This document shows positions 1 through 64,000 of a DNA stretch of 64,000 bases, in pieces. Within the stretch, counting starts at the first letter, position 1. Every line of letters starts with the position of its first letter. Source of the stretch: Microbacterium sp. KUDC0406 (GTDB lineage Bacteria; Actinomycetota; Actinomycetes; Actinomycetales; Microbacteriaceae); contig NZ_CP091138.1 of NCBI RefSeq assembly GCF_021582875.1, positions 930,001 through 994,000 of the forward strand. The letters are read 5' to 3'. The translations under genes were made by a program, and so were the position numbers. Below the pieces are notes generated by a model. That model was not told where the DNA came from. It did not search any database and saw only the letters and a list, made by a program, of their open reading frames with translations.

Positions 1-1652
1 GCGAAGTTCGGCACGTTCTGACGGGTCAGGGCGAGGCCTGTGGGTCCGCCGCGCCTGCCGAGAATCTCGAGCCACGCCGCCGCGGTCTCGTTCCCGTCCG
101 CAGGGCGGACGATCGTCATGTTCGGGATCGCACGCAACGCCGCGAGCTGCTCGATCGGCTGGTGTGTCGGACCGTCCTCGCCGAGGGCGACCGAGTCATG
201 CGTCCAGACGAACACGCTCGGCACGTTCATCAGTGCGGCCAGGCGCACGGCGGGGCGCATGTAGTCGCTGAAGATGAGGAAGGTGCCGCCGAAGGGACGG
301 GTCGGGCCGTGCAGCACGATGCCGTTCAGGATGGCGCCCATCGCGTGCTCGCGGATGCCGAAGTGCAGCACGCGGCCGTACGGGCTTCCCTTCCATTCAT
401 GCGTGGACCACTCCGCCGGGATGAACGACGCGGCATCGGCGATGGTGGTGTTGTTCGAGCCCGCCAGGTCGGCGGAGCCGCCCCACAGCTCGGGGAGCTT
501 CGGCGAGAGAGCGTTGATGACCTTGCCGGATGCCGCGCGGGTGGACACCTCGGTGCCGGCCTCGAACACCGGCAGCGCCTCCGCGACGCCCTCGGGCAGT
601 GCGTGCGCCTCGAGGCGGTCGAGCAGGGACTTGCGCTCGGGGTTGGCGGCTGCCCAGGCGTCGAACGACGACTGCCAAGCGGCGCGGTCCTCGGCCGCGC
701 GGGCGCCCAGTTCGCGGGTGTGGGCGATGACGGCGTCCTCGACGACGAACGCCTTCTCGGGGTCGAAGCCGAGCACGACCTTGGTGGCCGCGACCTCGTC
801 CGCGCCCAGCGCGTTGCCGTGCACGGCCTCGGTTCCCGACTTGTTCGGGGCCGGCCAGCCGATGATGGTCTTCAGGATGATCAGCGTGGGCTTGCCGGTC
901 TCGGCCTTGCCCTGCTCGATCGCGTCGTCCAGCTCCTGCACGTCCTCGACGTACTGCCCGGTACGGCGCCAGTCGACCTCGAGCACCTGCCAGCCGTACG
1001 CCTCGTACCGCTGACGCACGTCCTCCGTGAACGCGACGTCTGTGTCGCCCTCGATCGAGATCTGGTTCGAGTCGTAGATGGCGATCAGGTTGCCGAGCTG
1101 CTGGTGCCCCGCGAGGGACGACGCCTCGCTGGTCACGCCCTCCTGCAGGTCGCCGTCTCCGGCGATCACGTAGACGTGGTGGTCGAAGGGGCTGGAACCG
1201 GCTGCGGCATCCGGATCGAACAGGCCGCGCTCGTAGCGCGAGGCGTACGCGAAGCCGACCGCGGAGGCGAGGCCCTGGCCGAGAGGGCCGGTCGTGACCT
1301 CCACGCCCTTCGTGTGCCCGTACTCCGGGTGACCGGGCGTCAGCGATCCCCAGGTGCGCAGCGATTCGAGATCCGACAGCTCGAGGCCGAACCCGCCCAG
1401 GTAGAGCTGGATGTACTGAGTGAGGGACGAGTGCCCGACCGAGAGGATGAAGCGGTCCCGCCCGATCCAGTGCGTGTCCGCCGGATCGTGGCGCATGACT
1501 CGCTGGTAGAGCAGGTAGGCCACGGGAGCGAGGCTCATCGCCGTGCCCGGGTGGCCGTTCCCCACCTTCTGCACGGCGTCCGCCGCCAGTACGCGTGCGG
1601 TGTCCACCGCTCGCCGGTCGAGATCGTTCCAGATGACTTCCGCCACGGTCAT
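1..1652 (-). CDS. tkt: Transketolase, 3' end cut off by window edge
   Basis: Thiamine-diphosphate enzyme of the non-oxidative pentose phosphate pathway that moves two-carbon units between sugar phosphates in the cytoplasm. About 550 codons are present from an ATG preceded by AGAAGG; the family is usually near 700 residues, so the C-terminal domain lies outside. Visible landmarks are the N-terminal GHPGTAMS stretch, the diphosphate-binding segment from GDG (residues 165-167) to YDSN (about 193-196), and FGIREHAMG near residue 430 with the catalytic Glu of the Pyr domain. The frame is unbroken, unlike many neighbours. It faces ctaB divergently, as in mycobacteria (Rv1449c/Rv1451). Confidence 0.96.
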   Translation of the reverse strand, partial: MTVAEVIWNDLDRRAVDTARVLAADAVQKVGNGHPGTAMSLAPVAYLLYQRVMRHDPADTHWIGRDRFILSVGHSSLTQYIQLYLGGFGLELSDLESLRTWGSLTPGHPEYGHTKGVEVTTGPLGQGLASAVGFAYASRYERGLFDPDAAAGSSPFDHHVYVIAGDGDLQEGVTSEASSLAGHQQLGNLIAIYDSNQISIEGDTDVAFTEDVRQRYEAYGWQVLEVDWRRTGQYVEDVQELDDAIEQGKAETGKPTLIILKTIIGWPAPNKSGTEAVHGNALGADEVAATKVVLGFDPEKAFVVEDAVIAHTRELGARAAEDRAAWQSSFDAWAAANPERKSLLDRLEAHALPEGVAEALPVFEAGTEVSTRAASGKVINALSPKLPELWGGSADLAGSNNTTIADAASFIPAEWSTHEWKGSPYGRVLHFGIREHAMGAILNGIVLHGPTRPFGGTFLIFSDYMRPAVRLAALMNVPSVFVWTHDSVALGEDGPTHQPIEQLAALRAIPNMTIVRPADGNETAAAWLEILGRRGGPTGLALTRQNVPNF

Positions 1653-1843
1653 GCCCCTTCTGACAAGGAAAAAGGCGCCCGTCTTCCCTGCGCGATCCGC
1701 GTCGTCACGGAGGTGTGTGCACAGCGCCTGGGCGCGCGAGTGCTCCCCAGCATAGTGCGGTGAGGGGAGGGTGAAGCGGTTCGTTTCGGCGCCGACCGTC
1801 CGCGTTCGGTGCCGTAGACTCGGAGGTAACTGTCAGCATTCGC

Positions 1844-2777
1844 ATGGAGGAGGCGATCGCGATCTCGACGACGTCGCAGACCGATGCCCGTACGCACTCG
1901 CTCGGTCAGAAGATCCGCGGCTATGTGGCGCTGACGAAACCCCGCGTGATGGAGCTCCTCCTGGTCTCCACGGTGCCGGTGATGATCCTCGCCGCCGGCG
2001 GGATGCCCGACCTCTGGCTCGTGCTCGCGACGGTGCTGGGTGGTGCCATGAGCGCCGGCTCCGGCGGCATCCTTCAACATGTACCTCGATCGCGACATCG
2101 ACGTGCACATGAAGCGCACCGAGAACCGTCCGCTCGTGACCGGCGAGGTGTCGCCGCGCGGCGCACTGGTGTTCTCCTGGGTGCTCGCGGTCGTGTCGAC
2201 CGCCTGGCTGTGGCTGACGACGAACTGGCTGGCGGCGGCGCTGTCCGCGACCGCGATCTTCTTCTACGTGGTCATCTACACGATGATCCTCAAGCGGCGC
2301 ACCGAGCAGAACATCATCTGGGGCGGCATCGCCGGGTGCTTCCCGGTCGTCATCGGCTGGTCCGCGGTGACGGGCTCGCTCGCCTGGCCGCCGATCGTGC
2401 TGTTCGTGCTGGTCTTCCTGTGGACCCCGGCGCATTACTGGCCCCTGTCGATGAAGTACAAGGACGACTACGACGACGTCGACGTGCCGATGCTGGGAGT
2501 CACGCGCTCCCCGTCGCAGGTGGGCCTGCAGGTCATCCTGTACGCGTGGGCGACCGTCGCGTGCTCGCTGCTGCTCGTGCCCGTCGCAGGCATGGGCCTG
2601 GTGTACACGGTCTCGGCCCTGGTCTTCGGCGGCTGGTTCATCTACGAGTCGCACCGGCTGTACAACCGCGCCGTGCACCGCGACGAGCCGCGACCGATGC
2701 GTGTGTTCCACGCCTCGATCACGTACCTGACCCTGATCTTCCTCGCGGTGGCAGTCGATCCGCTGCTGCCGTTCTGA
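1844..2777 (+). CDS. ctaB: Protoheme IX farnesyltransferase (heme O synthase), frameshifted
   Basis: Polytopic UbiA-family prenyltransferase that adds a farnesyl group to heme B, giving heme O for aa3-type cytochrome oxidase. The first frame runs through [10 protein letters not shown] and AGGMPDLW; the second carries [18 protein letters not shown] (the aspartate-rich prenyl diphosphate site) and the remaining membrane helices to VDPLLPF. Moving between frames needs removal of one G at about 2061-2067 (restored reading SAGSAASFNMY), so this is probably a consensus error. The ATG at 1844 is the only in-frame start seen, but GGAGGAGG lies just after it rather than before, so the start is uncertain. 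TAGACT at 1815-1820 could be a -10 element. Confidence 0.9.
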
Positions 2778-2789
2778 CCGACGGATGAC

Positions 2790-2823
2790 GAAGGGCCGGC
2801 CCCGAGCGGGGCCGGCCCTTTTC
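2790..2823. terminator. Strong terminator between ctaB and convergent gene
   Basis: A near-perfect inverted repeat (AAGGGCCGGCCCC, loop GAGC, GGGGCCGGCCCTT) followed by a short T run lies just after the ctaB stop. It can serve ctaB and, in the other orientation, the facing membrane protein gene. Confidence 0.85.
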
Positions 2824-2833
2824 GCGTTCCGGA

Positions 2834-3262
2834 TCAGCGGCCGGGTGCCCCGACGGGCTCGGCGGGGGAGTCCGCCTCGGCCGGATGCTCCGCCTCAGCG
2901 GCATCCTCGAGCGGGGCTGCTTCGTCGGCATCCGCCCCGGGCGCGGACGATGCCTCGTCCTGCGCAGCCCCGTCGACCGGCTCGCCGGCCTCGGCCTGCG
3001 GGCGGGGGAGGAGCGCCTTCGCGGCCGCGAGGGCCAGCGCCAGCAGCAGGCCGATCACTCCGCAACCCAGCACCACCGCGCCGAGCATCACCCAGCTCTG
3101 CCCGGCGTACACCTCGACGCCGGTGGCAGTGCCGTCGAGCAGCGCTGACGTCATCGCGCCGATCTGCCGGGTGGACAGCCACCCGCCCAGGCCGATCGCG
3201 ATGAGCGACAGCAGCACCAGAGCGAGGTAGGGGACGGAGCGGACGAGCGATGTCTTCTTCAT
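2834..3262 (-). CDS. Small membrane protein of unknown function
   Basis: 142 residues. Two hydrophobic segments (about 8-28, PYLALVLLSLIAIGLGGW, and about 57-82, VMLGAVVLGCGVIGLLLALAL) are followed by an acidic, Ala/Pro-rich tail of about 50 residues expected to be disordered. No catalytic motif is seen. It lies 45 bp downstream of ctaA on the same strand, so it may be cotranscribed and connected with cytochrome oxidase assembly; that is position-based inference. Comparable short proteins next to ctaA in Microbacterium are sometimes labelled dinucleotide-utilizing enzyme, a name nothing here supports. Confidence 0.75.
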   Translation of the reverse strand: MKKTSLVRSVPYLALVLLSLIAIGLGGWLSTRQIGAMTSALLDGTATGVEVYAGQSWVMLGAVVLGCGVIGLLLALALAAAKALLPRPQAEAGEPVDGAAQDEASSAPGADADEAAPLEDAAEAEHPAEADSPAEPVGAPGR

Positions 3263-3307
3263 GTCCGGAACTCTTCCGGATCGCCTGATGCGCGCGTTGT
3301 GCGCCGG

Positions 3308-4432
3308 CTATGCGTGGCCTGCGTGCGCCGCAGCGAGGGCGGGGTCCTCATAGGCGGAGACCGGGCGCTTCAGGTTCAGCACGACCACCGTGTAGGCGGC
3401 GGCCGAGAGCGAGGCCAGCATCATGTGGATGCCGACCAGTACCGGCGGCAGACCGTGACGGGCCTGCAGCACGCCCACGAGGACCTGCACCAGTACAGCG
3501 ACGGCCAGCACGATGAGCCAGTTGCGCGGCGGCAGGCGCAGCACGAAGGCGCTGATCAGCAGTGCCACGATGAGCGCGGCGAGGATGTAGCCGGGCCAGG
3601 AGTGCACATGTGCCAGCCAGGTGGCGTCGAACCCGTTGCGCTGGATGTTCGCGTCGCCGGAGTGCGGACCGGAGCCGGTGGTGAGCACGCCGAACAGGAT
3701 CGTGACGGCCAGCGCGAGCCCGGTGACGTGGGTGAGGATGGTGAACCAACGCGGCACGGCCGCCCTGCGTGGGCCCGGAGTCGCGTTCATCCGGACCAGG
3801 AACGCGGCCGTGACACACACCAGCAGCAGCGAGGATGCGTAGTGGAAGCCGACGACGAATGCGTTCAGCTCGGTCAGCACGGCGAAGCCGCCGACGACCG
3901 CCTGCGCCATCACGCCTGCGAGCACGATCCACGCCAGCAGCGCCAGATCGCGGCGCTGTGTGGTGCGGCGCAGCGAATCGATTGCGCCCGCGAGCACCGA
4001 CAGCAGCAGCGCAGCGGACATCAGCGCCGCCGAGTAGATCACGCCCGTCCCCGCGGCGATCGCGTACACGGCGACCGCCAGCGCCACACCGCCGAGCGCG
4101 AACCAGAGTGCGCGGAAGACGAGGGAGCGCCCGCCGACGGCGTGCACGGTGAGCAGGACGACCGCGAGTGCGACCAGGCCGACGACACCGGTCATCGTGC
4201 GGTTGCCGAACTCGATCAGGCCGTGGATGCCCTGCTCAGGAAGCGGGACGAGCGACTCCGGAGTGCACAGCGGCCAGTCCGAGCATCCGAGACCCGAGCC
4301 GGTGAGCCGCACCGCTCCGCCGGTGCCGATGATGATCACCTCGGCCAGGAACGACAGCCAGGCGAACACCCGGAGCGGGCGGGAGAGGATCGTGCCCGTC
4401 TCGGGACGGGACGTGGCGGAACTGGCGTGCAT
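3308..4432 (-). CDS. ctaA: Heme A synthase, COX15/CtaA family
   Basis: Integral membrane mono-oxygenase that converts heme O to heme A, the step after CtaB. 374 residues with about eight hydrophobic helices; the conserved HGLIEFGNR with its heme-ligand histidine follows the first helix, a Cys pair lies in GLGCSDWPLC, and further histidines occur in VGFHYASS, LAHVHSWPG and VGIHMML. The frame is open further upstream, but the ATG at 4432 is chosen because GGAGGTG lies a few bases ahead and the protein then begins like its family. Divergent from the suf operon; this ctaB/ctaA/suf neighbourhood matches mycobacterial order. Confidence 0.94.
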   Translation of the reverse strand: MHASSATSRPETGTILSRPLRVFAWLSFLAEVIIIGTGGAVRLTGSGLGCSDWPLCTPESLVPLPEQGIHGLIEFGNRTMTGVVGLVALAVVLLTVHAVGGRSLVFRALWFALGGVALAVAVYAIAAGTGVIYSAALMSAALLLSVLAGAIDSLRRTTQRRDLALLAWIVLAGVMAQAVVGGFAVLTELNAFVVGFHYASSLLLVCVTAAFLVRMNATPGPRRAAVPRWFTILTHVTGLALAVTILFGVLTTGSGPHSGDANIQRNGFDATWLAHVHSWPGYILAALIVALLISAFVLRLPPRNWLIVLAVAVLVQVLVGVLQARHGLPPVLVGIHMMLASLSAAAYTVVVLNLKRPVSAYEDPALAAAHAGHA

Positions 4433-4664
4433 GGCACCTCCGGCCCGCACGCAACCTGGGAAACGGCTCGGATGCCGGCGGAACCTGTAGAATCGGATTG
4501 TTGCGATGCGCGCGCCGAGCGCGAGACGCATCAGCAACAGTTTAGGCGCGATGAACGCGTCGCTGATGAGGGCCCCACAGCGGCATCCCATCCCCGGTCA
4601 CTCGACGGGGGTCGGGCATGCCGGGGCGGATGACACCGTTTGCGGCCTGTAGAGGAGAGTGTGT

Positions 4665-6083
4665 ATGTCGGATGTGCTGATCGACCGCCCCGAGCTCGAA
4701 GGTCTGGGGGTGTACGAATTCGGCTGGCACGATGAGGACGTCGCCGGCGCCAGTGCGAAGCGCGGCCTGAGCGAAGCCGTCGTGCGCGACATCTCCGGCC
4801 TCAAGAACGAGCCGGAATGGATGCTGAAGACCCGTCTGAAGGGTCTCGGCCTGTTCGGCCGCAAGCCGATGCCGACCTGGGGCGCAGACCTCAGCGACAT
4901 CGACTTCGACAACATCAAGTACTTCGTCCGCTCCACAGAGAAGCAGGCGCAGTCGTGGGAGGACCTCCCCGCCGACATCCGCGAGACCTACGAGCGTCTG
5001 GGGATCCCCGAGGCCGAGCGCCAGCGCCTGGTCGCCGGCGTCGCCGCCCAGTACGAGTCCGAGGTGGTCTACCACCAGATCCGCGAGGACCTCGAGGCGC
5101 AGGGCGTCATCTTCATGGACACCGACACCGCGCTGCGCGAGCACCCGGAGTTCTTCGAGGAGTACTTCGGCACCGTCATCCCGCCCGGCGACAACAAGTT
5201 CGCCGCGCTGAACACGGCCGTGTGGTCGGGCGGCTCGTTCGTCTACGTGCCGAAGGGCGTGCACGTCGAGATCCCGCTGCAGGCGTACTTCCGGATCAAC
5301 ACCGAGAACATGGGCCAGTTCGAGCGCACGCTGATCATCGCCGACGAGGACAGCTACGTGCACTACATCGAGGGCTGCACCGCCCCGATCTACAAGTCCG
5401 ACTCGCTGCACTCGGCCGTGGTCGAGATCATCGTGAAGAAGAACGCCCGCGTGCGCTACACGACGATCCAGAACTGGTCGAACAACGTCTACAACCTGGT
5501 CACCAAGCGCGCCGTGGCGCACGAGGGCGCCACCATGGAATGGGTCGACGGCAACATCGGCTCCAAGGTGACGATGAAATACCCGTCGATCTACCTGATG
5601 GGCGAGCACGCCAAGGGCGAGACCCTGTCGGTCGCCTTCGCCGGTCCCGGCCAGCACCAGGACGCCGGCGCGAAGATGATCCACATGGCGCCGTACACGC
5701 AGTCGTCGATCGTCTCGAAGTCGATCGCCCGCGGCGGCGGTCGCGCCGGCTACCGCGGTGAGGTGCGAGTGGACCCGTCCGCGCACCACTCCGCGAACAC
5801 CGTGCGCTGCGATGCGCTGCTGGTCGACACGCAGTCCCGCTCCGACACCTACCCGGCGATCGACATCCGCGTCGACGACGTGCAGCTGGGCCACGAGGCG
5901 ACCGTCTCGAAGGTCAGCGAGGAGCAGCTGTTCTACCTGCAGTCCCGCGGGATGCCGGAGGACGAGGCGATGGCGATGATCGTGCGCGGCTTCATCGAGC
6001 CGATCGCGCGCGAGCTGCCGATGGAGTACGCGATGGAGCTCAACAAGCTCATCGAGATGGGCATGGAAGGTTCGGTGGGCTGA
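4665..6083 (+). CDS. sufB: Fe-S cluster assembly scaffold SufB
   Basis: Scaffold subunit of the SufBCD complex that builds iron-sulfur clusters in the cytoplasm. 472 residues, the normal length, with the beta-helix core motifs [30 protein letters not shown] (conserved Cys) and [16 protein letters not shown] 4665 is preferred over GTG 4659 because AGGAGAG precedes it at proper spacing. It is the first gene of a tight operon (sufB-sufD-Rieske-sufC-sufT). Unlike mycobacteria, no sufR repressor gene lies upstream; the 230-bp gap to ctaA holds the divergent promoters but I see no clear regulator site. Confidence 0.97.
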
Positions 6084-6086
6084 CCC

Positions 6087-7238
6087 GTGACAACCGCATA
6101 CATCGAGGTCGAGCCTGCCTTCGTGCCGGTGCAGACCCGTTCAGAGCGGCCGCACTCGTTCGAGCCGGACGACTTCGGCGCACCGAACGGCCGTGAGGTC
6201 AACTGGAAGCACACGCCCGTCGAGAAGCTGCGCGCCCTGTTCGAGGTCGCGTCGCAGAACGACGGAGTGACCTACGAGGTCAGCTCGGACCAGTTCGTGG
6301 GCGCACCGCTCGCGGCGGGCACCGCTCCGCGCGGCGAGTTCTTCCGCCCCGAGGACGTCGTCTCCGCCGTGGCCTGGAAGGGCGCGGTCGAGGCGCTGCA
6401 CATCGACATCCCGCAGGACGCCGAGGTCGCCGAACCCATCGTCGTGACAGTCACCGGCCAGGGCGCTGAGCGCCGCGCCGACGGCCACATCGTGATCGAG
6501 GCCGGCGTCAACAGCTCGGCCACCGTGCTGCTGCGCCACCTGGGCTCCGCCCAGTACGCGCAGAATGTCGAGATCCTGGTCCGCGACGGCGCGAAGCTCA
6601 CCGTGGTCAGCGTGCAGCAGTGGCAGGACGACGCCGTGCACGCGGCATCCCACCAGGTGCAGGTCGGTCGAGACGCCGCGCTCACCCACTCGGTCGTCAG
6701 CTTCGGCGGCGGTCTGGTCCGCGTGAACCCGAACGTCGAGCTCGCCGGAAACGGCGCGCAGGGCCGCCTGTACGGACTGTCCTACGCCGACGCCGGGCAG
6801 CACCTCGAGTCGCAGGTGTACCTGTACCACAAGGGCGCTCACACGGTCGGCGACGTGCTCTACAAGGGTGCGCTGCAGGGCGAGAGCGCACACAGCGTGT
6901 GGATCGGCGACGTGCTCATCGGCGCCGACGCGGTCGGCACCGACTCCTACGAGGCGAACCGCAACCTGGTGCTGACCGAGGGCGCCCGCGCCGACTCGAT
7001 CCCGAACCTCGAGATCGAGACCGGCGACATCCTGGGTGCCGGCCACGCCAGCGCCACCGGTCGCTTCGACGACGAGCAGCTCTTCTACCTGCAGGCACGC
7101 GGGATCGACGAGGAGCAGGCGCGGCGTCTGGTCGTGCTCGGCTTCCTCAGCGACATCGTCCAGCGCCTCGGCATCCCCTCGCTGGAGGAGGAGCTCATGA
7201 TCGCCATCGAGGCCGAGCTCGCCGAGGTGAACGGGTGA
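6087..7238 (+). CDS. sufD: Fe-S cluster assembly protein SufD
   Basis: SufB paralogue that pairs with SufB in the SufBC2D complex. 383 residues from a GTG three bases after the sufB stop. The N-terminal half is variable; the C-terminal half has the SUF beta-helix (LEIETGDILGAGHASATGRF, with the conserved His, then DDEQLFYLQARGI, nearly the same as SufB). Its TGA overlaps the GTG of the Rieske gene, suggesting translational coupling. It was distinguished from SufB by its shorter length and by lacking the SufB Cys motif. Confidence 0.95.
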   Translation: MTTAYIEVEPAFVPVQTRSERPHSFEPDDFGAPNGREVNWKHTPVEKLRALFEVASQNDGVTYEVSSDQFVGAPLAAGTAPRGEFFRPEDVVSAVAWKGAVEALHIDIPQDAEVAEPIVVTVTGQGAERRADGHIVIEAGVNSSATVLLRHLGSAQYAQNVEILVRDGAKLTVVSVQQWQDDAVHAASHQVQVGRDAALTHSVVSFGGGLVRVNPNVELAGNGAQGRLYGLSYADAGQHLESQVYLYHKGAHTVGDVLYKGALQGESAHSVWIGDVLIGADAVGTDSYEANRNLVLTEGARADSIPNLEIETGDILGAGHASATGRFDDEQLFYLQARGIDEEQARRLVVLGFLSDIVQRLGIPSLEEELMIAIEAELAEVNG

Positions 7239-7561
7239 CCGCGCAGCGCGCCTGCGCCCTGAGCGAGCTCGAGCAGGACACGCCCCTGCGCGTGGTGCTC
7301 GACGGCAAGCCGATCGCCGTGGTTCGCGACTCGAACGACGTCGTGCACGCGATCGGCGACACCTGCACCCACGGCGACATCTCGCTGTCCGAGGGCTTCG
7401 TCGAGGGCGAGACGCTGGAGTGCTGGGCGCACGGCTCCCAGTTCTCGCTCATCACCGGCAAGCCCCTCAACCTCCCCGCTTTCGAGCCCGTCCCGGTCTA
7501 CACCGTCACGATCGACGGAGACGACGTGCTCATCGACCCGAGTGCGACGGTCGCGGCCTGA
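7235..7561 (+). CDS. Rieske-type [2Fe-2S] ferredoxin in suf operon
   Basis: 108 residues starting at a GTG that overlaps the sufD stop (GTGA). The Rieske ligand pairs are complete: Cys44-x-His46 in CTHGD and Cys63-x2-His66 in CWAHG. The protein is a small soluble Rieske domain of the ferredoxin type used by non-heme iron oxygenases, but no oxygenase is near. In actinobacterial suf operons such a gene is common, and an electron-transfer or cluster-trafficking role during assembly is inferred, not shown. A 33-bp gap separates it from sufC. Confidence 0.93.
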   Translation: MTAQRACALSELEQDTPLRVVLDGKPIAVVRDSNDVVHAIGDTCTHGDISLSEGFVEGETLECWAHGSQFSLITGKPLNLPAFEPVPVYTVTIDGDDVLIDPSATVAA

Positions 7562-7594
7562 GCCGCAGTCGCACGAGAAACGAAGGAATTCTGA

Positions 7595-8365
7595 ATGTCT
7601 GTTCTTGAGATCCGCGACCTGCACGTGACGGTCGAGACGGATGCCGGAACCACCCCCATCCTCAACGGCATCGATCTGACGATCAAGACCGGCGAGACCC
7701 ACGCCATCATGGGCCCGAACGGCTCCGGCAAGTCGACGCTGGCCTACACGATCGCCGGACACCCGAAGTACACCGTCACCCAGGGCACGATCACCTTCGA
7801 CGGTGAGGACGTCCTCGCGATGACCGTCGACGAGCGCGCCCGCGCCGGCCTGTTCCTGGCCATGCAGTACCCGGTCGAGATCCCCGGTGTCACCGTGACC
7901 AACTTCCTGCGCACCGCGAAGACCGCGCTCGACGGCGAGGCGCCGTCGATCCGGCAGTGGACCAAGGACGTCAAGTCGGCGATGACCAACCTGCGCATGG
8001 ACCCGAAGTTCGCTCAGCGCAACGTCAACGAGGGCTTCTCCGGCGGCGAGAAGAAGCGCCACGAGATCCTGCAGCTGGAGGTGCTCAAGCCGAAGTTCGC
8101 CGTGCTCGACGAGACCGATTCCGGCCTCGACGTGGACGCGCTGAAGATCGTCTCGGAGGGTGTGAACCGCGCCAAGGAGGAGACGAACCTCGGCGTGCTG
8201 CTGATCACGCACTACACCCGCATCCTGCGCTACATCCGCCCGCAGTTCGTGCACGTGGTCGTCGCGGGCAAGATCGTCGAAGAGGGCGGTCCCGAGCTGG
8301 CCGACCGCCTCGAGGACGAGGGCTACGACCGATTCCTCGACCCCGCCGCTCCCATCGAAGCGTAG
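7595..8365 (+). CDS. sufC: Fe-S cluster assembly ATPase SufC
   Basis: ABC-type ATPase that drives the SufBD scaffold. 256 residues: Walker A GPNGSGKST (about 37-45), the Q-loop in LAMQYPVEIPGV, the SufC-type signature GFSGGEKKRHEILQ (about 148-161), Walker B FAVLDETDSGLD and the H-loop ITHYTR. LDETDSGLD in place of the usual LDEPTSGLD is a SufC hallmark. ATG start with GAAGGA upstream. Soluble; no membrane partner is expected because it is not a transporter. Confidence 0.97.
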   Translation: MSVLEIRDLHVTVETDAGTTPILNGIDLTIKTGETHAIMGPNGSGKSTLAYTIAGHPKYTVTQGTITFDGEDVLAMTVDERARAGLFLAMQYPVEIPGVTVTNFLRTAKTALDGEAPSIRQWTKDVKSAMTNLRMDPKFAQRNVNEGFSGGEKKRHEILQLEVLKPKFAVLDETDSGLDVDALKIVSEGVNRAKEETNLGVLLITHYTRILRYIRPQFVHVVVAGKIVEEGGPELADRLEDEGYDRFLDPAAPIEA

Positions 8366-8374
8366 GCTGAGGCC

Positions 8375-8704
8375 ATGACCGCAACGCTGACCGACGAGAA
8401 GTACGACGAGGTCACCGAGGCTCTGAAGGATGTCATGGATCCCGAGCTCGGGATCAACGTCGTCGACCTGGGACTGATCTACGATCTCGCCTGGGACGAC
8501 GAGAACGACGCACTCGTCATCCACATGACCCTGACCAGCGCCGGATGCCCGCTCACCGACGTGCTCGAGGAGCAGACCGCGCAGGCACTGGACAACGTGG
8601 TGGACCGGTTCCGCATCAACTGGGTGTGGATGCCGCCGTGGGGTCCTGAGCGGATCACCGACGACGGGCGCGACATGATGCGCGCTCTCGGCTTCGCGAT
8701 CTGA
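8375..8704 (+). CDS. sufT: Metal-sulfur cluster assembly factor, SufT/MIP18 family
   Basis: 109-residue DUF59/MIP18 protein; family members help deliver Fe-S clusters. It shows KDVMDPELGINVVDLGLIYD near the N terminus, the SAGCP motif with the conserved Cys, and the C-terminal VWMPPWGPERITDDGRD. It starts 9 bp after sufC and ends the operon. In mycobacteria sufS and sufU sit between sufC and sufT; here nothing does, so desulfurase and sulfur acceptor must come from elsewhere. Confidence 0.94.
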   Translation: MTATLTDEKYDEVTEALKDVMDPELGINVVDLGLIYDLAWDDENDALVIHMTLTSAGCPLTDVLEEQTAQALDNVVDRFRINWVWMPPWGPERITDDGRDMMRALGFAI

Positions 8705-8721
8705 GATCATCCGGTCGCCCC

Positions 8722-8820
8722 GCGAGGAGCGCAGCGACAAGACGACACGCAGCAGCGACGAGACGACACGCCTCAGGTATTCCTGGGGCGTTTCGTCTCG
8801 TTTCGCTCGCTCAACGACCC
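8722..8820. repeat. Intergenic repeat with hairpin (CGAGACGAAACGC family)
   Basis: Contains GCGAGGAGCGCAGCGAC, two tandem variants of CAGCGACgAGACGAcACG, then an inverted repeat (CGAGACGACACGCC ... GGGGCGTTTCGTCTCG, about 8758-8800) and ends in GCTCGCTCAACGACC. It is a shorter relative of the array at 47890-48127. It follows the suf operon and probably acts as its terminator, though there is no T run. Confidence 0.8.
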
Positions 8821-8845
8821 TGGCGGCGTCGATAGGCTCGTTCCT

Positions 8846-10006
8846 ATGACTGCCGCTCCCATCCGCGCCCTTCCTCTCGACGTCCTGCGCCGGCGCTCGA
8901 GCGAGAAGTGGCGGGAGTATCCGGCGGACGTCCTGCCGATGTTCGTCGCCGAGACGGACTTCCCGCTCGCGCCGGCGATCACCGCGGCGCTGGAGCGCGC
9001 GGTGCGAATCGGCGACACGGGATACGTCGCCTCCCAGACGCCGCTCGCGGACGCCTACGCGGCCTTCGCCCGGCGCCGGTTCGGCTGGAGCCCCGACCCC
9101 TCCGGCATCCGCTCCACCGCAGACGTGAGCATGGGGATCGTCGAGATCCTGCGCCGCGTGATCGCGCCGGGGGAGCGCGTGGTCGTCACGCCTCCGGTGT
9201 ATCCGCCGTTCTTCGAACTCGTCTACGAGGCCGGCGGTGTCGTCGAGCGGGTGCCGCTGCACGACACCGGGTCGGGATGGGAACTCGACCTTGCCGGAAT
9301 CGACGCCGCCCTCGGCGGTGGCGCGCGGGCCGTGCTGCTGTGCAATCCGCACAATCCGACCGGCTCGGTGCACAGCGCGAGGTCGCTCGCCGAGCTGGCC
9401 GAGATCGCCGAGCGGCACGGCGCGGTGGTCGTCTCCGACGAGATCCACGCGCCACTCGTGCAGCCGGCTGCCGGATTCACGCCGTTCCTCGCGGCATCCG
9501 AGGCGGCGGCGCGCGTCGGGTTCGCCGTGACCAGCGCCAGCAAGGCGTTCAACCTCGCGGGGCTGAAGTGCGCCGTGATGATCGCCGCCTGTGACGAGCA
9601 CACCGCGGTGCTCCGCGGCCTGCCGGTCGAGGTGGAGTGGCGCACCGGGCAGTTCGGGCTGCTCGCGGCGGTGGCCGCCTTCTCTCCCGAGAGCGATGCA
9701 TGGCTGGACGGTCTGCTCGCCGCCCTCGACGAGAACCGCCGGCTGCTCGGCACGCTGCTGGCCAAGCACCTGCCCGGCGCCCGGTACCGGATGCCGGAGG
9801 CCGGTTATCTCGCCTGGATCGATCTCACCGATCTCGGCTGGGGAGACGATCCCGCGAAGCGCATCCTCCGAGAGGCGAAGGTGGCGCTGCACTTCGGCCC
9901 GGCCTTCGGCGCCGAGGGTCGGGGGCACGTGCGGCTGAACTTCGGCACCGGCCCCGAGATCATCCGTGAGGCCGTGCAGCGCATCGCGCCGCTGGTCGGC
10001 TCGTGA
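8846..10006 (+). CDS. PLP-dependent C-S lyase / aminotransferase, MalY-PatB family
   Basis: Fold-type I PLP enzyme of 386 residues. Family members cleave cystathionine or other cysteine S-conjugates, releasing thiols, and some transaminate. It shows PMFVAETDFPLAPAI and the substrate-specificity region near the N terminus, CNPHNPTGSVHS, VVSDEIHAPLV (Asp for the PLP nitrogen) and SASKAFNLAGLK with the Schiff-base lysine. Its TGA overlaps the GTG of the following MFS gene, suggesting an operon. It follows the suf operon, separated by a repeat/terminator. MetC/MalY activity is the best guess; a sulfur-mobilising role for Fe-S assembly is possible but not shown. Confidence 0.88.
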   Translation: MTAAPIRALPLDVLRRRSSEKWREYPADVLPMFVAETDFPLAPAITAALERAVRIGDTGYVASQTPLADAYAAFARRRFGWSPDPSGIRSTADVSMGIVEILRRVIAPGERVVVTPPVYPPFFELVYEAGGVVERVPLHDTGSGWELDLAGIDAALGGGARAVLLCNPHNPTGSVHSARSLAELAEIAERHGAVVVSDEIHAPLVQPAAGFTPFLAASEAAARVGFAVTSASKAFNLAGLKCAVMIAACDEHTAVLRGLPVEVEWRTGQFGLLAAVAAFSPESDAWLDGLLAALDENRRLLGTLLAKHLPGARYRMPEAGYLAWIDLTDLGWGDDPAKRILREAKVALHFGPAFGAEGRGHVRLNFGTGPEIIREAVQRIAPLVGS

Positions 10007-11444
10007 GCGCCGAGGCCTCCGAAGCGACGATCTGGGACGGCCGGCGGCTGGGCATCACGATCGGTTCGGTCGTCCTGATCTTCCTCGCCGCGATCGAGGC
10101 GCTCGCCGTCACCACGGTGATGCCTGTCGTCGCCACAGATCTGCACGGCGAGGCGCTGTTCGCCGTCGCCTTCGCCGGGACCCTGGCGACCGGCGTCATC
10201 GGGATGGTGGCCTCCGGCGCCTGGAGCGACCGTGTCGGCCCCCGCGCGCCGCTGTACACCGCGATCGCGCTCTTCATCGCCGGTCTGCTGATCGCGGGGC
10301 TGGCGACGGACATGTACGTGTTCGTCCTCGGCAGGCTCGTGCAGGGACTCGGCGGGGAGGGCAGACCGTCGCCCTGTACGTCGTCGTGGCCAGGGTGTAC
10401 CCGCCCCAGCTGCACGGGCGCATCTTCGCGGCCTACGCCGCGGCATGGGTGGTGCCGTCGATGGTCGGTCCGTTCCTGGCGGGTGCGGTGGCGCAGTACC
10501 TGCATTGGAGGTGGGCGTTCCTCGGCGTCGCCGTGCTCACCGCCGTCGCCTTCCTGCTGGTCGCGGTGCGCCTGCGCGGCATCGACCTGAACGCGCATCC
10601 GGAGGACGCCGAGGCACGCACGGCGGAGGCTCCGGCGACCGGCGCACGGATCGGACGGCGGATCCTCCTCGCGGTGGTCGTGGCGGTGGCGGCGGTCGCG
10701 GTCGGATTCGCCGCCGACGCGCCGCCGATGGCGGGATGGCCGCTCGCTCTGGTCTCGATCGCGGTGATCGGCGCGGCCATCCGCCCGCTGATGCCCTCCG
10801 GCACGCTGCGGGCCGCACCGCGTCTGCCGAGCGTCGTGCTCATGCGCGGACTCGCCGCCGGGGCGTTCTTCGCGGCTGAGGCGTACGTGCCGAAGATGCT
10901 CATGGAGCGGTTCGACTTCAGCCCGACGATCGCCGGGCTCGCCCTCACCGTGTCGGCGCTGGCCTGGTCGGGCGGCTCCGCCGTGCAGGGCCGGTACGGC
11001 GACCGGCTGGGCAGCCGGCGGATGGTCGTGATCAGCACCGCGCTCATGCTGGTCGCCTTCGGAGGCGTGCTCGTGATCGCGGCCCTGCACTCCTCCCCGT
11101 GGGCGGTCGTCGTGCTCTGGGGCTTCGCCGGCGGCGGGATGGGACTGCTCTACCCGCGGCTCACCGTGCTCACGCTGGCCTACTCAATCCCGGCCGATGA
11201 GGGGTTCAACTCCTCGGCGCTGTCGATCTCGGACTCCACGGGGTCGGCGGTCACGATCGCGATCGCCGGACTGCTCTTCGTCAGCCTGCCCGTCGCGGGT
11301 TCCGGGTTCCCCGTCGTGTTCGGCCTGGCGGTGGTCGTGCTGCTGATCGCCGCGATCCCCGGGCTCCGTCTCGGCGACGGTCCGGAGGGGACTGCCGCGG
11401 CGGCGCTCAGCGCTGCACCGGCTGCTGATCCGTCGCAGGGCTGA
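10003..11444 (+). CDS. MFS efflux-type transporter, frameshifted
   Basis: Major facilitator protein of about 480 residues with about 12-14 hydrophobic helices, GTG start overlapping the upstream TGA. The first half shows the TTVMPVVATDLHGE and GAWSDRVGPRAPLY signatures of drug:proton antiporters; the second resumes after one missing base in GGCGGGGAGGGC (10351-10361), where restoring a G gives GLGGGGQTVALYVVVARVYP. Substrate unknown. Coupling to the C-S lyase gene suggests export of a sulfur-containing or amino-acid-related compound, which is inference. The 3' end overlaps the convergent bioQ-like gene by 38 bp. Confidence 0.85.
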
Positions 11445-11961
11445 GCGCGGCGAAGGCCCGGATGCCGGCGCGGAACACGGCGTCGAGATCCTGAGTGGGG
11501 TCGTGCGCGGCCTCCGTCGTGGCGCCGACGCTCTGGGCATGCATGCGCTGCTGCACCAGGGTGGTGTGGCCCAGGACGAACTCGAACAGCGCGTCGGCGG
11601 ACGCCGCGTCGCCGAGGACCGTCTGCAGTGCGTCCTGCGCGCGGCGCGTGCCCAGGCGCAGCGCATAGGTCGACATCACGACCTCGGCACCGTCGCGGTA
11701 GGCGAGCAGCGCGTCGCGGATGCCGGCGGCGACCTCGGCGACGTCGGTGCCTGCTGACGGACGGGGGACTCCGGAGAGGATGCGGTCGGCCACAGCGGCC
11801 AGCAGCTCCTGCTTGCTGGCGAAGTGCCAGTACAGCGCGCTCGGCTGCACGTCGAGCTCTGCAGCCAGTCGGCGCATGGACAGGTCGGGGAGGCCGACGC
11901 GGTCGAGCAGGTCGAGAGCGAGCGTCGTCACGGAGTCGCGGTCGTGTCGTCCTGGTGCCAT
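11407..11961 (-). CDS. bioQ: TetR-family repressor, BioQ-like
   Basis: 184-residue regulator with an N-terminal helix-turn-helix (LSMRRLAAELDVQPSALYWHFASKQEL, residues about 27-51) and a variable ligand domain. It is divergent from bioY, and the 52-bp gap holds two palindromes TGAAC-N3-GTTCA, which resemble the operator type described for BioQ, the TetR-family biotin regulator of corynebacteria and mycobacteria. It therefore most likely represses the bioY-bioM-bioN transporter and itself. The assignment rests on operator plus context rather than full-length similarity. Confidence 0.85.
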   Translation of the reverse strand: MAPGRHDRDSVTTLALDLLDRVGLPDLSMRRLAAELDVQPSALYWHFASKQELLAAVADRILSGVPRPSAGTDVAEVAAGIRDALLAYRDGAEVVMSTYALRLGTRRAQDALQTVLGDAASADALFEFVLGHTTLVQQRMHAQSVGATTEAAHDPTQDLDAVFRAGIRAFAALSPATDQQPVQR

Positions 11962-11974
11962 GCGACAAGTATAC

Positions 11975-12002
11975 TGAACGGCGTTCAGGTGAACAGTGTT
12001 CA
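11975..12002. promoter_or_regulatory. Twin TetR/BioQ operators upstream of bioY
   Basis: Two perfect 13-bp palindromes, TGAACGGCGTTCA (11975-11987) and TGAACAGTGTTCA (11990-12002), lie with centres 15 bp apart. TATACT at 11971-11976 could be the -10 of bioY, and the second palindrome runs into the AGGAGG ribosome binding site (12002-12007), so binding would cover the promoter and the start of the message. Confidence 0.88.
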
Positions 12003-12013
12003 GGAGGTTTCTC

Positions 12014-12588
12014 GTGTCTGCATCCCCCGTCCTCTCGGCGCCGATCTGGCGCGCATCGCCGTTTTCGCGGCGCTGATCGTCGTGCTCGGCATGGTCGTGG
12101 TGCCGCTCCCCGGTGGCGTGCCGATCACCGCCCAGACGCTCGGCGTGATGCTCGCCGGACTCGTGCTCGGCGCGCGCCGCGGGGCGCTGGCCGTGCTGCT
12201 GGTGCTGGCCCTCGCCGCGATCGGTCTCCCGGTGCTCGCCGGCGGGCGTGGCGGCCTCGGCGTGTTCGTCGGTCCCTCCGCGGGGTATCTGCTCGGCTGG
12301 GTCGCGGGCGCCGTCGTGATCGGGCTGATCGCCCACCGGGGGAGGTTCGTCTGGTGGCGGGCCGGTCTCGGTGCGGTCGTGGGCGGCATCCTCGTCGTCT
12401 ACCTCTTCGGCATCCCGGTGCAGGCGCTCGTCACCGGCGTCCCGCTCGCGCCCACCGCGCTCTCCAGCCTCGCCTTCCTGCCCGGCGACCTGCTGAAGGC
12501 GGCGGCGGCGACCCTGCTGGCCGTCGCCCTGCACCGCGCCTACCCGCGCGCGTTCGAGAGTCGTGCGGCGGCGGTCCATGCGGTCTGA
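12014..12588 (+). CDS. bioY: Biotin transporter substrate-binding S component BioY, frameshifted
   Basis: Membrane S component of the biotin ECF transporter. It has GGVPITAQTLGVMLAG, the strongly conserved GGRGGLGVFVGPSAGYLLGW and about six hydrophobic helices. AGGAGG at 12002-12007 points to the GTG at 12014, but that frame is shifted relative to the main body; adding one C to the C5 run at 12024-12028 joins them (VSASPRPLGADLARIAVF). About 190 residues when repaired. The end overlaps the bioM ATG by 11 bp. Regulated by the adjacent operators. Confidence 0.9.
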
Positions 12589-13273
12589 GACGGCGACGGA
12601 CACCTCGATCTGGCTCGAGGGGATCGGGGTCGAGGCGGAGGGTCGCCCGATCCTCGTGGACGTCACCGTGCGACTGACCGCGCAGCGCACCGCCGTGATC
12701 GGCGGGAACGGCTCGGGAAAGTCCACGTTCGCCCGCCTGCTGAACGGGCTGCGGCTGCCGACCTCCGGCCGGCTGCGGGTGCTCGGACTCGATCCCGTGC
12801 GCGACGCGAAGGAGCTGCGGAGCCGGGTCGGGTTCGTCTTCACCAACCCTGAGGCACAGATCCTGATGCCCACGCCCGCGGAGGATCTGGCGCTGTCGCT
12901 GCGGGGGACGCCGCGGCAGCGGCTGCGGGATCGGATCGAGGTGGTGCTCGACGAGTACGGTCTGGCGGGTCGGGGCGACGTCCCCGCGGCCGCGCTGTCC
13001 GGCGGTCAGAGGCAGCTCCTCGCCCTGGCATCCGTGCTGGTGACCGGACCCGAGCTCGTCGTCGCGGATGAGCCGACCACCCTGCTCGATCTGCGCAACG
13101 CCCGCCGCATCGGTGATCTGCTGCTGGCACGGGAGTCGCGACTCGTGCTGGTCACGCACGACCTCGAGCTCGCCGCGCGCTGCGACGACGCGGTGCTGTT
13201 CGAGGACGGCCGGGTGCGAGCGCAGGGCGACCCCGCAGAGGTGATCGAGGAGTACCGGGCGAGCTGCACATGA
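12578..13273 (+). CDS. bioM: ECF transporter ATPase (BioM-type)
   Basis: 231-residue ABC ATPase energising biotin uptake. Walker A GGNGSGKST (about 42-50), Q-loop FVFTNPEAQI, signature LSGGQRQLLALA, Walker B LVVADEPTTLLD and H-loop VTHDLE are all present. ATG 12578 overlaps the end of bioY, and its stop overlaps the ATG of bioN, so the operon is translationally coupled. A single ATPase gene, as usual for the dedicated biotin type (group I), rather than the EcfA1/A2 pair. Confidence 0.94.
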   Translation: MRSETATDTSIWLEGIGVEAEGRPILVDVTVRLTAQRTAVIGGNGSGKSTFARLLNGLRLPTSGRLRVLGLDPVRDAKELRSRVGFVFTNPEAQILMPTPAEDLALSLRGTPRQRLRDRIEVVLDEYGLAGRGDVPAAALSGGQRQLLALASVLVTGPELVVADEPTTLLDLRNARRIGDLLLARESRLVLVTHDLELAARCDDAVLFEDGRVRAQGDPAEVIEEYRASCT

Positions 13274-13864
13274 TCGCGCTGTACCACTCCGGCGGGGGCG
13301 TCCTGCATCGGCTGCCCGCGGGGCGAAGCTCGCAGGACTGGTGGTCTGCGCGCTGGCGCTCTCCCTCTGGCGGCCGGACGCGATCGGGATGCTCCTCGTC
13401 GTGCCGGCGGTGTCCGTGGTGTACCCGATCGCCGGTCTTCCGGTGTCGATGCTGGTGGACGCCTGGTGGCGGCTGCGCTGGATCGTGCTGGTGCTCGGCG
13501 GAGGGCTATGGCTGTTCGCGGGACCGGAGACGGCCGCCGTGAACACCGGCAGGGTCGTCGCTCTCGTGCTGCTCGCTGACCTCGTCACAAGGACGACCCG
13601 TATGGGTGATCTGCTGGCTGTTCTGGAGCGTGTGCTGCGGCCGCTCCGGCGCCTCGGCGTCGATGCCGAGGCCGTCGCGCTGACGATCTCGCTCACCATC
13701 GCGATGGTGCCGGTGATCGCCGGCCTCGCCGAGCAGGTGCGTGACGCGCAGCGGGCACGGGGACGCGGCTCGGCGTGCGCGCGGCGCTGCCGCTGCTGGT
13801 GCTCACGATGAAGCATGCCGACGACGTCGGGGACGCGCTCGCGGCGAGGGGTGTCCTCCGATGA
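13270..13864 (+). CDS. bioN: ECF transporter T component (BioN-type), two frameshifts
   Basis: Transmembrane coupling subunit of the biotin transporter, about 195 residues once repaired. Three reading-frame segments join by adding one G at about 13320-13323 (restoring HRLPAGAKLAGLVVCALAL) and one at about 13759-13762 (restoring RARGTRLGVRAALPLLVLT). The C-terminal part has DAQRARG and the later ADDVGDALAARG, which fit the coupling helices of EcfT proteins. Both events are in G4 runs, so sequence error is the likely cause. Its TGA overlaps the ATG of the zinc-finger gene. Confidence 0.88.
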
Positions 13865-14187
13865 TCCGCGTGGGCGAGCGTCTGATCCGAGGCGCGGTCG
13901 TCGACGCGCAGACGCGGTGCGAGCACTACCGCACGAGTCCGGATGTGGTGGCTATGCGGTTCCACTGCTGCGGCGAGTGGTACCCCTGTGTGCACTGCCA
14001 CGACGAGGCCGCCGACCACCCGCGTACGGTGTGGCCGGCGGCGCAGGGCGGGGTCGAGGCGGCGCTATGCGGTGTGTGCGCCCGCGGCATGAGCGTCGCG
14101 GAGTACCGCGCGGCCGCCGAGTGCGCCGGATGCGGGACCGCGTTCAATCCGCGCTGCGCGCTGCATCACTCCCTGTACTTCGAGTGA
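13861..14187 (+). CDS. CHY zinc-finger protein
   Basis: 108 residues rich in Cys/His in the CHY-finger pattern: CEHY (20-23), FHCCGEWYPCVHCH (35-47), then CGVC, CAGCGTAFNPRC and ALHH. These spaced pairs would bind about three zinc ions. The eukaryotic relative Hot13 supports zinc handling during mitochondrial import; bacterial members are uncharacterised. ATG overlaps the bioN stop (ATGA), so it is cotranscribed with biotin uptake, perhaps acting as a small zinc-binding chaperone, which is inference. Convergent with, and overlapping, the acyltransferase gene. Confidence 0.88.
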   Translation: MIRVGERLIRGAVVDAQTRCEHYRTSPDVVAMRFHCCGEWYPCVHCHDEAADHPRTVWPAAQGGVEAALCGVCARGMSVAEYRAAAECAGCGTAFNPRCALHHSLYFE

Positions 14188-15422
14188 CCGCACCGGCGTC
14201 ACGATCGCGAGCGCACCGGCAAGGGCCGTGAGCGCGGCGATCACCGTCGTCGTGGAGGTGCCGTGCACCAGCAGGAGCACGATCCCGGCCGTGCCGAGTG
14301 CCGCCGCGACCGCGACCGGGCCGGCTCCGAGCGACCTCCTCGGCAGACGGATCGCCTCGATGCTCGACAGACGCAGGCTGATCAGCGCGGTGATCCCCAG
14401 TGCGAGTGCCAGCCAGACCGGGCGCCCCAGCCACCAGCCCGGCGAAGCCGGTGCCGGCAGATCGAGCATGCCGGCGGTCGCCAGCAGCGCCGATGCACCG
14501 GCGAGCGCCAGCAGCACGGTCATATGCCAGAGGTAGATGGTCATCGCACGCTCCGAGACGAATCCGGCGAAGGCACGGGCACGAGGCCGTGCGGCGAAGG
14601 AGGCGATCGGCGCGCGCAGCAGCGAGTACGCGGCGGTGTGCACGACGCCGACGAGGATCAGCGCTGCCGTCGGCGGGTTGATGTTGGCGATGAGGTCGGG
14701 GAGTACGCCCCCGTGAGGAAGGACGCGACGAGCATGGCGAGGGCCGCCGCACCGATGCCAATGCGTGCCTGTCGCGACAGTGCGTCGATGCGCCCGTCCG
14801 CCAGGAGGAATCCGAGCTGCTGCATGGTGAGCCAGACGAAGCCGAGGTTCAGGAATCCGATGGCGTCGAGGCCCGTCGCGGCGCGTGCGAGGTCGACCCC
14901 GACCGCGCAGGCGGCCAGCACGGCGATCGTGACGTACGGCGCCCTGCGGTGCGCACGGACGAGGATCGGCAGCAGAGACTGCGCGAGCAGGAACACCGCG
15001 AGGAACCAGAGAGGCTGCCCGAACCGGTAGCCCGCGACGGCGACGAGTTCGGCCGGGACGCCGGCGAGCGCGAGTGCGGACAGCCCGATCCCGGCGGCGG
15101 CGATCACCGCCAGCGCGGGCAGCAGCAGGCGGTGCAGACGGGTGGCGACGAACGAGGTCGCCGAGCCCTCCGGCATCCGTTCGTACGCGGTGATGCCGGC
15201 GAAGCCCCCGATCACGAAGAACAGCGGCATCACCTGCAGCACCCAGCTGACCGGCACGAGCCACCAGCCGGAGTCTCCGGCGTTGGCGAACACCGGGCCG
15301 TCGGCGGTGACCGTGACCCCGACCATGAGGGAATGCAGCACGACGACGGCTGTCACGCACAGGGCGCGGAGCAGGTCGATCGCGTGGTCGCGCCCGGTGC
15401 GGGCGGCGGCGGATGGGGACAT
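14065..15422 (-). CDS. Acyltransferase 3 (OafA/YrhL-like) membrane protein, frameshifted
   Basis: Integral membrane acyltransferase of about 450 residues with about ten helices. The N-terminal part shows the family start RTGRDHAIDLLRALCVTAVVVLHS, with the conserved Arg and His, and FFVIGGFAGITAY. The second part follows after one missing base in the C5 run at 14708-14712 (restoring SFLTGGVLPDLIANINPP) and includes AMTIYLWHM near the end of the acyltransferase domain. It probably acetylates a cell-surface glycan or lipid. As read, the 3' end overlaps the CHY gene by 123 bp, which suggests the true stop may be lost to another small error. Confidence 0.83.
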
Positions 15423-15517
15423 CGGGACCTCCGGGGATCGTGGTGTCCTCGGAGGTTATGGACGCGGCATCCGGCCTGGCATCCCGCGACGGTGTCGTCC
15501 TGCGTCGTACCGGAGTA

Positions 15518-16189
15518 TCAGGCGGCCGGCTCGACCAGGCCGTTGTCGTAGGCGTAGATCACCGCGTGCACGCGGTCGCGCAGCCCGAGCTTGGCGAAGA
15601 CCTTCCCGACGTGGGTCTTCACGGTCTGCTCGGCGATGAACAGCTCGCCGGCGATCTCAGAGTTCGAGCGACCCTGGGCGATCAGCACCAGCACCTCGCG
15701 CTCGCGCTCGGTGAGCTCCGCGTACGCCGGGTCGATTCGGCGGGCGTGCGGCCGCCGCGACGAGAAGTGCTCGATCATCCGCCGGGTCACGCGCGGCGAC
15801 AGCAGCGCATCTCCGGAGGCGATCACCCGCACGGCGTGCACAAGGTCGTCGGGCAGCGCGTCCTTGAGCAGAAACCCGCTCGCGCCCGCCTCGAGCGCGT
15901 CGTAGACGTAGTCGTCGATGTCGAACGTCGTCAGCATCAGGATGCGCGGGACGTGCGCCGACGGATAGGAGGGGCCGAGGATGCGCCGCGTGGCGGCGAT
16001 GCCGTCGAGCTCCGGCATCCGCACGTCCATCAGGATGACGTCGGGATCGAGCCGAGCCGACAGCCGCGCCGCCTCCTCGCCGTCCGCGGCCTGCCCGGCC
16101 ACCGAGATGCCGTCCTGGGCGTCGAGCAGCGCGGCGAAGCCCGCGCGCACCATGCCCTGGTCGTCGGCCACGAGTACGCGGATCGTCAT
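15518..16189 (-). CDS. Two-component response regulator, NarL/LuxR type
   Basis: 223 residues: receiver domain with the acidic pair ADDQ at the start, phospho-acceptor Asp in VILMDVRMPELD (about 54) and the switch Lys in LLKDALP; then a C-terminal LuxR helix-turn-helix (LTEREREVLVLIAQGRSNSE, about 155-174, through VKTHVGKVFAKLGL). Its ATG overlaps the expected stop of the kinase gene. Target genes are unknown; the acyltransferase downstream and DedA upstream suggest an envelope theme, which is inference. Confidence 0.94.
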   Translation of the reverse strand: MTIRVLVADDQGMVRAGFAALLDAQDGISVAGQAADGEEAARLSARLDPDVILMDVRMPELDGIAATRRILGPSYPSAHVPRILMLTTFDIDDYVYDALEAGASGFLLKDALPDDLVHAVRVIASGDALLSPRVTRRMIEHFSSRRPHARRIDPAYAELTEREREVLVLIAQGRSNSEIAGELFIAEQTVKTHVGKVFAKLGLRDRVHAVIYAYDNGLVEPAA

Positions 16190-17530
16190 GCGGTTCCCTC
16201 CTGTTCGGCGCCGGATGCGGGATGCCGGCGGCAGCCGTGCGGACACCGCCCATCCTCCCGCAGCATCCGGTCCCGCCTGCACAGCACCGCCGAGGATCTC
16301 GGCGCGCTCGGACATGCCGCGCAGGCCATGGCCGCCGCCCGCTCCCTGCGGAGCCCGTTCGACGGGACGGGCGTTGACGACCCGCACGAAGACCTCGTCG
16401 GCCGTCTCGTCGAGCGCGACGGCGATCTTCGCGCCCGGCGCGTGCCGGACGGCGTTGCTCAGCGCCTCCTGGGTGATGCGGTAGAGCGCGATCTGCACGG
16501 CCGCGTCGACGTCGCCCGCGATGCGTCCGGAGAGGGCGACGTCGGCGCCGGCCCGACGGGTGGTCTCGACCAGCGCACCGAGATGATCGATGCCGCGCTG
16601 CGGCGCGAGGTCTGCTGCGTGGTCGGCGGTGCGCAGGACGCCGAGAATGCGGCGCATCTCCCCGAGCGAGGAGCGGGCTGTCGCGGCGATGTCTTCGAAC
16701 TCCGATGCGGCGTCATCCGGCATGTCGGGAAGACGGTAGCGCGCCGTCGAGGCCTGCACCTGGATGAGCGACATGCTGTGCGCGACCACGTCGTGCAGTT
16801 CACGGGCGATGCGCGTGCGCTCCTCGACGAGCTCGCGGCGAGCCTGCTCCTGCGCGGACTGCGCACGTTCCCGGGTCAATTCGTCGCTGATGCGGAGCTG
16901 ACCGGCGGCGAGCACGGCGATGAGGAACGCCGCGGAGGCGACCGATGCGGTGACGATGAGGTCGGCGATCACCGCACCCGAGACAGCGGCATCGGGAACG
17001 ACGCCGGCCGGCACCATCACCAGGATCGTACCGGCGATCAGCACGAAGAGCCCGTACCGCCAGCCGTGCTGCAGCGTGAGAGCGAAGAGGAACACGACGA
17101 AGGCGATGATCATCGGCACCGACCACGGCCAGGGCGCAGAGGTCGCCGTCTCGGGAAGGGCTGCCATCAGCGGGAGCAGGACTGCGGCGACGAGGAACGC
17201 GGCGATGGCCGTGCGCGGCCTGTGCCTGCTGATGAGCGGCGCCGTGACGGCCGCCGCGCCGAGGATCATGACCATGGGAAGGTAGCTGCCGTAGAGCTGC
17301 ACGTGCACCGGCACGAGGACCGGGTACAGCGTCACCGCGATGACCGACAGCACGGCGACCTGGGCGGTCTCCCGGTCGCGCAGACGGCGGAACATCACGG
17401 CGATGCGGGAGGGCTTCCCGCGGCGTGCGGTCCTCTCCTCCGCCTTCGCCGCCTTGCGCGCGGTTTCCTGTTCGGCGTGCGCCGCCCTGCGCGCGGATCT
17501 GCGCTCCGCCGTCCTCCGCATAGCAGTCAT
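16186..17530 (-). CDS. Sensor histidine kinase, NarX/DesK-like, with 3' frame shift
   Basis: About 448 residues. A charged N-terminal segment rich in Arg/Ala precedes about six hydrophobic helices (LYPVLVPVHV to LIVTASVASAAFLIAV), then HisKA_3 with ARELHDVVAHSM (phospho-His), LGEMRRILGVLR, and the HATPase region LSNAVRHA and GGHGLRGM. As written the frame runs without a stop into the response regulator. Adding one base in the GCCGCCGGC context near 16224-16232 gives an end ...ASGAEQEGTA with TGA overlapping the regulator ATG, the normal arrangement. A natural kinase-regulator fusion is the less likely alternative. ATG 17530 overlaps the DedA stop. Confidence 0.88.
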
Positions 17531-18189
17531 CCTGCCATCTGCGCGGGCTCCGGTCGTGCCGCATCCTCGTCTGCGCCGGTCTCGCGGCCGGCGCGGCGAC
17601 GACGACGGGATGCCCCGATGCGGTCGACGACGATGCCCACGGCGACGGCGAACACGACGCCGAGCACCGCCGCCAGGAACGGCTGATTCGCCAGCCAGCT
17701 GCCCGCGAGGATGCCGATCGTCGCGCCGTACAGCGCCCAGGTGGTCGCCGCGATGGGGCTGACCGGAAGGAACCGGCGCCACGGGTATCCGAGGGCGCCG
17801 GCGGAGATGTTCACCGCGACACGACCCACCGGGATGTAGCGGGCGCCGATGATCAGCGTCGCGCCACGGCGCGCGAGCATGTGCTCGGCGTGCTCGAATG
17901 CCGCCGCGATGCGCGGGCGCTCCATCCAGCGGAACCTCTTCGTGCCGATCGCGCGGCCGAGAGCGTATGCCAGGTTGTCGCCGAGCATCGCGCCGAGCGC
18001 GGCGGCCAGGACGAGGGCGAGGATCGTGGGCCAGCCGCCGGTCGCCGCCGCGGCGGCGGCGCCGGCGACGAGCACCGTCTCGCTCGGCACAGGCGGGAAG
18101 ACGGCGTCGATCGCGGCCACGGCGAACATGACGAGCAGCAGCCACGGCGAGGCGGCGGCGGTCAGGATGAAGGCATTGATGACGTCCAC
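17527..18189 (-). CDS. DedA/SNARE-associated family membrane protein
   Basis: 220 residues with the DedA pattern: an early hydrophobic segment, FPPVPSETVLVAGA, GDNLAYALGR (the G-x-x-x-x-Y-x-x-G loop) and RYIPVGRVAVNISAGALGYPWRRF, the conserved arginine-containing motif. Bacterial members are implicated in undecaprenyl phosphate or phospholipid translocation and membrane homeostasis. The C-terminal 30 residues are Arg/Ala/acidic-rich. GTG start at 18189. The stop overlaps the kinase start, so it leads the operon DedA-kinase-regulator. Confidence 0.92.
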   Translation of the reverse strand: MDVINAFILTAAASPWLLLVMFAVAAIDAVFPPVPSETVLVAGAAAAAATGGWPTILALVLAAALGAMLGDNLAYALGRAIGTKRFRWMERPRIAAAFEHAEHMLARRGATLIIGARYIPVGRVAVNISAGALGYPWRRFLPVSPIAATTWALYGATIGILAGSWLANQPFLAAVLGVVFAVAVGIVVDRIGASRRRRRAGRETGADEDAARPEPAQMAG

Positions 18190-18344
18190 GTATACGACGG
18201 TAGGAAGCGGTGGTGGGGCCGCACATCAACCCGGGGGATCAACCGCGTCATACTCAGGTACCGTTCTCGCTCAGGTCGGCCACGTATACTGATCAGCTGG
18301 CCATTCGGCCATCCTCCCTCACCCTTTGAAGAACGGATGCTGCT

Positions 18345-19943
<1,599 letters not shown>

Positions 19944-19975
19944 GGCGTCGCGGCTGACTGGGCGGGAGCTGCCAC

Positions 19976-20049
19976 GGCAGCATCTCGGAGAACCGCAGAA
20001 TCGCGGATGCTTCCGCGCAGATCTCTCCGGCGTACTGCCGATCTCCGAG
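19976..20049 (+). repeat. 74-bp hairpin repeat, copy A
   Basis: Begins GGCAGCATCTCGGAGAACCG and contains the inner palindrome CGCGGATGCTTCCGCG. About 85 percent identical to copy B by eye. The ends (GGCAGCATCTCGGAGA at the left, ATCTCCGAG at the right) can pair. It lies 32 bp after the ABC-F stop, in direct orientation relative to copy B. Confidence 0.85.
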
Positions 20050-20101
20050 GACTTGTCCCGCGCTGCGACGCTCGTGGCGGAGCCGCTCGCGCGTTGCCCG
20101 C

Positions 20102-20175
20102 GGCAGCATCTCGGAGAACCGCAGATTCCCGGATGCTTCCGCGCAGATCTCTCCGTAATGCTGCGGATCTCCGCG
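20102..20175 (+). repeat. 74-bp hairpin repeat, copy B
   Basis: Same length and orientation as copy A: GGCAGCATCTCGGAGAACCG at the left, CGGATGCTTCCG in the middle and TCTCTCCGTAATGCTGC near the right, which pairs with the left arm (GCAGCAT..GGAGA). It lies in the 5' region of the DUF559 gene, about 70 bp before the chosen start. Confidence 0.85.
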
Positions 20176-20247
20176 CCTGCACTCGCCCTCCACAGGTGGG
20201 TCGGCCCCGGCAGCTGTGCACCGATCGGGAGATTCCGGGGAGTACGG

Positions 20248-21126
20248 ATGCCGACGGCGGGCAAGCTGGCGGGCATGACAGGTGAGGACCGGGCGGAGCG
20301 CGCACTGCTGACGACTCGCGCGCTCGGCGGAGTCGCGCGCGTGAGCACGCTGAGGGACAACCACGTCTCGCGGCACGACGTCGGACTCGCACTCGGCGTC
20401 GGGGCGCTCGATCGCGTGAGGCAGGGATGGGTCGCGGATCCGAGCGCCGATCGGATGCTGGTGGAGGCCGCCCGTCACGGCGTGGTGCTGTCCTGCGTCA
20501 CGCAGGCGAAGCGGATGGGCCTCTGGGTGCATGACGAGGAGTCTGAGCCGCACTGGGCCGCAGACCCCCGGAGCGGGGGAGGGAAGCCCGAGCACGTCCA
20601 CATGCACTGGGCGAGGCCTCTTATCCCAAGGCATCCCGATGCGTTGGAGGACCCGATCGAGAACGTTCTCGCGCTTGTCGCCGACTGCCAGCCGCACGAG
20701 CAGGCACTCGCGACGTGGGAGTCGGCGATGAACCAGAAGCTGGTGAGTCGGGAGGCGCTGACTCGGCTTCCGCTCAAGCGGGTCGCACGTGATCTTCTCG
20801 CCGAGGCGATCCCCTTCGCGGACTCGGGCCTCGAGACCTACCTGCGAACCCGGCTGCACTGGCTCGGCCTGCCGCTGAGATTCCAGATCTGGATCGCCGG
20901 GCATCGCACCGATCTGCTGATCGGGGACCGGCTCATCCTGCAGATCGACGGCGCCACGCACACCGGGACGCAACGCAACGAGGACATCCGGCATGACGCC
21001 GAGCTGCGTCTGATGGGGTACCACGTGATCCGGGTCGGCTACCGCCAGATCATGGACGAGTGGCATGTGGTCCAGGACCTGATCATGCGCGCCGTGGCGC
21101 AGGGCCTGCACCTGGCGCAGCGCTGA
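20248..21126 (+). CDS. DUF559 (Vsr-fold endonuclease-like) protein with AbiEi-type N terminus
   Basis: 292 residues from ATG 20248 (GGGGAG upstream; ATG 20275 is a possible alternative, and the frame stays open upstream through repeat B). The N-terminal part (ALLTTRALGGVARVSTLRDNHVSRHDVGLAL) looks like the winged-helix seen in AbiEi-antitoxin-like proteins. The C-terminal 95 residues fit DUF559, related to very-short-patch-repair nucleases: Glu196, then TDLLIGDRLILQIDG (Asp222, Asp234), a His in ATHTG and the D..R.DAELRLMGYHVIRVGY pattern. Gln232 stands where many relatives have Glu, so catalysis is uncertain. No toxin gene is adjacent. It lies between hairpin repeats. Confidence 0.8.
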   Translation: MPTAGKLAGMTGEDRAERALLTTRALGGVARVSTLRDNHVSRHDVGLALGVGALDRVRQGWVADPSADRMLVEAARHGVVLSCVTQAKRMGLWVHDEESEPHWAADPRSGGGKPEHVHMHWARPLIPRHPDALEDPIENVLALVADCQPHEQALATWESAMNQKLVSREALTRLPLKRVARDLLAEAIPFADSGLETYLRTRLHWLGLPLRFQIWIAGHRTDLLIGDRLILQIDGATHTGTQRNEDIRHDAELRLMGYHVIRVGYRQIMDEWHVVQDLIMRAVAQGLHLAQR

Positions 21127-21170
21127 TCGCGTCGGTCGGCATCTCGTCGCGCTGACCTGCGCCCTTGGGC

Positions 21171-21244
21171 CTCGGGGAACTGCAACATCGCGGAGGCAGC
21201 CGCACCGTCGGCTCCGAGCTCGTGCAGATCTCCGAGATGCTGCC
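21171..21244 (-). repeat. 74-bp hairpin repeat, copy C (inverted)
   Basis: Read on the minus strand it begins GGCAGCATCTCGGAGATCTGC, the same left end as copies A and B, and ends TTGCAGTTCCCCGAG. The middle has diverged, but length and both ends fit. It sits between the DUF559 and HAD genes. Confidence 0.75.
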
Positions 21245-21262
21245 ACGCCGTAGTATGCCGAG

Positions 21263-21883
21263 GTGAGCATACGCGCGATCTGCTGGGACTGGAACGGCAC
21301 GCTGTTCGACGACGTCGAGATCTGCCGGCAGGTGATGAATCGTGTGCTCGTCGAACACGGCTGCGAGCCGTTCGCTGACCTGGCGGCTTATCGCGCGACG
21401 TTCCGCTTCCCGATCCGCGAGTTCTACGCGGATGCCGGGATCGGCGACGATCGCTTCCGTGATGCCGCGGAGCAGTACCTCGCCTGGCTGGAGGGGCGCA
21501 CCGGCGAGGCAGCGCTGCATGCTGGCGTGGACGAGACCCTTGCCGCCGTGACGGCTCGCGGGATGACACAGGTGCTCGCTTCCGCGACGCTGCCTGACCT
21601 GCTCGCGTGTCAGCTGCAGCCGCACGGGTTGGCCGCACGCTTCGATCAGATCCTCTCGATCGCCGATGCCTTCCACCCGTCGAAGCACGATGTGATCGCC
21701 GGCTGGCTGCGCGATTCAGCCTTCGCGCCCGACGAGGTGCTCATGATCGGCGACACGAATCACGACCGCGAGATCGCCGCAGACCTCGGCACGCGCTTCG
21801 TGCACTTCGACGGCGGCCACCAGGCCGCCACTGTCGGCTCTCGCAGCATCCGTTCGCTGAGCCAGGTGCTCGACCTGCTCTGA
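21263..21883 (+). CDS. HAD-family phosphohydrolase
   Basis: 206 residues of the phosphoglycolate-phosphatase-like type. Motif I is present as CWDWNGTLFDD (nucleophile Asp, though the usual DxDGT reads DWNGT, so the acid/base Asp is replaced by Asn), motif II is probably ASATLPD, the Lys is in HPSKHDVI and motif IV is MIGDTNHDREIA. The DWNGT variant occurs in a subset of actinobacterial HAD hydrolases. GTG start 19 bp after repeat copy C. Substrate unknown. Confidence 0.85.
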   Translation: MSIRAICWDWNGTLFDDVEICRQVMNRVLVEHGCEPFADLAAYRATFRFPIREFYADAGIGDDRFRDAAEQYLAWLEGRTGEAALHAGVDETLAAVTARGMTQVLASATLPDLLACQLQPHGLAARFDQILSIADAFHPSKHDVIAGWLRDSAFAPDEVLMIGDTNHDREIAADLGTRFVHFDGGHQAATVGSRSIRSLSQVLDLL

Positions 21884-21905
21884 CCGGCGCCGGATGCCGC
21901 AGCAA

Positions 21906-21978
21906 CTCGGGCTTCTGCCACATCCCGGAGGCCCCGCGGCGAAGCATCCGCGATTCGGCAGATCTCCGCGATGACGCC
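21906..21978 (-). repeat. 74-bp hairpin repeat, copy D (inverted, diverged)
   Basis: On the minus strand it shares TCTGCCGAATCGCGGATGC with copy A (one or two differences) and ends CGAG. It lies immediately after the HAD gene and before the convergent SURF1 gene. The most diverged member. Confidence 0.65.
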
Positions 21979-21988
21979 GCGCGCTCCG

Positions 21989-22797
21989 TCAGACGTGCGC
22001 GTCGAGCAGCGCGTCCTCGGTGTCGGCGTCCTTGTCCCGGCGACGCCGCGGGGCGCGGGCGGACGGCCCTCGGCGTCCTCCTTGGCCTTCGTGACCTCCG
22101 TGCGGATGATGTAGCCGATGAAGATGAAACCCATCACGGCGAACAGGATCCACTGGATCGCGTACGACAGATGCGGGCCGGGGTCTTCCGTGGGCTTGTC
22201 GAATCCGCCCAGCGCCGGCGCGGCGGGCTCTTCCGAGGCCATCTGCCCGTACGCCGAGGTGATCATCTCGAGCCCGGTGTGCTCGGAGATCAGCGGGAGG
22301 TTGATCGTCGGAACCTGTCCCTCCGGTGCCGAGCGCCCGGAGCGGGGGAGCGCCTCGCCGGGCTGCAGCCGTGCGATCACCGTGACCTCGCCGGACGGCG
22401 GTGCGGGCACGGGCGAGGGCTGGGAGTCCTCGGTCGGCGGAACCCAGCCCCGGTTGATCAGCAGGACGCGGCCGTCTTCGTTCTGGAACGGGACGAGCAC
22501 CTCGAACGCCACGGTGCCGTCGTGGGGGCGGTTCCTGGCCAGGACGGTGTCCTCGGGAAGATACGTGCCCTGCAGACGGACAGGCCGCCACTGGTCAGCC
22601 GGATCCAGGGCGCCGTCGGCGGGGATCGTCTCGGCCAGCGACACGGGATCCGCGTCGAAATTCTCCTCGACGAGCTGGATCTGGTGCGCCTTCTCCTGGT
22701 TGCGATCGAACTGCCAGTGCGACAGATACGCGCAGGCCACGGCGAACAGCGCGGCCACCAGCACGTAGACGCCCCAGCGCACGAGACGATTGCTCAC
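21989..22797 (-). CDS. SURF1 family cytochrome oxidase assembly protein, frameshifted
   Basis: Inner-membrane protein of the SURF1 family, thought to help heme A insertion into cytochrome oxidase, so functionally linked to ctaA/ctaB in this window. About 269 residues: N-terminal helix (VYVLVAALFAVACAYLSHWQFDRNQE with the family WQ.DR), PVRLQGTYLPE, LLINRGWVPP, and a C-terminal helix (YAIQWILFAVMGFIFIGYIIRTE). Near the end, one base is missing around 22046-22053 (a G4 run); the repaired tail is RRRRDKDADTEDALLDAHV. The start overlaps the upstream small gene. Confidence 0.9.
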
Positions 22798-22991
22798 TCC
22801 GGAAGACCCTCTCGAACCTCGACGGGGAACTCCCGCGAGCGCAGATACTCGCTCAGAAATCCCACGTGCTCATCGCACGCCAGCCAGACCTTGGTGCGGT
22901 CCGCGGAATGGATGCGCGGGTTGCGCCACAGGATGTGATGAGTGGCCGTCCGCCGGCATCCGGCTCGGGAGCACTCCAGCTCCTCGGTCAC
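22794..22991 (-). CDS. Small Cys/His protein, unknown function
   Basis: 65 residues with CSRAGCRRTATHH at the start and a later ACDEH, together a plausible single zinc site. The rest (ILWRNPRIHSADRTKVW, YLRSREFPVEV) is conserved-looking but carries no known catalytic motif. GTG start overlaps the TGA of the DUF3099 gene, and its stop overlaps the SURF1 start, so the three form one transcript. The real-gene call rests on this coupling and on codon pattern; function is unknown. Confidence 0.8.
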   Translation of the reverse strand: MTEELECSRAGCRRTATHHILWRNPRIHSADRTKVWLACDEHVGFLSEYLRSREFPVEVREGLPE

Positions 22992-23335
22992 TGCCCGTCA
23001 TCCCGCTTCTCGTCGAGCGTGACGACCTTCGGCTGCTCCACGGGTGCGTCCTCGGCGGTGCCGGGGGCCTCCAGCTGCCGTTCCGGCGACTCTGCGAGCA
23101 CCTCGTTGCTGTCGCTGCCGGCGTTCGCGAAGACGACGGCGATGTAGGGCAGGATCGCGGCGCCGATGCCGAACGCCCAGGTCCACCAGCCGTACGGCTG
23201 CACCAGGACCATGAGGACGAAGCAGACCGTGCGGATGCCCATGGTCAGCGCGTACCGGCGCACGCGGTGGCTCGCCTCGTCGTGCGGCGCCTGCGGCAGA
23301 GAGGTGACGGAGGGGGCGTTTCGGGTGTGCTTCAC
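22988..23335 (-). CDS. DUF3099 membrane protein
   Basis: 115 residues. The family block RVRRYALTMGIRTVCFVLMVL (about 25-45) leads into two hydrophobic helices (about 38-56 and 57-74), followed by an acidic tail of about 40 residues. DUF3099 proteins are actinobacterial and uncharacterised. The neighbouring SURF1 gene suggests involvement in membrane or respiratory-chain functions, but that is context only. ATG start near fabG, which is divergent. Confidence 0.88.
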   Translation of the reverse strand: MKHTRNAPSVTSLPQAPHDEASHRVRRYALTMGIRTVCFVLMVLVQPYGWWTWAFGIGAAILPYIAVVFANAGSDSNEVLAESPERQLEAPGTAEDAPVEQPKVVTLDEKRDDGQ

Positions 23336-23439
23336 GGTGCCTCCAGCCTACGCCGCGCGCACGTGCTCGGATCACGTCTGGGACGACCCGGTCGATAGGA
23401 TGGCGGTCGTTCCGAAGCATCCGAAGAACTGGAGCCCCC

Positions 23440-24150
23440 ATGAGCGCTGACCGCGTCGTCCTCGTCACCGGCGGAAACCGCGGCATCGGCCGTGCGATCG
23501 CCGAACGCTTCGTCCGTGATGGCTACCGCGTCGCGGTCACGGCCCGCAGCGGCGAGGGGCCGGAGGGCACACTCACGGTGCGTGCCGACGTGACGGATGC
23601 CGCGGCGGTCGACGCGGCGTTCACCGAGGTCGAGCAGAAGCTCGGACCGATCGAGATCCTCGTCGCGAACGCCGGGATCACGAAGGACACGCTGCTCATG
23701 CGCATGAGCGAGGACGACTTCGACAGCGTCGTCTCCACGAACCTCGGCGGCTCGTTCCGGGTCGTCAAGCGCGCCTCCAAGGGGATGCTGCGCGGGCGCT
23801 TCGGCCGGATCATCCTGATCTCCAGCGTGGTGGGACTCTACGGCTCGGCGGGACAGGTGAACTACGCGGCCTCGAAGAGCGCCCTGGTCGGCTTCGCGCG
23901 CTCGCTCACCCGCGAGCTCGGCGCCCGCGGGATCACGACCAACGTCGTCGCCCCCGGGTTCATCGAGACCGACATGACCGCCGAGCTGCCGGAGGATACC
24001 CAGAAGCAGTACAAGTCCAGCATTCCCGCCGGACGCTTCGCCACGGCGGACGAGGTCGCGGGCGTGGTGACCTGGCTGGCCTCCGACGACGCCGCCTACA
24101 TCTCCGGCGCTGTGATCCCGGTCGACGGCGGCCTCGGCATGGGGCACTGA
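23440..24150 (+). CDS. fabG: 3-oxoacyl-[ACP] reductase (SDR family)
   Basis: NADPH-dependent short-chain dehydrogenase of type II fatty acid synthesis. 236 residues: TGGNRGIGRA (Rossmann glycine motif, 10-19), NAG in LVANAGITKDTLL, the catalytic Ser in ISSVVGLYG, YAASKSALVGF (Tyr and Lys of the YxxxK pair), PGFIETDMTAELP and the C-terminal SGAVIPVDGGLGMGH. That ending and the ITKDTLLMRM stretch fit FabG rather than general SDRs; it corresponds best to mycobacterial fabG1 (mabA). Here it is not next to inhA. Confidence 0.92.
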   Translation: MSADRVVLVTGGNRGIGRAIAERFVRDGYRVAVTARSGEGPEGTLTVRADVTDAAAVDAAFTEVEQKLGPIEILVANAGITKDTLLMRMSEDDFDSVVSTNLGGSFRVVKRASKGMLRGRFGRIILISSVVGLYGSAGQVNYAASKSALVGFARSLTRELGARGITTNVVAPGFIETDMTAELPEDTQKQYKSSIPAGRFATADEVAGVVTWLASDDAAYISGAVIPVDGGLGMGH

Positions 24151-24175
24151 TCCCGGACGATCAGGGAGTCGCCGA

Positions 24176-24871
24176 TCAGGCCTCGACCGCCTCGACCAGC
24201 AGTTCGGAGAGCCGGTCGGGCACCGAGAACTGCGGCCAGTGCCCGGAGCCGATCTTCACGACGCGGGCATCGGCGATCGATCGGTACTCCTCGCCGAACG
24301 GACCCCAGTCCCCGACCTCGGAATCGAACCTCGCCTGATCGTACGATCCCATCAGCAGGGTGACAGGAACGCCGTGCCGGCTCTCCCTGGTCAGGCGGAT
24401 CGGATCGCTCGGGACCCGTGCAGGCACGCTGTGCGTGAGCGGTGCGGTGCGCGCCCGGGTCTCGGCGTCGAGGTCGTACACGTCCTCGTCGGGGAAGAAG
24501 TCCCAGCCCGGAAAGGGCACCACTCCGTCGACCAGCGGGAAGTCGCTGATGCCGTGGCCGGGCGGCGGCGGCACGGTGTCGACGAACACGACGCGGCGCA
24601 CCTGTTCGGGCCGCGCGTCCGGCGGCGCCCAGACGACGTTGCCGCCGCCGGAATGGCCGACCAGCACGACGGGTTCATCGGCCTCGTCGATGCGGGCCAC
24701 CACCGCGTCGACCCAGTCGGCCATGCCGATGCCCGACGACTGCGACGCGGGGGCGCCGACACCCGGCATCGTCATCGCGAACGGCCGATGCCCGGCGGCT
24801 TTGAGCGCGTGCAGCATCGGATCCCAGGACGATGCGTCGAGCCACAGACCCGGTACGAGGATGATGTCCAT
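24176..24871 (-). CDS. Alpha/beta hydrolase
   Basis: 231 residues, soluble. It starts MDIILVPGLWLDASSW, typical of small esterase/salicylate-esterase-like hydrolases. The nucleophile Ser is in LVGHSGGGNVV (about 74), with a likely acid Asp in LLMGSYDQARFD and the His in KIGSGHWPQFS near the C terminus. No signal peptide. Convergent with fabG, 25 bp apart. Substrate unknown. Confidence 0.88.
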   Translation of the reverse strand: MDIILVPGLWLDASSWDPMLHALKAAGHRPFAMTMPGVGAPASQSSGIGMADWVDAVVARIDEADEPVVLVGHSGGGNVVWAPPDARPEQVRRVVFVDTVPPPPGHGISDFPLVDGVVPFPGWDFFPDEDVYDLDAETRARTAPLTHSVPARVPSDPIRLTRESRHGVPVTLLMGSYDQARFDSEVGDWGPFGEEYRSIADARVVKIGSGHWPQFSVPDRLSELLVEAVEA

Positions 24872-24904
24872 GAACCGACGCTAACGCCGGGCACCGACAT
24901 CCGG

Positions 24905-25540
24905 CTAGGGCAGCAGCGGGATGACCTGGGACAGATCCTGCTGGCCGACCACGAGGCCGGCGGCGGCGCGCACCGCCGGTTTCGCGTTGAATGCGAGCCC
25001 CAGGCCGGCGACCGCCATCATCCGCAGATCGTTCGCACCGTCGCCGATGGCGATCGTGCGGGATGCCGGGACGCCGAGCTCGGAGGCCCAGGCGAGCAGC
25101 GAGGCCGCCTTCGCCTCGGCATCCACGATCGTCCCGTCGACCACGCCGGTGAGCACGTCGTCGGAGACCACCAGCCGGTTCGCCCGCCACCGGTCGACGC
25201 CGAGACCGGGAGCGACCCCGTCGAGGATCTCGTGGAATCCGCCGGAGACGACTCCGACGACCCCGCCGCGCCCGTGCACGGCGGCCGTCAGCTCTCGCAC
25301 GCCCGGTGTCGGACGCACACGCGCCCTGACGCGTTCGAAGGCCGACGACGGAACACCGGCGAGAGCCGCCACCCTGTTGCGCAGGCTGGTCGCGAAGTCG
25401 ACCTCGCCCCGCATCGCCGCCTCGGTCGCCGCCTGCACCTCCGCACGGCGGCCGGCCTCCTCGGCGAGCAGTTCGATCACCTCGTCCTGGATGAGAGTCG
25501 AATCGGCATCGAGGACGACGAGGAAACGCGCGGAGGTCAC
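24905..25540 (-). CDS. serB: Phosphoserine phosphatase
   Basis: HAD-family enzyme of the last step of serine synthesis. 211 residues: DADST (Asp11 nucleophile, Asp13), SGGFHEILDG (motif II Ser), KAASLLAWASELGV (motif III Lys) and IGDGANDLRMM (motif IV). It lacks the N-terminal ACT domains found in mycobacterial SerB2, so it is the short catalytic form. GTG start. It ends 34 bp before the hydrolase gene start on the same strand. Confidence 0.94.
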   Translation of the reverse strand: MTSARFLVVLDADSTLIQDEVIELLAEEAGRRAEVQAATEAAMRGEVDFATSLRNRVAALAGVPSSAFERVRARVRPTPGVRELTAAVHGRGGVVGVVSGGFHEILDGVAPGLGVDRWRANRLVVSDDVLTGVVDGTIVDAEAKAASLLAWASELGVPASRTIAIGDGANDLRMMAVAGLGLAFNAKPAVRAAAGLVVGQQDLSQVIPLLP

Positions 25541-25556
25541 CGTCCGAGCGTAGCGG

Positions 25557-26798
25557 TCAGCGCGCGATCCGCAGCCCCTTGCCGACGACGGTCAATCCGG
25601 ACTCGGTCACCGTGAATCCGCGCTCGACGTCCCGCTCACGATCGACGCCGACGGTGGCGCCGTCCTCGAGCACGACGTTCTTGTCCAGCACTGCCCGGTG
25701 CACCCGCGCCCCCTGGCCGACGTGCACGTTGTCGAACAGCACCGAGTCGGTGATCGTCGATCCGCCCGAAGCCAGCGTGCCCGGTCCGACCACGCTGCGC
25801 TCCAGGTGCGTCCCGGAGAGCACCGAACCCTGCGACACGATCGAATCGATGGCGTTCCCGATGCGGCCCACCGCATCGCGCACGAACTTCGCGGGCGGCG
25901 CGTTCACCGACTGCGTGCGGATCGGCCAGGACGTGTTGTAGAGGTTGAACACCGGCAGCGTCGAGATGAGATCCATGTGCGCGTCGAAGAACGAGTCGAT
26001 CGTCCCGACATCCCGCCAGTACGCGCGATCGCGCGGCGAGGAGCCCGGCACATCGTTCTGCTTCATGTCGTAGTAGCCGGCCTCGCCCCGGGAGACGAAG
26101 TACGGCACGATGTCGCCCCCCATGTCGTGCCCCGAGGTCGCCAGCTCGCCGTCCGCCTCCACCGCGGCCACCAGCGCATCGGCGTCGAACACGTAGTTGC
26201 CCATCGATGCGAGCACCTCATTGGGCGAGTCGGCCAGCCCCGTGGCATCCGTCGGCTTCTCGAGGAACTGCCGGATGCGACCGGTCTCGGCATCCGCGTC
26301 GATGACGCCGAACTGCGAGGCGAGGGCGAGAGGCTGCCGGATGCCGGCGACGCTGGCGGCCGCCCCCGAGGCGATGTGTGCGTCGACCATCTGCTGGAAG
26401 TCCATCCGGTAGACGTGGTCGGCGCCGATGACGACGACGATGTCGGGACGCTCGTCGTTGATGAGGTTCAGACTCTGCAGGATCGCGTCCGCGGAACCTG
26501 AGAACCAGCGCTTCCCGAGCCGCTGCTGCGCGGGGACCGAGGTGACGTAGGAGTCCAGCAGAGCCGACATCCGCCAGGTCTGGGAGATGTGCCTGTCGAG
26601 GCTGTGCGACTTGTACTGGGTCAGCACGACGACCTGTCTGAGACCCGAGTTGATGAGGTTCGACACGGCGAAGTCGATCAGTCGGTACTGCCCGCCGAAC
26701 GGCACTGCGGGTTTCGCGCGATCCGCTGTCAGAGGCATGAGGCGCTTTCCCTCGCCGCCGGCGAGGATGATCCCGAAAACCTTCTTGGGTGCCGACAT
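25557..26798 (-). CDS. glgC: Glucose-1-phosphate adenylyltransferase
   Basis: Makes ADP-glucose from ATP and glucose-1-phosphate for glycogen and, in actinobacteria, maltose-1-phosphate/methylglucose polysaccharide routes. 413 residues: [26 protein letters not shown] near the start, the [16 protein letters not shown] motif, FLEKP, and a C-terminal left-handed beta-helix ([17 protein letters not shown]). ATG start. Divergent from glgA with only 47 bp between starts, so the two share a regulatory region. Confidence 0.96.
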
Positions 26799-26845
26799 GG
26801 CTCCACCATAGAGTGCGGATGAGGTCCTGTACTAGCGTTTCGACT

Positions 26846-28030
26846 ATGCGAGTCGATGTGATCACGAAGGAGTATCCGCCCGAGATCTACGGGGGCGCCG
26901 GCGTGCATGTCGCCGAGCTCGTCGCGGCCCTCCGGAGAAGCATCGAGGTGCAGGTCCGAGCCTTCGGCGCCGACCGTGAGGAGCCCGGCACGCACGCCTA
27001 CCGGGTGCCCGCAGAGCTGGCCGGCGCGAACCCCGCCCTGCGGACGCTCGGCACCGACCTGGTGATGGTCGGCGACATCGCCGGGGCGGACGTCGTGCAC
27101 AGTCACACCTGGTACGCGAACTTCGCCGGTCACCTGGCCTCGCAGCTGCACGGCATCCCGCACGTGCTCACCGCCCACAGCCTCGAGCCGCTGCGGCCGT
27201 GGAAGGCCGAGCAGCTCGGCGGCGGATACGCCGTCTCGAGCGGCGTGGAGAAGCTCGCCTACGAGAACGCCGCCGCGATCATCGCGGTCAGCGCCGGCAT
27301 GCGCAGCGACATCCTGCGCAGCTATCCGCAGGTCGATCCCGACCGCGTGCGCGTGATCCACAACGGCATCGACGTGGAGCGGTGGCGCCCGGTCGAGGAT
27401 GCGGCATTCCTGCAGAGCGTCGGCATGGACCCTGCGCGTCCGTCCGTTGTCTTCGTCGGGAGGATCACGCGGCAGAAGGGCCTGCCGTACCTGCTGCGGG
27501 CGGCCGCGGAGCTGCCGCCCGAGGTGCAGCTGGTGCTGTGCGCAGGCGCACCGGACACTCCTGAGATCATGGCGGAGGTGCAGGATCTCGTGCGCCTGCT
27601 GCAGCAGAGCCGGGATGGCGTCATCTGGATCGATCGGATGCTGCCGCGCGACGAACTCTCGGCGATCCTGACCGCGGCGACCACCTTCGTGTGCCCGTCG
27701 GTCTACGAGCCGCTCGGCATCGTGAACCTCGAGGCGATGGCGTGCGGCGCAGCGGTCGTCGGCACCGCCACGGGCGGCATCCCCGAGGTGGTCGACGACG
27801 GCGTCACCGGACGGCTGGTTCCGATCGAGCAGGTGCAGGACGGCACCGGCACCCCGGTCGACCCCGAGCGCTACGTCGCCGACCTCGCCACCGTGCTCAC
27901 GGAGGTGGTGTCCGATCCCGCGCGTGCGCGCGAGTACGGTGAGGCCGGGCGCGAGCGCGCCCGCGCCCAGTTCAGCTGGGGGGCGATCGCCGACACGACG
28001 CGGGCGCTGTACGCGGAGCTGGCCGGCTGA
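26846..28030 (+). CDS. glgA: Glycogen synthase / ADP-glucose-dependent glucosyltransferase, GT4
   Basis: GT-B glycosyltransferase of 394 residues of the actinobacterial GlgA/GlgM type. N-terminal KEYPPEIYGGAGVHVAEL, HSHTWYANFAGHLA, then the C-terminal half with FVGRITRQKGLPYLLRA and CPSVYEPLGIVNLEAMACG (E-x7-E nucleotide-sugar site). In mycobacteria the homologue (GlgM) makes maltose-1-phosphate from ADP-glucose and glucose-1-phosphate; whether this is GlgM or a classical synthase cannot be told from sequence alone. ATG 26846 is chosen as the family start; upstream frame is open but begins unlike relatives. Confidence 0.93.
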   Translation: MRVDVITKEYPPEIYGGAGVHVAELVAALRRSIEVQVRAFGADREEPGTHAYRVPAELAGANPALRTLGTDLVMVGDIAGADVVHSHTWYANFAGHLASQLHGIPHVLTAHSLEPLRPWKAEQLGGGYAVSSGVEKLAYENAAAIIAVSAGMRSDILRSYPQVDPDRVRVIHNGIDVERWRPVEDAAFLQSVGMDPARPSVVFVGRITRQKGLPYLLRAAAELPPEVQLVLCAGAPDTPEIMAEVQDLVRLLQQSRDGVIWIDRMLPRDELSAILTAATTFVCPSVYEPLGIVNLEAMACGAAVVGTATGGIPEVVDDGVTGRLVPIEQVQDGTGTPVDPERYVADLATVLTEVVSDPARAREYGEAGRERARAQFSWGAIADTTRALYAELAG

Positions 28031-28047
28031 GCCGATAGGCTGGCGAC

Positions 28048-28833
28048 ATGCCGAGTGCTCTGGAATTCACCGATGTCGTCGTGCGCCGCGAAGGGCGCAA
28101 CATCGTCGATCACGTGACCTGGGAGGTGTCGGACGACCAGCGCTGGGTGGTGCTCGGTCCGAACGGGGCCGGCAAGACCACCCTGCTGCAGCTGGCCGAC
28201 ACCCTGCTGCATCCGACGTCGGGCACCGTCGGCATCCTGGGTGAGACCCTGGGCCGCACCGACGTCTTCGGGCTGCGCCCGCGCATCGGCTTCGCGTCGA
28301 GTGCGATGGCCCGCCGAGTGCCCCGTGACGAGACGGTGCTGAACGCGGTGCTCACGGCCGCCTACTCGGTGCTCGGACGCTGGAACGAGGAGTACGAGGA
28401 CATCGACGAGCGGCAGGCGATGCGCGTGCTCGCCGAGTGGCACCTCGACCACCTCGCCGACCGGCTGTTCGGCACGCTCAGCGACGGCGAGCAGAAGCGC
28501 GTGCAGATCGCCCGGGCGATCATGACCGACCCCGAGCTGCTGCTGCTCGACGAGCCGACCGCCAGCCTCGACCTCGGCTCGCGCGAGGAGCTGCTCGGCC
28601 TGCTGAGCGGCTATGCGTCTTCGCCGACGACGCCGGCCATGGTCATGGTCACGCACCACGTCGAGGAGATCCCGGTCGGCTTCACCCACGTGCTGCTGCT
28701 GCGCGACGGCGCCGTCGTGGCCGCGGGCCCGCTCGCCGAGGCGCTGACCGCCGAGAATCTCAGCACGGCGTTCGGGATGCCGATCGTGCTCTCCGCCGAC
28801 GGCGGCCGCTACGCCGCACGCGCAGCCTCCTGA
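28048..28833 (+). CDS. Stand-alone ABC transporter ATPase
   Basis: 261 residues. Walker A GPNGAGKTT (about 37-45), signature LSDGEQKRVQIAR (Asp instead of the second Gly of LSGGQ), Walker B LLLLDEPTASLD, H-loop VTHHVEEI. No permease gene is adjacent. The LSDGE signature and the length are typical of the ModF/YlmA-like ATPases of uncertain substrate. Starts 17 bp after glgA, and its stop TGA is the first triplet of a dispersed repeat. Confidence 0.88.
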   Translation: MPSALEFTDVVVRREGRNIVDHVTWEVSDDQRWVVLGPNGAGKTTLLQLADTLLHPTSGTVGILGETLGRTDVFGLRPRIGFASSAMARRVPRDETVLNAVLTAAYSVLGRWNEEYEDIDERQAMRVLAEWHLDHLADRLFGTLSDGEQKRVQIARAIMTDPELLLLDEPTASLDLGSREELLGLLSGYASSPTTPAMVMVTHHVEEIPVGFTHVLLLRDGAVVAAGPLAEALTAENLSTAFGMPIVLSADGGRYAARAAS

Positions 28834-28862
28834 TCGGTTGGTTCCTGAGCTTGTCGAAGGAC
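28831..28862 (+). repeat. Dispersed repeat GGTTCCTGAGC-TTGTCGAAGG
   Basis: TGATCGGTTGGTTCCTGAGC followed by TTGTCGAAGGAC. It begins at the stop codon of the ABC ATPase gene. Related copies lie at 54532-54588, 62228-62250 and 63800-63820. Confidence 0.8.
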
Positions 28863-28865
28863 TGC

Positions 28866-28895
28866 TAGAATCGATCCTTGGTGCATTTCTGCACC
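28866..28895 (+). promoter_or_regulatory. Candidate promoter and short hairpin in L31 leader
   Basis: TAGAAT (28866-28871) resembles a -10. Just downstream GGTGCA-TTTC-TGCACC (28880-28895) forms a 6-bp stem. Ribosomal protein leaders upstream of L31 have been proposed in actinobacteria; this may be one, but only the hairpin is seen. No Zur-type palindrome was found. Confidence 0.4.
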
Positions 28896-28946
28896 GCAGA
28901 CTTCCCTCGCTCCTGGCAGAATCCAGGGCACCACGTAAGGAATCCC

Positions 28947-29204
28947 ATGAAGACTGACATCCACCCCGACTACCAGGCCGTCGTTTTCCGCGACCTCGGC
29001 TCGGGAGAGACCTTCCTCACCCGCTCCACCGTCACCAGCGACAAGACCATCGAGCTGGACGGTGTGGAGTACCCGGTGATCGACGTCGAGATCTCCTCGG
29101 CCTCGCACCCGTTCTACACGGGCAAGCAGCGCATCATGGACTCGGCCGGTCGCGTCGAGAAGTTCAACCAGCGCTTCAAGAACTTCGGCGGTTCCTCCAA
29201 GTAA
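28947..29204 (+). CDS. rpmE2: 50S ribosomal protein L31 type B
   Basis: 85 residues beginning [17 protein letters not shown], with HPFYTGKQ and a C-terminal [15 protein letters not shown], typical of type B L31. The zinc-binding Cys motif of type A L31 is absent, so this form works without zinc. ATG 28947 follows AAGGAAT. The frame is open from 28878 but that extension is not L31-like. Ends before a strong terminator; a single-gene unit. Confidence 0.96.
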
Positions 29205-29218
29205 GGATCACTCCACGC

Positions 29219-29248
29219 AGGCCCCTTCCTCGCACGAGGAGGGGGCCT
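29219..29248. terminator. Terminator after rpmE2
   Basis: Long inverted repeat (AGGCCCCTTCCTCG / CGAGGAGGGGGCCT) just downstream of the L31 stop, with only a short T-containing tail. Confidence 0.8.
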
Positions 29249-29305
29249 TCGCCGTCCTCTCGGGTTCAGGACTCGCCCCAAACCCGGATTCGTCGATGGG
29301 GTGCG

Positions 29306-29602
29306 TCAGACGTCGATGCGAATGCGATCGCCGTCGATGCCCCAGGGCGGATCGCCGGGCGCGGGTGCGGGAGCGGTCCGGGCGGTCTGGCGATCACGTT
29401 CGATCCCCGCCTCGTGAGCGGTCGGGAAGAAGGCCGCGTCGAGTCCGCCGAAGGCGCCGCCCGCCAGTCCTCCGGTCGATCCGTAACGCTGTTCGACCGG
29501 TCGTCGCGAGTAGAGCGCTCGAAGACCGATGATGCCGAGGACGATCGGCATCACCGCCATCGCGACGATGAACAGCACGACGACCCATCCTCTGACGTCC
29601 AT
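29306..29602 (-). CDS. Small membrane-anchored protein of unknown function
   Basis: 98 residues: one hydrophobic segment at the N terminus (about 4-28, GWVVVLFIVAMAVMPIVLGIIGLRALY), then a Gly-rich, Ala/Pro-rich tail with RYGSTGGLAGGAFGGLDAAF and a conserved-looking WGIDGDRIRIDV end. No enzyme motif. ATG start, 54 bp after the exonuclease gene on the same strand, so cotranscription is likely. Function unknown. Confidence 0.72.
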   Translation of the reverse strand: MDVRGWVVVLFIVAMAVMPIVLGIIGLRALYSRRPVEQRYGSTGGLAGGAFGGLDAAFFPTAHEAGIERDRQTARTAPAPAPGDPPWGIDGDRIRIDV

Positions 29603-29655
29603 GTCCTCAGCGTAGGCGGGGCGTCTGGTCGGGGCACCCGTTCCGGCGGACGGGC

Positions 29656-30386
29656 TCAGGCGGTCTGCTCCGTCTCGGCCGCGTACCGCACCGGCCAGGT
29701 GCCGTCGAGAGTCTCCTCGGGGTCGAGCCGGCCGATCCTCACGAAGTACTCGGTGAGGCTGGCGGCCTGGGCGCGGGCCCAGCCGACCTGACGGGTGTGC
29801 AGTTCTCCCGCTGTGTCGGGAAGAGCGAACTCCCTGGCCAGCGCCTGGGCGACTCTGCCCGCCGCGATCGCGTCTGCGGAGGCCTCGTGGGCGCCGTCGA
29901 GCGGCACCGCATAGTGCGCGGCGACGACCTCGAGCGTGCGCTTGCCCGGCCGGTACCGGTCGTACGCCTTGTCGATGACGAGCGGATCGATCACGGGCCC
30001 GGGATGATCGAGCGGTTCGATGCCGTGCCGGCCGCACTCGTGCGCGAGCAGCGAGAAGTCGTAGGAGGCGTTGTATGCCACGACCGGCACGCCCTGGGCG
30101 AACAGCGAGCGCAGCGCACGCGTGATCTGCTCGACGACCTCTGCCGGGGGCCGGCCGTGTGCGCGGGCGTGATCGGTGCCGATGCCGTGCACGGCGGTCG
30201 CCCCCTCGGGGATCGGGATGCCGGGATCGGCCAGCCAGGAGCGCGCGGCGATCTCGCGACCGCGGGCGTCGAGGACGCCGACATGGGCGGTGACGATCCG
30301 GTCGGCCTCGACGTCGACACCGGTGGTCTCGAGATCGAACACGCCGACGCGGGTCAGCCACCGGGGAGAAGCTGTTCGGGTGCCAT
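29656..30386 (-). CDS. 3'-5' exonuclease (DnaQ/DEDD family), start frameshifted
   Basis: DEDDh exonuclease of about 243 residues, resembling the epsilon subunit of DNA polymerase III. Exo I FDLETTGVDVEADRI (Asp, Glu), Exo II VVAYNASYDFSLL (Asp), Exo III with HEASADAIAAGRV (His, Asp). The natural start appears to be ATG 30386 (MAPEQLLP), out of frame with the body; one extra C in the C4 run opposite 30363-30366 restores MAPEQLLPRWLTRVGVFDL. The family includes stand-alone trimming nucleases; precise role unknown. Confidence 0.85.
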
Positions 30387-30466
30387 GGCTCCACGGTAGG
30401 GAAGGGCGCCGACATTCCCGGGAGGGCATGCGGGGAACGCGGATGTCGCGACCCTAGACTCGAGGC

Positions 30467-31363
30467 ATGCCCGCATCTCCGTACGCCGCGCGCCTGAGCA
30501 CCATCCCGGTCGAGCGCCGCGAGGTCGAAGCGGCGGGTGGCGCCACGTCGTACTGGGTGTACGGGCCGGAGCAGGCCGCGACGACGATCATCGCGGTGCA
30601 CGGTTTTCGTGGTGAGCACCACGGCCTGGAGCCCGTCGTCGCCTTCCTGCCGGACGTACGTGTGATCTCGCCCGACCTGCCGGGCTTCGGCGAGACGCCG
30701 CCGCTTCCGGGGAAGGAGCACGATCTCGGCTCCTATGCCGGCTGGCTGACCGAGTTCGCCCGCGCCGTCGCTCCCGGTGCCGTGATCCTGGGCCACTCCT
30801 TCGGGTCGATCGTGGCGTCCGCAGCGGTCGCCGGCGGTCTCGAGACGCCGCGCCTGATCCTGATCAATCCGATCGGCGCGCCGGCCCTGGCCGGCCCCAA
30901 GGGCGTGATGACGCGTCTGGCGGTCATGTACTACGCGCTCGGTGCCAGGCTGCCGGAACGGATCGGGACCGCGCTGCTGAGGAACGGGCTGATCGTGCGG
31001 GTGATGAGCGTGACGATGGCCAAGACATCCGACCCCGTGCTGCGCCGGTTCATCCATGATCAGCACGACACGTACTTCTCGCGCTTCGCCGACCGGGACG
31101 TGCTGCACGACGCGTTCGTGACGAGCGTCTCCCACGACGTGCGCGCGTTCGCGCCGGTGATCGAGGTGCCCACTCTGCTGGTCGCCGCGCAGCGTGACGA
31201 CATCACGCCGATCGAGGACGAGCGCCGCCTGGCCGCGATGTTCCCCGATGCTGAGCTGGTCGAGATCGCCGATGTCGGCCATCTGATCCATTACGAGACG
31301 CCGGCTGAGGCGGCCGGCGCGATCCGGCGGTTCCTGCGACTCCCGGTGTCGCACCGCGTCTGA
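30467..31363 (+). CDS. Alpha/beta hydrolase
   Basis: 298 residues. IIAVHGFRGEHHGLEPV near the start (oxyanion His-Gly), nucleophile Ser in VILGHSFGSIVAS, and the C-terminal acid/His region QRDDITPIEDE and IADVGHLIHYETP. The architecture and the lid region (MTRLAVMYYALGARLPERI) fit actinobacterial lipase/haloperoxidase-like hydrolases. No signal peptide. Isolated gene facing the Lrp regulator convergently; substrate unknown. Confidence 0.88.
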   Translation: MPASPYAARLSTIPVERREVEAAGGATSYWVYGPEQAATTIIAVHGFRGEHHGLEPVVAFLPDVRVISPDLPGFGETPPLPGKEHDLGSYAGWLTEFARAVAPGAVILGHSFGSIVASAAVAGGLETPRLILINPIGAPALAGPKGVMTRLAVMYYALGARLPERIGTALLRNGLIVRVMSVTMAKTSDPVLRRFIHDQHDTYFSRFADRDVLHDAFVTSVSHDVRAFAPVIEVPTLLVAAQRDDITPIEDERRLAAMFPDAELVEIADVGHLIHYETPAEAAGAIRRFLRLPVSHRV

Positions 31364-31378
31364 TCGGATGCCGCCGGC

Positions 31379-31852
31379 TCAGGCCTCGCGGCGCGCGAGG
31401 CCGATGAGACCTGCCGCGCGGAACGGGATCACCTCACCCATCGCCAGCGACGTCTCGGTGCGCTCCACTCCCTCGATCGACAGGATGCGGGCATCCGTGT
31501 CGAACAGGTGGCGCGCGTCGCGGCACGCCACACGGGCCAGCAGATCGATCGACCCGCTCAGCCCGTGCGCCTGCACGACCTCGGGGATGCGGGCGAGCTC
31601 CGCGGTGATCCGGGGGAGCTCGGTCTGTCTGACGCCGATGCTGATGAACGCCTGCAGCGGGAAGCCGAGAACCTCGGTGGAGAAGGACCGTTCGTAGGAC
31701 TGGAAGACTCCGGACTCGTCGAGCCTGGCCATCCGCGCCTGGATCGTGTTGCGGGACAGGCCGAGCCTCTCGGCGAGCGCCACGATGGTGACACGGGGGT
31801 CTTCCGCGAGAGCGGAGAGCAGATCGAGGTCGATTCGGTCGAGTCCGGGCAT
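31379..31852 (-). CDS. Lrp/AsnC-family regulator
   Basis: 157 residues from ATG 31852. N-terminal winged helix (RIDLDLLSALAEDPRVTIVALAERLGLSRNTIQARMARLDESGVF) and C-terminal RAM domain (AFISIGVRQTELPRITAEL). It is divergent from the E1a gene, 168 bp apart. In pseudomonads the Lrp-type BkdR activates the branched-chain keto acid dehydrogenase operon, so this is likely the local regulator, responding to branched-chain amino acids; that is inference. A longer frame upstream is rejected because it lacks family character. Confidence 0.9.
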   Translation of the reverse strand: MPGLDRIDLDLLSALAEDPRVTIVALAERLGLSRNTIQARMARLDESGVFQSYERSFSTEVLGFPLQAFISIGVRQTELPRITAELARIPEVVQAHGLSGSIDLLARVACRDARHLFDTDARILSIEGVERTETSLAMGEVIPFRAAGLIGLARREA

Positions 31853-32020
31853 AGTGTCACACGATATCAGGGGTCCGCCCGTGCTCACTGTGCAACATGC
31901 TCAGGGGGCTCCAGAATGCTTGAGCGACGTGTGAAACCGACGTACCCTTCAGGAAGAGGCCGACACCGCCGTCGCGCCCCGTGAAAGCCCCACAAGGGCC
32001 CCCACGTCAGGAGGACACCG

Positions 32021-33128
32021 ATGTCATCGCACACCACGCCACTCGTCGAATCCGATCTCGATCTCGTCGAGCGCATCCTCGCTCCGGACGGCACTCGCGT
32101 GCCGAATCCGCAGCTCGACCGCTACGTCGCCGATGTGGATGCCGCACAGCTGCGGGCGCTGTATCGGGACATGATCGTCCTCCGCCGCATCGACTCCGAG
32201 GGCGTCGCGCTGCAGCGGCAGGGCCAGCTGGGACTGTGGGCGCCCTGCCAGGGGCAGGAGGCCGCGCAGATAGGCACCGCCCGGGCGCTCGCGCCGCAGG
32301 ACTTCGTGTTCCCCAGCTACCGTGAGCACGGCGTGCTGCTGGCACGTGGCGCGAAGCCCGGCGACTATGTGCGCATGTGGCGCGGCGAGGAGGGCGCGGC
32401 GTTCGATCCCGCCGACCTGAACGTCGCCCCGCTGCAGATCATCATCGGCGCGCAGACCCTGCACGCCGTCGGCTACGCGCTCGGCATCCAGCATGACGAG
32501 ACCTCCGAGGTGGCGATCACGTACTTCGGCGACGGCGCCACGAGTCAGGGCGACGTGAACGAGGCGATGGTCTTCGCCTCGTCGTACCGTGTGCCTGTCG
32601 TGTTCGTCTGTCAGAACAACCACTGGGCGATCTCCGAACCGGTCGGGCTGCAGTCGCAGTTCCCGCTCGCCGGGCGGGCGCCCGGCTTCGGCATCCCGAG
32701 CATGCGCGTGGACGGCAACGACGTGCTGGCCTGCATGGCGGCGATGCGGTGGGCGCTCGAGCACGCCCGCTCGGGCAAGGGGCCGGCCTACATCGAGACC
32801 GTCACGTACCGGATGGGGCCGCACACCACAGCCGACGATCCCAAGCGCTATCGCGACGACGCCGAGCTCGAGAGCTGGCGCCGCCGAGACCCGATCTCCC
32901 GCGTCGAAGCCCACCTGCGGGCCGCAGGCGCCCTGGACGACGAGCAGGTCGCCGCCGGCACAGGCCGACGCCGACGCGCTCGCGCGTGAGATGCGCGCCG
33001 CCTGCCTCGGCATGGTCACCCGGCCGGCGCTGGCCGTGTTCGACGGCGTGTACGCCGAGCCGCACACCGGCCTGCAGCGCGAGCGCGACGAGTACGCCGC
33101 GTACCTCGCGACCTTCGAAGGGGTCTGA
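32021..33128 (+). CDS. 2-oxo acid dehydrogenase E1 alpha subunit, frameshifted
   Basis: Thiamine-diphosphate subunit of a branched-chain or pyruvate dehydrogenase complex. About 368 residues: DMIVLRRIDSEGVALQRQGQLGLWAPCQGQEAAQIG, TPP motif ITYFGDGATSQGD..NEAM..CQNNHWAIS, and TYRMGPHTTADDP around the phosphorylation-loop region. After residue about 310 one base is missing at 32951-32960 (GCCGCCGGCA); repaired end is VAA-AQADADALAREMR ... ATFEGV. The start ATG 32021 follows AGGAGG. Heads a three-gene operon. Confidence 0.92.
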
Positions 33129-33129
33129 G

Positions 33130-34152
33130 ATGACTGAGATGGCTCTGGGCAAGGCCCTGGGCGCCGGTCTGCGCCAGGCGATGAAGAACGACGAGAAGGT
33201 CGTGCTGCTCGGCGAGGACATCGGCACTCTCGGAGGGGTGTTCCGCATCACCGACGGGCTCAAGGACGAGTTCGGTGCGAAGCGCGTGATCGACACGCCG
33301 CTCGCCGAGTCCGGCATCATCGGCACCGCGGTCGGCCTCGCCTTCCGCGGTTACCGGCCCGTGGTCGAGATCCAGTTCGACGGCTTCGTGTACCCGGGCT
33401 TCGATCAGATCGTGTCGCAGGTCGCCAAGCTGCACTACCGCACCCAGGGTCGCGTGAAGATGCCGATCACGATCCGCATTCCGTGGGCCGGCGGCATCGG
33501 CGCGGCCGAGCACCATTCCGAATCGCCCGAGGCGTACTTCGTGCACACCGCGGGTCTGCGCGTGGTCGCGGTCTCGAACCCGCAGGACGCCTACCGCTGC
33601 CTGCAGCAGGCGATCGCGAGCGACGACCCCGTGGTCTTCTTCGAGCCCAAGCGGCTCTACCACCACAAGGGCGAGGTCGATCTGGAGGCGCCGCTCGCCG
33701 ACGCCCCGCCGATGGGACTGGCGAAGGTCGTGCGGCCGGGCACGGATGCCACGGTCATCACCTACGGAGCGATGGTGCAGACAGCCCTCGACGCCGCCGA
33801 GGCGGCCGCCGACGAGGGCCTTTCGCTCGAGGTCATCGACCTGCGCTCGCTCTCGCCGATCGACTACGACACGGTGGATGCCGCGGTGCGGCGCACCGGA
33901 CGCGTCATCGTCGCTCACGAGGCCTCGCGCGAAGCCGGCCTGGCCGCTGAGGTGATCGCGAGCATCACCGAGCACTGCTTCGAGTACCTGGAGTCCGCTC
34001 CGCTGCGGGTCACCGGCCACGACATCCCGTATCCGCCGGCCAAGCTGGAGAAGCATCACCTGCCCGACCTCGACCGCATCCTGGACGCGGTCGACCGGGT
34101 GCTGGATCGCCCGAACAGCCTCACGGGCGCGACGATGGAGGAGCAGGCATGA
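33130..34152 (+). CDS. 2-oxo acid dehydrogenase E1 beta subunit
   Basis: 340-residue transketolase-like subunit pairing with the E1a. KVVLLGEDIGTLGGVFRITDGL, RVIDTPLAESGIIGTAVG, AAEHHSESPEAYFVHTAGL and the C-terminal EVIDLRSLSPIDYDTV are typical. A one-base gap separates it from the E1a stop and its own stop overlaps the E2 ATG. HHSESPEAY and general pattern lean toward branched-chain keto acid dehydrogenase rather than pyruvate dehydrogenase (actinobacteria commonly use the single-chain AceE for pyruvate). Confidence 0.95.
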   Translation: MTEMALGKALGAGLRQAMKNDEKVVLLGEDIGTLGGVFRITDGLKDEFGAKRVIDTPLAESGIIGTAVGLAFRGYRPVVEIQFDGFVYPGFDQIVSQVAKLHYRTQGRVKMPITIRIPWAGGIGAAEHHSESPEAYFVHTAGLRVVAVSNPQDAYRCLQQAIASDDPVVFFEPKRLYHHKGEVDLEAPLADAPPMGLAKVVRPGTDATVITYGAMVQTALDAAEAAADEGLSLEVIDLRSLSPIDYDTVDAAVRRTGRVIVAHEASREAGLAAEVIASITEHCFEYLESAPLRVTGHDIPYPPAKLEKHHLPDLDRILDAVDRVLDRPNSLTGATMEEQA

Positions 34153-35492
34153 TCGCGGAGTTCCGTCTTCCCGACCTCGGCGAGGGGCTCACCGAGGCCG
34201 AGGTCGTGCAGTGGCTGGTGCAGCCCGGTGACAGCGTGACGCTCAACCAGACGCTGGCCGAGGTGGAGACGGCGAAGGCCGTCGTCGAACTGCCGTCGCC
34301 CTACGAGGGCACCGTCTCGTCGCTGCACGCCGAGGCCGGTGAGACGATCGCCGTAGGGGCGCCGCTGATCGCCTTCGACGTCGACGGGGCGGAGGATGCC
34401 GCTCCTGAGGCTCCGGTCGAGGAGAAGGCACAGCCCAACCTGGTCGGATACGGGGCCGCGCCGGCGGCATCCGGGCGTCCGGCGCGCCGCACGCGACGCT
34501 CCGGCGGTGCGACCGCCCCGGTCGCCGACGCGGCCGTGATCGAGGCTGCGCCGCACGACGTGCTGCCCGAGGCGCCGGCGGAGCCGGTGGTCGGAGAGCG
34601 CCCGCGCTCGACGCCGCCGGTCCGCGCGCACGCCAAGCGTCTCGGGGTCGACCTGACGCTCATCGCCGCGGAGGTCGGCGACCGGCTGATCACGCGTGCC
34701 GACGTGGACGCCTACGCCGAGCGCGTCGGCGCCGCGCCGAGCGGGGCTCCCGCTGCGGCGGCCGCGGCCGCACCCTCGGCCGTTCCGGCCGGCGCTCGCG
34801 AGACCCGTATCCCGATCCGGGGTGTGCGCAAGCACACCGCGGCGGCGATGGTGCAGAGTGCGTTCACCGCTCCGCATGTGACGTGCTTCCACACCGTCGA
34901 CGTCACCGCGACGATGGAGCTGATCGCCGAGCTGAAGGCCGATCGCGCTCTGTCGGAGCACAGGATCGGTCCGCTGGTCCTGATCGCGAAGGCCGTGTGT
35001 CTGGCTCTGCAGCGCAATCCCTCGCTCAACGCGCACTGGGACGAGGCGGCCGGCGAGATCGTGCAGTACCACTACGTCGATCTCGGCATCGCGGCGGCCA
35101 CCGAGCGTGGCCTGATCGTGCCGAACATCCGCGATGCGGACCGGCTCGGCCTCACCGGCATCGCGGACGCGCTGCAAGCGCTGACCGCGACGGCACGATC
35201 GGGCAGGACCAGTCCGGCCGAGCTCGCCGGAGGGACCTTCTCGATCACCAACATCGGCGTGTTCGGCATCGACGCGGGCACCCCGATCCTCCCTCCGGGG
35301 CAGTCCGGCATCCTCGCCGTCGGCGCGGTGCGACGCCAGCCCTGGGAGCACGAGGGCGAGATCGCGCTGCGTCAGGTGATGACGCTCAGCGTGTCGTTCG
35401 ATCACCGGCTGGTCGACGGTGCGGAGGGTGCGAAGTTCCTGAAGGACGTCGCCGACATCCTCGAGCAGCCGGGCCGCGCGATGCTCTACTGA
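34149..35492 (+). CDS. 2-oxo acid dehydrogenase E2 (dihydrolipoamide acyltransferase)
   Basis: 447 residues in the order lipoyl domain (Lys43 in EVETAKAVVELPSPY), Ala/Pro-rich linker, peripheral subunit-binding domain (about 156-190, VRAHAKRLGVDLTLIA), second linker, and catalytic domain ending DHRLVDGAEGAKFL with His419 and Asp423. A single lipoyl domain is present. No E3 (dihydrolipoamide dehydrogenase) gene follows, so the shared lpdA elsewhere must serve. ATG overlaps the E1b stop; the 3' end overlaps the convergent TetR gene by 7 bp. Confidence 0.95.
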   Translation: MIAEFRLPDLGEGLTEAEVVQWLVQPGDSVTLNQTLAEVETAKAVVELPSPYEGTVSSLHAEAGETIAVGAPLIAFDVDGAEDAAPEAPVEEKAQPNLVGYGAAPAASGRPARRTRRSGGATAPVADAAVIEAAPHDVLPEAPAEPVVGERPRSTPPVRAHAKRLGVDLTLIAAEVGDRLITRADVDAYAERVGAAPSGAPAAAAAAAPSAVPAGARETRIPIRGVRKHTAAAMVQSAFTAPHVTCFHTVDVTATMELIAELKADRALSEHRIGPLVLIAKAVCLALQRNPSLNAHWDEAAGEIVQYHYVDLGIAAATERGLIVPNIRDADRLGLTGIADALQALTATARSGRTSPAELAGGTFSITNIGVFGIDAGTPILPPGQSGILAVGAVRRQPWEHEGEIALRQVMTLSVSFDHRLVDGAEGAKFLKDVADILEQPGRAMLY

Positions 35493-36091
35493 CCGGTCGT
35501 GCTGTCGGCGAGGAGGGCGGAGATCGCCATCGCCGACAGCACCCCCGCGGTCTCGGCGTGCGCACGGGCGGACGAGCGGGTCGAATGCGGCGTCGAGTTG
35601 ATCAGACCGAAGCAGGCCTGCACTCGCAGCCGCTGGTCCTCTGCGGTGCCGGAGCGCAGCTCGGAGAGGGCGGCGATCCAGAGGTCGATGTAGGTGCGCT
35701 GCAGACGACGCACCTCGGCACGGTCGGCGTCGGAGAGGTGGGCCACGTCCCGGTCCTGCACCCGGATCACGTCGGCGTTGCCAAGCGCGAACTCGACGTG
35801 GAAGCGGATCAGGGCACGCATCCGATCCTGGGCGTCGGACGCGCGGTCCGAGACCTCCGTGCCTCCGCTGACCAGGTCGGCGCTCACCTGTGCGAGCACC
35901 GCGCCCAGCAGCGCCTGCTTGCCGGGGAAATGACGGTAGACGGCAGGTCCGGAGACCCCCACGGCGGAACCGATGTCCTCCAGGCTCACACCGGAGTAGC
36001 CGCGCTCGGCGAAAAGCCTCGCAGCGGCTTCCAGGAGCGCGTCGGTGCGCTCCGCCTTGGCGCGGTCACGCGCCGTGCTCATGCTCGTCAT
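35486..36091 (-). CDS. TetR-family regulator
   Basis: 201 residues (ATG 36091; 36082 also possible). Helix-turn-helix VSLEDIGSAVGVSGPAVYRHFPGKQALL (about 36-63), then a ligand domain with ERSGTAED-type charged segments and a final helix (TAGVLSAMAISALLADS). The RTDALLEAAARLFAERGYSGVSLEDIG start resembles KstR2/FadR-like regulators of acyl-CoA metabolism in actinobacteria. An 18-bp palindrome lies just upstream, so autoregulation is likely. Regulon unknown; it does not face the E2 operon promoter. Confidence 0.9.
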   Translation of the reverse strand: MTSMSTARDRAKAERTDALLEAAARLFAERGYSGVSLEDIGSAVGVSGPAVYRHFPGKQALLGAVLAQVSADLVSGGTEVSDRASDAQDRMRALIRFHVEFALGNADVIRVQDRDVAHLSDADRAEVRRLQRTYIDLWIAALSELRSGTAEDQRLRVQACFGLINSTPHSTRSSARAHAETAGVLSAMAISALLADSTTGQ

Positions 36092-36113
36092 CGCAGCAGA
36101 TCCTCGCAAGTCG

Positions 36114-36131
36114 GGTTAGTGAACACTAACC
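36114..36131. promoter_or_regulatory. Palindromic operator of the TetR gene at 35486
   Basis: GGTTAGTGAACACTAACC: eight paired bases on each side with only the central AA unpaired. It lies 22 bp upstream of the TetR start, between it and the histidine phosphatase gene. The TTAGTG..CACTAA type is typical of TetR regulators of lipid catabolism. Confidence 0.85.
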
Positions 36132-36174
36132 GAGATTGCGGGACCGCCGCGAGAATGTGACGGAGCCGTGATCG

Positions 36175-36759
36175 TCAGGCGGGCACGGCGTCCAGCAGAC
36201 GAAGGCCACCGCGCTCGGCGACGAAGCGGTGCACGGAGCCGTTGCGCAGCACGTCGCCGGCGCGCGGGAGTGTGCCGCCGGAGGCGTGCAGCAGGAGCGC
36301 GCGGATGACCCCGCCGTGGCTGACCACCACGATCGACTCGGCACGAGGGCTGCTGCGGCGGCGGGAATCGCGCACGATGGCCTCGAGCTCATCGAGTGCG
36401 CGGTCGCAGACCTCCTGGAGGGTCTCCGCATCGGGCACCTCGGCGTGCCAGTCGCCGAACTCGGTCATGTAGTCGGCGACCAGCATCCCCTCGCCGGCGC
36501 CGAACGAGCGCTCGCGGACGCCGCCGATCGTCAGCGGTGCGGCGAGCCCCAGCTCGCCGGCGATGATCTGCGCAGTCTCGTGGGCGCGCGTCAGCGGGCT
36601 GCTGTAGATCGCGTCGTAGTCCCCGCCCGCGAGTTCTGCGGCGGCGGCCCGTGCATCCGCGCGACCGGTGTCGTTCAGCGGGATGTCGGTGCTGCCCTGG
36701 ATGCGGCGCTCCAGGTTCCAGTCGGTCTGGCCGTGGCGGACGAGAGTGAGAAGGGTCAC
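36175..36759 (-). CDS. Histidine phosphatase family protein
   Basis: 194 residues of the phosphoglycerate-mutase-like superfamily. LVRHGQTDWNLERRIQGSTDIPLN at the N terminus holds the phospho-accepting His and Arg; the acid Glu is in GVRERSFGAGEG and the second His in VVVSHGGVIRALLL. Length and RIQGSTDIPL fit phosphatases such as the actinobacterial glucosyl-3-phosphoglycerate phosphatase or general PhoE-type enzymes. GTG start overlapping the stop of the sirtuin gene upstream, so the two are cotranscribed. Confidence 0.9.
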   Translation of the reverse strand: MTLLTLVRHGQTDWNLERRIQGSTDIPLNDTGRADARAAAAELAGGDYDAIYSSPLTRAHETAQIIAGELGLAAPLTIGGVRERSFGAGEGMLVADYMTEFGDWHAEVPDAETLQEVCDRALDELEAIVRDSRRRSSPRAESIVVVSHGGVIRALLLHASGGTLPRAGDVLRNGSVHRFVAERGGLRLLDAVPA

Positions 36760-37592
36760 CCTCCGACCCTAGCCGCGAGACCTGAGAGCACCTCGGTGGT
36801 CCCGCCGCGCACGACCGCGTCCGCCCACGCATCCGCTCTGGTGGGCTCATGGTTCACCAGCACGATCGGGATGCCGCGCCGGCGGGCGCGTTCGATCACG
36901 CGTACGCCGGAGTTCACCGTCAGCGAGGTGCCCGCGACGAGCAGTGCGTCCGAGGCGTGCAGCAGCGACTCCGAGATGCGGAACCGTTCGGCCGGCACGT
37001 ACTCGCCGAAGAAGACGACGTCCGGCTTCAGCATGCCGCCGCACACCGTGCACGGAGGGATGACGAAGCCCTCGGTGCTCTCGGGCGCGACGTCGCCGTC
37101 GGGATTCATCACGAGGCGCTCGGGCACGGTGATCCAGGGATTGAGCTGCTCGATGCGTTCGCCGACATCACGACGGTCGAAGACCTGGCGACAGTCCAGG
37201 CACTGCACCCTGCGCATCGTGCCGTGGATCTCGACCACGCGCGTGCTGCCGGCGCCGAGGTGCAGACCGTCGACGTTCTGCGTGACGACGCCCGTCACCG
37301 CGCCGTCGCGCTCCATCGCGGCGAGCGCACGATGCCCGTCGTTCGGCCGCACCGAGGTGAAGGTGCGCCAGCCGAGGTGCCCGCCCACCCAGTACCGGCG
37401 CCGTGCTGCCTCATCGCCGAGATAGGTCTGGATCGTCATCGGATTCGCGCGGGTGCGCGCTCCGGCGCCGCGATAGGCCGGGATGCCGGAATCGGTGGAG
37501 ATCCCGGCGCCGGTGAGCACGGCGGTGCGGTGCCCTCGGAGGACGGCTGCGGCGTCGTCGATCTGCTCATCGAGCTCCGCCGTCGTGTCCAC
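36756..37592 (-). CDS. Sir2-family NAD-dependent protein deacylase
   Basis: 278 residues. NAD motif LTGAGISTDSGIPAYRG (26-42), TQNVDGLH (104-111), catalytic His123 in EIHGTM, zinc Cys131, Cys134, Cys181 and Cys184, and GTSLTVNSG near the C terminus. All required residues are present. Both the GIPAYRG and the NP-x3-Q region (NPMTIQTYL) are as in the actinobacterial deacetylase group. GTG start; its stop overlaps the phosphatase GTG. Substrates unknown. Confidence 0.94.
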   Translation of the reverse strand: MDTTAELDEQIDDAAAVLRGHRTAVLTGAGISTDSGIPAYRGAGARTRANPMTIQTYLGDEAARRRYWVGGHLGWRTFTSVRPNDGHRALAAMERDGAVTGVVTQNVDGLHLGAGSTRVVEIHGTMRRVQCLDCRQVFDRRDVGERIEQLNPWITVPERLVMNPDGDVAPESTEGFVIPPCTVCGGMLKPDVVFFGEYVPAERFRISESLLHASDALLVAGTSLTVNSGVRVIERARRRGIPIVLVNHEPTRADAWADAVVRGGTTEVLSGLAARVGG

Positions 37593-37636
37593 CCCGAGAG
37601 TCTAGGGTTCACGCCCCGCGGCGGGAAGATGGTCGT

Positions 37637-38442
37637 ATGCATCTCATCGCCGTGAACGACCCCGACGATCCTCGGCTGGACGACTACCGCTCGCTCACCG
37701 ATGTCGCCCTGCGGCGTGCGCAGGAGACCGAGCGCGGGTTGTACATGGCGGAGTCCCCGAAGGTGATCGAGAGGGCGATCACGGCCGGGCACCGCGCGCG
37801 GTCGGTCCTCGTGCAGCAGAAGTGGGTGGATCAGGTCAGCGGGCTCGTCGACGAAGGGACCACGGTCTTCGTCGTGCCGGATGCCGTGTCGGAGGCGCTG
37901 ACCGGCTTCGCCGTGCACCGCGGGGCCCTGGCCGCGATGCACCGGCCCGAACTGCCGACGGTGGCGGAGCTGGTGCGCGGTCTGCCGGCGCGCTCCAGGA
38001 TCGCGGTCCTGGAGCGCCTCACGGACCACACCAACGTCGGCGCGCTGTTCCGCTCGGCGGCGGCCCTCGGTGTGGCGGCGGTGCTGGTGTCGCCGTCCTG
38101 CGCGGATCCTCTGTACCGCCGGTCGGTGCGGGTCTCGATGGGTGCGGTGTTCCAGGTGCCCTGGACACGCGTCGAGCGATGGGAGGCGGGTCTGGACGAG
38201 CTCAAGGACGCCGGATATGTCATCGCCGGGATGACGCTGGGCGAGGGCGCCATCCCGCTCGACGACCTCGTTGCGGAGGCGCACGGCCGGCTCGCGCTGG
38301 TGTTCGGCGCCGAGGGGGACGGCATCACGCCGGAGACCGATCGTCTGCTCGATCGCCGCGTGACGATTCCGATGATGGGCGGAGTCGACTCACTCAACGT
38401 CGCCGCCGGCATCCGCCGGTCACCTTCTACGCGACCCGCTGA
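37637..38442 (+). CDS. TrmH/SpoU-family RNA 2'-O-methyltransferase, frameshifted at 3' end
   Basis: SAM-dependent RNA methyltransferase of the SPOUT knot class, about 267 residues. N-terminal RAQETERGLYMAESPKVIERAI (substrate-binding), then the catalytic domain with LERLTDHTNVGALFRSAAALG (motif 1), LVFGAEGDGITPETD (motif 2) and IPMMGGVDSLNVAAA (motif 3). The last motif is disrupted: removing one G at 38408 and one at 38418 gives the expected VDSLNVAAASAVTFYATR end. Both errors sit in GCCGG contexts. Probably methylates rRNA or tRNA; target unknown. Confidence 0.9.
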
Positions 38443-39671
38443 GGCGCCCGAGTCGCGTCGTCGCGGCGCGGCCGCGCGAACACCGTCAGGCTGAGCACCG
38501 CGAGCAGGGCGAGTCCGGCCAGCCTCGACAGGAGAGCCGGGAACGGCACGCCGATCGCGGCGACGAGAGGCCCGAGGCTGGCGCCGAGGAAGAGGACGAA
38601 CCCGTTCAGAGCCATTCCGCCGGCCCGCTGCGGCGCGGCGGTCTCGCCGAACAGGGTGATCATCGCCGGAATGGCGAGTGCCACGCCGACGACGTAGATC
38701 AGGCTGGTCGCGGCGATGCCGACAAGAGACGCCGACAGCAGAGCCTCGGCGACGAGTCCCGCCGCGCCGATGGCGAAACCGAGCCTGGCGACCCCGTCGG
38801 TGCCCAGACGCCGGGCGAGCGGCCCGACTGCGAGGGCGGCGAACATGCCGGGCAGTCCGGCGAGGCGGAGCCAGATCACCTGGGCGGCATCCAGGCCGAG
38901 GGTCTCGACGTGCGGGCCGACGGCGGTGTACATCGCGACGAACCCGAGCAGCAGCGTGAGGTGCGCGACCGCCAGCAGCAGCATCCGGGGCATCCGCGCA
39001 ACGCGAGCCAGGGCGGCGAACTGCTGAGCGAGCCGGCCCGCGCGCAGCGGGCGCTGCGGCTCCGCCAGCATGACGGCGACTCCGCCGAGGCAGACGACGA
39101 GGATCGCGCCGCTGAGTCCGAACACCCAGGGCCAGCCGATGGCCAGAGCGACCGTCGACGCGAGCACCTGCCCGGCGACTCCTGCCACGAGGAACGCGGT
39201 GGACATCGCGCCGATCGCCAGCGGTCGGCGGCGCGGATGCACGGCCTCGGCCAGGTACGCGAGCGCGACGGGTGCGAAGCTCGCGGCGGTGAAGCCCTGA
39301 AGAGCGCGGAGCGTGCCGAGTGCCGGCAGCGTGGATGAGAGTGCGGTGCCCAGGGTGGTCGCCGCGAGCGCGGCCAGCCCGATCATCAGGACGCGTCTGT
39401 GGCCGTACTGATCGGCCAGGGGTCCCCAGATGAGGAAGCCGATGGCGTAGCTGAGGCTGAAGGCGGTGGACAGCGCGAAGGTCGAATCGCCGCCGAGGTC
39501 GGCACTGATCGGTGCGATCAGGGGGATCGCGGCGTACAGCTGAGTGAGTACGAAGAGCGCGGTGACGACGAGCGCGACCACGGCCGCCGTGGTCGCGGGG
39601 AAGGCGGATGCCGGTCTCGTGGCGGTCGAGGACTGTGCGGTCTCGGGGGCGGCGAGGGGGAGTGCGGACAC
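38427..39671 (-). CDS. MFS transporter (YnfM/CynX-like)
   Basis: 414 residues, about 12 hydrophobic helices. It has AIPLIAPISADLGGD, the MFS loop WGPLADQYGHRRVLMIG and AYLAEAVHPRRRPLAIG in the second half. GTG 39671 is chosen because GGAGAGAT precedes it; open frame further upstream has no family similarity. It is divergent from a TetR gene with palindromes between, the classic drug-efflux/regulator pair. Ends overlapping the TrmH gene by 16 bp. Substrate unknown. Confidence 0.9.
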   Translation of the reverse strand: MSALPLAAPETAQSSTATRPASAFPATTAAVVALVVTALFVLTQLYAAIPLIAPISADLGGDSTFALSTAFSLSYAIGFLIWGPLADQYGHRRVLMIGLAALAATTLGTALSSTLPALGTLRALQGFTAASFAPVALAYLAEAVHPRRRPLAIGAMSTAFLVAGVAGQVLASTVALAIGWPWVFGLSGAILVVCLGGVAVMLAEPQRPLRAGRLAQQFAALARVARMPRMLLLAVAHLTLLLGFVAMYTAVGPHVETLGLDAAQVIWLRLAGLPGMFAALAVGPLARRLGTDGVARLGFAIGAAGLVAEALLSASLVGIAATSLIYVVGVALAIPAMITLFGETAAPQRAGGMALNGFVLFLGASLGPLVAAIGVPFPALLSRLAGLALLAVLSLTVFARPRRDDATRAPQRVA

Positions 39672-39682
39672 GATCTCTCCTA

Positions 39683-39745
39683 TTCCAACGGAAGCGTTGG
39701 AAGTCACCGTAGTACAGTGATGGACAAACAGCAACGGTTGCGTTG
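39683..39745. promoter_or_regulatory. Two operators between MFS and TetR genes
   Basis: TTCCAACG-GAAG-CGTTGGAA (39683-39702) is a perfect palindrome with 8-bp arms. CAACG-GTTG-CGTTG (39732-39745) repeats the core. Consensus CCAACG-N4-CGTTGG, centres about 46 bp apart, one near each gene. Confidence 0.88.
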
Positions 39746-39765
39746 GAGATGGATCGGAGCAGACG

Positions 39766-40350
39766 ATGGCATGGGATGTCGAGGGGACGAAGCGGGCGAT
39801 CCTGGATGCCGCGATCGCGGAATTCGCCGCGCACGGGCCCGACGGAACGACCGTCGAGCGGATCGCGAAGGCCGCCGGGGTGAACAAGGAGCGCGTGTAC
39901 AACTACTTCGGCGGCAAGCAGGCGCTGTTCGACACGGTGCTGCGCGACGAACTGGCGAAGCTCGCTCGCGACGTCCCCGTCGAGTCGTTCGCGACGGAGG
40001 ACCTGGGGGACTACGCCGGCCGGGTCTACGACTATCACCGGACGCATCCGGAGCTCGGCCGGCTGCTGCGGTGGGAGGGGCTGGCCTTCGACGGCGAGGT
40101 GCCCGATGAAGAGCTGCGGCGTGATCACTACGAGTACAAGACGGCCGCGGTGCGGGACGGGCAGGAGAAGGGAGTCGTGAGCGGTGAGTTCGAGGCCGAC
40201 CACCTGATGTTCCTCGTGCTCTCGCTCGCCGGATGGTGGGCCGCGGTGCCGCAGGTCGCGCGGATGATCGCCGGCGAGGCATCGGAAGCCGAGCACGCGC
40301 GTCGCCGCGCGTCGGTCGTCGCCGCGGCGCGCAGGCTGGGGCGGCCCTGA
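39766..40350 (+). CDS. TetR-family regulator of the MFS gene
   Basis: 194 residues, ATG with GGAG upstream. Helix-turn-helix TTVERIAKAAGVNKERVYNYFGGKQALFD (about 28-56). Ligand domain includes HPELGRLLRWEGLAFD. Divergent from the MFS gene with two palindromes in the gap, so it very likely represses the exporter and itself. The gene type VNKERVYNYFGGK is common in Microbacteriaceae. Confidence 0.92.
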   Translation: MAWDVEGTKRAILDAAIAEFAAHGPDGTTVERIAKAAGVNKERVYNYFGGKQALFDTVLRDELAKLARDVPVESFATEDLGDYAGRVYDYHRTHPELGRLLRWEGLAFDGEVPDEELRRDHYEYKTAAVRDGQEKGVVSGEFEADHLMFLVLSLAGWWAAVPQVARMIAGEASEAEHARRRASVVAAARRLGRP

Positions 40351-40365
40351 GGCGGGCGGATGGGA

Positions 40366-40887
40366 TCAGGCGCCGAGCGGGTGGTCGTCGAAAGCGGCGT
40401 CCATACCCACCTTCGGCCCCGGGTCGTCCTCCGCGAGCGCGCGATTCGTCGTGAACCTCCACCCCAGGGCGACGGCGATCGCGCTGGCGCCCGCGAAGGC
40501 CAGGGAGACAGCAGTCGAGCTCGGACCTGCGGAGCCGCCGGCGAGGACCACGCCGACGATCAGGCCGATCACCGTTCCGAGCATGGCGAACGCCACAAGG
40601 TGTGCGCTGCGAGCGCGCACGCGCCTGAGGCACCACCCGAGCACCCAGGCGGCCGGGCTGAATACGGCCATCGTGACCACCGAGATCGCACCGCCGTACA
40701 TCATCCCGTAGACCACGAAGACGACCACGCCGGCGCCTCCGCCCAGGACGATCGGCAGCACGATCAGACACACGAGCAGGATCACCAGGAAGAGCCCCCA
40801 CGCCGCCCACATCCCGCGCAGGAACTCGCGGAAGGTGAACGCCATCGGCCGTTCCGGGGTCCTGGTGCGAAGGAGGCCGGGGTTCAC
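40366..40887 (-). CDS. Four-helix membrane protein of unknown function
   Basis: 173 residues, four hydrophobic segments (LFLVILLVCLIVLPIVLGG, VVVFVVYGMMYGGAISVVTM, FAMLGTVIGLIVGVVLAG, AVSLAFAGASAIAVALG). Not similar to a known transporter fold. GTG start overlaps the TGA of the TetR gene upstream (GTGA), so it is in that operon and probably under its control. Function unknown. Confidence 0.8.
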   Translation of the reverse strand: MNPGLLRTRTPERPMAFTFREFLRGMWAAWGLFLVILLVCLIVLPIVLGGGAGVVVFVVYGMMYGGAISVVTMAVFSPAAWVLGWCLRRVRARSAHLVAFAMLGTVIGLIVGVVLAGGSAGPSSTAVSLAFAGASAIAVALGWRFTTNRALAEDDPGPKVGMDAAFDDHPLGA

Positions 40888-41555
40888 GCCCGCACCTCGG
40901 CGATCTGGTCGAGCAGATCCCTCGTGACGCCGCGGATGCCGGGCATCCGCAGGAACGGCAGCGCGACGGCGAGCAGCTTCAGCGCCGTGTCGAGCAGCCG
41001 CTGCGTACGCCGGTGGTCGTCGCTGTCGTCGTACGTCCAGCGCAGCACCAGCCCGAGGTACGCGACGAACAGCGCGTCCGGCATCCGGGTCGCGATGTCA
41101 TCGGGGAGACGGTGATCTGCGCCGTCCACTGCCCGTCGGAGCAGGCCGAGAGTCAGCTCGCGCGCCGGCGACGACTCCCGCGACAGCGGATTGATGGGGG
41201 AGTCGGGGGCGATCATCGCGCTGAGGAAGCCGGGTGCCACCTTCCGGTACGGCTCCAGTGTCGCCAGCCCCGTCTCGAAGACCACACGCAGCCGATCGAC
41301 CAGCCCCGTCACTCCCTCCAGCTGCGGCACTGCGACGCGTGCGTGATCGCGCTGCACCTGCTCGTAGAGCTCCTGCACCAGGTGCGTCTTCGAGGGGAAG
41401 TAGTAGTACGCGTTCCCCACCGACACGCCCGCCTCGGCGGCGATGAGCCGGATTGTGGTGTCCGGGTATCCGCGTTCGATGAACGACGCGATCGCCGCGT
41501 CCCGGATCCTGCTGCGCGTCTGCTCCGCCTTCGGCGTGAGCTCAGAACTGAACAT
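40884..41555 (-). CDS. TetR-family regulator, probably leaderless
   Basis: 223 residues from ATG 41555 (MFSSELTPKAEQTRSRIRDA). Helix-turn-helix TTIRLIAAEAGVSVGNAYYYFPSKTHLVQ (about 32-60); C-terminal TetR_C domain with FLSAMIAPDSPINPL. TATAAT lies only 7 bases before the start codon, so the transcript begins at or next to the ATG. A palindrome TGAACATGTTCA covers the start codon. Controls itself and the downstream membrane protein; wider targets unknown. Confidence 0.9.
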   Translation of the reverse strand: MFSSELTPKAEQTRSRIRDAAIASFIERGYPDTTIRLIAAEAGVSVGNAYYYFPSKTHLVQELYEQVQRDHARVAVPQLEGVTGLVDRLRVVFETGLATLEPYRKVAPGFLSAMIAPDSPINPLSRESSPARELTLGLLRRAVDGADHRLPDDIATRMPDALFVAYLGLVLRWTYDDSDDHRRTQRLLDTALKLLAVALPFLRMPGIRGVTRDLLDQIAEVRA

Positions 41556-41568
41556 GTTCAAATTATAG
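41549..41568 (-). promoter_or_regulatory. Leaderless promoter with operator on the start codon
   Basis: On the minus strand TATAAT (41568-41563) is followed at once by TTGAACATGTTCAG, whose 12-bp palindrome TGAACATGTTCA (41549-41560) contains the ATG at 41555. The -10, start point and operator overlap, so repressor binding would block initiation of a leaderless transcript. Confidence 0.8.
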
Positions 41569-41656
41569 CGGCACGAACAGCGAGAGCGGGAGAACCGGAT
41601 TCAGTTCAGGGCGTGCAGCGCCGCGGCGCAACGCGAAAGACGCACCGAGCGGCGGG

Positions 41657-43116
41657 TCAGCCGCTGTTCGTCTTCAGCTCCGCGAGCGTCCGGCTCACCA
41701 GGCTCGACACCGCGGCGAAGGCGCGCTCCCGCTCATCCGGTACCAGCCCCACCCGCGAGCGCCGGTCGAGCACGTCGTCCGCTGTGAGGGCGAGCTCGGT
41801 GCGGACCGCCGAGACGACGTCCGCCCTCGAGAGCGGCAGGCCGTCCACCAGGCGTTCCGACGGCGGGACGACGGTGTCCACCAACCGCAGCGATGCCGTG
41901 CGACTCCGGCGCTGCGGCAGCGCGCGCACCCGCACGGCGAGGTCCACCGCGTCCTCCGCCATCCGCCGGTATGTCGTGAGCTTGCCGCCCAGCACCGACA
42001 CGAACCCGTCATCCGATGCGGCGACGAGATGCCGTCGTGACACGTCGGCCGTCGAGCCGCCGCCCCGTCGACCAGAGGACGAAGTCCGGCGAACGCGCCG
42101 AGAACCTGGTCGCGGGCGATCGGCTCGCCGAGCACGCGGTTGACGCTCTCCAGCAGGAATCCGATCTCCGCCTCGGTCGGCTCCGCCACGCGCGGCACCG
42201 GGCCGGGGGCATCCTCGTCGGTCAGCCCGACGATCACGCGCCCGTGCTGCTGCGGCAGCGCGAAGACGTATCTGCTGATCGAGCCCGGGTGCGGGACGGT
42301 GAGCGCCGCCGGCGGATGCCCCAGATCAGCGGCATCCAGCACGATGTGCGTCCCGCGGCTCGGCCGGACCGTGATCGCCGGGTCGAGCGTGCCGGCCCAG
42401 ACGCCGGTGGCATTGACCACGCTGCGCGCACGGATCTCGAACCGCTCTCCGGTGAGCGCATCCTCGGCGGTCGCTCCATCACCGCGCAGGCCGACGGCGC
42501 GCACCCGCGTGAGGATGCGTGCGCCGAGGCCCGCCGCGGTTCGCGCGACAGCGACGACCAGCCGCGCGTCGTCGACGAGCTGGCCATCGTACGAGAGCAT
42601 GCCGCCCCGCAGCCCCTGCGGATCGAGTGCGGGGACCAGGCGCCGGGCGGTGCGTGCGGACACTGCACGCGGGCCGGGCAGAGTCGCCCGCGGCGTGTGC
42701 GCCCGCATCCGCAGCAGATCGCCCATCAGCATTCCCACCGCCCCCGCCGACCGCTGCCGGAACGTGACCCCGGACGCGAACGGCAGCAGCTGGGGGAGAG
42801 GGCGGATCAGGTGCGGCGCGATCGCCGTCATCAGCAGATGACGCTCGAGCGCGCTCTCCCTGGCGGTCGCCACATCTCCAGTGGCGAGGTAGCGCAGACC
42901 ACCGTGCACGAGTTTGGAGCTGAATCGGCTGGTGCCGAACGCGAGATCCTCGGCCTCGATGAGCGCCACGCTCAGCCCGCGAGACGCCGCGTCGAGTGCG
43001 ACGCCGGCACCGGTGATCCCGCCGCCGACCACGAGCAGGTCCACGACGCCGAAGGCCGTGCGCTCCAGTTCGATCCGACGGCGCTCGGCGTCGAGGTCAG
43101 TGGACGCGAAGGTCAT
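41657..43116 (-). CDS. glpD: Glycerol-3-phosphate dehydrogenase (FAD), frameshifted
   Basis: Membrane-associated flavoenzyme that oxidises glycerol-3-phosphate to dihydroxyacetone phosphate. About 486 residues: VVGGGITGAGVALDAASRG (FAD site), FSSKLVHGGLRYL, VVNATGVWA, then GLRPLVDGA. A base is missing at 42056-42065; repaired, it continues GGSTADVSRRHLVAASDDGFVSVLGGKLTTYRRMAEDAV. The domain order is standard though shorter than many GlpD (family about 500-580). ATG overlaps the TGA of the TetR gene upstream. In mycobacteria the same neighbours occur as glpD1 (Rv2249c) - TetR (Rv2250c). Confidence 0.93.
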
Positions 43117-43721
43117 GGCCGCAGCAGTCCGTGCAGCGCGGCACGCAGCTCGCGCTCCCAGGCGTCCTCGTCGATCAACTCGGCCACGGTGCCGTGCGAG
43201 AGCACGGCTGACTGCGCGACGAGCAGCAGCATCACGGCGATCTCCTGTGGAGGCGCTGCGCGCACGGTTGCGCCCTGCTGGGCAGCCGAGATCGCCTGAG
43301 CCAGCCAGCCGATGATCATGCGCTGGCTGGATCCCACCCGCTGCAGCGTGTACCGGGTGAACGCCTCGGGCTCCTCGGCCAGCAGGCGCCCATAGACCGC
43401 GTCACCGCGGAACAGGGCGATGAAGCGCAGCACGTCGTCGACGACGTCGGCCCGGCTGCGCTCGCGTTCGGGGAACCGGGACAGGATGCCCGCCGCGCGG
43501 CGCAGCAGCGCCGTGCGGACCACGTCGTCGGCGTCGCTCCAGCTGCGATAGATCGTCGGGCGGCTGACCTCGGCACGCCGTGCGAGGTCGGCGATGGTCA
43601 CGTCGTGCACGCCACGGCGCAGGATGACATCGTCGGCGGCGTCCAGGATGCGGGTCTGAGTGGCATCCCAGTTCGGGAGCACGACGACCGGCACTGACTC
43701 TATGAATTGACGTTCTTCCAC
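43113..43721 (-). CDS. TetR-family regulator of the glpD/AGPS-like locus
   Basis: 202 residues from GTG 43721. Helix-turn-helix VTIADLARRAEVSRPTIYRSWSDADDVV (about 41-68); no recognised ligand motif. Its stop overlaps the glpD start. Divergent from the AGPS-like gene with only 20 bp between start codons, where an imperfect palindrome spans the GTG, so it almost certainly controls both directions. Position matches Rv2250c in mycobacteria. Confidence 0.93.
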   Translation of the reverse strand: MEERQFIESVPVVVLPNWDATQTRILDAADDVILRRGVHDVTIADLARRAEVSRPTIYRSWSDADDVVRTALLRRAAGILSRFPERERSRADVVDDVLRFIALFRGDAVYGRLLAEEPEAFTRYTLQRVGSSQRMIIGWLAQAISAAQQGATVRAAPPQEIAVMLLLVAQSAVLSHGTVAELIDEDAWERELRAALHGLLRP

Positions 43722-43736
43722 AATGTGTCACACTGT
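43720..43736. promoter_or_regulatory. Operator between TetR and AGPS-like genes
   Basis: ACAATGTG-T-CACACTGT, 8-bp arms with one mismatch, centred in the 20-bp divergent gap and touching the TetR GTG start. Both genes must start with little or no leader. Confidence 0.75.
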
Positions 43737-43741
43737 AACGC

Positions 43742-45361
43742 ATGATCGACGAAGACGGCAGAGTCGCCGAAGACGCGCCGATGCGCTGGAACGGCTGGGG
43801 CGACCCGGCCAAGGAGAAGGACCTCCCGCGCGCCGTGCGCGCCCTCCTGCCGCTGCTGCTCGGTCGCATCCACCGTCCGGAACCCGCGGTCGCTCTCCCG
43901 GACGTCGCACTTGCGGCATCAGCTCTGTCCGAGGACGACCTCGCCGCGTTCCGGGACGTCGTCGGCGAAGAGCACGTCGATGTCTCGGACGAGGCGCGGA
44001 TACGGCATGCCGGCGGCCGATCCACACCCGATCTGCTGCGACGGCGCATGCCGCGGCAGAACGCACCGGATGCGATCGTGCGCCCGAGCAGTCACATCGA
44101 CGTCGTCGCCTGCCTGGCGATCGCGGTGGAGCGCGACCTCGCCGTCATCCCGTTCGGCGGAGGAACCAGCGTCGTCGGCGCGCTCGACCCCGAACGCGGA
44201 CGCCATCGTGGTGTCGTGAGCCTCGATCTGCGGCGCCTGTCCGGTCTGATCGCGCTCGACGAGTTCAGCGGCGAAGCGGTCCTCGCCGCGGGCACCACCG
44301 GCCCCGATGCCGAGGCGCTGCTCGCCGCCCGAGGACTCGAACTCGGCCACTATCCGCAGAGCTTCCGCTACGCGACGGTCGGCGGCTTCGCTGCCGCGCG
44401 GTCGTCGGGACAGAACTCGTCCGGCCACGGCCGCTTCGAGACCATGGTCACCGGCATCCGAGTCGCGACCCCGACAGGCGACCTCGAACTCGGCCGTTCG
44501 CCGGGTTCAGCAGCGGGACCGGATCTGGTGCGCGTCTTCCTCGGCTCCGAGGGGATCTTCGGGATCATCACCGAGGTACGCGTTCGCGTGCACCCGGTGC
44601 CCCAGGAGCGGGTGTTCGAGTCCTGGACGTTCCGCGACTTCGCCTCCGGTGCCGACGGGCTGCGCCGGGTCGCCCAGCGCGGCGGCGGTCCGACCGTCAT
44701 CCGGCTCTCCGATGAGGCCGAGACCGCCGTGAGCCTCGCCCAGGTGGGGAGGATCGGAAAGCTGCTCGCAAAGGGTGCGAGCGTCATCACGGTGTACGAG
44801 GGCACGGACATCGCCGAGCGTCGCGCGCGCACCGCGGAGCTGCTGGCCGATGCCGGCGGCACGTCGTCCGGTCAGGGGGCTGCCGAGGACTGGCTCGACG
44901 GCCGCTTCGACGGTCCCTACCTGCGGGACTCGCTGCTCGATGCCGGGGTGTTCTGCGAGACACTCGAGACCGCGACCACGTGGTCCAACCTGCAGACCCT
45001 CCGCCACGCGGTGGAGAGCTCGCTGCGCGAGGGCTTTGCCGCCGAGGGCGCGAAGAGCTACATCATGTGCCACGTCTCGCACGTCTACCCGACGGGGGCG
45101 TCGCTCTACTTCACCGTCCTGGCGGGTCTCCGCACGCCACCACTCGAGTCCTGGCAGCGGGTGAAGTCCGGCGTGAACGACGCGATCATCGCGGCGGGCG
45201 GAACGATCAGTCACCATCATGCCGTGGGCAGGGACCACGCCGCCTGGCTCGAGCAGGAGATCGGAGAGACAGGCGTGCGGATCCTGCGCGCGATCAAGCG
45301 CGAACTGGATCCCTCCGGCATCCTGAACCCCGGCGCAGTGATCGCCGAGCAGGCCGACTGA
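43742..45361 (+). CDS. FAD-dependent oxidase, alkyldihydroxyacetonephosphate synthase-like
   Basis: 539-residue VAO/PCMH-fold flavoprotein. MRWNGWGDPAK near the start is an AGPS signature; FAD PP-loop VIPFGGGTSVVGAL (about 136-149), VTGIRVATPTGDLE, RVFLGSEGIFGIITEV, a C-terminal cap with MCHVSHVYPTGASLYFTV (candidate active-site Tyr) and SHHHAVGRD with the triple His at 491-493, as in eukaryotic AGPS. AGPS exchanges the acyl group of acyl-DHAP for a fatty alcohol, making ether lipid. The mycobacterial counterpart is Rv2251. Activity as an ether-forming enzyme is inference; first of an operon with dagK. Confidence 0.85.
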   Translation: MIDEDGRVAEDAPMRWNGWGDPAKEKDLPRAVRALLPLLLGRIHRPEPAVALPDVALAASALSEDDLAAFRDVVGEEHVDVSDEARIRHAGGRSTPDLLRRRMPRQNAPDAIVRPSSHIDVVACLAIAVERDLAVIPFGGGTSVVGALDPERGRHRGVVSLDLRRLSGLIALDEFSGEAVLAAGTTGPDAEALLAARGLELGHYPQSFRYATVGGFAAARSSGQNSSGHGRFETMVTGIRVATPTGDLELGRSPGSAAGPDLVRVFLGSEGIFGIITEVRVRVHPVPQERVFESWTFRDFASGADGLRRVAQRGGGPTVIRLSDEAETAVSLAQVGRIGKLLAKGASVITVYEGTDIAERRARTAELLADAGGTSSGQGAAEDWLDGRFDGPYLRDSLLDAGVFCETLETATTWSNLQTLRHAVESSLREGFAAEGAKSYIMCHVSHVYPTGASLYFTVLAGLRTPPLESWQRVKSGVNDAIIAAGGTISHHHAVGRDHAAWLEQEIGETGVRILRAIKRELDPSGILNPGAVIAEQAD

Positions 45362-45362
45362 G

Positions 45363-46271
45363 GTGGGCGGCCACATCGCGCTCCTGGCGAACCCGTACGC
45401 GGGCAAGGGCCGAGGACGCCGGGCGGCGGATGCGGCGCTCGTGCACCTGCGTGCCCGCGGCGCGGAGGTGCGGACCTATGCCGGCCGCTCCGCCGCCGAC
45501 ACCGTGGCACTGGCGGCGCAGGCCGTGCATGAGCGGCCGCGTGTGCTCGTCGTCGTCGGAGGGGACGGCACGCTCTCCGGCATCCTCGACGCAGTGCGCG
45601 GATCCTCCGTGCCGATCGCTCTGGTACCGGCCGGGACCGGGAACGACCTCGCCCGAGCGCTCGGACTTCCTCGGCACGACCCCGTTGCCGCAGCAGAACT
45701 CGCGCTCACCGGGGTGCCGCGGGCGATCGACGTCGGCGAGATCAGGACGCCCGCCGGCACAGCTCCGTTCCTGACGGTCGCCGCGCTCGGTTTCGACGCC
45801 AAGGTCAGCGACCGCACCAACCGGCTGCGCTGGCCGCGCGGCAGGCTGCGCTACTACCTGGCCCTCGTCATCGAGCTGGCCAGGCTGCGGGCGATGGACT
45901 TCACCCTGTCGGCGGACGGCGAGGACTCCGCGCAGCGACCGGGCACCCTGATCGCGGTGGCGAACACCGCGAGCTACGGCGGCGGGATGCCGGTGGCCGC
46001 CGGCGCCGCGCCGGACGACGCGCTGCTGGACGTCGTGCACGTCGCCCCGCTCGGGCGGTTCCGGCTGGCGATGCTGTTCCCGCTGCTGCTGCGCGGAAGG
46101 CACCTGGACCGGCCCGAGGTGTCGCACCGGTACGCGAGCTCGGTGACCGTGCGGGCACCGGGCCTCGTCGTCTATGCGGACGGCGAGAGGATCGGCGAGG
46201 AGGAGTGCACGATCACCGTGCAGCCGGCGGCATTGACCGTGATGGTTCCTGGAGAGGAGAAGCATGGCTGA
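45363..46271 (+). CDS. Diacylglycerol/lipid kinase
   Basis: 302 residues of the DagK/YegS family. ANPYAGKGRG (about 9-18), VVVGGDGTLSG (Gly66-Thr70 core), ALVPAGTGNDLARALG and the C-terminal VYADGERIGEE. Phosphorylates diacylglycerol or a related lipid to the phosphatidate. GTG start one base after the AGPS-like stop; its own end overlaps the GMC gene by 8 bp. In mycobacteria Rv2252 is a diacylglycerol kinase linked to phosphatidylinositol mannoside synthesis and follows Rv2251 in the same way. Confidence 0.92.
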   Translation: MGGHIALLANPYAGKGRGRRAADAALVHLRARGAEVRTYAGRSAADTVALAAQAVHERPRVLVVVGGDGTLSGILDAVRGSSVPIALVPAGTGNDLARALGLPRHDPVAAAELALTGVPRAIDVGEIRTPAGTAPFLTVAALGFDAKVSDRTNRLRWPRGRLRYYLALVIELARLRAMDFTLSADGEDSAQRPGTLIAVANTASYGGGMPVAAGAAPDDALLDVVHVAPLGRFRLAMLFPLLLRGRHLDRPEVSHRYASSVTVRAPGLVVYADGERIGEEECTITVQPAALTVMVPGEEKHG

Positions 46272-47898
46272 CTTCGACGAGGACGTCGTCGTCATCGGAT
46301 CGGGTTTCGGCGGATCGGTCGCCGCACTCCGGCTGGCCGAGAAGGGCTACCGCGTACGGGTCTACGAGGCCGGACGTCGTTTCGAGGACGACGACTTCGC
46401 CAAGACGTCCTGGGATGTGCGTCGCTATCTGTGGGCGCCCGCGATCGGATGCCGCGGCGTGCAGCGCATCCACCGGCTGCCTGATGTGATGATCCTGGCC
46501 GGCGCCGGTGTCGGCGGCGGGTCGCTGAACTACGCGAACACGCTGTATCAGCCAGGAGCGCCGTTCTTCACGGACCGGCAGTGGAACGGCATCGCCGACT
46601 GGGCGGCGGAGCTCACCCCGCACTATGCGACGGCCAAGCGGATGCTCGGGGTCGTCGAGCACTACCCGCACACGGGCCCGGTCGAGCGGATCATGGCGGG
46701 AGCCGCAGAGGACCTCGGCGTCTCGGAGACGTTCCGCCGCGCGCCGGTCGGCGTCTTCCTCGGCACGCCGGGCGTGCGCGTGCCCGACCCGTACTTCGGC
46801 GGAGAGGGGCCGGACCGCACCGGATGCACGCTGTGCGGCAACTGCATGGTGGGCTGTCGCGTGGGTGCGAAGAACACCCTGATGAAGAACTACCTCGCCC
46901 TCGCCGAGCGGCGCGGTGTGGCCATCGAGCCGCTCCGCACGGTCACCGAGGTGCGTGCCCTGCGCGGCGGGGGATTCGCCGTCACCACCCAGCGCAGCGG
47001 CGCCTGGCTGCGGCACGAGAGGCGCACGGTCACCGCGAAGCAGGTCGTGCTCGCTGGAGGCACGTGGGGCACGCAGCAGCTGCTGCACCGGATGAAGCAC
47101 TCCGGCGCTCTCCCGCACCTGTCGGATGCACTCGGCCGGCTCACCCGCACGAACTCCGAGGCGCTCGACGGCGCGATCGCCACGCGGGTGCCGGAGTCGC
47201 TCGAGTTCACCCGCGGTGTGGCGATCACCACCTCGTTCCACGTCGACGACCGCACTCACGTGGAGAACGTGAGGTACGGCCCCGGGTCGAACCTCATGGG
47301 CGCCCTGGCGACGGTCCTCGTTCCCGGCGACATGCCGCTGCACCGCCGCCTCGGCCATCTGCTCGGCCGGGCACTGCGGCATCCGGTCAGGCAGCTGCGC
47401 CTGGGGTCTCTGCGCCGCTGGAGCGATCGCGGCATCATCGCGCTGGTCATGCAGACCGCCGACAACTCGCTGACGCTGTCGCTGCGCCGACGGTTCGGAC
47501 GCCTGGTGATGACCAGCGCCCAGGGCCACGGCGAGCCCAACCCGAGTCACCTCCCGCAGGCGCATCGCGCCGCCGAGGCGATCGCCGCACGGATCGAGCG
47601 GGACGGGGGCGTACCGGCCGAAGCGCGCGGCTCCTGGCCGGAGGTCTTCGGCATCCCGCTGACCGCGCACTTCCTGGGCGGAGCCGTCATCTCGAAGGGC
47701 CCCGCGGAGGGCGTCATCGACGCCTACCACCGCGTGTGGGGGCATCCGGACCTGCACGTGGTCGATGGCTCGGCCGTACCGGCGAACCCTGGTGTGAACC
47801 CGTCGCTGACGATCACCGCCCTGGCGGAACGGGCGCTGTCGTACTGGCCGGCGGCCGGGGAAGCGGATACCAGGCCCGCGCAGCGCCCCGGTCGTTGA
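46264..47898 (+). CDS. GMC-type oxidoreductase (cholesterol oxidase ChoD-like)
   Basis: 544 residues. N-terminal VVVIGSGFGGSVAALRLAEKG (FAD), then GVGGGSLNYANT, a Cys cluster Cys188-x2-Cys191-x2-Cys194-x3-Cys198 in GCTLCGNCMVGCRVGAKN, and the C-terminal FLGGAVISKGPAEGVID and HVVDGSAVPANPGVNPSLTITALAER typical of GMC enzymes. Overall like mycobacterial ChoD; whether sterols are the true substrate is doubtful. The operon context suggests a lipid alcohol. The final residues and stop codon (GGT CGT TGA) are the first unit of the downstream tandem repeat. Confidence 0.9.
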   Translation: MADFDEDVVVIGSGFGGSVAALRLAEKGYRVRVYEAGRRFEDDDFAKTSWDVRRYLWAPAIGCRGVQRIHRLPDVMILAGAGVGGGSLNYANTLYQPGAPFFTDRQWNGIADWAAELTPHYATAKRMLGVVEHYPHTGPVERIMAGAAEDLGVSETFRRAPVGVFLGTPGVRVPDPYFGGEGPDRTGCTLCGNCMVGCRVGAKNTLMKNYLALAERRGVAIEPLRTVTEVRALRGGGFAVTTQRSGAWLRHERRTVTAKQVVLAGGTWGTQQLLHRMKHSGALPHLSDALGRLTRTNSEALDGAIATRVPESLEFTRGVAITTSFHVDDRTHVENVRYGPGSNLMGALATVLVPGDMPLHRRLGHLLGRALRHPVRQLRLGSLRRWSDRGIIALVMQTADNSLTLSLRRRFGRLVMTSAQGHGEPNPSHLPQAHRAAEAIAARIERDGGVPAEARGSWPEVFGIPLTAHFLGGAVISKGPAEGVIDAYHRVWGHPDLHVVDGSAVPANPGVNPSLTITALAERALSYWPAAGEADTRPAQRPGR

Positions 47899-48127
47899 GC
47901 GAGGCGGTCGTTGAGCGAGGCGGTCGTTGAGCGAGGCGGTCGTTGAGCGAGGCGGTCGTTGAGCGAGGAGCGCAGCGACGAGACGAAACGCAGCAGCGAC
48001 GAGACGAAACGCAGCAGCGACGAGACGAAACGCAGCAGCGACGAGACGAAACGCAGCAGCGACGAGACGAAACGCCCCCAGGATCGACCTGAGGGCGTTT
48101 CGTCTCGCTAGCGCTCGCTCAACGACC
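47890..48127. repeat. Tandem repeat array and hairpin between convergent genes
   Basis: Five copies of GGTCGTTGAGCGAGGC (16 bp, 47890-47968, last partial), then five of a 21-bp unit CAGCGACGAGACGAAACGCAG (47973-48075, last partial), then an inverted repeat CGAGACGAAACGCCC ... GGGCGTTTCGTCTCG (about 48063-48107) and a final reverse GCTCGCTCAACGACC. The first GGTCGTTGA ends the GMC gene and the last (minus strand) ends the fadB-like gene. A relative lies at 8722-8820. Confidence 0.92.
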
Positions 48128-50269
48128 AGCGGTGTCGATGCCGCGGATCACCGGGGTGTGGAACGTGCCGCCGAAGACGCGCTCCGAAGCTCCCTCACGG
48201 TCCAGGTACGGCGACGCGCCACCGTCGATGAACGGCCAGCCGGCACCGAGGATCAGGCACAGGTCGATGTCCTCGACCTCGGGCACGACGCCCTCGTCCA
48301 GCATGAGACGGATCTCCTGTGCGAGACCGTCCTGCACTCGGCGCAGGATCTCGTCGGCGGACGTCGGCGCGCTGCCAGCGGCCTGCTTGACGAGTTTGTC
48401 CGCAGCCTTTGTGAATCCGGTCACGCGGCCGCCCTTGTCCTTCTCGACCACCTGGTCGAGATCGGCCAGAGCGTGGAAGTTCTCGTTCGCGTAGAACCGC
48501 TCGGGGAAGTGCGCCACCATGGTGTCCTGCACGTGCGCGGCGACCTTCCAGCCGACCAGGTCGATCAGCTGGAACGGGCCCATCGGCAGGCCGAGCGGAC
48601 CGAACGCCTTCTCCACGTCGGCCACCGGAGTGCCCTCGTAGACGGCACGCGCGGCCTCGCCCATGACCTTGGCCAGCAGGCGGTTCACGACGAAGCCGGG
48701 GGCGTCCGCGGTGAGCACGGCGTTCTTGCCGAGGCCCTTGGCCACGACGAAGGCGGTCGACAGCGCGGCCTCGGTGGTGGCCGAGGTCTTCACGATCTCG
48801 ATCAGCGGCATGACCGCGACGGGGTTGAAGAAGTGGAAGCCGACCAGGCGCTCGGGATGGGCGAGCTTCGAGCCGATCTCCTCGACCGACAGCGAGGAGG
48901 TGTTCGTCGCGAGGATCGCGTCCTCGGCGATGATCTTCTCGATCTCGCCGAACACCTGCTGCTTGACCCCGACCTCTTCGAACACGGCCTCGATCACGAA
49001 GTCGCAGTCGGCGTACAGGCTCTTGTCGGTCGTGCCGGTGACGAGAGAGCGGAGCTTGTTGGCGGTGTCGCCGTCCAGACGGCCCTTCGCCTCGAGCTTG
49101 CCGATCTCCTCGTGGATGTAGGCCACGCCCTTGTCGACGCGTGCCTGGTCGAGGTCGGTGACCAGCACGGGCACCTGCAGCCTGCGCACGAACAGCAGCG
49201 CGAACTGGCTCGCCATCAGACCCGCACCGATGATGCCGACCTTCGTGACCTTCTTCGCCAGCGCCTTGTCGGGGGCGCCGACCGGGCGCTTGGCCCGCTT
49301 CTGCACCAGGTCGAAGGCGTACATCGACGCGGCGAACTGGTCGCCGGTGACGAGCTCGGCGAGCGCCTCGTCCTCACGGGCGAAGCCCTCGGCCCTGGTG
49401 CCGCTGCGCGCCTTGTCGAGCAGCTCGAGCGCGGCGTACGGTGACTTCGGCATCGTGCCGATCTTCGACTCGAGCATTCCGCGCGCCATCTTGATGGCGA
49501 TCGGCCATTTGACCGTGCGCTCGATCTTGCCCGGCTCGTTCTTGCGCTCGACCTTCTGGCCGCCGAGGACCTTGTCGGCCCACGCGAGCGAGTTCTCGAG
49601 GAAGTTCGAGGCGGGGTAGATCGCGTCGAAGATCCCGAGCTCGAAGGCCTGCTGCGGCTTGAGCATGCGGTTCTGCTTCAGCGGGTTCGAGATCACCACC
49701 TCGAGGGCGTTCTCGATGCCGATCAGATTCGGCAGCAGGTAGGCGCCGCCCCAGCCGGGGATGATGCCCAGGAAGACCTCGGGCAGCGCGAGCGCGGCCG
49801 CCGAGGCGTCCACCGTACGGTACGTGGAGTTCAGTGCGATCTCCATGCCGCCGCCCAGCGCGAGACCGTTCACGAATGCGAAGCTGGGCACGCCCAGCTC
49901 GCTCAACGAACCGAGCACCTTGTGGCCCAGCTGTGCGATGAGGCGCGCGTTGTCCTTCGAACCCACCTTGCTGATGTCCGACAGATCGGCGCCGGCCGCC
50001 AGGATGTACTGCTTGCCGGTGATGCCGACAGCCTGGATCTCGCCCGCAGCGGCGCGTGCCCTGAGCCCGGCGAGCGTCTCACCGAGCTCGGTCAGGGTCG
50101 CGGGACCGAGAGTGTTCGGGCGGGTGTGGTCACGGCCGTTGTCGAGTGTGATCAGCGCGAGGACCCTGCCGGAGGCGAGGCGCACGTCGCGCACGGGGGA
50201 GTGCGTGATGACCTCGCCCTCGGTGAGGGCCGTGATCGGCGAGAAGTCGATGTCGTCGTAGTTCGTCAT
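48119..50269 (-). CDS. fadB: Multifunctional fatty acid oxidation protein (enoyl-CoA hydratase / 3-hydroxyacyl-CoA dehydrogenase)
   Basis: 716 residues. N-terminal crotonase domain (AAGADLSDIS, GGGMEIALNS, PEVFLGIIPGWGG with both catalytic Glu positions), then 3-hydroxyacyl-CoA dehydrogenase: KVGIIGAGLMASQFALLF (NAD site, about 342), FHFFNPVAVMPLIEIV with the catalytic His, and the C-terminal helical domain. Together with fadA it completes the hydratase, dehydrogenase and thiolase steps of beta-oxidation. ATG 50269, 12 bp after fadA. The stop codon lies in the repeat array. Confidence 0.95.
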   Translation of the reverse strand: MTNYDDIDFSPITALTEGEVITHSPVRDVRLASGRVLALITLDNGRDHTRPNTLGPATLTELGETLAGLRARAAAGEIQAVGITGKQYILAAGADLSDISKVGSKDNARLIAQLGHKVLGSLSELGVPSFAFVNGLALGGGMEIALNSTYRTVDASAAALALPEVFLGIIPGWGGAYLLPNLIGIENALEVVISNPLKQNRMLKPQQAFELGIFDAIYPASNFLENSLAWADKVLGGQKVERKNEPGKIERTVKWPIAIKMARGMLESKIGTMPKSPYAALELLDKARSGTRAEGFAREDEALAELVTGDQFAASMYAFDLVQKRAKRPVGAPDKALAKKVTKVGIIGAGLMASQFALLFVRRLQVPVLVTDLDQARVDKGVAYIHEEIGKLEAKGRLDGDTANKLRSLVTGTTDKSLYADCDFVIEAVFEEVGVKQQVFGEIEKIIAEDAILATNTSSLSVEEIGSKLAHPERLVGFHFFNPVAVMPLIEIVKTSATTEAALSTAFVVAKGLGKNAVLTADAPGFVVNRLLAKVMGEAARAVYEGTPVADVEKAFGPLGLPMGPFQLIDLVGWKVAAHVQDTMVAHFPERFYANENFHALADLDQVVEKDKGGRVTGFTKAADKLVKQAAGSAPTSADEILRRVQDGLAQEIRLMLDEGVVPEVEDIDLCLILGAGWPFIDGGASPYLDREGASERVFGGTFHTPVIRGIDTAGR

Positions 50270-50281
50270 GCGTGCGTGCCC

Positions 50282-51490
50282 TTACTTGCGCTTCTTCTTG
50301 CCGTCGAAGAACGGGTTCTCCCAGATGACCGAGCCGCCCTGACCGAGACCGACGCACATGGCCGTGAGGCCGTACTGCACGTCGGGACGCTCAGCGAACT
50401 GGGCCGCGAGCTGGATCATCAGGCGCACACCGGATGCCGCGAGCGGGTGACCGACTGCAATGGCGCCGCCCCACTGGTTGACACGCGGGTCGTCGTCGGC
50501 GATGCCGAAGTGGTCGAGCAGCGAGATCACCTGAATGGCGAAGGCCTCGTTCAGTTCGAACAGGCCGATGTCGGAGATGTCGAGACCGGCCTTCTTCAGC
50601 GCCTTCTCCGTCGAGGGGATCGGACCGATGCCCATGATCTCCGGCTGCACGCCGGCGAACGCGAACGAGACCATCCGCATCTTCGGGGTGAGGCCGAACT
50701 CCTTGACCGCGCCGCCGCCGGCGAGCAGCGACATCGTGGCGCCGTCGGTGAGCGGTGAGGAGGTCCCCGCCGTCACGCGCCCGTGCGGACGGAACGGGGT
50801 CTTCAGCGCCGCGAGGTCCTCCATCGTGGTCTGCGGACGGCGTCCCTCGTCCTCGGTGGCCAGACCCCAGGCGCCGTCGGCGCCCTTGATGGCCACCGAC
50901 ACGAGGTCGGGCTGGATCTTGCCGGCGTCGTACGCAGCCTGCACCTTGTGCTGGCTGAGCATGCCGAACCGGTCCGAGCGCTCCTTGGTCAGATGCGGGA
51001 AGCGGTCGAAGATGCGCTCAGCCGTGACGCCCATGTTGAGGGCGCCGGGGTCGACCATCTTCTCCGCGACGAAACGCGGGTTCGGGTCGGCGTTGCCGCC
51101 GATCGGGTGATGGCCCATGTGCTCGACACCGCCTGCGAGGGCGAAGTCGTACATGCCGACACCGATCGACGCGGCCATCGTCGTCACGCTGGTCATCGCG
51201 CCGGCGCACATGCGCTCGACCGCGAGACCGGGGACGGTCTGGGGGAGGCCCGCGAGGATCGCGACCGAACGACCGAGCGTGAGGCCCTGATCTCCGGTCT
51301 GACTCGTCGCGGCGATGGCGACGTCGTCGATCCGGTCGGCCGGGACGGCCGCATTGCGCTCCATCAGGCCGATGGTCGCCTTCACGGCGAGGTCATCAGC
51401 GCGGGTGTTCCAGTACATGCCCTTTTCGCCGGCGCGCCCGAAGGGGGTGCGCACTCCGTCGACGAAGAAGACGTCCGAGATCTCGGCCAC
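50282..51490 (-). CDS. fadA: Acetyl-CoA acyltransferase (thiolase)
   Basis: 402 residues. Nucleophile Cys95 in VERMCAGAMTS, NEAFA, GHPLAASG with the catalytic His, and the second Cys in TAMCVGLGQGGSVI. All thiolase active residues are present. GTG start. First gene of the fadA-fadB operon; the order (thiolase first) and the fusion of hydratase and dehydrogenase in the second gene fit the actinobacterial FadA-FadB trifunctional pair. C-terminal Lys-rich GKKKRK tail. Confidence 0.95.
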   Translation of the reverse strand: MAEISDVFFVDGVRTPFGRAGEKGMYWNTRADDLAVKATIGLMERNAAVPADRIDDVAIAATSQTGDQGLTLGRSVAILAGLPQTVPGLAVERMCAGAMTSVTTMAASIGVGMYDFALAGGVEHMGHHPIGGNADPNPRFVAEKMVDPGALNMGVTAERIFDRFPHLTKERSDRFGMLSQHKVQAAYDAGKIQPDLVSVAIKGADGAWGLATEDEGRRPQTTMEDLAALKTPFRPHGRVTAGTSSPLTDGATMSLLAGGGAVKEFGLTPKMRMVSFAFAGVQPEIMGIGPIPSTEKALKKAGLDISDIGLFELNEAFAIQVISLLDHFGIADDDPRVNQWGGAIAVGHPLAASGVRLMIQLAAQFAERPDVQYGLTAMCVGLGQGGSVIWENPFFDGKKKRK

Positions 51491-51563
51491 TCTGCCTCCA
51501 TTGTTGTGGGATGGTTCCAGCCTAGGAAGGCGAGGCGGGTGCCGGGAATCGGTTGGTTCGAAC

Positions 51564-52756
51564 CTACGATTCCGCGCCCGAGGGCTCTGGAGGCGATTGC
51601 TCGGCTTCTACAAAGGCATCGGCGATCTTCTGTGCGGTCTGCTCAATCTGCCAGTGTCGGGCACCGAGGGCGCCCAGGGCATCGCCGACGGCTTCCGCCG
51701 TCAGTGCGGGAGGATTCCACGCGACGCGGCGCAGGTAGTCCGGCGTGAGCAGATTCTCGGTGGGCATGTGCAGCTCCTCGGCGGTGGCCTCCACCACCGG
51801 GCGCGCGGCCTTGAGCCGGGCATCCGCCTCGGGGTTGCGATCCGCCCACGCCCGCGGCGGGGGCAGGGCGTCACCGGGCACGCGCTCGCGGGGCAGGTCG
51901 GTCGTCGTGCGACCACGCTCGATCGCGTTCCACCAGCGGTCCAGCTGCGTCCTGCTGGCGCGGCCGTTGAACTCCTTGATTCCGGCCAGGGCCTGCTTGC
52001 TGGACGGGCCGCCGAGGATCGCGGCGAGCAGCGCGCGATCCGGGACGAGTCGCCCGGGGAGACGTCCATCTCCTTCGCGTAGTCCTCGCGTGCGGTCCAC
52101 AGCTCGCGGGCGATCGCGAGATTGCGGGCGCCGCGCACCTTGTGCAGGCCGCTGAGCCGGCGCCACGGGTCCTCGCGGGGCGGCTTCGGCGCACGGCTGA
52201 GGGTCGCGGCGAACTCCTCAACGGCGATCTCCGTCTTGCCTGTCTCGGCGAGTTCGGCCGCGAGCGCATCCTCGACGTCGATCAGGTGCAGCACGTCGAG
52301 GGCGGCGTACTCCAGCCAGGACTCGGGCAGCGGCCGCGTGGACCAGTCGGCCGCCGAGTGCTCCTTCTTCAACGTGATGCCCAGCGTCTCCTCGACCACG
52401 GCGGCGAGGCCGACCCGCTCGTGGCCCAGCAGCCGCGAGGCCAGCTCGGTGTCGAAGACGGAGGCCGGCTCGAGACGCAGCTCGCGCAGGGACGGCAGAT
52501 CCTGGCTCGCCGCGTGGAACACCCACTCGACGTCGCCGATCGCCTCCTGCAGCGGCGTGAAGTCGCCGATGGCGGGTGGGTCGAAGAGGAACACGCCCGC
52601 TTCCCTGCGGAAGACCTGCACCAGGTACGCGCGCTGGGAGTAGCGGAATCCGGATGCCCGTTCGACATCGACGGCCACCGGGCCGTCGGCCGCGGCGAGC
52701 CGCTCCGTCGCCCGTTCGAAGGACTTGCGGTCGGCGATCACCTCGTAGTCAGCCAC
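51564..52756 (-). CDS. rnd: Ribonuclease D family protein, frameshifted
   Basis: DEDDy 3'-5' exoribonuclease with HRDC domain, about 397 residues. Exonuclease part: VAVDVERASGFRYSQRAYLVQ (Exo I; here DVE where D-x-E is expected), WVFHAASQDLPSLREL (Exo II Asp), LEYAALDVLHLIDV (Exo III Tyr and Asp). HRDC begins at LSGLHKVRGARNLAIARELW. One base is missing at 52053-52059 (CCCGGGG); repaired, it continues VSPGRLVPDRALLAAILGG. GTG start; overlaps the DUF3000 gene, its usual actinobacterial partner. Confidence 0.92.
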
Positions 52757-53330
52757 GGCCGTCCTTTCTCGCGCCGAACACGGCGACGTTCTCGGAGCCG
52801 GGCGGCAGACCGGCGAGCATCCCGACGAGCTCGGCCCACGCCTCGGCGTGGGGGCGGATCGGGCCCTCGGGCGTCCAGGACGCGCGCAGCTCGATCTGCG
52901 CGCCGTCGCCTTGTCCTGCGAGGCCGCCGAACCCCTTCGAGAGCGTCTTCGTGGACGTGCCCGAGGCGGAGTGATAGACGGCGTCGCGCGACTCCAGCGC
53001 GTCGACCAGCCATGACCAGGTGACGTCCGCGAGCAGCGGGTCGGTGCCGATCTCCGGTTCGAGCGGCGCCTGTGCGAAGGCGACGATGCGCCACGGCCCG
53101 TTCCAGGCCGACGGCTCCTCCGGGTCGTGCAGCAGGACCAGTCGTCCGGTGCCGTAGATCGAGTCACCGTGGTCGTCGGGCCGGACATCGGCGGCGAGGG
53201 CCAGCGAGAACGGGGCGAGGCCGGCCGGGGAGGGGATCTCCCGGACGACGATGTCCGAGCGGAACGCGATCTCGCGCAGCTGCGTCGCTGCGGCGTCGAA
53301 CAGCGCAGCGGAATCCGGGTGGGCGGTCAC
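52749..53330 (-). CDS. DUF3000 family protein
   Basis: 193 residues. Family features include IREIPSPAGLAPFSLALAADV (roughly 31-51), GRLVLLHDPEEPSAWNGPWRIVAFAQAPLE and TWSWLVDALESR. Function unknown; in actinobacteria it is regularly next to the RNase D gene, with which it overlaps here by 8 bp, implying coupled translation and possibly a shared RNA-related task (inference). GTG start. Confidence 0.92.
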   Translation of the reverse strand: MTAHPDSAALFDAAATQLREIAFRSDIVVREIPSPAGLAPFSLALAADVRPDDHGDSIYGTGRLVLLHDPEEPSAWNGPWRIVAFAQAPLEPEIGTDPLLADVTWSWLVDALESRDAVYHSASGTSTKTLSKGFGGLAGQGDGAQIELRASWTPEGPIRPHAEAWAELVGMLAGLPPGSENVAVFGARKDGRG

Positions 53331-53355
53331 GGCAACAGGCTAGAGTCAGGAGGCG

Positions 53356-54546
53356 ATGAAGAGTCTCAGGCACGCCGTAGCGGTGGTCGTACCCGCACTG
53401 CTCGCCCTGGCGGCAGGCGCCGCCGTCGCCGTGTTCGCCACGGCGCGCCGCGTGGTCACGCCGGCGGTCCGCAGCAACGACACCGAGATCCTCGCGGTGG
53501 ACACGGGCGCCCAGACGATCGAGCTGACCCGCACTCCCGACACCGAACTGCCCGGACGCTACGGCCTGTTCACGACGGGAACCTACGGGTATGTGAAGCT
53601 CGGCGCCGTGCTCAGCGCCGACAAGCGCAAGGTGCGCCGCAAGCTGCTCACGCAGATCGACGTCGGCGCCGAGGTCGATCGCGCTGCAGCATTCAGCGGC
53701 TGGTACTACGCGTCGCCCTCCGAACTGCACCTGCCCTACGAGACCGTGCTCATCGGCTCTCCGGCAGGCCCCTGCCCGGCGTGGCTGTTCCCCGCGCCTC
53801 CGGACGCCGGGGCATCCGGCACAGCGGCATCCGGAACCCCCGCGTCGAGAACGTGGGTCATCCAGGTGCACGGCCGCGGCACGACGCGCGCCGAGTGCCT
53901 GCGGGGCGTCCCGGTGTTCCACTCGCTCGGCATGCCGACGCTCGTCGTGTCGTACCGCAACGACGGTGAGGCGCCGCGCAGCAGGGGCGGGTCGTACGCG
54001 CTCGGCGCGTCGGAATGGCGCGACCTCGATGCCGCGATCGGGCACGCACTCCGCCACGGTGCCGAGCGCGTCGTGCTGATGGGATGGTCCATGGGAGGAG
54101 CGATCGCGCTGCAGGCATCGGTCAACTCCGAGCACCGCGAGTCCATCGCGGGTCTCGTGCTCGATTCGCCGGTGGTCGACTGGCGCACCGTGCTGCGGTT
54201 CCAGGCCCGTGAGGCCGGACTCCGCGAGCCGCTCCCCGCGCTCGCGATGGAGGCGCTGTCGGCTCCGTGGTCCGCACGCCTCGGTGGCGCGGAGCAGGCG
54301 ATCTCCTTCGACAGCCTGGACATGGTCGCGCGCGCCTCCGAGCTTTCAGTGCCGATCCTCATCCTGCACAGCGACGACGACGGCTTCGTGCCCTCGGATG
54401 CCTCGCATGCCCTCGCCGCGGCACGACCCGATCTCGTGACCATGCCGGAGTTCAGCGTCGCGCGACACACCAAGCTGTGGAACTACGACCAGATCTCCTG
54501 GACGAGAGCGATCACCGACTGGACCTCGACCCTGATCGGTCCCTGA
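53356..54546 (+). CDS. Membrane-anchored alpha/beta hydrolase
   Basis: 396 residues. An N-terminal signal-anchor (HAVAVVVPALLALAAGAAVAVFATARR) precedes a region of about 120 residues with no known domain, then the hydrolase fold: VIQVHGRGTTRAECLRG, nucleophile Ser in LMGWSMGGAIALQ, acid ILHSDDDGFVPSD and a late His in VARHTKLWN. Extracellular or periplasmic-face location is inferred from the anchor. The last residues and stop (GGT CCC TGA) are provided by a dispersed repeat. Confidence 0.88.
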   Translation: MKSLRHAVAVVVPALLALAAGAAVAVFATARRVVTPAVRSNDTEILAVDTGAQTIELTRTPDTELPGRYGLFTTGTYGYVKLGAVLSADKRKVRRKLLTQIDVGAEVDRAAAFSGWYYASPSELHLPYETVLIGSPAGPCPAWLFPAPPDAGASGTAASGTPASRTWVIQVHGRGTTRAECLRGVPVFHSLGMPTLVVSYRNDGEAPRSRGGSYALGASEWRDLDAAIGHALRHGAERVVLMGWSMGGAIALQASVNSEHRESIAGLVLDSPVVDWRTVLRFQAREAGLREPLPALAMEALSAPWSARLGGAEQAISFDSLDMVARASELSVPILILHSDDDGFVPSDASHALAAARPDLVTMPEFSVARHTKLWNYDQISWTRAITDWTSTLIGP

Positions 54547-54588
54547 GCCCGTCGCCCGATCGGTCCCTGAGCCCGTCGAAGGGCTCAG
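54532..54588. repeat. Two copies of GGTCCCTGAGCCCGTCG with hairpin
   Basis: TGATCGGTCCCTGAGCCCGTCG at 54532 and GATCGGTCCCTGAGCCCGTCG again at 54558, the second followed by AAGGGCTCAG. CTGAGCCC-GTCGAA-GGGCTCAG (54567-54588) is a perfect 8-bp stem. The first copy provides the stop of the hydrolase gene and the hairpin's other arm the stop of sufE. Confidence 0.88.
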
Positions 54589-55016
54589 CGCTTCTGCGCG
54601 ACCTGGTTCTTGGCGCGCATCAGCATGCCCGTCATTCCGCCGATCCGCAGCGGCGAGACCAGCTTGGTCAGCCCGAGGCTCTGCGGGTAGTCGTTCGGGA
54701 TCGCCAGGACCTCATCGGCGGTGAGGCCGTCGATGCCCTGCACCAGGATGCTCGCGAACCCACGGGTGGTCGGGGCCTCGGGCGGTGCGGTGGCGTGCAT
54801 CCGCACGACGTCGTCCTGCACCTCGAGATGGATGAAGACAGGGGACTGGCACTCCGCGACGCGCTCGTACATCTCGGGGTGGTCGGCCAGTTCGGCGGGC
54901 ACCGCCGGCAGTTCGTTCGCGAACTCCAGCAGCAGCGAGAGCCGGTCGCTCTCGGGAAGCTCGAGGAAGTCGTCGCGGAACTCGGCGAGGGTGTCGGGGA
55001 CGTGCTCGGTGCTCAT
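54585..55016 (-). CDS. sufE: SufE-family sulfur acceptor
   Basis: 143 residues. Catalytic Cys56 in RVAECQSPVFIH, preceded by LLLEFANELPAVP, and followed by the family block TRGFASILVQGIDGLTADEVLAIPND. SufE accepts persulfide sulfur from the cysteine desulfurase and passes it to SufB. It is far from the suf operon (54.6 vs 4.7-8.7 kb) and next to a rhodanese. ATG 55016 (another 9 bp upstream is possible). The stop TGA is within a dispersed hairpin repeat. Confidence 0.92.
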   Translation of the reverse strand: MSTEHVPDTLAEFRDDFLELPESDRLSLLLEFANELPAVPAELADHPEMYERVAECQSPVFIHLEVQDDVVRMHATAPPEAPTTRGFASILVQGIDGLTADEVLAIPNDYPQSLGLTKLVSPLRIGGMTGMLMRAKNQVAQKR

Positions 55017-55035
55017 CCCTGACATCCTCGCACGC

Positions 55036-55931
55036 TCAGAGCGTGCCGGGCTCCGAGCCGGTGGCGATCGGAACGCGCACGGCGCTGCCCCACTCGGTCC
55101 AGGATCCGTCGTAGTTGCGCACGTTCTCGAAGCCGAGCAGGTGCTGCAGCACGAACCAGGTGTGGCTGGACCGCTCGCCGATACGGCAGTAGGCGACGAT
55201 CTCATCGCCGTCCTTCAGCCCTGCGCCGTCGCGATAGATCTCCTCGAGCTCGGCGCGTGTCTTGAAACCGCCGTCCTCGGCGACCGCCTTTCCCCACGGC
55301 ACGCTCTGCGCGGTGGGGATGTGACCGGCGCGCAGCGCGCCCTCCTCGGGGTAGGCGGGAGCGGAGGTGCGCTCACCGCTGTACTCCTCGGGGGAGCGGA
55401 CGTCGATCAGCGGACCCTGCCCGATGAAGGAGAGGACATCCTCCTTGTACGCGCGCAGCACGGAGTCGTCGCGCTGCACGACCGGGTACTCGGTGCGCGG
55501 CCGATCCGCGGGAGCGGTGGTGATCGCGCCCCCTCGGAGATCCAGCGATCGCGACCGCCGTCCAGCAGACGGACGTCCTCGTGCCCGAACAGGGAGAACA
55601 CCCAGAGTGCGTAGGCCGCCCACCAGTTGTTCTTGTCGCCGTAGATCACGACGGTGTCGTCACGGGAGATGCCCTTGCGGCTGAGCAGCTCCGCGAAGCC
55701 GGCGCCGTCGACGTAGTCGCGCACGACCGGATCGTTCAGCTCGGTGTGCCAGTCGACCTTCACCGCGCCGGGGATGTGCCCGGTCTCGTACAGCAGCACG
55801 TCCTCGTCGGACTCGACGACCACGAGCCCGGGGTCGCCGAGGTGCGCCGCGAGCCACTCCGTGGTGACCAGCCGGCCGGGCTCGGCGTACTCGGCGAACT
55901 TGGCGGAAGTGGTGTCGAAGTCGATGGGCAC
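55036..55931 (-). CDS. sseA: Two-domain sulfurtransferase (thiosulfate/mercaptopyruvate), frameshifted
   Basis: About 299 residues with two rhodanese domains. The N-terminal one is inactive (no Cys at [10 protein letters not shown]); the C-terminal one has Cys249 in [10 protein letters not shown], the CRxGxR loop of thiosulfate sulfurtransferases. One base is missing in the C5 run at 55529-55533; repaired, it reads [20 protein letters not shown] 55931 has AGGAGA upstream. With SufE adjacent, this pair probably handles persulfide sulfur; the mycobacterial homologues (sseA and a SufE-like gene) are also adjacent. Confidence 0.92.
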
Positions 55932-56055
55932 GGGTGTCTCCTGGATTCGGGCGAACGGGTGGTTCGGGGAGACGGCGTAGTGTGGAGCCGTCCCTCTGAC
56001 GATAAGCCTCCCCGCGGCCGTGCGCATGCGGATTACGAAAGACGTCCAAACGCGA

Positions 56056-57096
56056 ATGACCCAGGCGACCAGCCCCGGAATCGTCCACCTCACCGATCGG
56101 ATCCCGGTCGTCTCCGGCAGCGAGATGCTGGCCAGCCTCGTGCCCCCGCCGCAGTTCGACGGCGCGACGTTCGAGAGTTATCGGGCCGACCCCGTCTATC
56201 CCTCGCAGGAGGAGTCGAAGGAGAAGCTGATGCGCTTCGCCGGGGGAGCTGCACAGCCGGTGAAGCGGGGCGGATTCTTCCGCCGTGCGCCGAAGGAGCC
56301 CGAGACCAAGCCCGGTGTGTACCTCGACGGCGGGTTCGGCGTCGGCAAGACCCACCTGCTCGCGGCGATCTACCACGCGATGCCGGCCCGCCGGAAGTAC
56401 TTCGGGTCGTTCATCGAGTACACCGCGCTCGTCGGCGCCCTCGGGTACAAGAACACCGTCGAACTGCTGCGCGGGGCCGATCTGCTCTGCATCGACGAGT
56501 TCGAGCTCGACGATCCGGGCGACACCATGGTCATGACCCGGCTGCTCGGCGAGCTCGTGGCATCGGGGACCAAGCTCGCGGCGACGTCGAACACGCCGCC
56601 GAACGCGCTCGGCGAGGGGCGCTTCGCCGCGCAGGACTTCCTGCGCGAGATCCAGGCGATGTCCGACAGCTTCGAGACGCTGCGTATCGACGGCGTCGAC
56701 TACCGCCAGCGTGCGATAGACGGCCACTCGATCGCGCTCGACGATGCGGCCTACACCGGGGCCGTCGAGCAGGGTGTGGCCGACGGTGCGGCATCCGACG
56801 ACGAGTTCGGCGCGGTCATCCGGCATCTCGCCCAGGTGCACCCGTCCCGGTACATCCGCCTGATCGACGGAGTGGGCCTGATCGGCCTTCGTGACGTGCA
56901 CGTGCTGACCGACCAGTCCGAGGCGCTGCGCTTCGTCGCCTTCGTCGACCGTGTGTACGACGCACAGATCCCCGTCGTCGCCACCGGTGTCGCTCTCGAC
57001 GAGGTGTTCGCCGAGGAGATGCTCTCCGGCGGGTACCGCAAGAAGTACCTGCGGGCGATCTCGCGCCTGAACGCGCTCACGCACTCCGCGGCGTAA
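56056..57096 (+). CDS. zapE: AFG1/ZapE-like ATPase
   Basis: 346 residues, AAA+-like P-loop protein. Walker [10 protein letters not shown] (about 95-103), Walker [12 protein letters not shown], sensor [17 protein letters not shown] and the C-terminal [19 protein letters not shown] and RLNALT. In E. coli ZapE interacts with FtsZ; actinobacterial members are uncharacterised. ATG 56056 begins [15 protein letters not shown] as family members do; an upstream ATG at 56020 would add 12 residues unlike the family. Confidence 0.9.
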
Positions 57097-57122
57097 CACG
57101 ACGTTCACGCAGCGGCCGCTCC

Positions 57123-57139
57123 CGTAACGCGCTCGCAAC
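57123..57139 (+). promoter_or_regulatory. GlnR-like box upstream of amt
   Basis: CGTAAC-GCGCTC-GCAAC fits the actinobacterial GlnR consensus gnTnAC-n6-GnAAC. It lies about 75 bp upstream of the ammonium transporter start, as expected for a nitrogen-controlled promoter. Confidence 0.6.
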
Positions 57140-57213
57140 ACAGCGAGCGACCAGCCGAAACGCGGCGGTTCCACACTGAACCTCAACTTCTTCTCCCGAA
57201 AGTGAGGTTCGAC

Positions 57214-58464
57214 ATGGATGCACCGGGGAACATCTCCTGGGCCGTGACGGCGACGGCGCTGGTGCTGCTGATGACGCCGGGTGTGGCGTTCTTCTACGGC
57301 GGTCTCGTGAAGGCCAAGAGCGTCATCAGCATGATGATGATGAGCTTCGGCGCGATCGGGCTGATCGCCGTGCTGTGGACGCTGTACGGCTTCTCGATGA
57401 GCACCGTGGAGAGTCCGACGCAGTTCGCCGGCAACCCGTTCGCCGACTTCGGCCTCGCGGAGTCGGCGTCAGAGCCCGGCGCGAACGTCGGACTGCTGAG
57501 TGTCGCGTACGGCGCGACCTTCGCGATCATCACCGTGGCCCTGATCTCGGGGGCGATCGCCGACCGGGCGCGATTCGGTCCGTGGCTGATCTTCGTCGGC
57601 GTCTTCGGAACGATCGGCTACTTCCCGATCGCGGCATGGGTGTGGGGCGGCGGCTGGATCATGAACCTCGGCTCCTGGCTGTTCGGTGAGGACAGCGGCA
57701 TCGCGGTCATCGACTACGCCGGCGGCACCGCCGTGCACATCAACGCCGGTGCGGCCGCCCTCGCCCTCTCGCTCGTGCTCGGCAAGCGGATCGGCTTCCA
57801 CAAGGGCATCCAGAAGCCGCACAACGTGCCGCTCACGCTGCTCGGCGCCGCCCTGCTGTGGTTCGGATGGTTCGGCTTCAACGCCGGCGCGGAGTGGCTG
57901 GCCGAGGACATGGGCAAGGTCGGCCTGATCGCCATCAACACGATGGGCGCCGCGGCAGCCGGCATCCTGGGCTGGATCCTGGTGGAGAAGATCAAGGACG
58001 GCAAGCCGACCTCGGTCGGCGCGGTCTCGGGCGCCGTGGCCGGGCTCGTGGCGATCACGCCTGCCTGCGCGAACCTCGCTCCCGGATGGGCGCTGCTGCT
58101 GGGTGCTCTGTCGGGTATCGCCTGCGCGGTGGCGGTGGAGCTGAAGTACCGGCTCGGCTTCGACGACTCGCTCGACGTCGTGGGCCTGCACCTGGTCGGC
58201 GGCCTGCTGGGCACCGTCTACCTGGGGTTCTTCGCCACCGGCCAGGGCCTGTTCACCGGCGGCGACGTGCGACTGCTCGCCGTGCAGGTGATCGCATCCG
58301 GCGGCGTGATGATCTACTCGTTCGTCGTCGCTCTGGTGACCGGGTTCGCGATCGAGAAGACGATCGGGTTCCGTGTCACCAGCGACGAGGAGATCGCCGG
58401 CGTCGACCTCGCCGTGCACGGCGAGGAGGGCTACGCGCTCGACGAGCCGGTCGCCGTGCACTGA
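57214..58464 (+). CDS. amt: Ammonium transporter
   Basis: 416 residues with about 11 hydrophobic helices. Conserved elements: MTPGVAFFYGGLVKAKSV, the twin-His pore with the first His in YAGGTAVHINAGAAAL, and a later VVGLHLVGGLLGTVYLG with the second. C-terminal 40 residues are cytoplasmic (TSDEEIAGVDLAVHGEEGYA), the region that normally contacts GlnK. No glnK gene follows before the terminator, unlike many amt loci. ATG 57214 with GAGG upstream is preferred to GTG 57202. Confidence 0.95.
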   Translation: MDAPGNISWAVTATALVLLMTPGVAFFYGGLVKAKSVISMMMMSFGAIGLIAVLWTLYGFSMSTVESPTQFAGNPFADFGLAESASEPGANVGLLSVAYGATFAIITVALISGAIADRARFGPWLIFVGVFGTIGYFPIAAWVWGGGWIMNLGSWLFGEDSGIAVIDYAGGTAVHINAGAAALALSLVLGKRIGFHKGIQKPHNVPLTLLGAALLWFGWFGFNAGAEWLAEDMGKVGLIAINTMGAAAAGILGWILVEKIKDGKPTSVGAVSGAVAGLVAITPACANLAPGWALLLGALSGIACAVAVELKYRLGFDDSLDVVGLHLVGGLLGTVYLGFFATGQGLFTGGDVRLLAVQVIASGGVMIYSFVVALVTGFAIEKTIGFRVTSDEEIAGVDLAVHGEEGYALDEPVAVH

Positions 58465-58474
58465 CCCGAGAAGC

Positions 58475-58510
58475 AGAGGGGGCGATGATCCGATCGGATC
58501 TCGCCCCTCT
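58475..58510. terminator. Hairpin between amt and yceI
   Basis: AGAGGGGGCGA pairs with TCGCCCCTCT (one extra G bulged) around a central palindrome GATCCGATCGGATC. Convergent-gene terminator. Confidence 0.8.
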
Positions 58511-58527
58511 CCGCGTGTCCGGGACGG

Positions 58528-59153
58528 TCAGGACTCGCCGGAGCCGTCGGCAGAGTCCTCACCCTCGGCGGAGTCGTCGTTCTCGGCGCCGGAGCCGTCC
58601 TCAGAGGTCTCGACCTTGACCGCGGAGATCTCGAACTCGAGCGTGATCTTCTCGGAGACGAGCACGCCGCCGGAGTCGAGGGGGTGTTCCACTCCAGGCC
58701 GAAGTCGCGGCGGTTCAGCCGGCGGCTGCCCTCGAAGCCGGCGCGCAGCTCGCCGTAGGCGCCCGTCTCGAGGCCGATCAGTGCGAGCGGGATCATCACC
58801 TGCTTGGTGACGTCGCGGATGGTCAGGTCTCCGGTCACCGAGAAGGCACGATCGTCGACCTCTTCGATGTGCGTGCTGACGAAGGTGATCTCGGGCCACT
58901 TCTCCGCATCGAAGAAGTCGGCGCTGCGCAGGTGGTCATCGCGCTGCTGCACGCGGGTGTCGACGCTCCCGGTCTGCATGACGACCTTCGCCCAGGACTC
59001 GTCGGGGTGCTCGGTGTCGACGTGCAGATGGCCGCTGATCTCGTTGAAGGCGCCGCGCACGGTGGTCACCATGGCGTGCTTCGCGGAGAAGCCGATGCGT
59101 GTGTGCGTCGGGTCGAATTCCCAGTCGCCGTTGACTTTCTCGAGATCGATCAC
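58528..59153 (-). CDS. YceI-family protein, frameshifted
   Basis: About 208 residues of the lipocalin-like YceI fold, which binds polyisoprenoid molecules. WEFDPTHTRIGFSAKHAMVTTVRGAF at the N terminus, then DVTKQVMIPL and the conserved FGLEWNTPLDSGGVLVSEKI, which needs one more C in the run opposite 58680-58684. The C-terminal 25 residues are acidic Ser/Gly/Glu-rich (EDGSGAENDDSAEG). No signal peptide, so it acts in the cytoplasm or at the membrane. Function unproven. Confidence 0.92.
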
Positions 59154-59255
59154 GCGTGTCTCCTATTCGTTCTCGCTCGGGATGACGAGAGATCGGTCCG
59201 AGCATAGCAAGGGGGACCGGGCGAGATTCAGCAGGGGTTCCTCTATCGTGGGCGG

Positions 59256-59810
59256 GTGAGCTCGACCAACGGCATCCTGTCCACTCTCGTCGATGCGCTG
59301 CAGAAGATCCTGCGCCGAGATTCCGGCACGACAGCCGTCGGGACGCGGCGTGCAGATCCTGCCGTCCGGGTCTCGGGCGAAGAGGCCGGGCGGATGCCGG
59401 GCAGCGAGACGATCCGCATCGACCCGGACCGCATCCGTGATCTGCGTGTCTCCTACGCCCCGCAGCGCGACGGCGCACCGGATGCCGGCGAGGTGATCTG
59501 GACCTGGGTCCCGTACGAGGAGAACGACGGGCGCGGCAAGGATCGTCCGGTGCTGGTGATCGGCCGCCACTCCGCTGAGCGCGTGTACGCGGTGCGGATG
59601 ACCAGCAAGCCGCACGACGGCGATCGCGACTACCTGCCGATCGGCTCGGGAGGCTGGGACGGTCAGGGCCGGGAGAGCTGGGTGGACATCGAGCAGCTCT
59701 ACAGCGTGCACGATGCCGGCATGCGCCGCGAGGCGGCGATCCTCGACAAGGAGCGGTACAGGCGCGTGGTCGCCGCGCTGATGCGCCGGTACGGCTGGGC
59801 GAAGGCCTGA
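59256..59810 (+). CDS. PemK/MazF-family protein, no antitoxin seen
   Basis: 184 residues, GTG start. The C-terminal 110 residues match the PemK/MazF fold (GEVIWTWVPYEENDGRGKDRPVLVIGRHSAERVYAVRMTSKPH). The N-terminal 75 residues are polar and unrelated. MazF toxins are mRNA interferases, but this actinobacterial subgroup is a stand-alone gene without a partner; no small antitoxin gene is adjacent, and the active Arg and Ser/Thr are not verifiable by eye. Toxic activity is doubtful. Confidence 0.85.
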   Translation: MSSTNGILSTLVDALQKILRRDSGTTAVGTRRADPAVRVSGEEAGRMPGSETIRIDPDRIRDLRVSYAPQRDGAPDAGEVIWTWVPYEENDGRGKDRPVLVIGRHSAERVYAVRMTSKPHDGDRDYLPIGSGGWDGQGRESWVDIEQLYSVHDAGMRREAAILDKERYRRVVAALMRRYGWAKA

Positions 59811-59820
59811 GAAGAACGAC

Positions 59821-59852
59821 GAAGCCCGGGATCGGAACGATCCCGGGCTTCG
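59821..59852. terminator. Bidirectional terminator
   Basis: GAAGCCCGGGATC-GGAAC-GATCCCGGGCTTC, a perfect 13-bp stem, between the PemK-like gene and the convergent tRNA-Gly/tRNA-Val pair. Confidence 0.88.
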
Positions 59853-59859
59853 GACGTGG

Positions 59860-59932
59860 AGCGGATGACGAGACTCGAACTCGCGACCCTCACCTTGGCA
59901 AGGTGATGCGCTACCAACTGCGCTACATCCGC
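59860..59932 (-). tRNA. tRNA-Gly (anticodon GCC)
   Basis: Minus strand: acceptor GCGGATG pairs with CATCCGC, D-arm GCGCAGTTGGTAGCGC, anticodon arm TCACC-TTGCCAA-GGTGA with GCC, T-arm GCGAG-TTCGAGT-CTCGT. Body identical to the plus-strand copy at 60219. Confidence 0.96.
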
Positions 59933-59933
59933 G

Positions 59934-60006
59934 TGGGCGATGCCGGACTCGAACCGACGACCTCTTCCGTGTGAAGGAAGCGCGCTACCAACTGCGCCAA
60001 TCGCCC
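59934..60006 (-). tRNA. tRNA-Val (anticodon CAC)
   Basis: Acceptor GGGCGAT / ATCGCCC, anticodon stem CTTCC/GGAAG with loop TTCACAC giving anticodon CAC (codon GTG), T-arm TCGG-TTCGAGT-CCGG. Upstream of, and in tandem with, the minus-strand tRNA-Gly. Confidence 0.95.
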
Positions 60007-60218
60007 CTGTGAAGTTGTCTTGTGCGCAGCGGCACGAATGAAAAGCATACCCGATGCGGAGGGCGGTCCCGGCATCGCGTTCCGAGCCGGGCGTGGCGTG
60101 CGGCGCGGGCGCCGTCCGGACACGCCCGACGGCGTCATCCGGTTTGGCGAACGTCTGATCCTGGGATAATGTATCTCGAGTGCCCGGCACGCCGGGTAAC
60201 ATGAAAAATGAACAGTTT

Positions 60219-60291
60219 GCGGATGTAGCGCAGTTGGTAGCGCATCACCTTGCCAAGGTGAGGGTCGCGAGTTCGAGTCTCGTCATCCGCT
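60219..60291 (+). tRNA. tRNA-Gly (anticodon GCC), second copy
   Basis: Same 72 bases as the minus-strand copy, in opposite orientation. First of the plus-strand tRNA group. TTGGCG (60144-60149) and GATAAT (60165-60170) upstream are a plausible promoter, though spacing is only 15 bp; TAATGT at 60167 gives 17. Confidence 0.96.
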
Positions 60292-60346
60292 CGAGTGCAG
60301 GAGCCCCAGCCAGGGGCACCGGCATGTGGGTTCGAATCCACCTCAC

Positions 60347-60417
60347 GGTGGCGTGGCCGAGCGGCTAGGCACCGGCCTGCAAAGCCGTTTACACGGGTTC
60401 GAATCCCGTCGCCACCT
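60347..60417 (+). tRNA. tRNA-Cys (anticodon GCA)
   Basis: Acceptor GGTGGCG / CGCCACC; anticodon stem CGGC/GCCG with loop CTGCAAA, anticodon GCA; T-arm ACGGG-TTCGAAT-CCCGT. Confidence 0.95.
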
Positions 60418-60442
60418 CTCGAACAACTGAACAGCCCATTGG

Positions 60443-60514
60443 GCGCGATTGGCGCAGCGGTAGCGCGCTTCCCTGACACGGAAGAGGTCACTGGTTCGAT
60501 CCCAGTATCGCGCA
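60443..60514 (+). tRNA. tRNA-Val (anticodon GAC)
   Basis: Acceptor GCGCGAT / ATCGCGC; D-arm GCGCAGCGGTAGCGC; anticodon stem CTTCC/GGAAG with loop CTGACAC giving GAC (codon GTC); T-arm ACTGG-TTCGATC-CCAGT. Confidence 0.95.
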
Positions 60515-60520
60515 CAGAGA

Positions 60521-60547
60521 AAACCCCGGCTCAGCCGGGGTTTTTTG
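60521..60547 (+). terminator. Rho-independent terminator of the tRNA group
   Basis: AACCCCGGCT-C-AGCCGGGGTT followed by a T6 run, immediately after the tRNA-Val(GAC) gene. The most canonical terminator in the window. Confidence 0.93.
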
Positions 60548-60733
60548 TTCCTGAAACATGCGTGGGCAACATGCGTGCAACATCGAATACACATCACATC
60601 CGGCAGGTACCCGTGCTGAGGACCGCCGCGCATGCCATGACATCGGGGGAGAGGTCAACCCCCTGCATCGAACGCCGGCCGCTCCGTAAGCTGCTCAGTG
60701 CCGTCACACGGGGTGAGGGCGGGGAGGTGACCC

Positions 60734-61150
60734 GTGCTGCCGGTGATCGATTCGCTCGCCCAGCTCGAGGACCTCGTGTGGGAGACGCCCGGCCTCGGCA
60801 TCCGATACTCCGCCGGCTGGGACCACGATCGCGACGAGGAGTCGATCGATCATGAGAGCGGCCTTCCGCTGCCGGGACTGTCCGTGAATCCACTGGATCC
60901 CGAGTTCTGGTGGGTGCGTCCGCTGCGAGAGTGGCTCGCGCGACAGCTGTGCCAGTACCGGCATCTCGCCGAGGAGGACGACGACCGGCACGCCTGGGTC
61001 CTCGCCGGACGACTCGTCGCACGCGGCCCGGACTGCGAGCCGCTGCTCGACCATGTCGAGCCCATAGCGGATCTCTCCCCGGAGGTCATCGCCGAGGCGG
61101 TGCGCGTCTATGCGGAACGATTCGACGCCGGACGCGGGCCGACCGACTGA
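60734..61150 (+). CDS. DUF6098-like protein
   Basis: 138 residues, GTG start with GGGGAGG upstream. IDSLAQLEDLVWETPGLGIRYSAGWDHD at the start and ESGLPLPGLSVNPLDPEFWW then REWLARQLCQYRHL match a conserved actinobacterial family of unknown function. No membrane segment. Single gene between the tRNA cluster terminator and the debris before thrS. Function unknown. Confidence 0.83.
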   Translation: MLPVIDSLAQLEDLVWETPGLGIRYSAGWDHDRDEESIDHESGLPLPGLSVNPLDPEFWWVRPLREWLARQLCQYRHLAEEDDDRHAWVLAGRLVARGPDCEPLLDHVEPIADLSPEVIAEAVRVYAERFDAGRGPTD

Positions 61151-61157
61151 ACTGCAT

Positions 61158-61277
61158 GCAGGGTTCGGGAGGAGCCCTTCGGCGGATCGGATCAAGGATG
61201 CCGCATTCGGCCTTGCTCTCACGATGGGCAGGGCTGCGGGAGACCCGCAACAGCTCGCCCGACTCCTGCAGCGCTGA
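61158..61277 (+). pseudogene. Gene fragment, C-terminal remnant
   Basis: In-frame reading ends SADRIKDAAFGLALTMGRAA..LARLLQR and a stop at 61275-61277, with no upstream start or recognised domain. It looks like the tail of a lost gene. The identity is unknown. Confidence 0.35.
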
Positions 61278-61389
61278 TCGGTTCTCCTGTTCGTCCTCGT
61301 CGCGGCCGCGGAGATCGGGGGAGCGTGGCGGCGATCATCATCCTCGCGCCCGCGGTCGGGGCATCCGCTGACTGAATCGATCGCTCGGC

Positions 61390-61524
61390 TCAGCGCATCG
61401 AGTTGTGACGCATCCAGTCGTCCCAGCTCATCGACGCGCCGACGTCCACAGGGTCGGCGATCGAGGCGCGCAGGCCGCGCAGGTAGTACTCGAGGTGACG
61501 CAGGTTCGCGCAGGGGGCGGAACC
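61390..61524 (-). pseudogene. Gene fragment on minus strand
   Basis: Coding-like reading CANLRHLEYYLRGLRASIAD ... SWDDWMRHNSMR ending in TGA at 61390-61392; an in-frame stop at 61525-61527 cuts it off. It carries conserved-looking aromatic/Arg patterns but I do not recognise the family. The remnant is convergent with neighbouring fragments. Confidence 0.4.
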
Positions 61525-61732
61525 TCACGAGCTGGGCGGGCTGCTCGGCGTGAACGGGGTGCTGCGCACGGTCGGCTCCTCCTTCGGCGCTCCGATCGCG
61601 ATACGGATCATTGCCGGTGCGACGGGCGTCGACGGCTTCGTCGCACTGTTTCTGGTCGCGGCACTGGTCAGCGTGGTGGGTGGAGTGCTGTCGATGTGCC
61701 TGCGGTCCGGCGCGCGGATGCGGGGCGAGTAA
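61500..61732 (+). pseudogene. MFS transporter C-terminal remnant
   Basis: About 75 codons from a stop at 61496 to TAA at 61730-61732: [20 protein letters not shown], then two hydrophobic helices ([20 protein letters not shown]). The [18 protein letters not shown] motif is that of the last helices of drug-exporter MFS proteins (DHA2-like). A GTG at 61550 could start a 60-residue peptide, but it would be only two helices. Probably a truncated transporter gene. Confidence 0.6.
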
Positions 61733-61763
61733 TCTTGACGTGACCCCTGGATGGAGATTGTCT

Positions 61764-63794
61764 GTGTCTGAGAACGCCCAGCCGAACGCCGAGAAGCGCG
61801 ACGGCTTCGCCCTGTTCACCGACCGTTCTGTCATCGCGATGCGAGTGAACGGCGTCCTGAAGGACCTCGCCACGACGCTGACCGAGACCGACGTCGTCGA
61901 GCCCGTCACCATCGACAGCCCGGCCGGCCTCGACATCCTGCGGCACTCGACCGCTCACGTGCTCGCGCAGGCGGTGCAGCGCATCCGGCCGGAGGCGAAC
62001 CTGGGCATCGGGCCGTTCATCACCGACGGCTTCTACTACGACTTCGGGGTGGAGAGTCCGTTCACTCCCGACGACCTGAAGGCCATCTCGAAGGAGATGC
62101 AGCGCATCGTCCGTGAAGGTCAGCGCTTCACCCGCCGTGTCGTCACCGAGGACGAGGCCCGCGCCGAGCTGGCGAACGAGCCCTTCAAGCTCGAGCTCAT
62201 CGATCTGGCCGGCGGCCCCGGCTCCGGTGCTTCGACAGGCTCAGCAACCGAGGTCGCAGAGGGCGCATCCGTCGAGGTCGGTGCCGGCGAGCTCACCATC
62301 TACGACAACGTCACGAAGGACGGCGAGGTCGCCTGGAAAGACCTCTGCCGCGGCCCGCACGTGCCCAGCACCCGCATGGTCGGTAACGGCTGGGACCTCA
62401 CCCGGGTCGCCGCGGCGTACTGGCGCGGCAGCGAGAAGAACCCGCAGCTGCAGCGCATCTACGGCACCGCATGGCCGACGAAGGACGAGCTGCGCGCCTA
62501 TCAGGAGCGCCTGGCCGAGGCCGAGCGCCGCGACCACCGCAAGCTCGGCGTCGAGATGGACCTGTTCTCGTTCCCCGACGAGATCGGCTCGGGTCTGGCG
62601 GTGTTCCACCCCAAGGGCGGCATCATCCGGTACGAGATCGAGGAGAACCTGCGCAAGCACCTGCTGCGCAACGGCTACGACCTCGTGAACAGCCCGCACA
62701 TCACCAAGAAGGATCTGTTCCAGACGTCCGGGCACCTGCAGACCTACGCCGACGGCATGTTCCCGCCGATGCACCTCGACGAGATCGTCGACGACGAGGG
62801 CAGCATCACCCGTCAGGGCCAGGACTACTACCTGAAGCCCATGAACTGCCCGTTCCACAACCTGATCTTCCGCGCCCGGGGTCGTTCGTACCGCGAGCTT
62901 CCGCTGCGGCTGGCGGAGTTCGGCACCGTCTACCGATACGAGAAGAGCGGCACGCTGTCGGGGCTGACCCGCGTGCGCGGCCTGACCCAGGACGACGCGC
63001 ACATCTACGTCACGCAGGAGCAGGTGCGCGAGGAACTCGCCACCAACCTGAACCTGGTGCTCGAGCTGCTGCGCGATTACGGCCTGAACGATTTCTATCT
63101 GGAGCTGTCCACGAACGAGGAGGGCAATCCGAAGTTCCTCGGCGAGCCCGAGCAGTGGACCACGGCGATCGAGACGCTCCGCGAGGTCGCTCTCGAGTCG
63201 GGACTCGAGCTGGTCGCCGACCCGGGTGGCGCGGCCTTCTACGGCCCGAAGATCTCGGTGCAGGCGCGTGACGCGATCGGCCGCACCTGGCAGATGTCGA
63301 CGATCCAGCTGGACTTCAACCAGCCGGAGCGCTTCGAGCTGGAGTACACCGGACCCGACGGGCAGAAGCACCGTCCGGTGATGGTCCACCGCGCCCTGCT
63401 CGGTTCGGTCGAGCGCTTCTTCGCCATCCTGCTGGAGCACTACGCGGGAGACTTCCCGCTGTGGCTCGCCCCCGTGCAGGCGGTCGGCGTCCCTGTCGCC
63501 GAGGAGTACGCCGAGTACCTCGAAGGCGTCATCGGCCAGCTGAAGGCCGAGGGGCTGCGTGCCGAGGTCGATCATTCCGACGACCGGATGCAGAAGAAGA
63601 TCCGCAACCACACCACGGCGAAGGTGCCGCTGATCCTCATCGCGGGGGAGCAGGACCGCTCGGCGGGCACCGTCTCGTTCCGCTTCCGCGACGGCACGCA
63701 GGAGAACGGCGTGCCGGTGGCGGATGCTGTCGCTCGCATCCGCTCGGCGGTCGCCGCCCACATCCGTGTGATGGCAGCCGGAGACCTGGCGTGA
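61764..63794 (+). CDS. thrS: Threonyl-tRNA synthetase with an in-frame repeat insertion
   Basis: 676 residues, class II synthetase. TGS-like N terminus ([21 protein letters not shown]), [14 protein letters not shown] (editing-domain His motif), the [11 protein letters not shown] zinc-type site, [32 protein letters not shown] (motif 2), [25 protein letters not shown] and the C-terminal anticodon domain ([12 protein letters not shown]). GTG 61764 is used. Between residues 155 and about 164 a dispersed repeat adds GASTGSATE in the editing domain without breaking the frame. The stop overlaps the HIT gene GTG. Confidence 0.96.
62228..62250 (+). repeat. Dispersed repeat inside thrS
   Basis: TGCTTCGACAGGCTCAGCAA plus ACC; the reverse complement reads GGTTGCTGAGCCTGTCGAAG, the same core as the intergenic copies. 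In frame within thrS. Confidence 0.75.
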
Positions 63795-64000
63795 CGGACC
63801 CTTGGACAGGCTCAGGGACCCAGAGCTCGGGATCAGCGACCCAGCCGGAGGACGCCGCGCACCTGGCGGGCGTCGCCGACGAGTTCCAGCGGCTCTGGAC
63901 CCCGCACCGGATGGCATACATCCAGGCCGGGCCCGAGCCGCTGCGCGAGGAATGCCCGTTCTGCGAGGCGCCGAAGCATGACGATGCCGAGCGGCTGATC
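63791..64000 (+). CDS. HIT-family protein, 3' end cut off by window edge
   Basis: Start of a HIT-domain (histidine triad) nucleotide hydrolase/phosphorylase gene; about 70 codons seen. GTG overlaps the thrS stop. [23 protein letters not shown] is the typical actinobacterial Ap4A phosphorylase-like start with the zinc Cys pair (CPFC); the HIT motif itself lies outside. The first 15 or so residues ([13 protein letters not shown]) are encoded by repeat-like DNA, so the N terminus is unusual. This thrS-HIT pair is standard in actinobacteria. Confidence 0.88.
63800..63820 (+). repeat. Dispersed repeat variant at the HIT gene N terminus
   Basis: CCTTGGACAGGCTCAGGGAC plus C; reverse complement GGTCCCTGAGCCTGTCCAAG matches the intergenic core apart from one or two bases. 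Overlaps the first codons of the HIT gene. Confidence 0.65.

Follow-up and report, generated by a model that had tools for sequence, protein, structure and literature searches.

DUF559 genes of Microbacterium are accompanied by hairpin repeats, and the two probably constitute a two-part system, in which the DUF559 nuclease would recognize its cognate hairpin and spread or homogenize it via cleavage and recombinational repair (a reading that we place at a probability of roughly 0.6). The partnership of hairpin and gene and its cognate specificity are demonstrated here by comparison of sequences. The case in point is a window of 64,000 nucleotides, that is, the whole stretch of DNA that was analyzed, from the chromosome of Microbacterium sp. 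KUDC0406 (contig NZ_CP091138.1, positions 930,001 to 994,000). An earlier note on this window had described four copies of a hairpin repeat around a DUF559 gene.

The insertion site is bounded on the left by an ABC-F gene (18345..19943, plus strand) and on the right by a SURF1 gene (21989..22797, minus strand), whose frame is apparently shifted near 22060. Between them lie copies A (19976..20049) and B (20102..20175), both on the plus strand and in the same orientation, A with the tail GGCAGCAT outward and then the foldback; the DUF559 gene (20275..21126, plus strand; 283 aa, with an in-frame ATG also at 20248); copy C (21171..21244, minus strand), inverted relative to A and B; a HAD-family hydrolase gene (21263..21883, plus strand; Pfam HAD_2, E 6.5e-15); and copy D (21906..21978, minus strand), separated by 10 nt from what is probably the natural SURF1 stop codon. 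The HAD gene, which lies between C and D and separates D from the DUF559 gene, is probably a passenger; no HAD match at E≤1e-8 was found in the 80 fetched ABC-F/SURF1 loci. All four positions and orientations given in the earlier note are confirmed, and its statement that the window holds no further copies agrees with the family model, which finds just A to D there at E≤0.05.

Over 76 nt, A and B share 89% identity. Divergence is greater in C and D: C matches A at 63% identity in register, and arm-sized inverted pieces link A with D (82%, 44 nt), B with D (78%, 49 nt) and C with D (76%, 25 nt). When A is searched with blastn against its own genome, B is recovered at E 2.8e-22, a copy at chromosomal position 2136519, 1.19 Mb distant, at E 1.3e-10, part of D at E 3.5e-5, a remote copy at 1222169 at E 1.2e-4, and a 22-nt piece of C at just E 0.067. 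Because of these E-values, the alignment above background on which the claim of one repeat depended holds directly for A, B and D; C would join them only via the family model, which was itself built with C. End pairing had also been proposed for every copy. A and B fold better than their dinucleotide shuffles (z -2.1 and -2.7), which upholds the proposal for these two, and C and D display no clear excess folding (z -0.9 and -1.1). Remote copies suggest an intact form with 24-nt arms (22 pairs, two unpaired columns), an 18-nt loop and the 8-nt tail GGCAGCAT on one side only. Stem-pair covariation in eight own-genome copies is no better than in shuffled ones, and the structure claim therefore rests on foldback across unrelated sequences. 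Rfam covariance models give no match up to E 1 in 19500-22500, and none at gathering score in the 9 DUF559 loci scanned (of 90).

The link between hairpin repeats and DUF559 genes is strong and general in Microbacterium. Four other genomes with close pairs of the window's repeat, here called R1, have a DUF559 gene between the copies (L091-L094), 56.5-57.9% identical to that of the window. Bracketing was then assessed without R1, by aligning the 400 nt upstream of a gene to the 400 nt downstream in both orientations, with a threshold of p≤0.01 from 100 dinucleotide-preserving shuffles per locus. The 90 DUF559 loci of the genus, with 38-100% protein identity to the window's protein, comprise the 30 best protein matches and 60 hand-picked from the same list, four of which (L133, L162, L169, L179) were already known as bracketed; a first version of the test covered 29 of the 30 best matches. 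The same repeat stands on both sides of the DUF559 gene at 80/90 loci, or 76/86 without the four previously known ones, and a matching flank pair at this threshold is missing at 10/90. Under the same test, control genes of 200-400 aa have matching flanks in 5/88 cases. Three of these five have R1 copies on both sides (the window's HAD gene, a methyltransferase gene at L081 and an APH gene at L090), one is an integrase-domain gene (L083), and one stands at the threshold. Only the window's DUF559 gene had been dropped from the control set by name; those of L091-L094 were kept in, and none is among the five positives. Co-occurrence with this DUF559 family, about which the earlier note had asked for copies A to D, is thus general for the hairpin repeats of the loci tested. 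Relatives of the window's DUF559 protein are present in 140/149 genomes of the genus, and a single genome can have as many as 7 paralogues at E≤1e-20. Beyond the genus, 13/23 loci have matching flanks at p≤0.01, a count made without control genes from those genomes.

Repeats of different DUF559 loci are often unlike in sequence among the comparisons listed, and they share a common plan: a foldback of 60-100 nt in which each arm contains a single short motif in two copies, spaced by 18 or 19 nt. Among 112 hairpins taken from 73 of these loci (score at least 14, arm 20-48, loop at most 22), arm self-identity peaks at offset 18 (0.44) and offset 19 (0.46), against 0.30 expected, and ranges from 0.23 to 0.30 at all other offsets between 4 and 29. 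The best internal word of at least 5 nt falls at offset 18 or 19 in 80/112 hairpins, compared with about 1/112 per offset for shuffled arms and 2/21 for control palindromes, the latter drawn from 30 of the 80 syntenic loci and from the window without its 19900-22000 segment. These peaks indicate that in most hairpins a single motif occurs four times, twice per arm, examples being TTCGGGAGG, TCGGA and GCGCTTCG-GCGGA. An ungapped palindrome scan, in which each shuffle score is the best of three shuffles, places 54/90 upstream and 54/90 downstream flanks above the 99% shuffle level and 35/90 loci above it on both sides, so that by this ungapped measure the foldback goes unseen at some loci. Outside the genus, the 18/19-nt motif repeat is mostly absent from the hairpins. 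The word GGATGC occurs in the loops at 42/119 hairpin centers vs 0.111 of flank windows; as it is over-represented window-wide (170 vs 45 expected), this is kept as a mere observation.

The window protein belongs to the Pfam family DUF559. Its predicted fold combines an AbiEi-like winged helix and a second domain (residues 5-179) with a Vsr/I-Bth0305I-like nuclease domain (residues 184-278), matching the Vsr-fold protein with an AbiEi-like winged helix that had been read from the window beforehand. Residues E187, D213, D225, H229, D237 and D241 do not vary across the 75 aligned sequences, which were drawn from 87 stop-free DUF559 proteins. For this protein, PADLOC anti-phage defense models return no family at E≤1, and neither does NCBIfam.

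R1 is a dispersed family. A model of 74 positions, built from A to D and four other own-genome copies, finds R1 at 16 places at E≤0.01 in the 3.61-Mb chromosome, 12 of them away from the DUF559 neighborhood of the window. Since the unit is a palindrome, most places appear on both strands, and one of them, 3012420, is matched by the second hairpin family of this genome as well. At least one R1 match at E≤0.01 is present in 74/149 genus genomes, the own one included; many of the 74 hold a single weak match. The earlier note had proposed searching the genome and its relatives; the present analysis adds to it the dispersal of the A to D family in its own genome and the presence of the same arrangement at most of the tested DUF559 genes of this subfamily. 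Between R1 copies elsewhere there are methyltransferase, APH and IMS polymerase genes.

For tests of similarity, variant and placement, 83 R1 copies were found with the window's own model, other families being outside this set. Their similarity is higher inside a genome than from one genome to another (0.711 vs 0.656; 0/1000 permutations as high). The R1 arm varies at one base between genomes (GATCTGC or GATGTGC), and a solitary copy carries the variant of the DUF559-flanking copies of its own genome in 38/40 scorable cases, of 52. Twelve of the 52 have neither variant, and the ten solitary copies of G152, a genome without a flanking reference, are excluded from the count. On the reference side, G162, G140 and G111 each have one of two flanking copies with neither variant, and one flanking copy in G094 bears both; in G065, 2/3 scorable solitary copies conflict with the flanking variant. 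Grouping by similarity is positive and far from complete, the nearest DUF559-flanking set being that of the own genome for 20/52 solitary copies, where chance would give about 1 in 10.

The genome of KUDC0406 contains three separate DUF559/hairpin families. Its second DUF559 gene (809012-809815) is bracketed by a different hairpin with 21 genome-wide blastn matches, both strands counted; the third (3025469; L178 type) has three hairpin copies, all adjoining the gene; and further DUF559 relatives lie at 1800312 and 2042475. The L123-type hairpin (from G130), related to the second type, has 28 matches at E≤0.001 in G130 and 25 in G092, in both of which a DUF559 gene is flanked by this type, and 31 in G000, whose DUF559 gene is flanked by the related L130 type. 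At the same threshold it has none in five R1-rich genomes (G168, G060, G008, G090, G162) and one, one and three in the R1-rich G152, G140 and G111. G065 has 17 L123-type matches and no cognate at the three examined loci of its five DUF559 loci (L101, L175, L366). The L132 type gives 4 matches in G060 (2 DUF559-flanking and 2 solitary places), 14 in G071 (2 DUF559-flanking places and solitary ones), 1 weak match in G163 and none in G000 and G073. G152 has ten R1 copies and no R1-bracketed DUF559 gene among its examined loci. Dispersed copies mostly match the DUF559 of their own genome. An even spread across the genus without a link to DUF559 genes, the outcome that the earlier note had set against its proposal, is the opposite of what is found, since from genome to genome the repeat families largely track their cognate DUF559. 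Protein and hairpin similarity at 69 loci correlate with a Mantel rho of 0.15-0.20 for three protein segments (0 to 3 of 500 permutations as high), which is significant and weak; no segment stands out, and therefore no claim is made on specificity-setting residues.

By shared neighbors, the 90 loci form 18 groups, 6 of which are singletons, which puts many of them at orthologous places. At site 1, represented by 22 loci hand-picked from a group of 40, with L112 (70%) and L128 (near a contig end) excluded, pairwise DUF559 identity among aligned members is 0.54-0.94, with a median of 0.62. The two hairpins of one locus match each other there with a median score of 53, and upstream flanks of different loci with 22. 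The own hairpin pair exceeds the median of the others at 21/22 loci of site 1, 8/8 of a second site, 3/5 and 4/5 of two small sites, and 3/3 of the window's site, where the flipped L101 was excluded from the ABC-F group. Downstream-to-downstream scores at site 1, excluded from the comparison, are high (132), probably owing to conserved sequence inside the 300 nt compared, and one small site likewise has them above the own pair (116.5 vs 92). The better match of hairpins within than between loci shows that both flanking hairpins tend to change together. Bracketing, cognate specificity, shared architecture, coordinated change and the conservation of catalytic-site residues are in this way documented at the sequence level.

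The hairpins could instead be immobile binding sites of DUF559 acting as a regulator or chromosome organizer, from autorepression to a regulon, without nuclease action. In its favor, AbiEi antitoxins bind inverted repeats, the AbiEi-like module extends over residues 5-179, and the regular spacing of the four motif copies hints at cooperative binding. The explanation is nevertheless rather unlikely, as the catalytic-site residues are invariant in 75 proteins, the downstream copy and the copies at gene 3' ends occupy poor positions for promoter control, and the abundance of a family in some genomes together with its absence from others points to spread.

Solitary R1 copies tend towards gene ends. 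As placed with a crude gene caller, 25 of 62 lie between convergent genes, 16 between tandem and 4 between divergent ones, while 12 fall within a called ORF and the last 5 at an edge; the 30 comparison gaps of the window, each at least 60 nt, comprise 6 convergent, 13 tandem and 11 divergent. The preference for convergent ends (25/62 vs 6/30) favors bidirectional terminators or mRNA-end stabilizers at 3' ends, which would merely insulate the DUF559 gene. Such a function is improbable, however, given that no terminator-like site with a T run occurs in 19900-22100 (in a scan that covers loops of 3-8), and that it leaves unexplained both the lineage-private sequences shared with dispersed copies and the motif doubling at 18/19 nt with bracketing at 80/90 loci.

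Other genes enclosed by R1, namely the HAD gene between C and D and the methyltransferase, APH and IMS polymerase genes elsewhere, together with an ORF at L192 that adjoins a hairpin and is GrpB-like by eye, would suit hairpins that are non-autonomous elements of an unrelated transposase, with DUF559 as cargo between two copies. We regard this as very unlikely, since the other cargo consists of individual cases, whereas DUF559 is bracketed at 80/90 loci and its lineages have private hairpin families. That the transcribed hairpin is the substrate, with DUF559 acting on RNA and not on DNA hairpins, is hardly credible: fold matches (9gek, 9i05) do include the RAP module of FASTKD4, a protein termed Vsr-like in the title of PMC11879112, and mitoribosome chains, but the top-scoring ones are DNA endonucleases and an antitoxin, and dispersal at the DNA level would be left unexplained.

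The preferred reading, a nuclease that acts on its cognate hairpins, is proposed because the acidic residues are kept, an AbiEi-like module is present, the motif spacing is regular and the hairpins track the enzyme lineage. From this we infer binding, cutting and repair-driven spread of the hairpins, as well as any benefit to the host. One DUF559 gene would encode a nuclease of the Vsr/I-Bth0305I type linked to an AbiEi-like module for DNA binding, and its cognate target would be a hairpin of 60-100 nt with four lineage-specific motif copies, two per arm and 18/19 nt apart. Once a hairpin is extruded or single-stranded, the protein would most likely recognize its paired motifs and nick or break the DNA there. 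With another copy as the repair template, hairpins would be converted, moved and multiplied, and most would come to lie at gene ends. This repair-driven conversion would keep gene-flanking and dispersed copies alike, and upon a change in the protein the whole hairpin set would switch to a new motif together. PD-(D/E)XK nucleases are not known to have strand-joining activity, so transposition in the manner of RAYT enzymes would need host repair. We see even odds that these systems represent a new actinobacterial class of repeat spreading, in which a non-HUH nuclease would cleave cognate hairpins, repair would multiply and overwrite them in concert, and specificity and repeats would switch together. 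A search of the open-access PMC literature found no paper on DUF559 with repeats, and within that literature the partnership is apparently undescribed.

The resemblance to REP/RAYT systems that the earlier note had suggested, with a Vsr-fold, AbiEi-like protein as the partner, gains support from the bracketing and from the cognate families. Passages of PMC3686654 describe REP classes that flank RAYT genes, with cognate abundance and with different REP classes at orthologous RAYT loci; they define RAYTs as Y1/HUH transposases with a catalytic tyrosine and two histidines, and tabulate REP units at about 23-26 nt. According to passages of PMC8049555, two inverted REPs and a spacer form a hairpin, the REPIN, and REPINs are non-autonomous elements duplicated by RAYTs, with 69-235 copies in E. 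coli. As in the REP/RAYT systems of Pseudomonas, Stenotrophomonas and enterobacteria portrayed in such accounts, palindromic repeats here flank a chromosomal nuclease gene (80/90 vs 5/88), dispersed extragenic copies are cognate to the enzyme of the genome (the L178 type, G065 and G152 being exceptions), and orthologous enzyme loci bear different repeat classes. Unlike RAYT, the DUF559 enzyme is a Vsr-like PD-(D/E)XK protein with an AbiEi-like module and not a Y1/HUH tyrosine transposase; unlike REP, the unit is a hairpin of 60-100 nt whose two arms each repeat a motif at 18/19 nt; and unlike E. coli REPINs, the families have about 3-20 copies. As its enzyme is not of the RAYT class, the DUF559-hairpin system is kept outside REP/RAYT: it works like REP/RAYT in outline and is not a member.

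The predicted fold includes a Vsr-like EDxHD catalytic domain, as in homing endonucleases of the I-Bth0305I type. Homing endonucleases sit in introns or inteins within genes, whereas the DUF559 gene is a free-standing ORF between ABC-F and HAD genes, bracketed by hairpins. The type IV toxin-antitoxin system AbiE also differs, as the neighbors here are ABC-F, HAD and SURF1, with no AbiEii toxin gene at the window locus, and the nuclease domain is fused to the AbiEi-like module. Compared with the very-short-patch repair endonuclease Vsr, there is an extra N-terminal module, an association with hairpins and up to 7 paralogues per genome.

Under the proposed reading, the DUF559 family gains a role that can be tested and, for each member, a DNA target predicted from the sequence next to its gene. 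The mode of life known from REP/RAYT would then seem to have originated twice, the second time around an unrelated enzyme, and the question of why genomes keep such repeats would become comparable between two independent systems. Additionally, the many natural enzyme-motif pairs can serve directly as data on how AbiEi-like domains recognize DNA.

Empty sites, about which the earlier note had also asked, are common among relatives: SURF1 and ABC-F are convergent and less than 700 nt apart in 70/77 loci where both were found (80 loci fetched), and a DUF559 gene occupies the site in 1/80 fetched loci (L192, on the same contig as L101) and also in G115 and G094 (L102, L117). The DUF559 protein has no phage match, and its plasmid matches are two Tsukamurella plasmids at 28-30% identity, so carriage by phages or plasmids is not supported. 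A second independent insertion at the ABC-F/SURF1 site had been considered from the flipped L192. That idea was weakened, as four genomes have the gene there (L100, L101, L102, L117) and just L101, which is the same locus as L192, is flipped; a flip by inversion between the inverted hairpins is as likely as a second insertion.

The gap between the ABC-F gene (18345-19943, plus strand) and the SURF1 gene (21989-22797, minus strand), which holds the DUF559 insertion in the window, is occupied in a relative by another insert of 2 kb, unlike that of the window (L190:7841-9640). Because the content of this gap differs between the two, it may serve as an insertion place of a general kind. Five further loci (L209, L242, L250, L263 and L191) also have an ABC-F/SURF1 gap of at least 700 nt. 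The reading frames of the L190 insert are DUF222/HNH-like in appearance, as named by eye.

The reading frame of the SURF1 gene itself is apparently shifted in the window near 22060, such that its C-terminal end, DALLDAHV, lies in a different frame from the rest of the gene. Translation of SURF1 from L190 and from L192, a relative with DUF559 in the same gap, gave an uninterrupted frame in both, and the frameshift in the window could stem from a sequencing error.

The SURF1-ABC-F gap of L222 contains, by eye, two CAGGA-type family hairpins and no DUF559 gene. Genome G152 carries ten copies of R1, the 74-position hairpin repeat of the window, among the loci collected (L090, L095 and L308-L312), and no R1-bracketed DUF559 gene was seen among its loci examined; this gene may have been lost, or may lie at another G152 locus outside those examined.

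Beyond the genus, in other families of the order, palindromes with 36-nt arms and zero loop follow the DUF559 genes of L285 and L294 at a distance of at most 400 nt; that of L285 is near-perfect. The word GGATGC/GCATCC, frequent at the hairpin centres, is likewise abundant in the whole window, with 170 occurrences against 45 expected from base composition.
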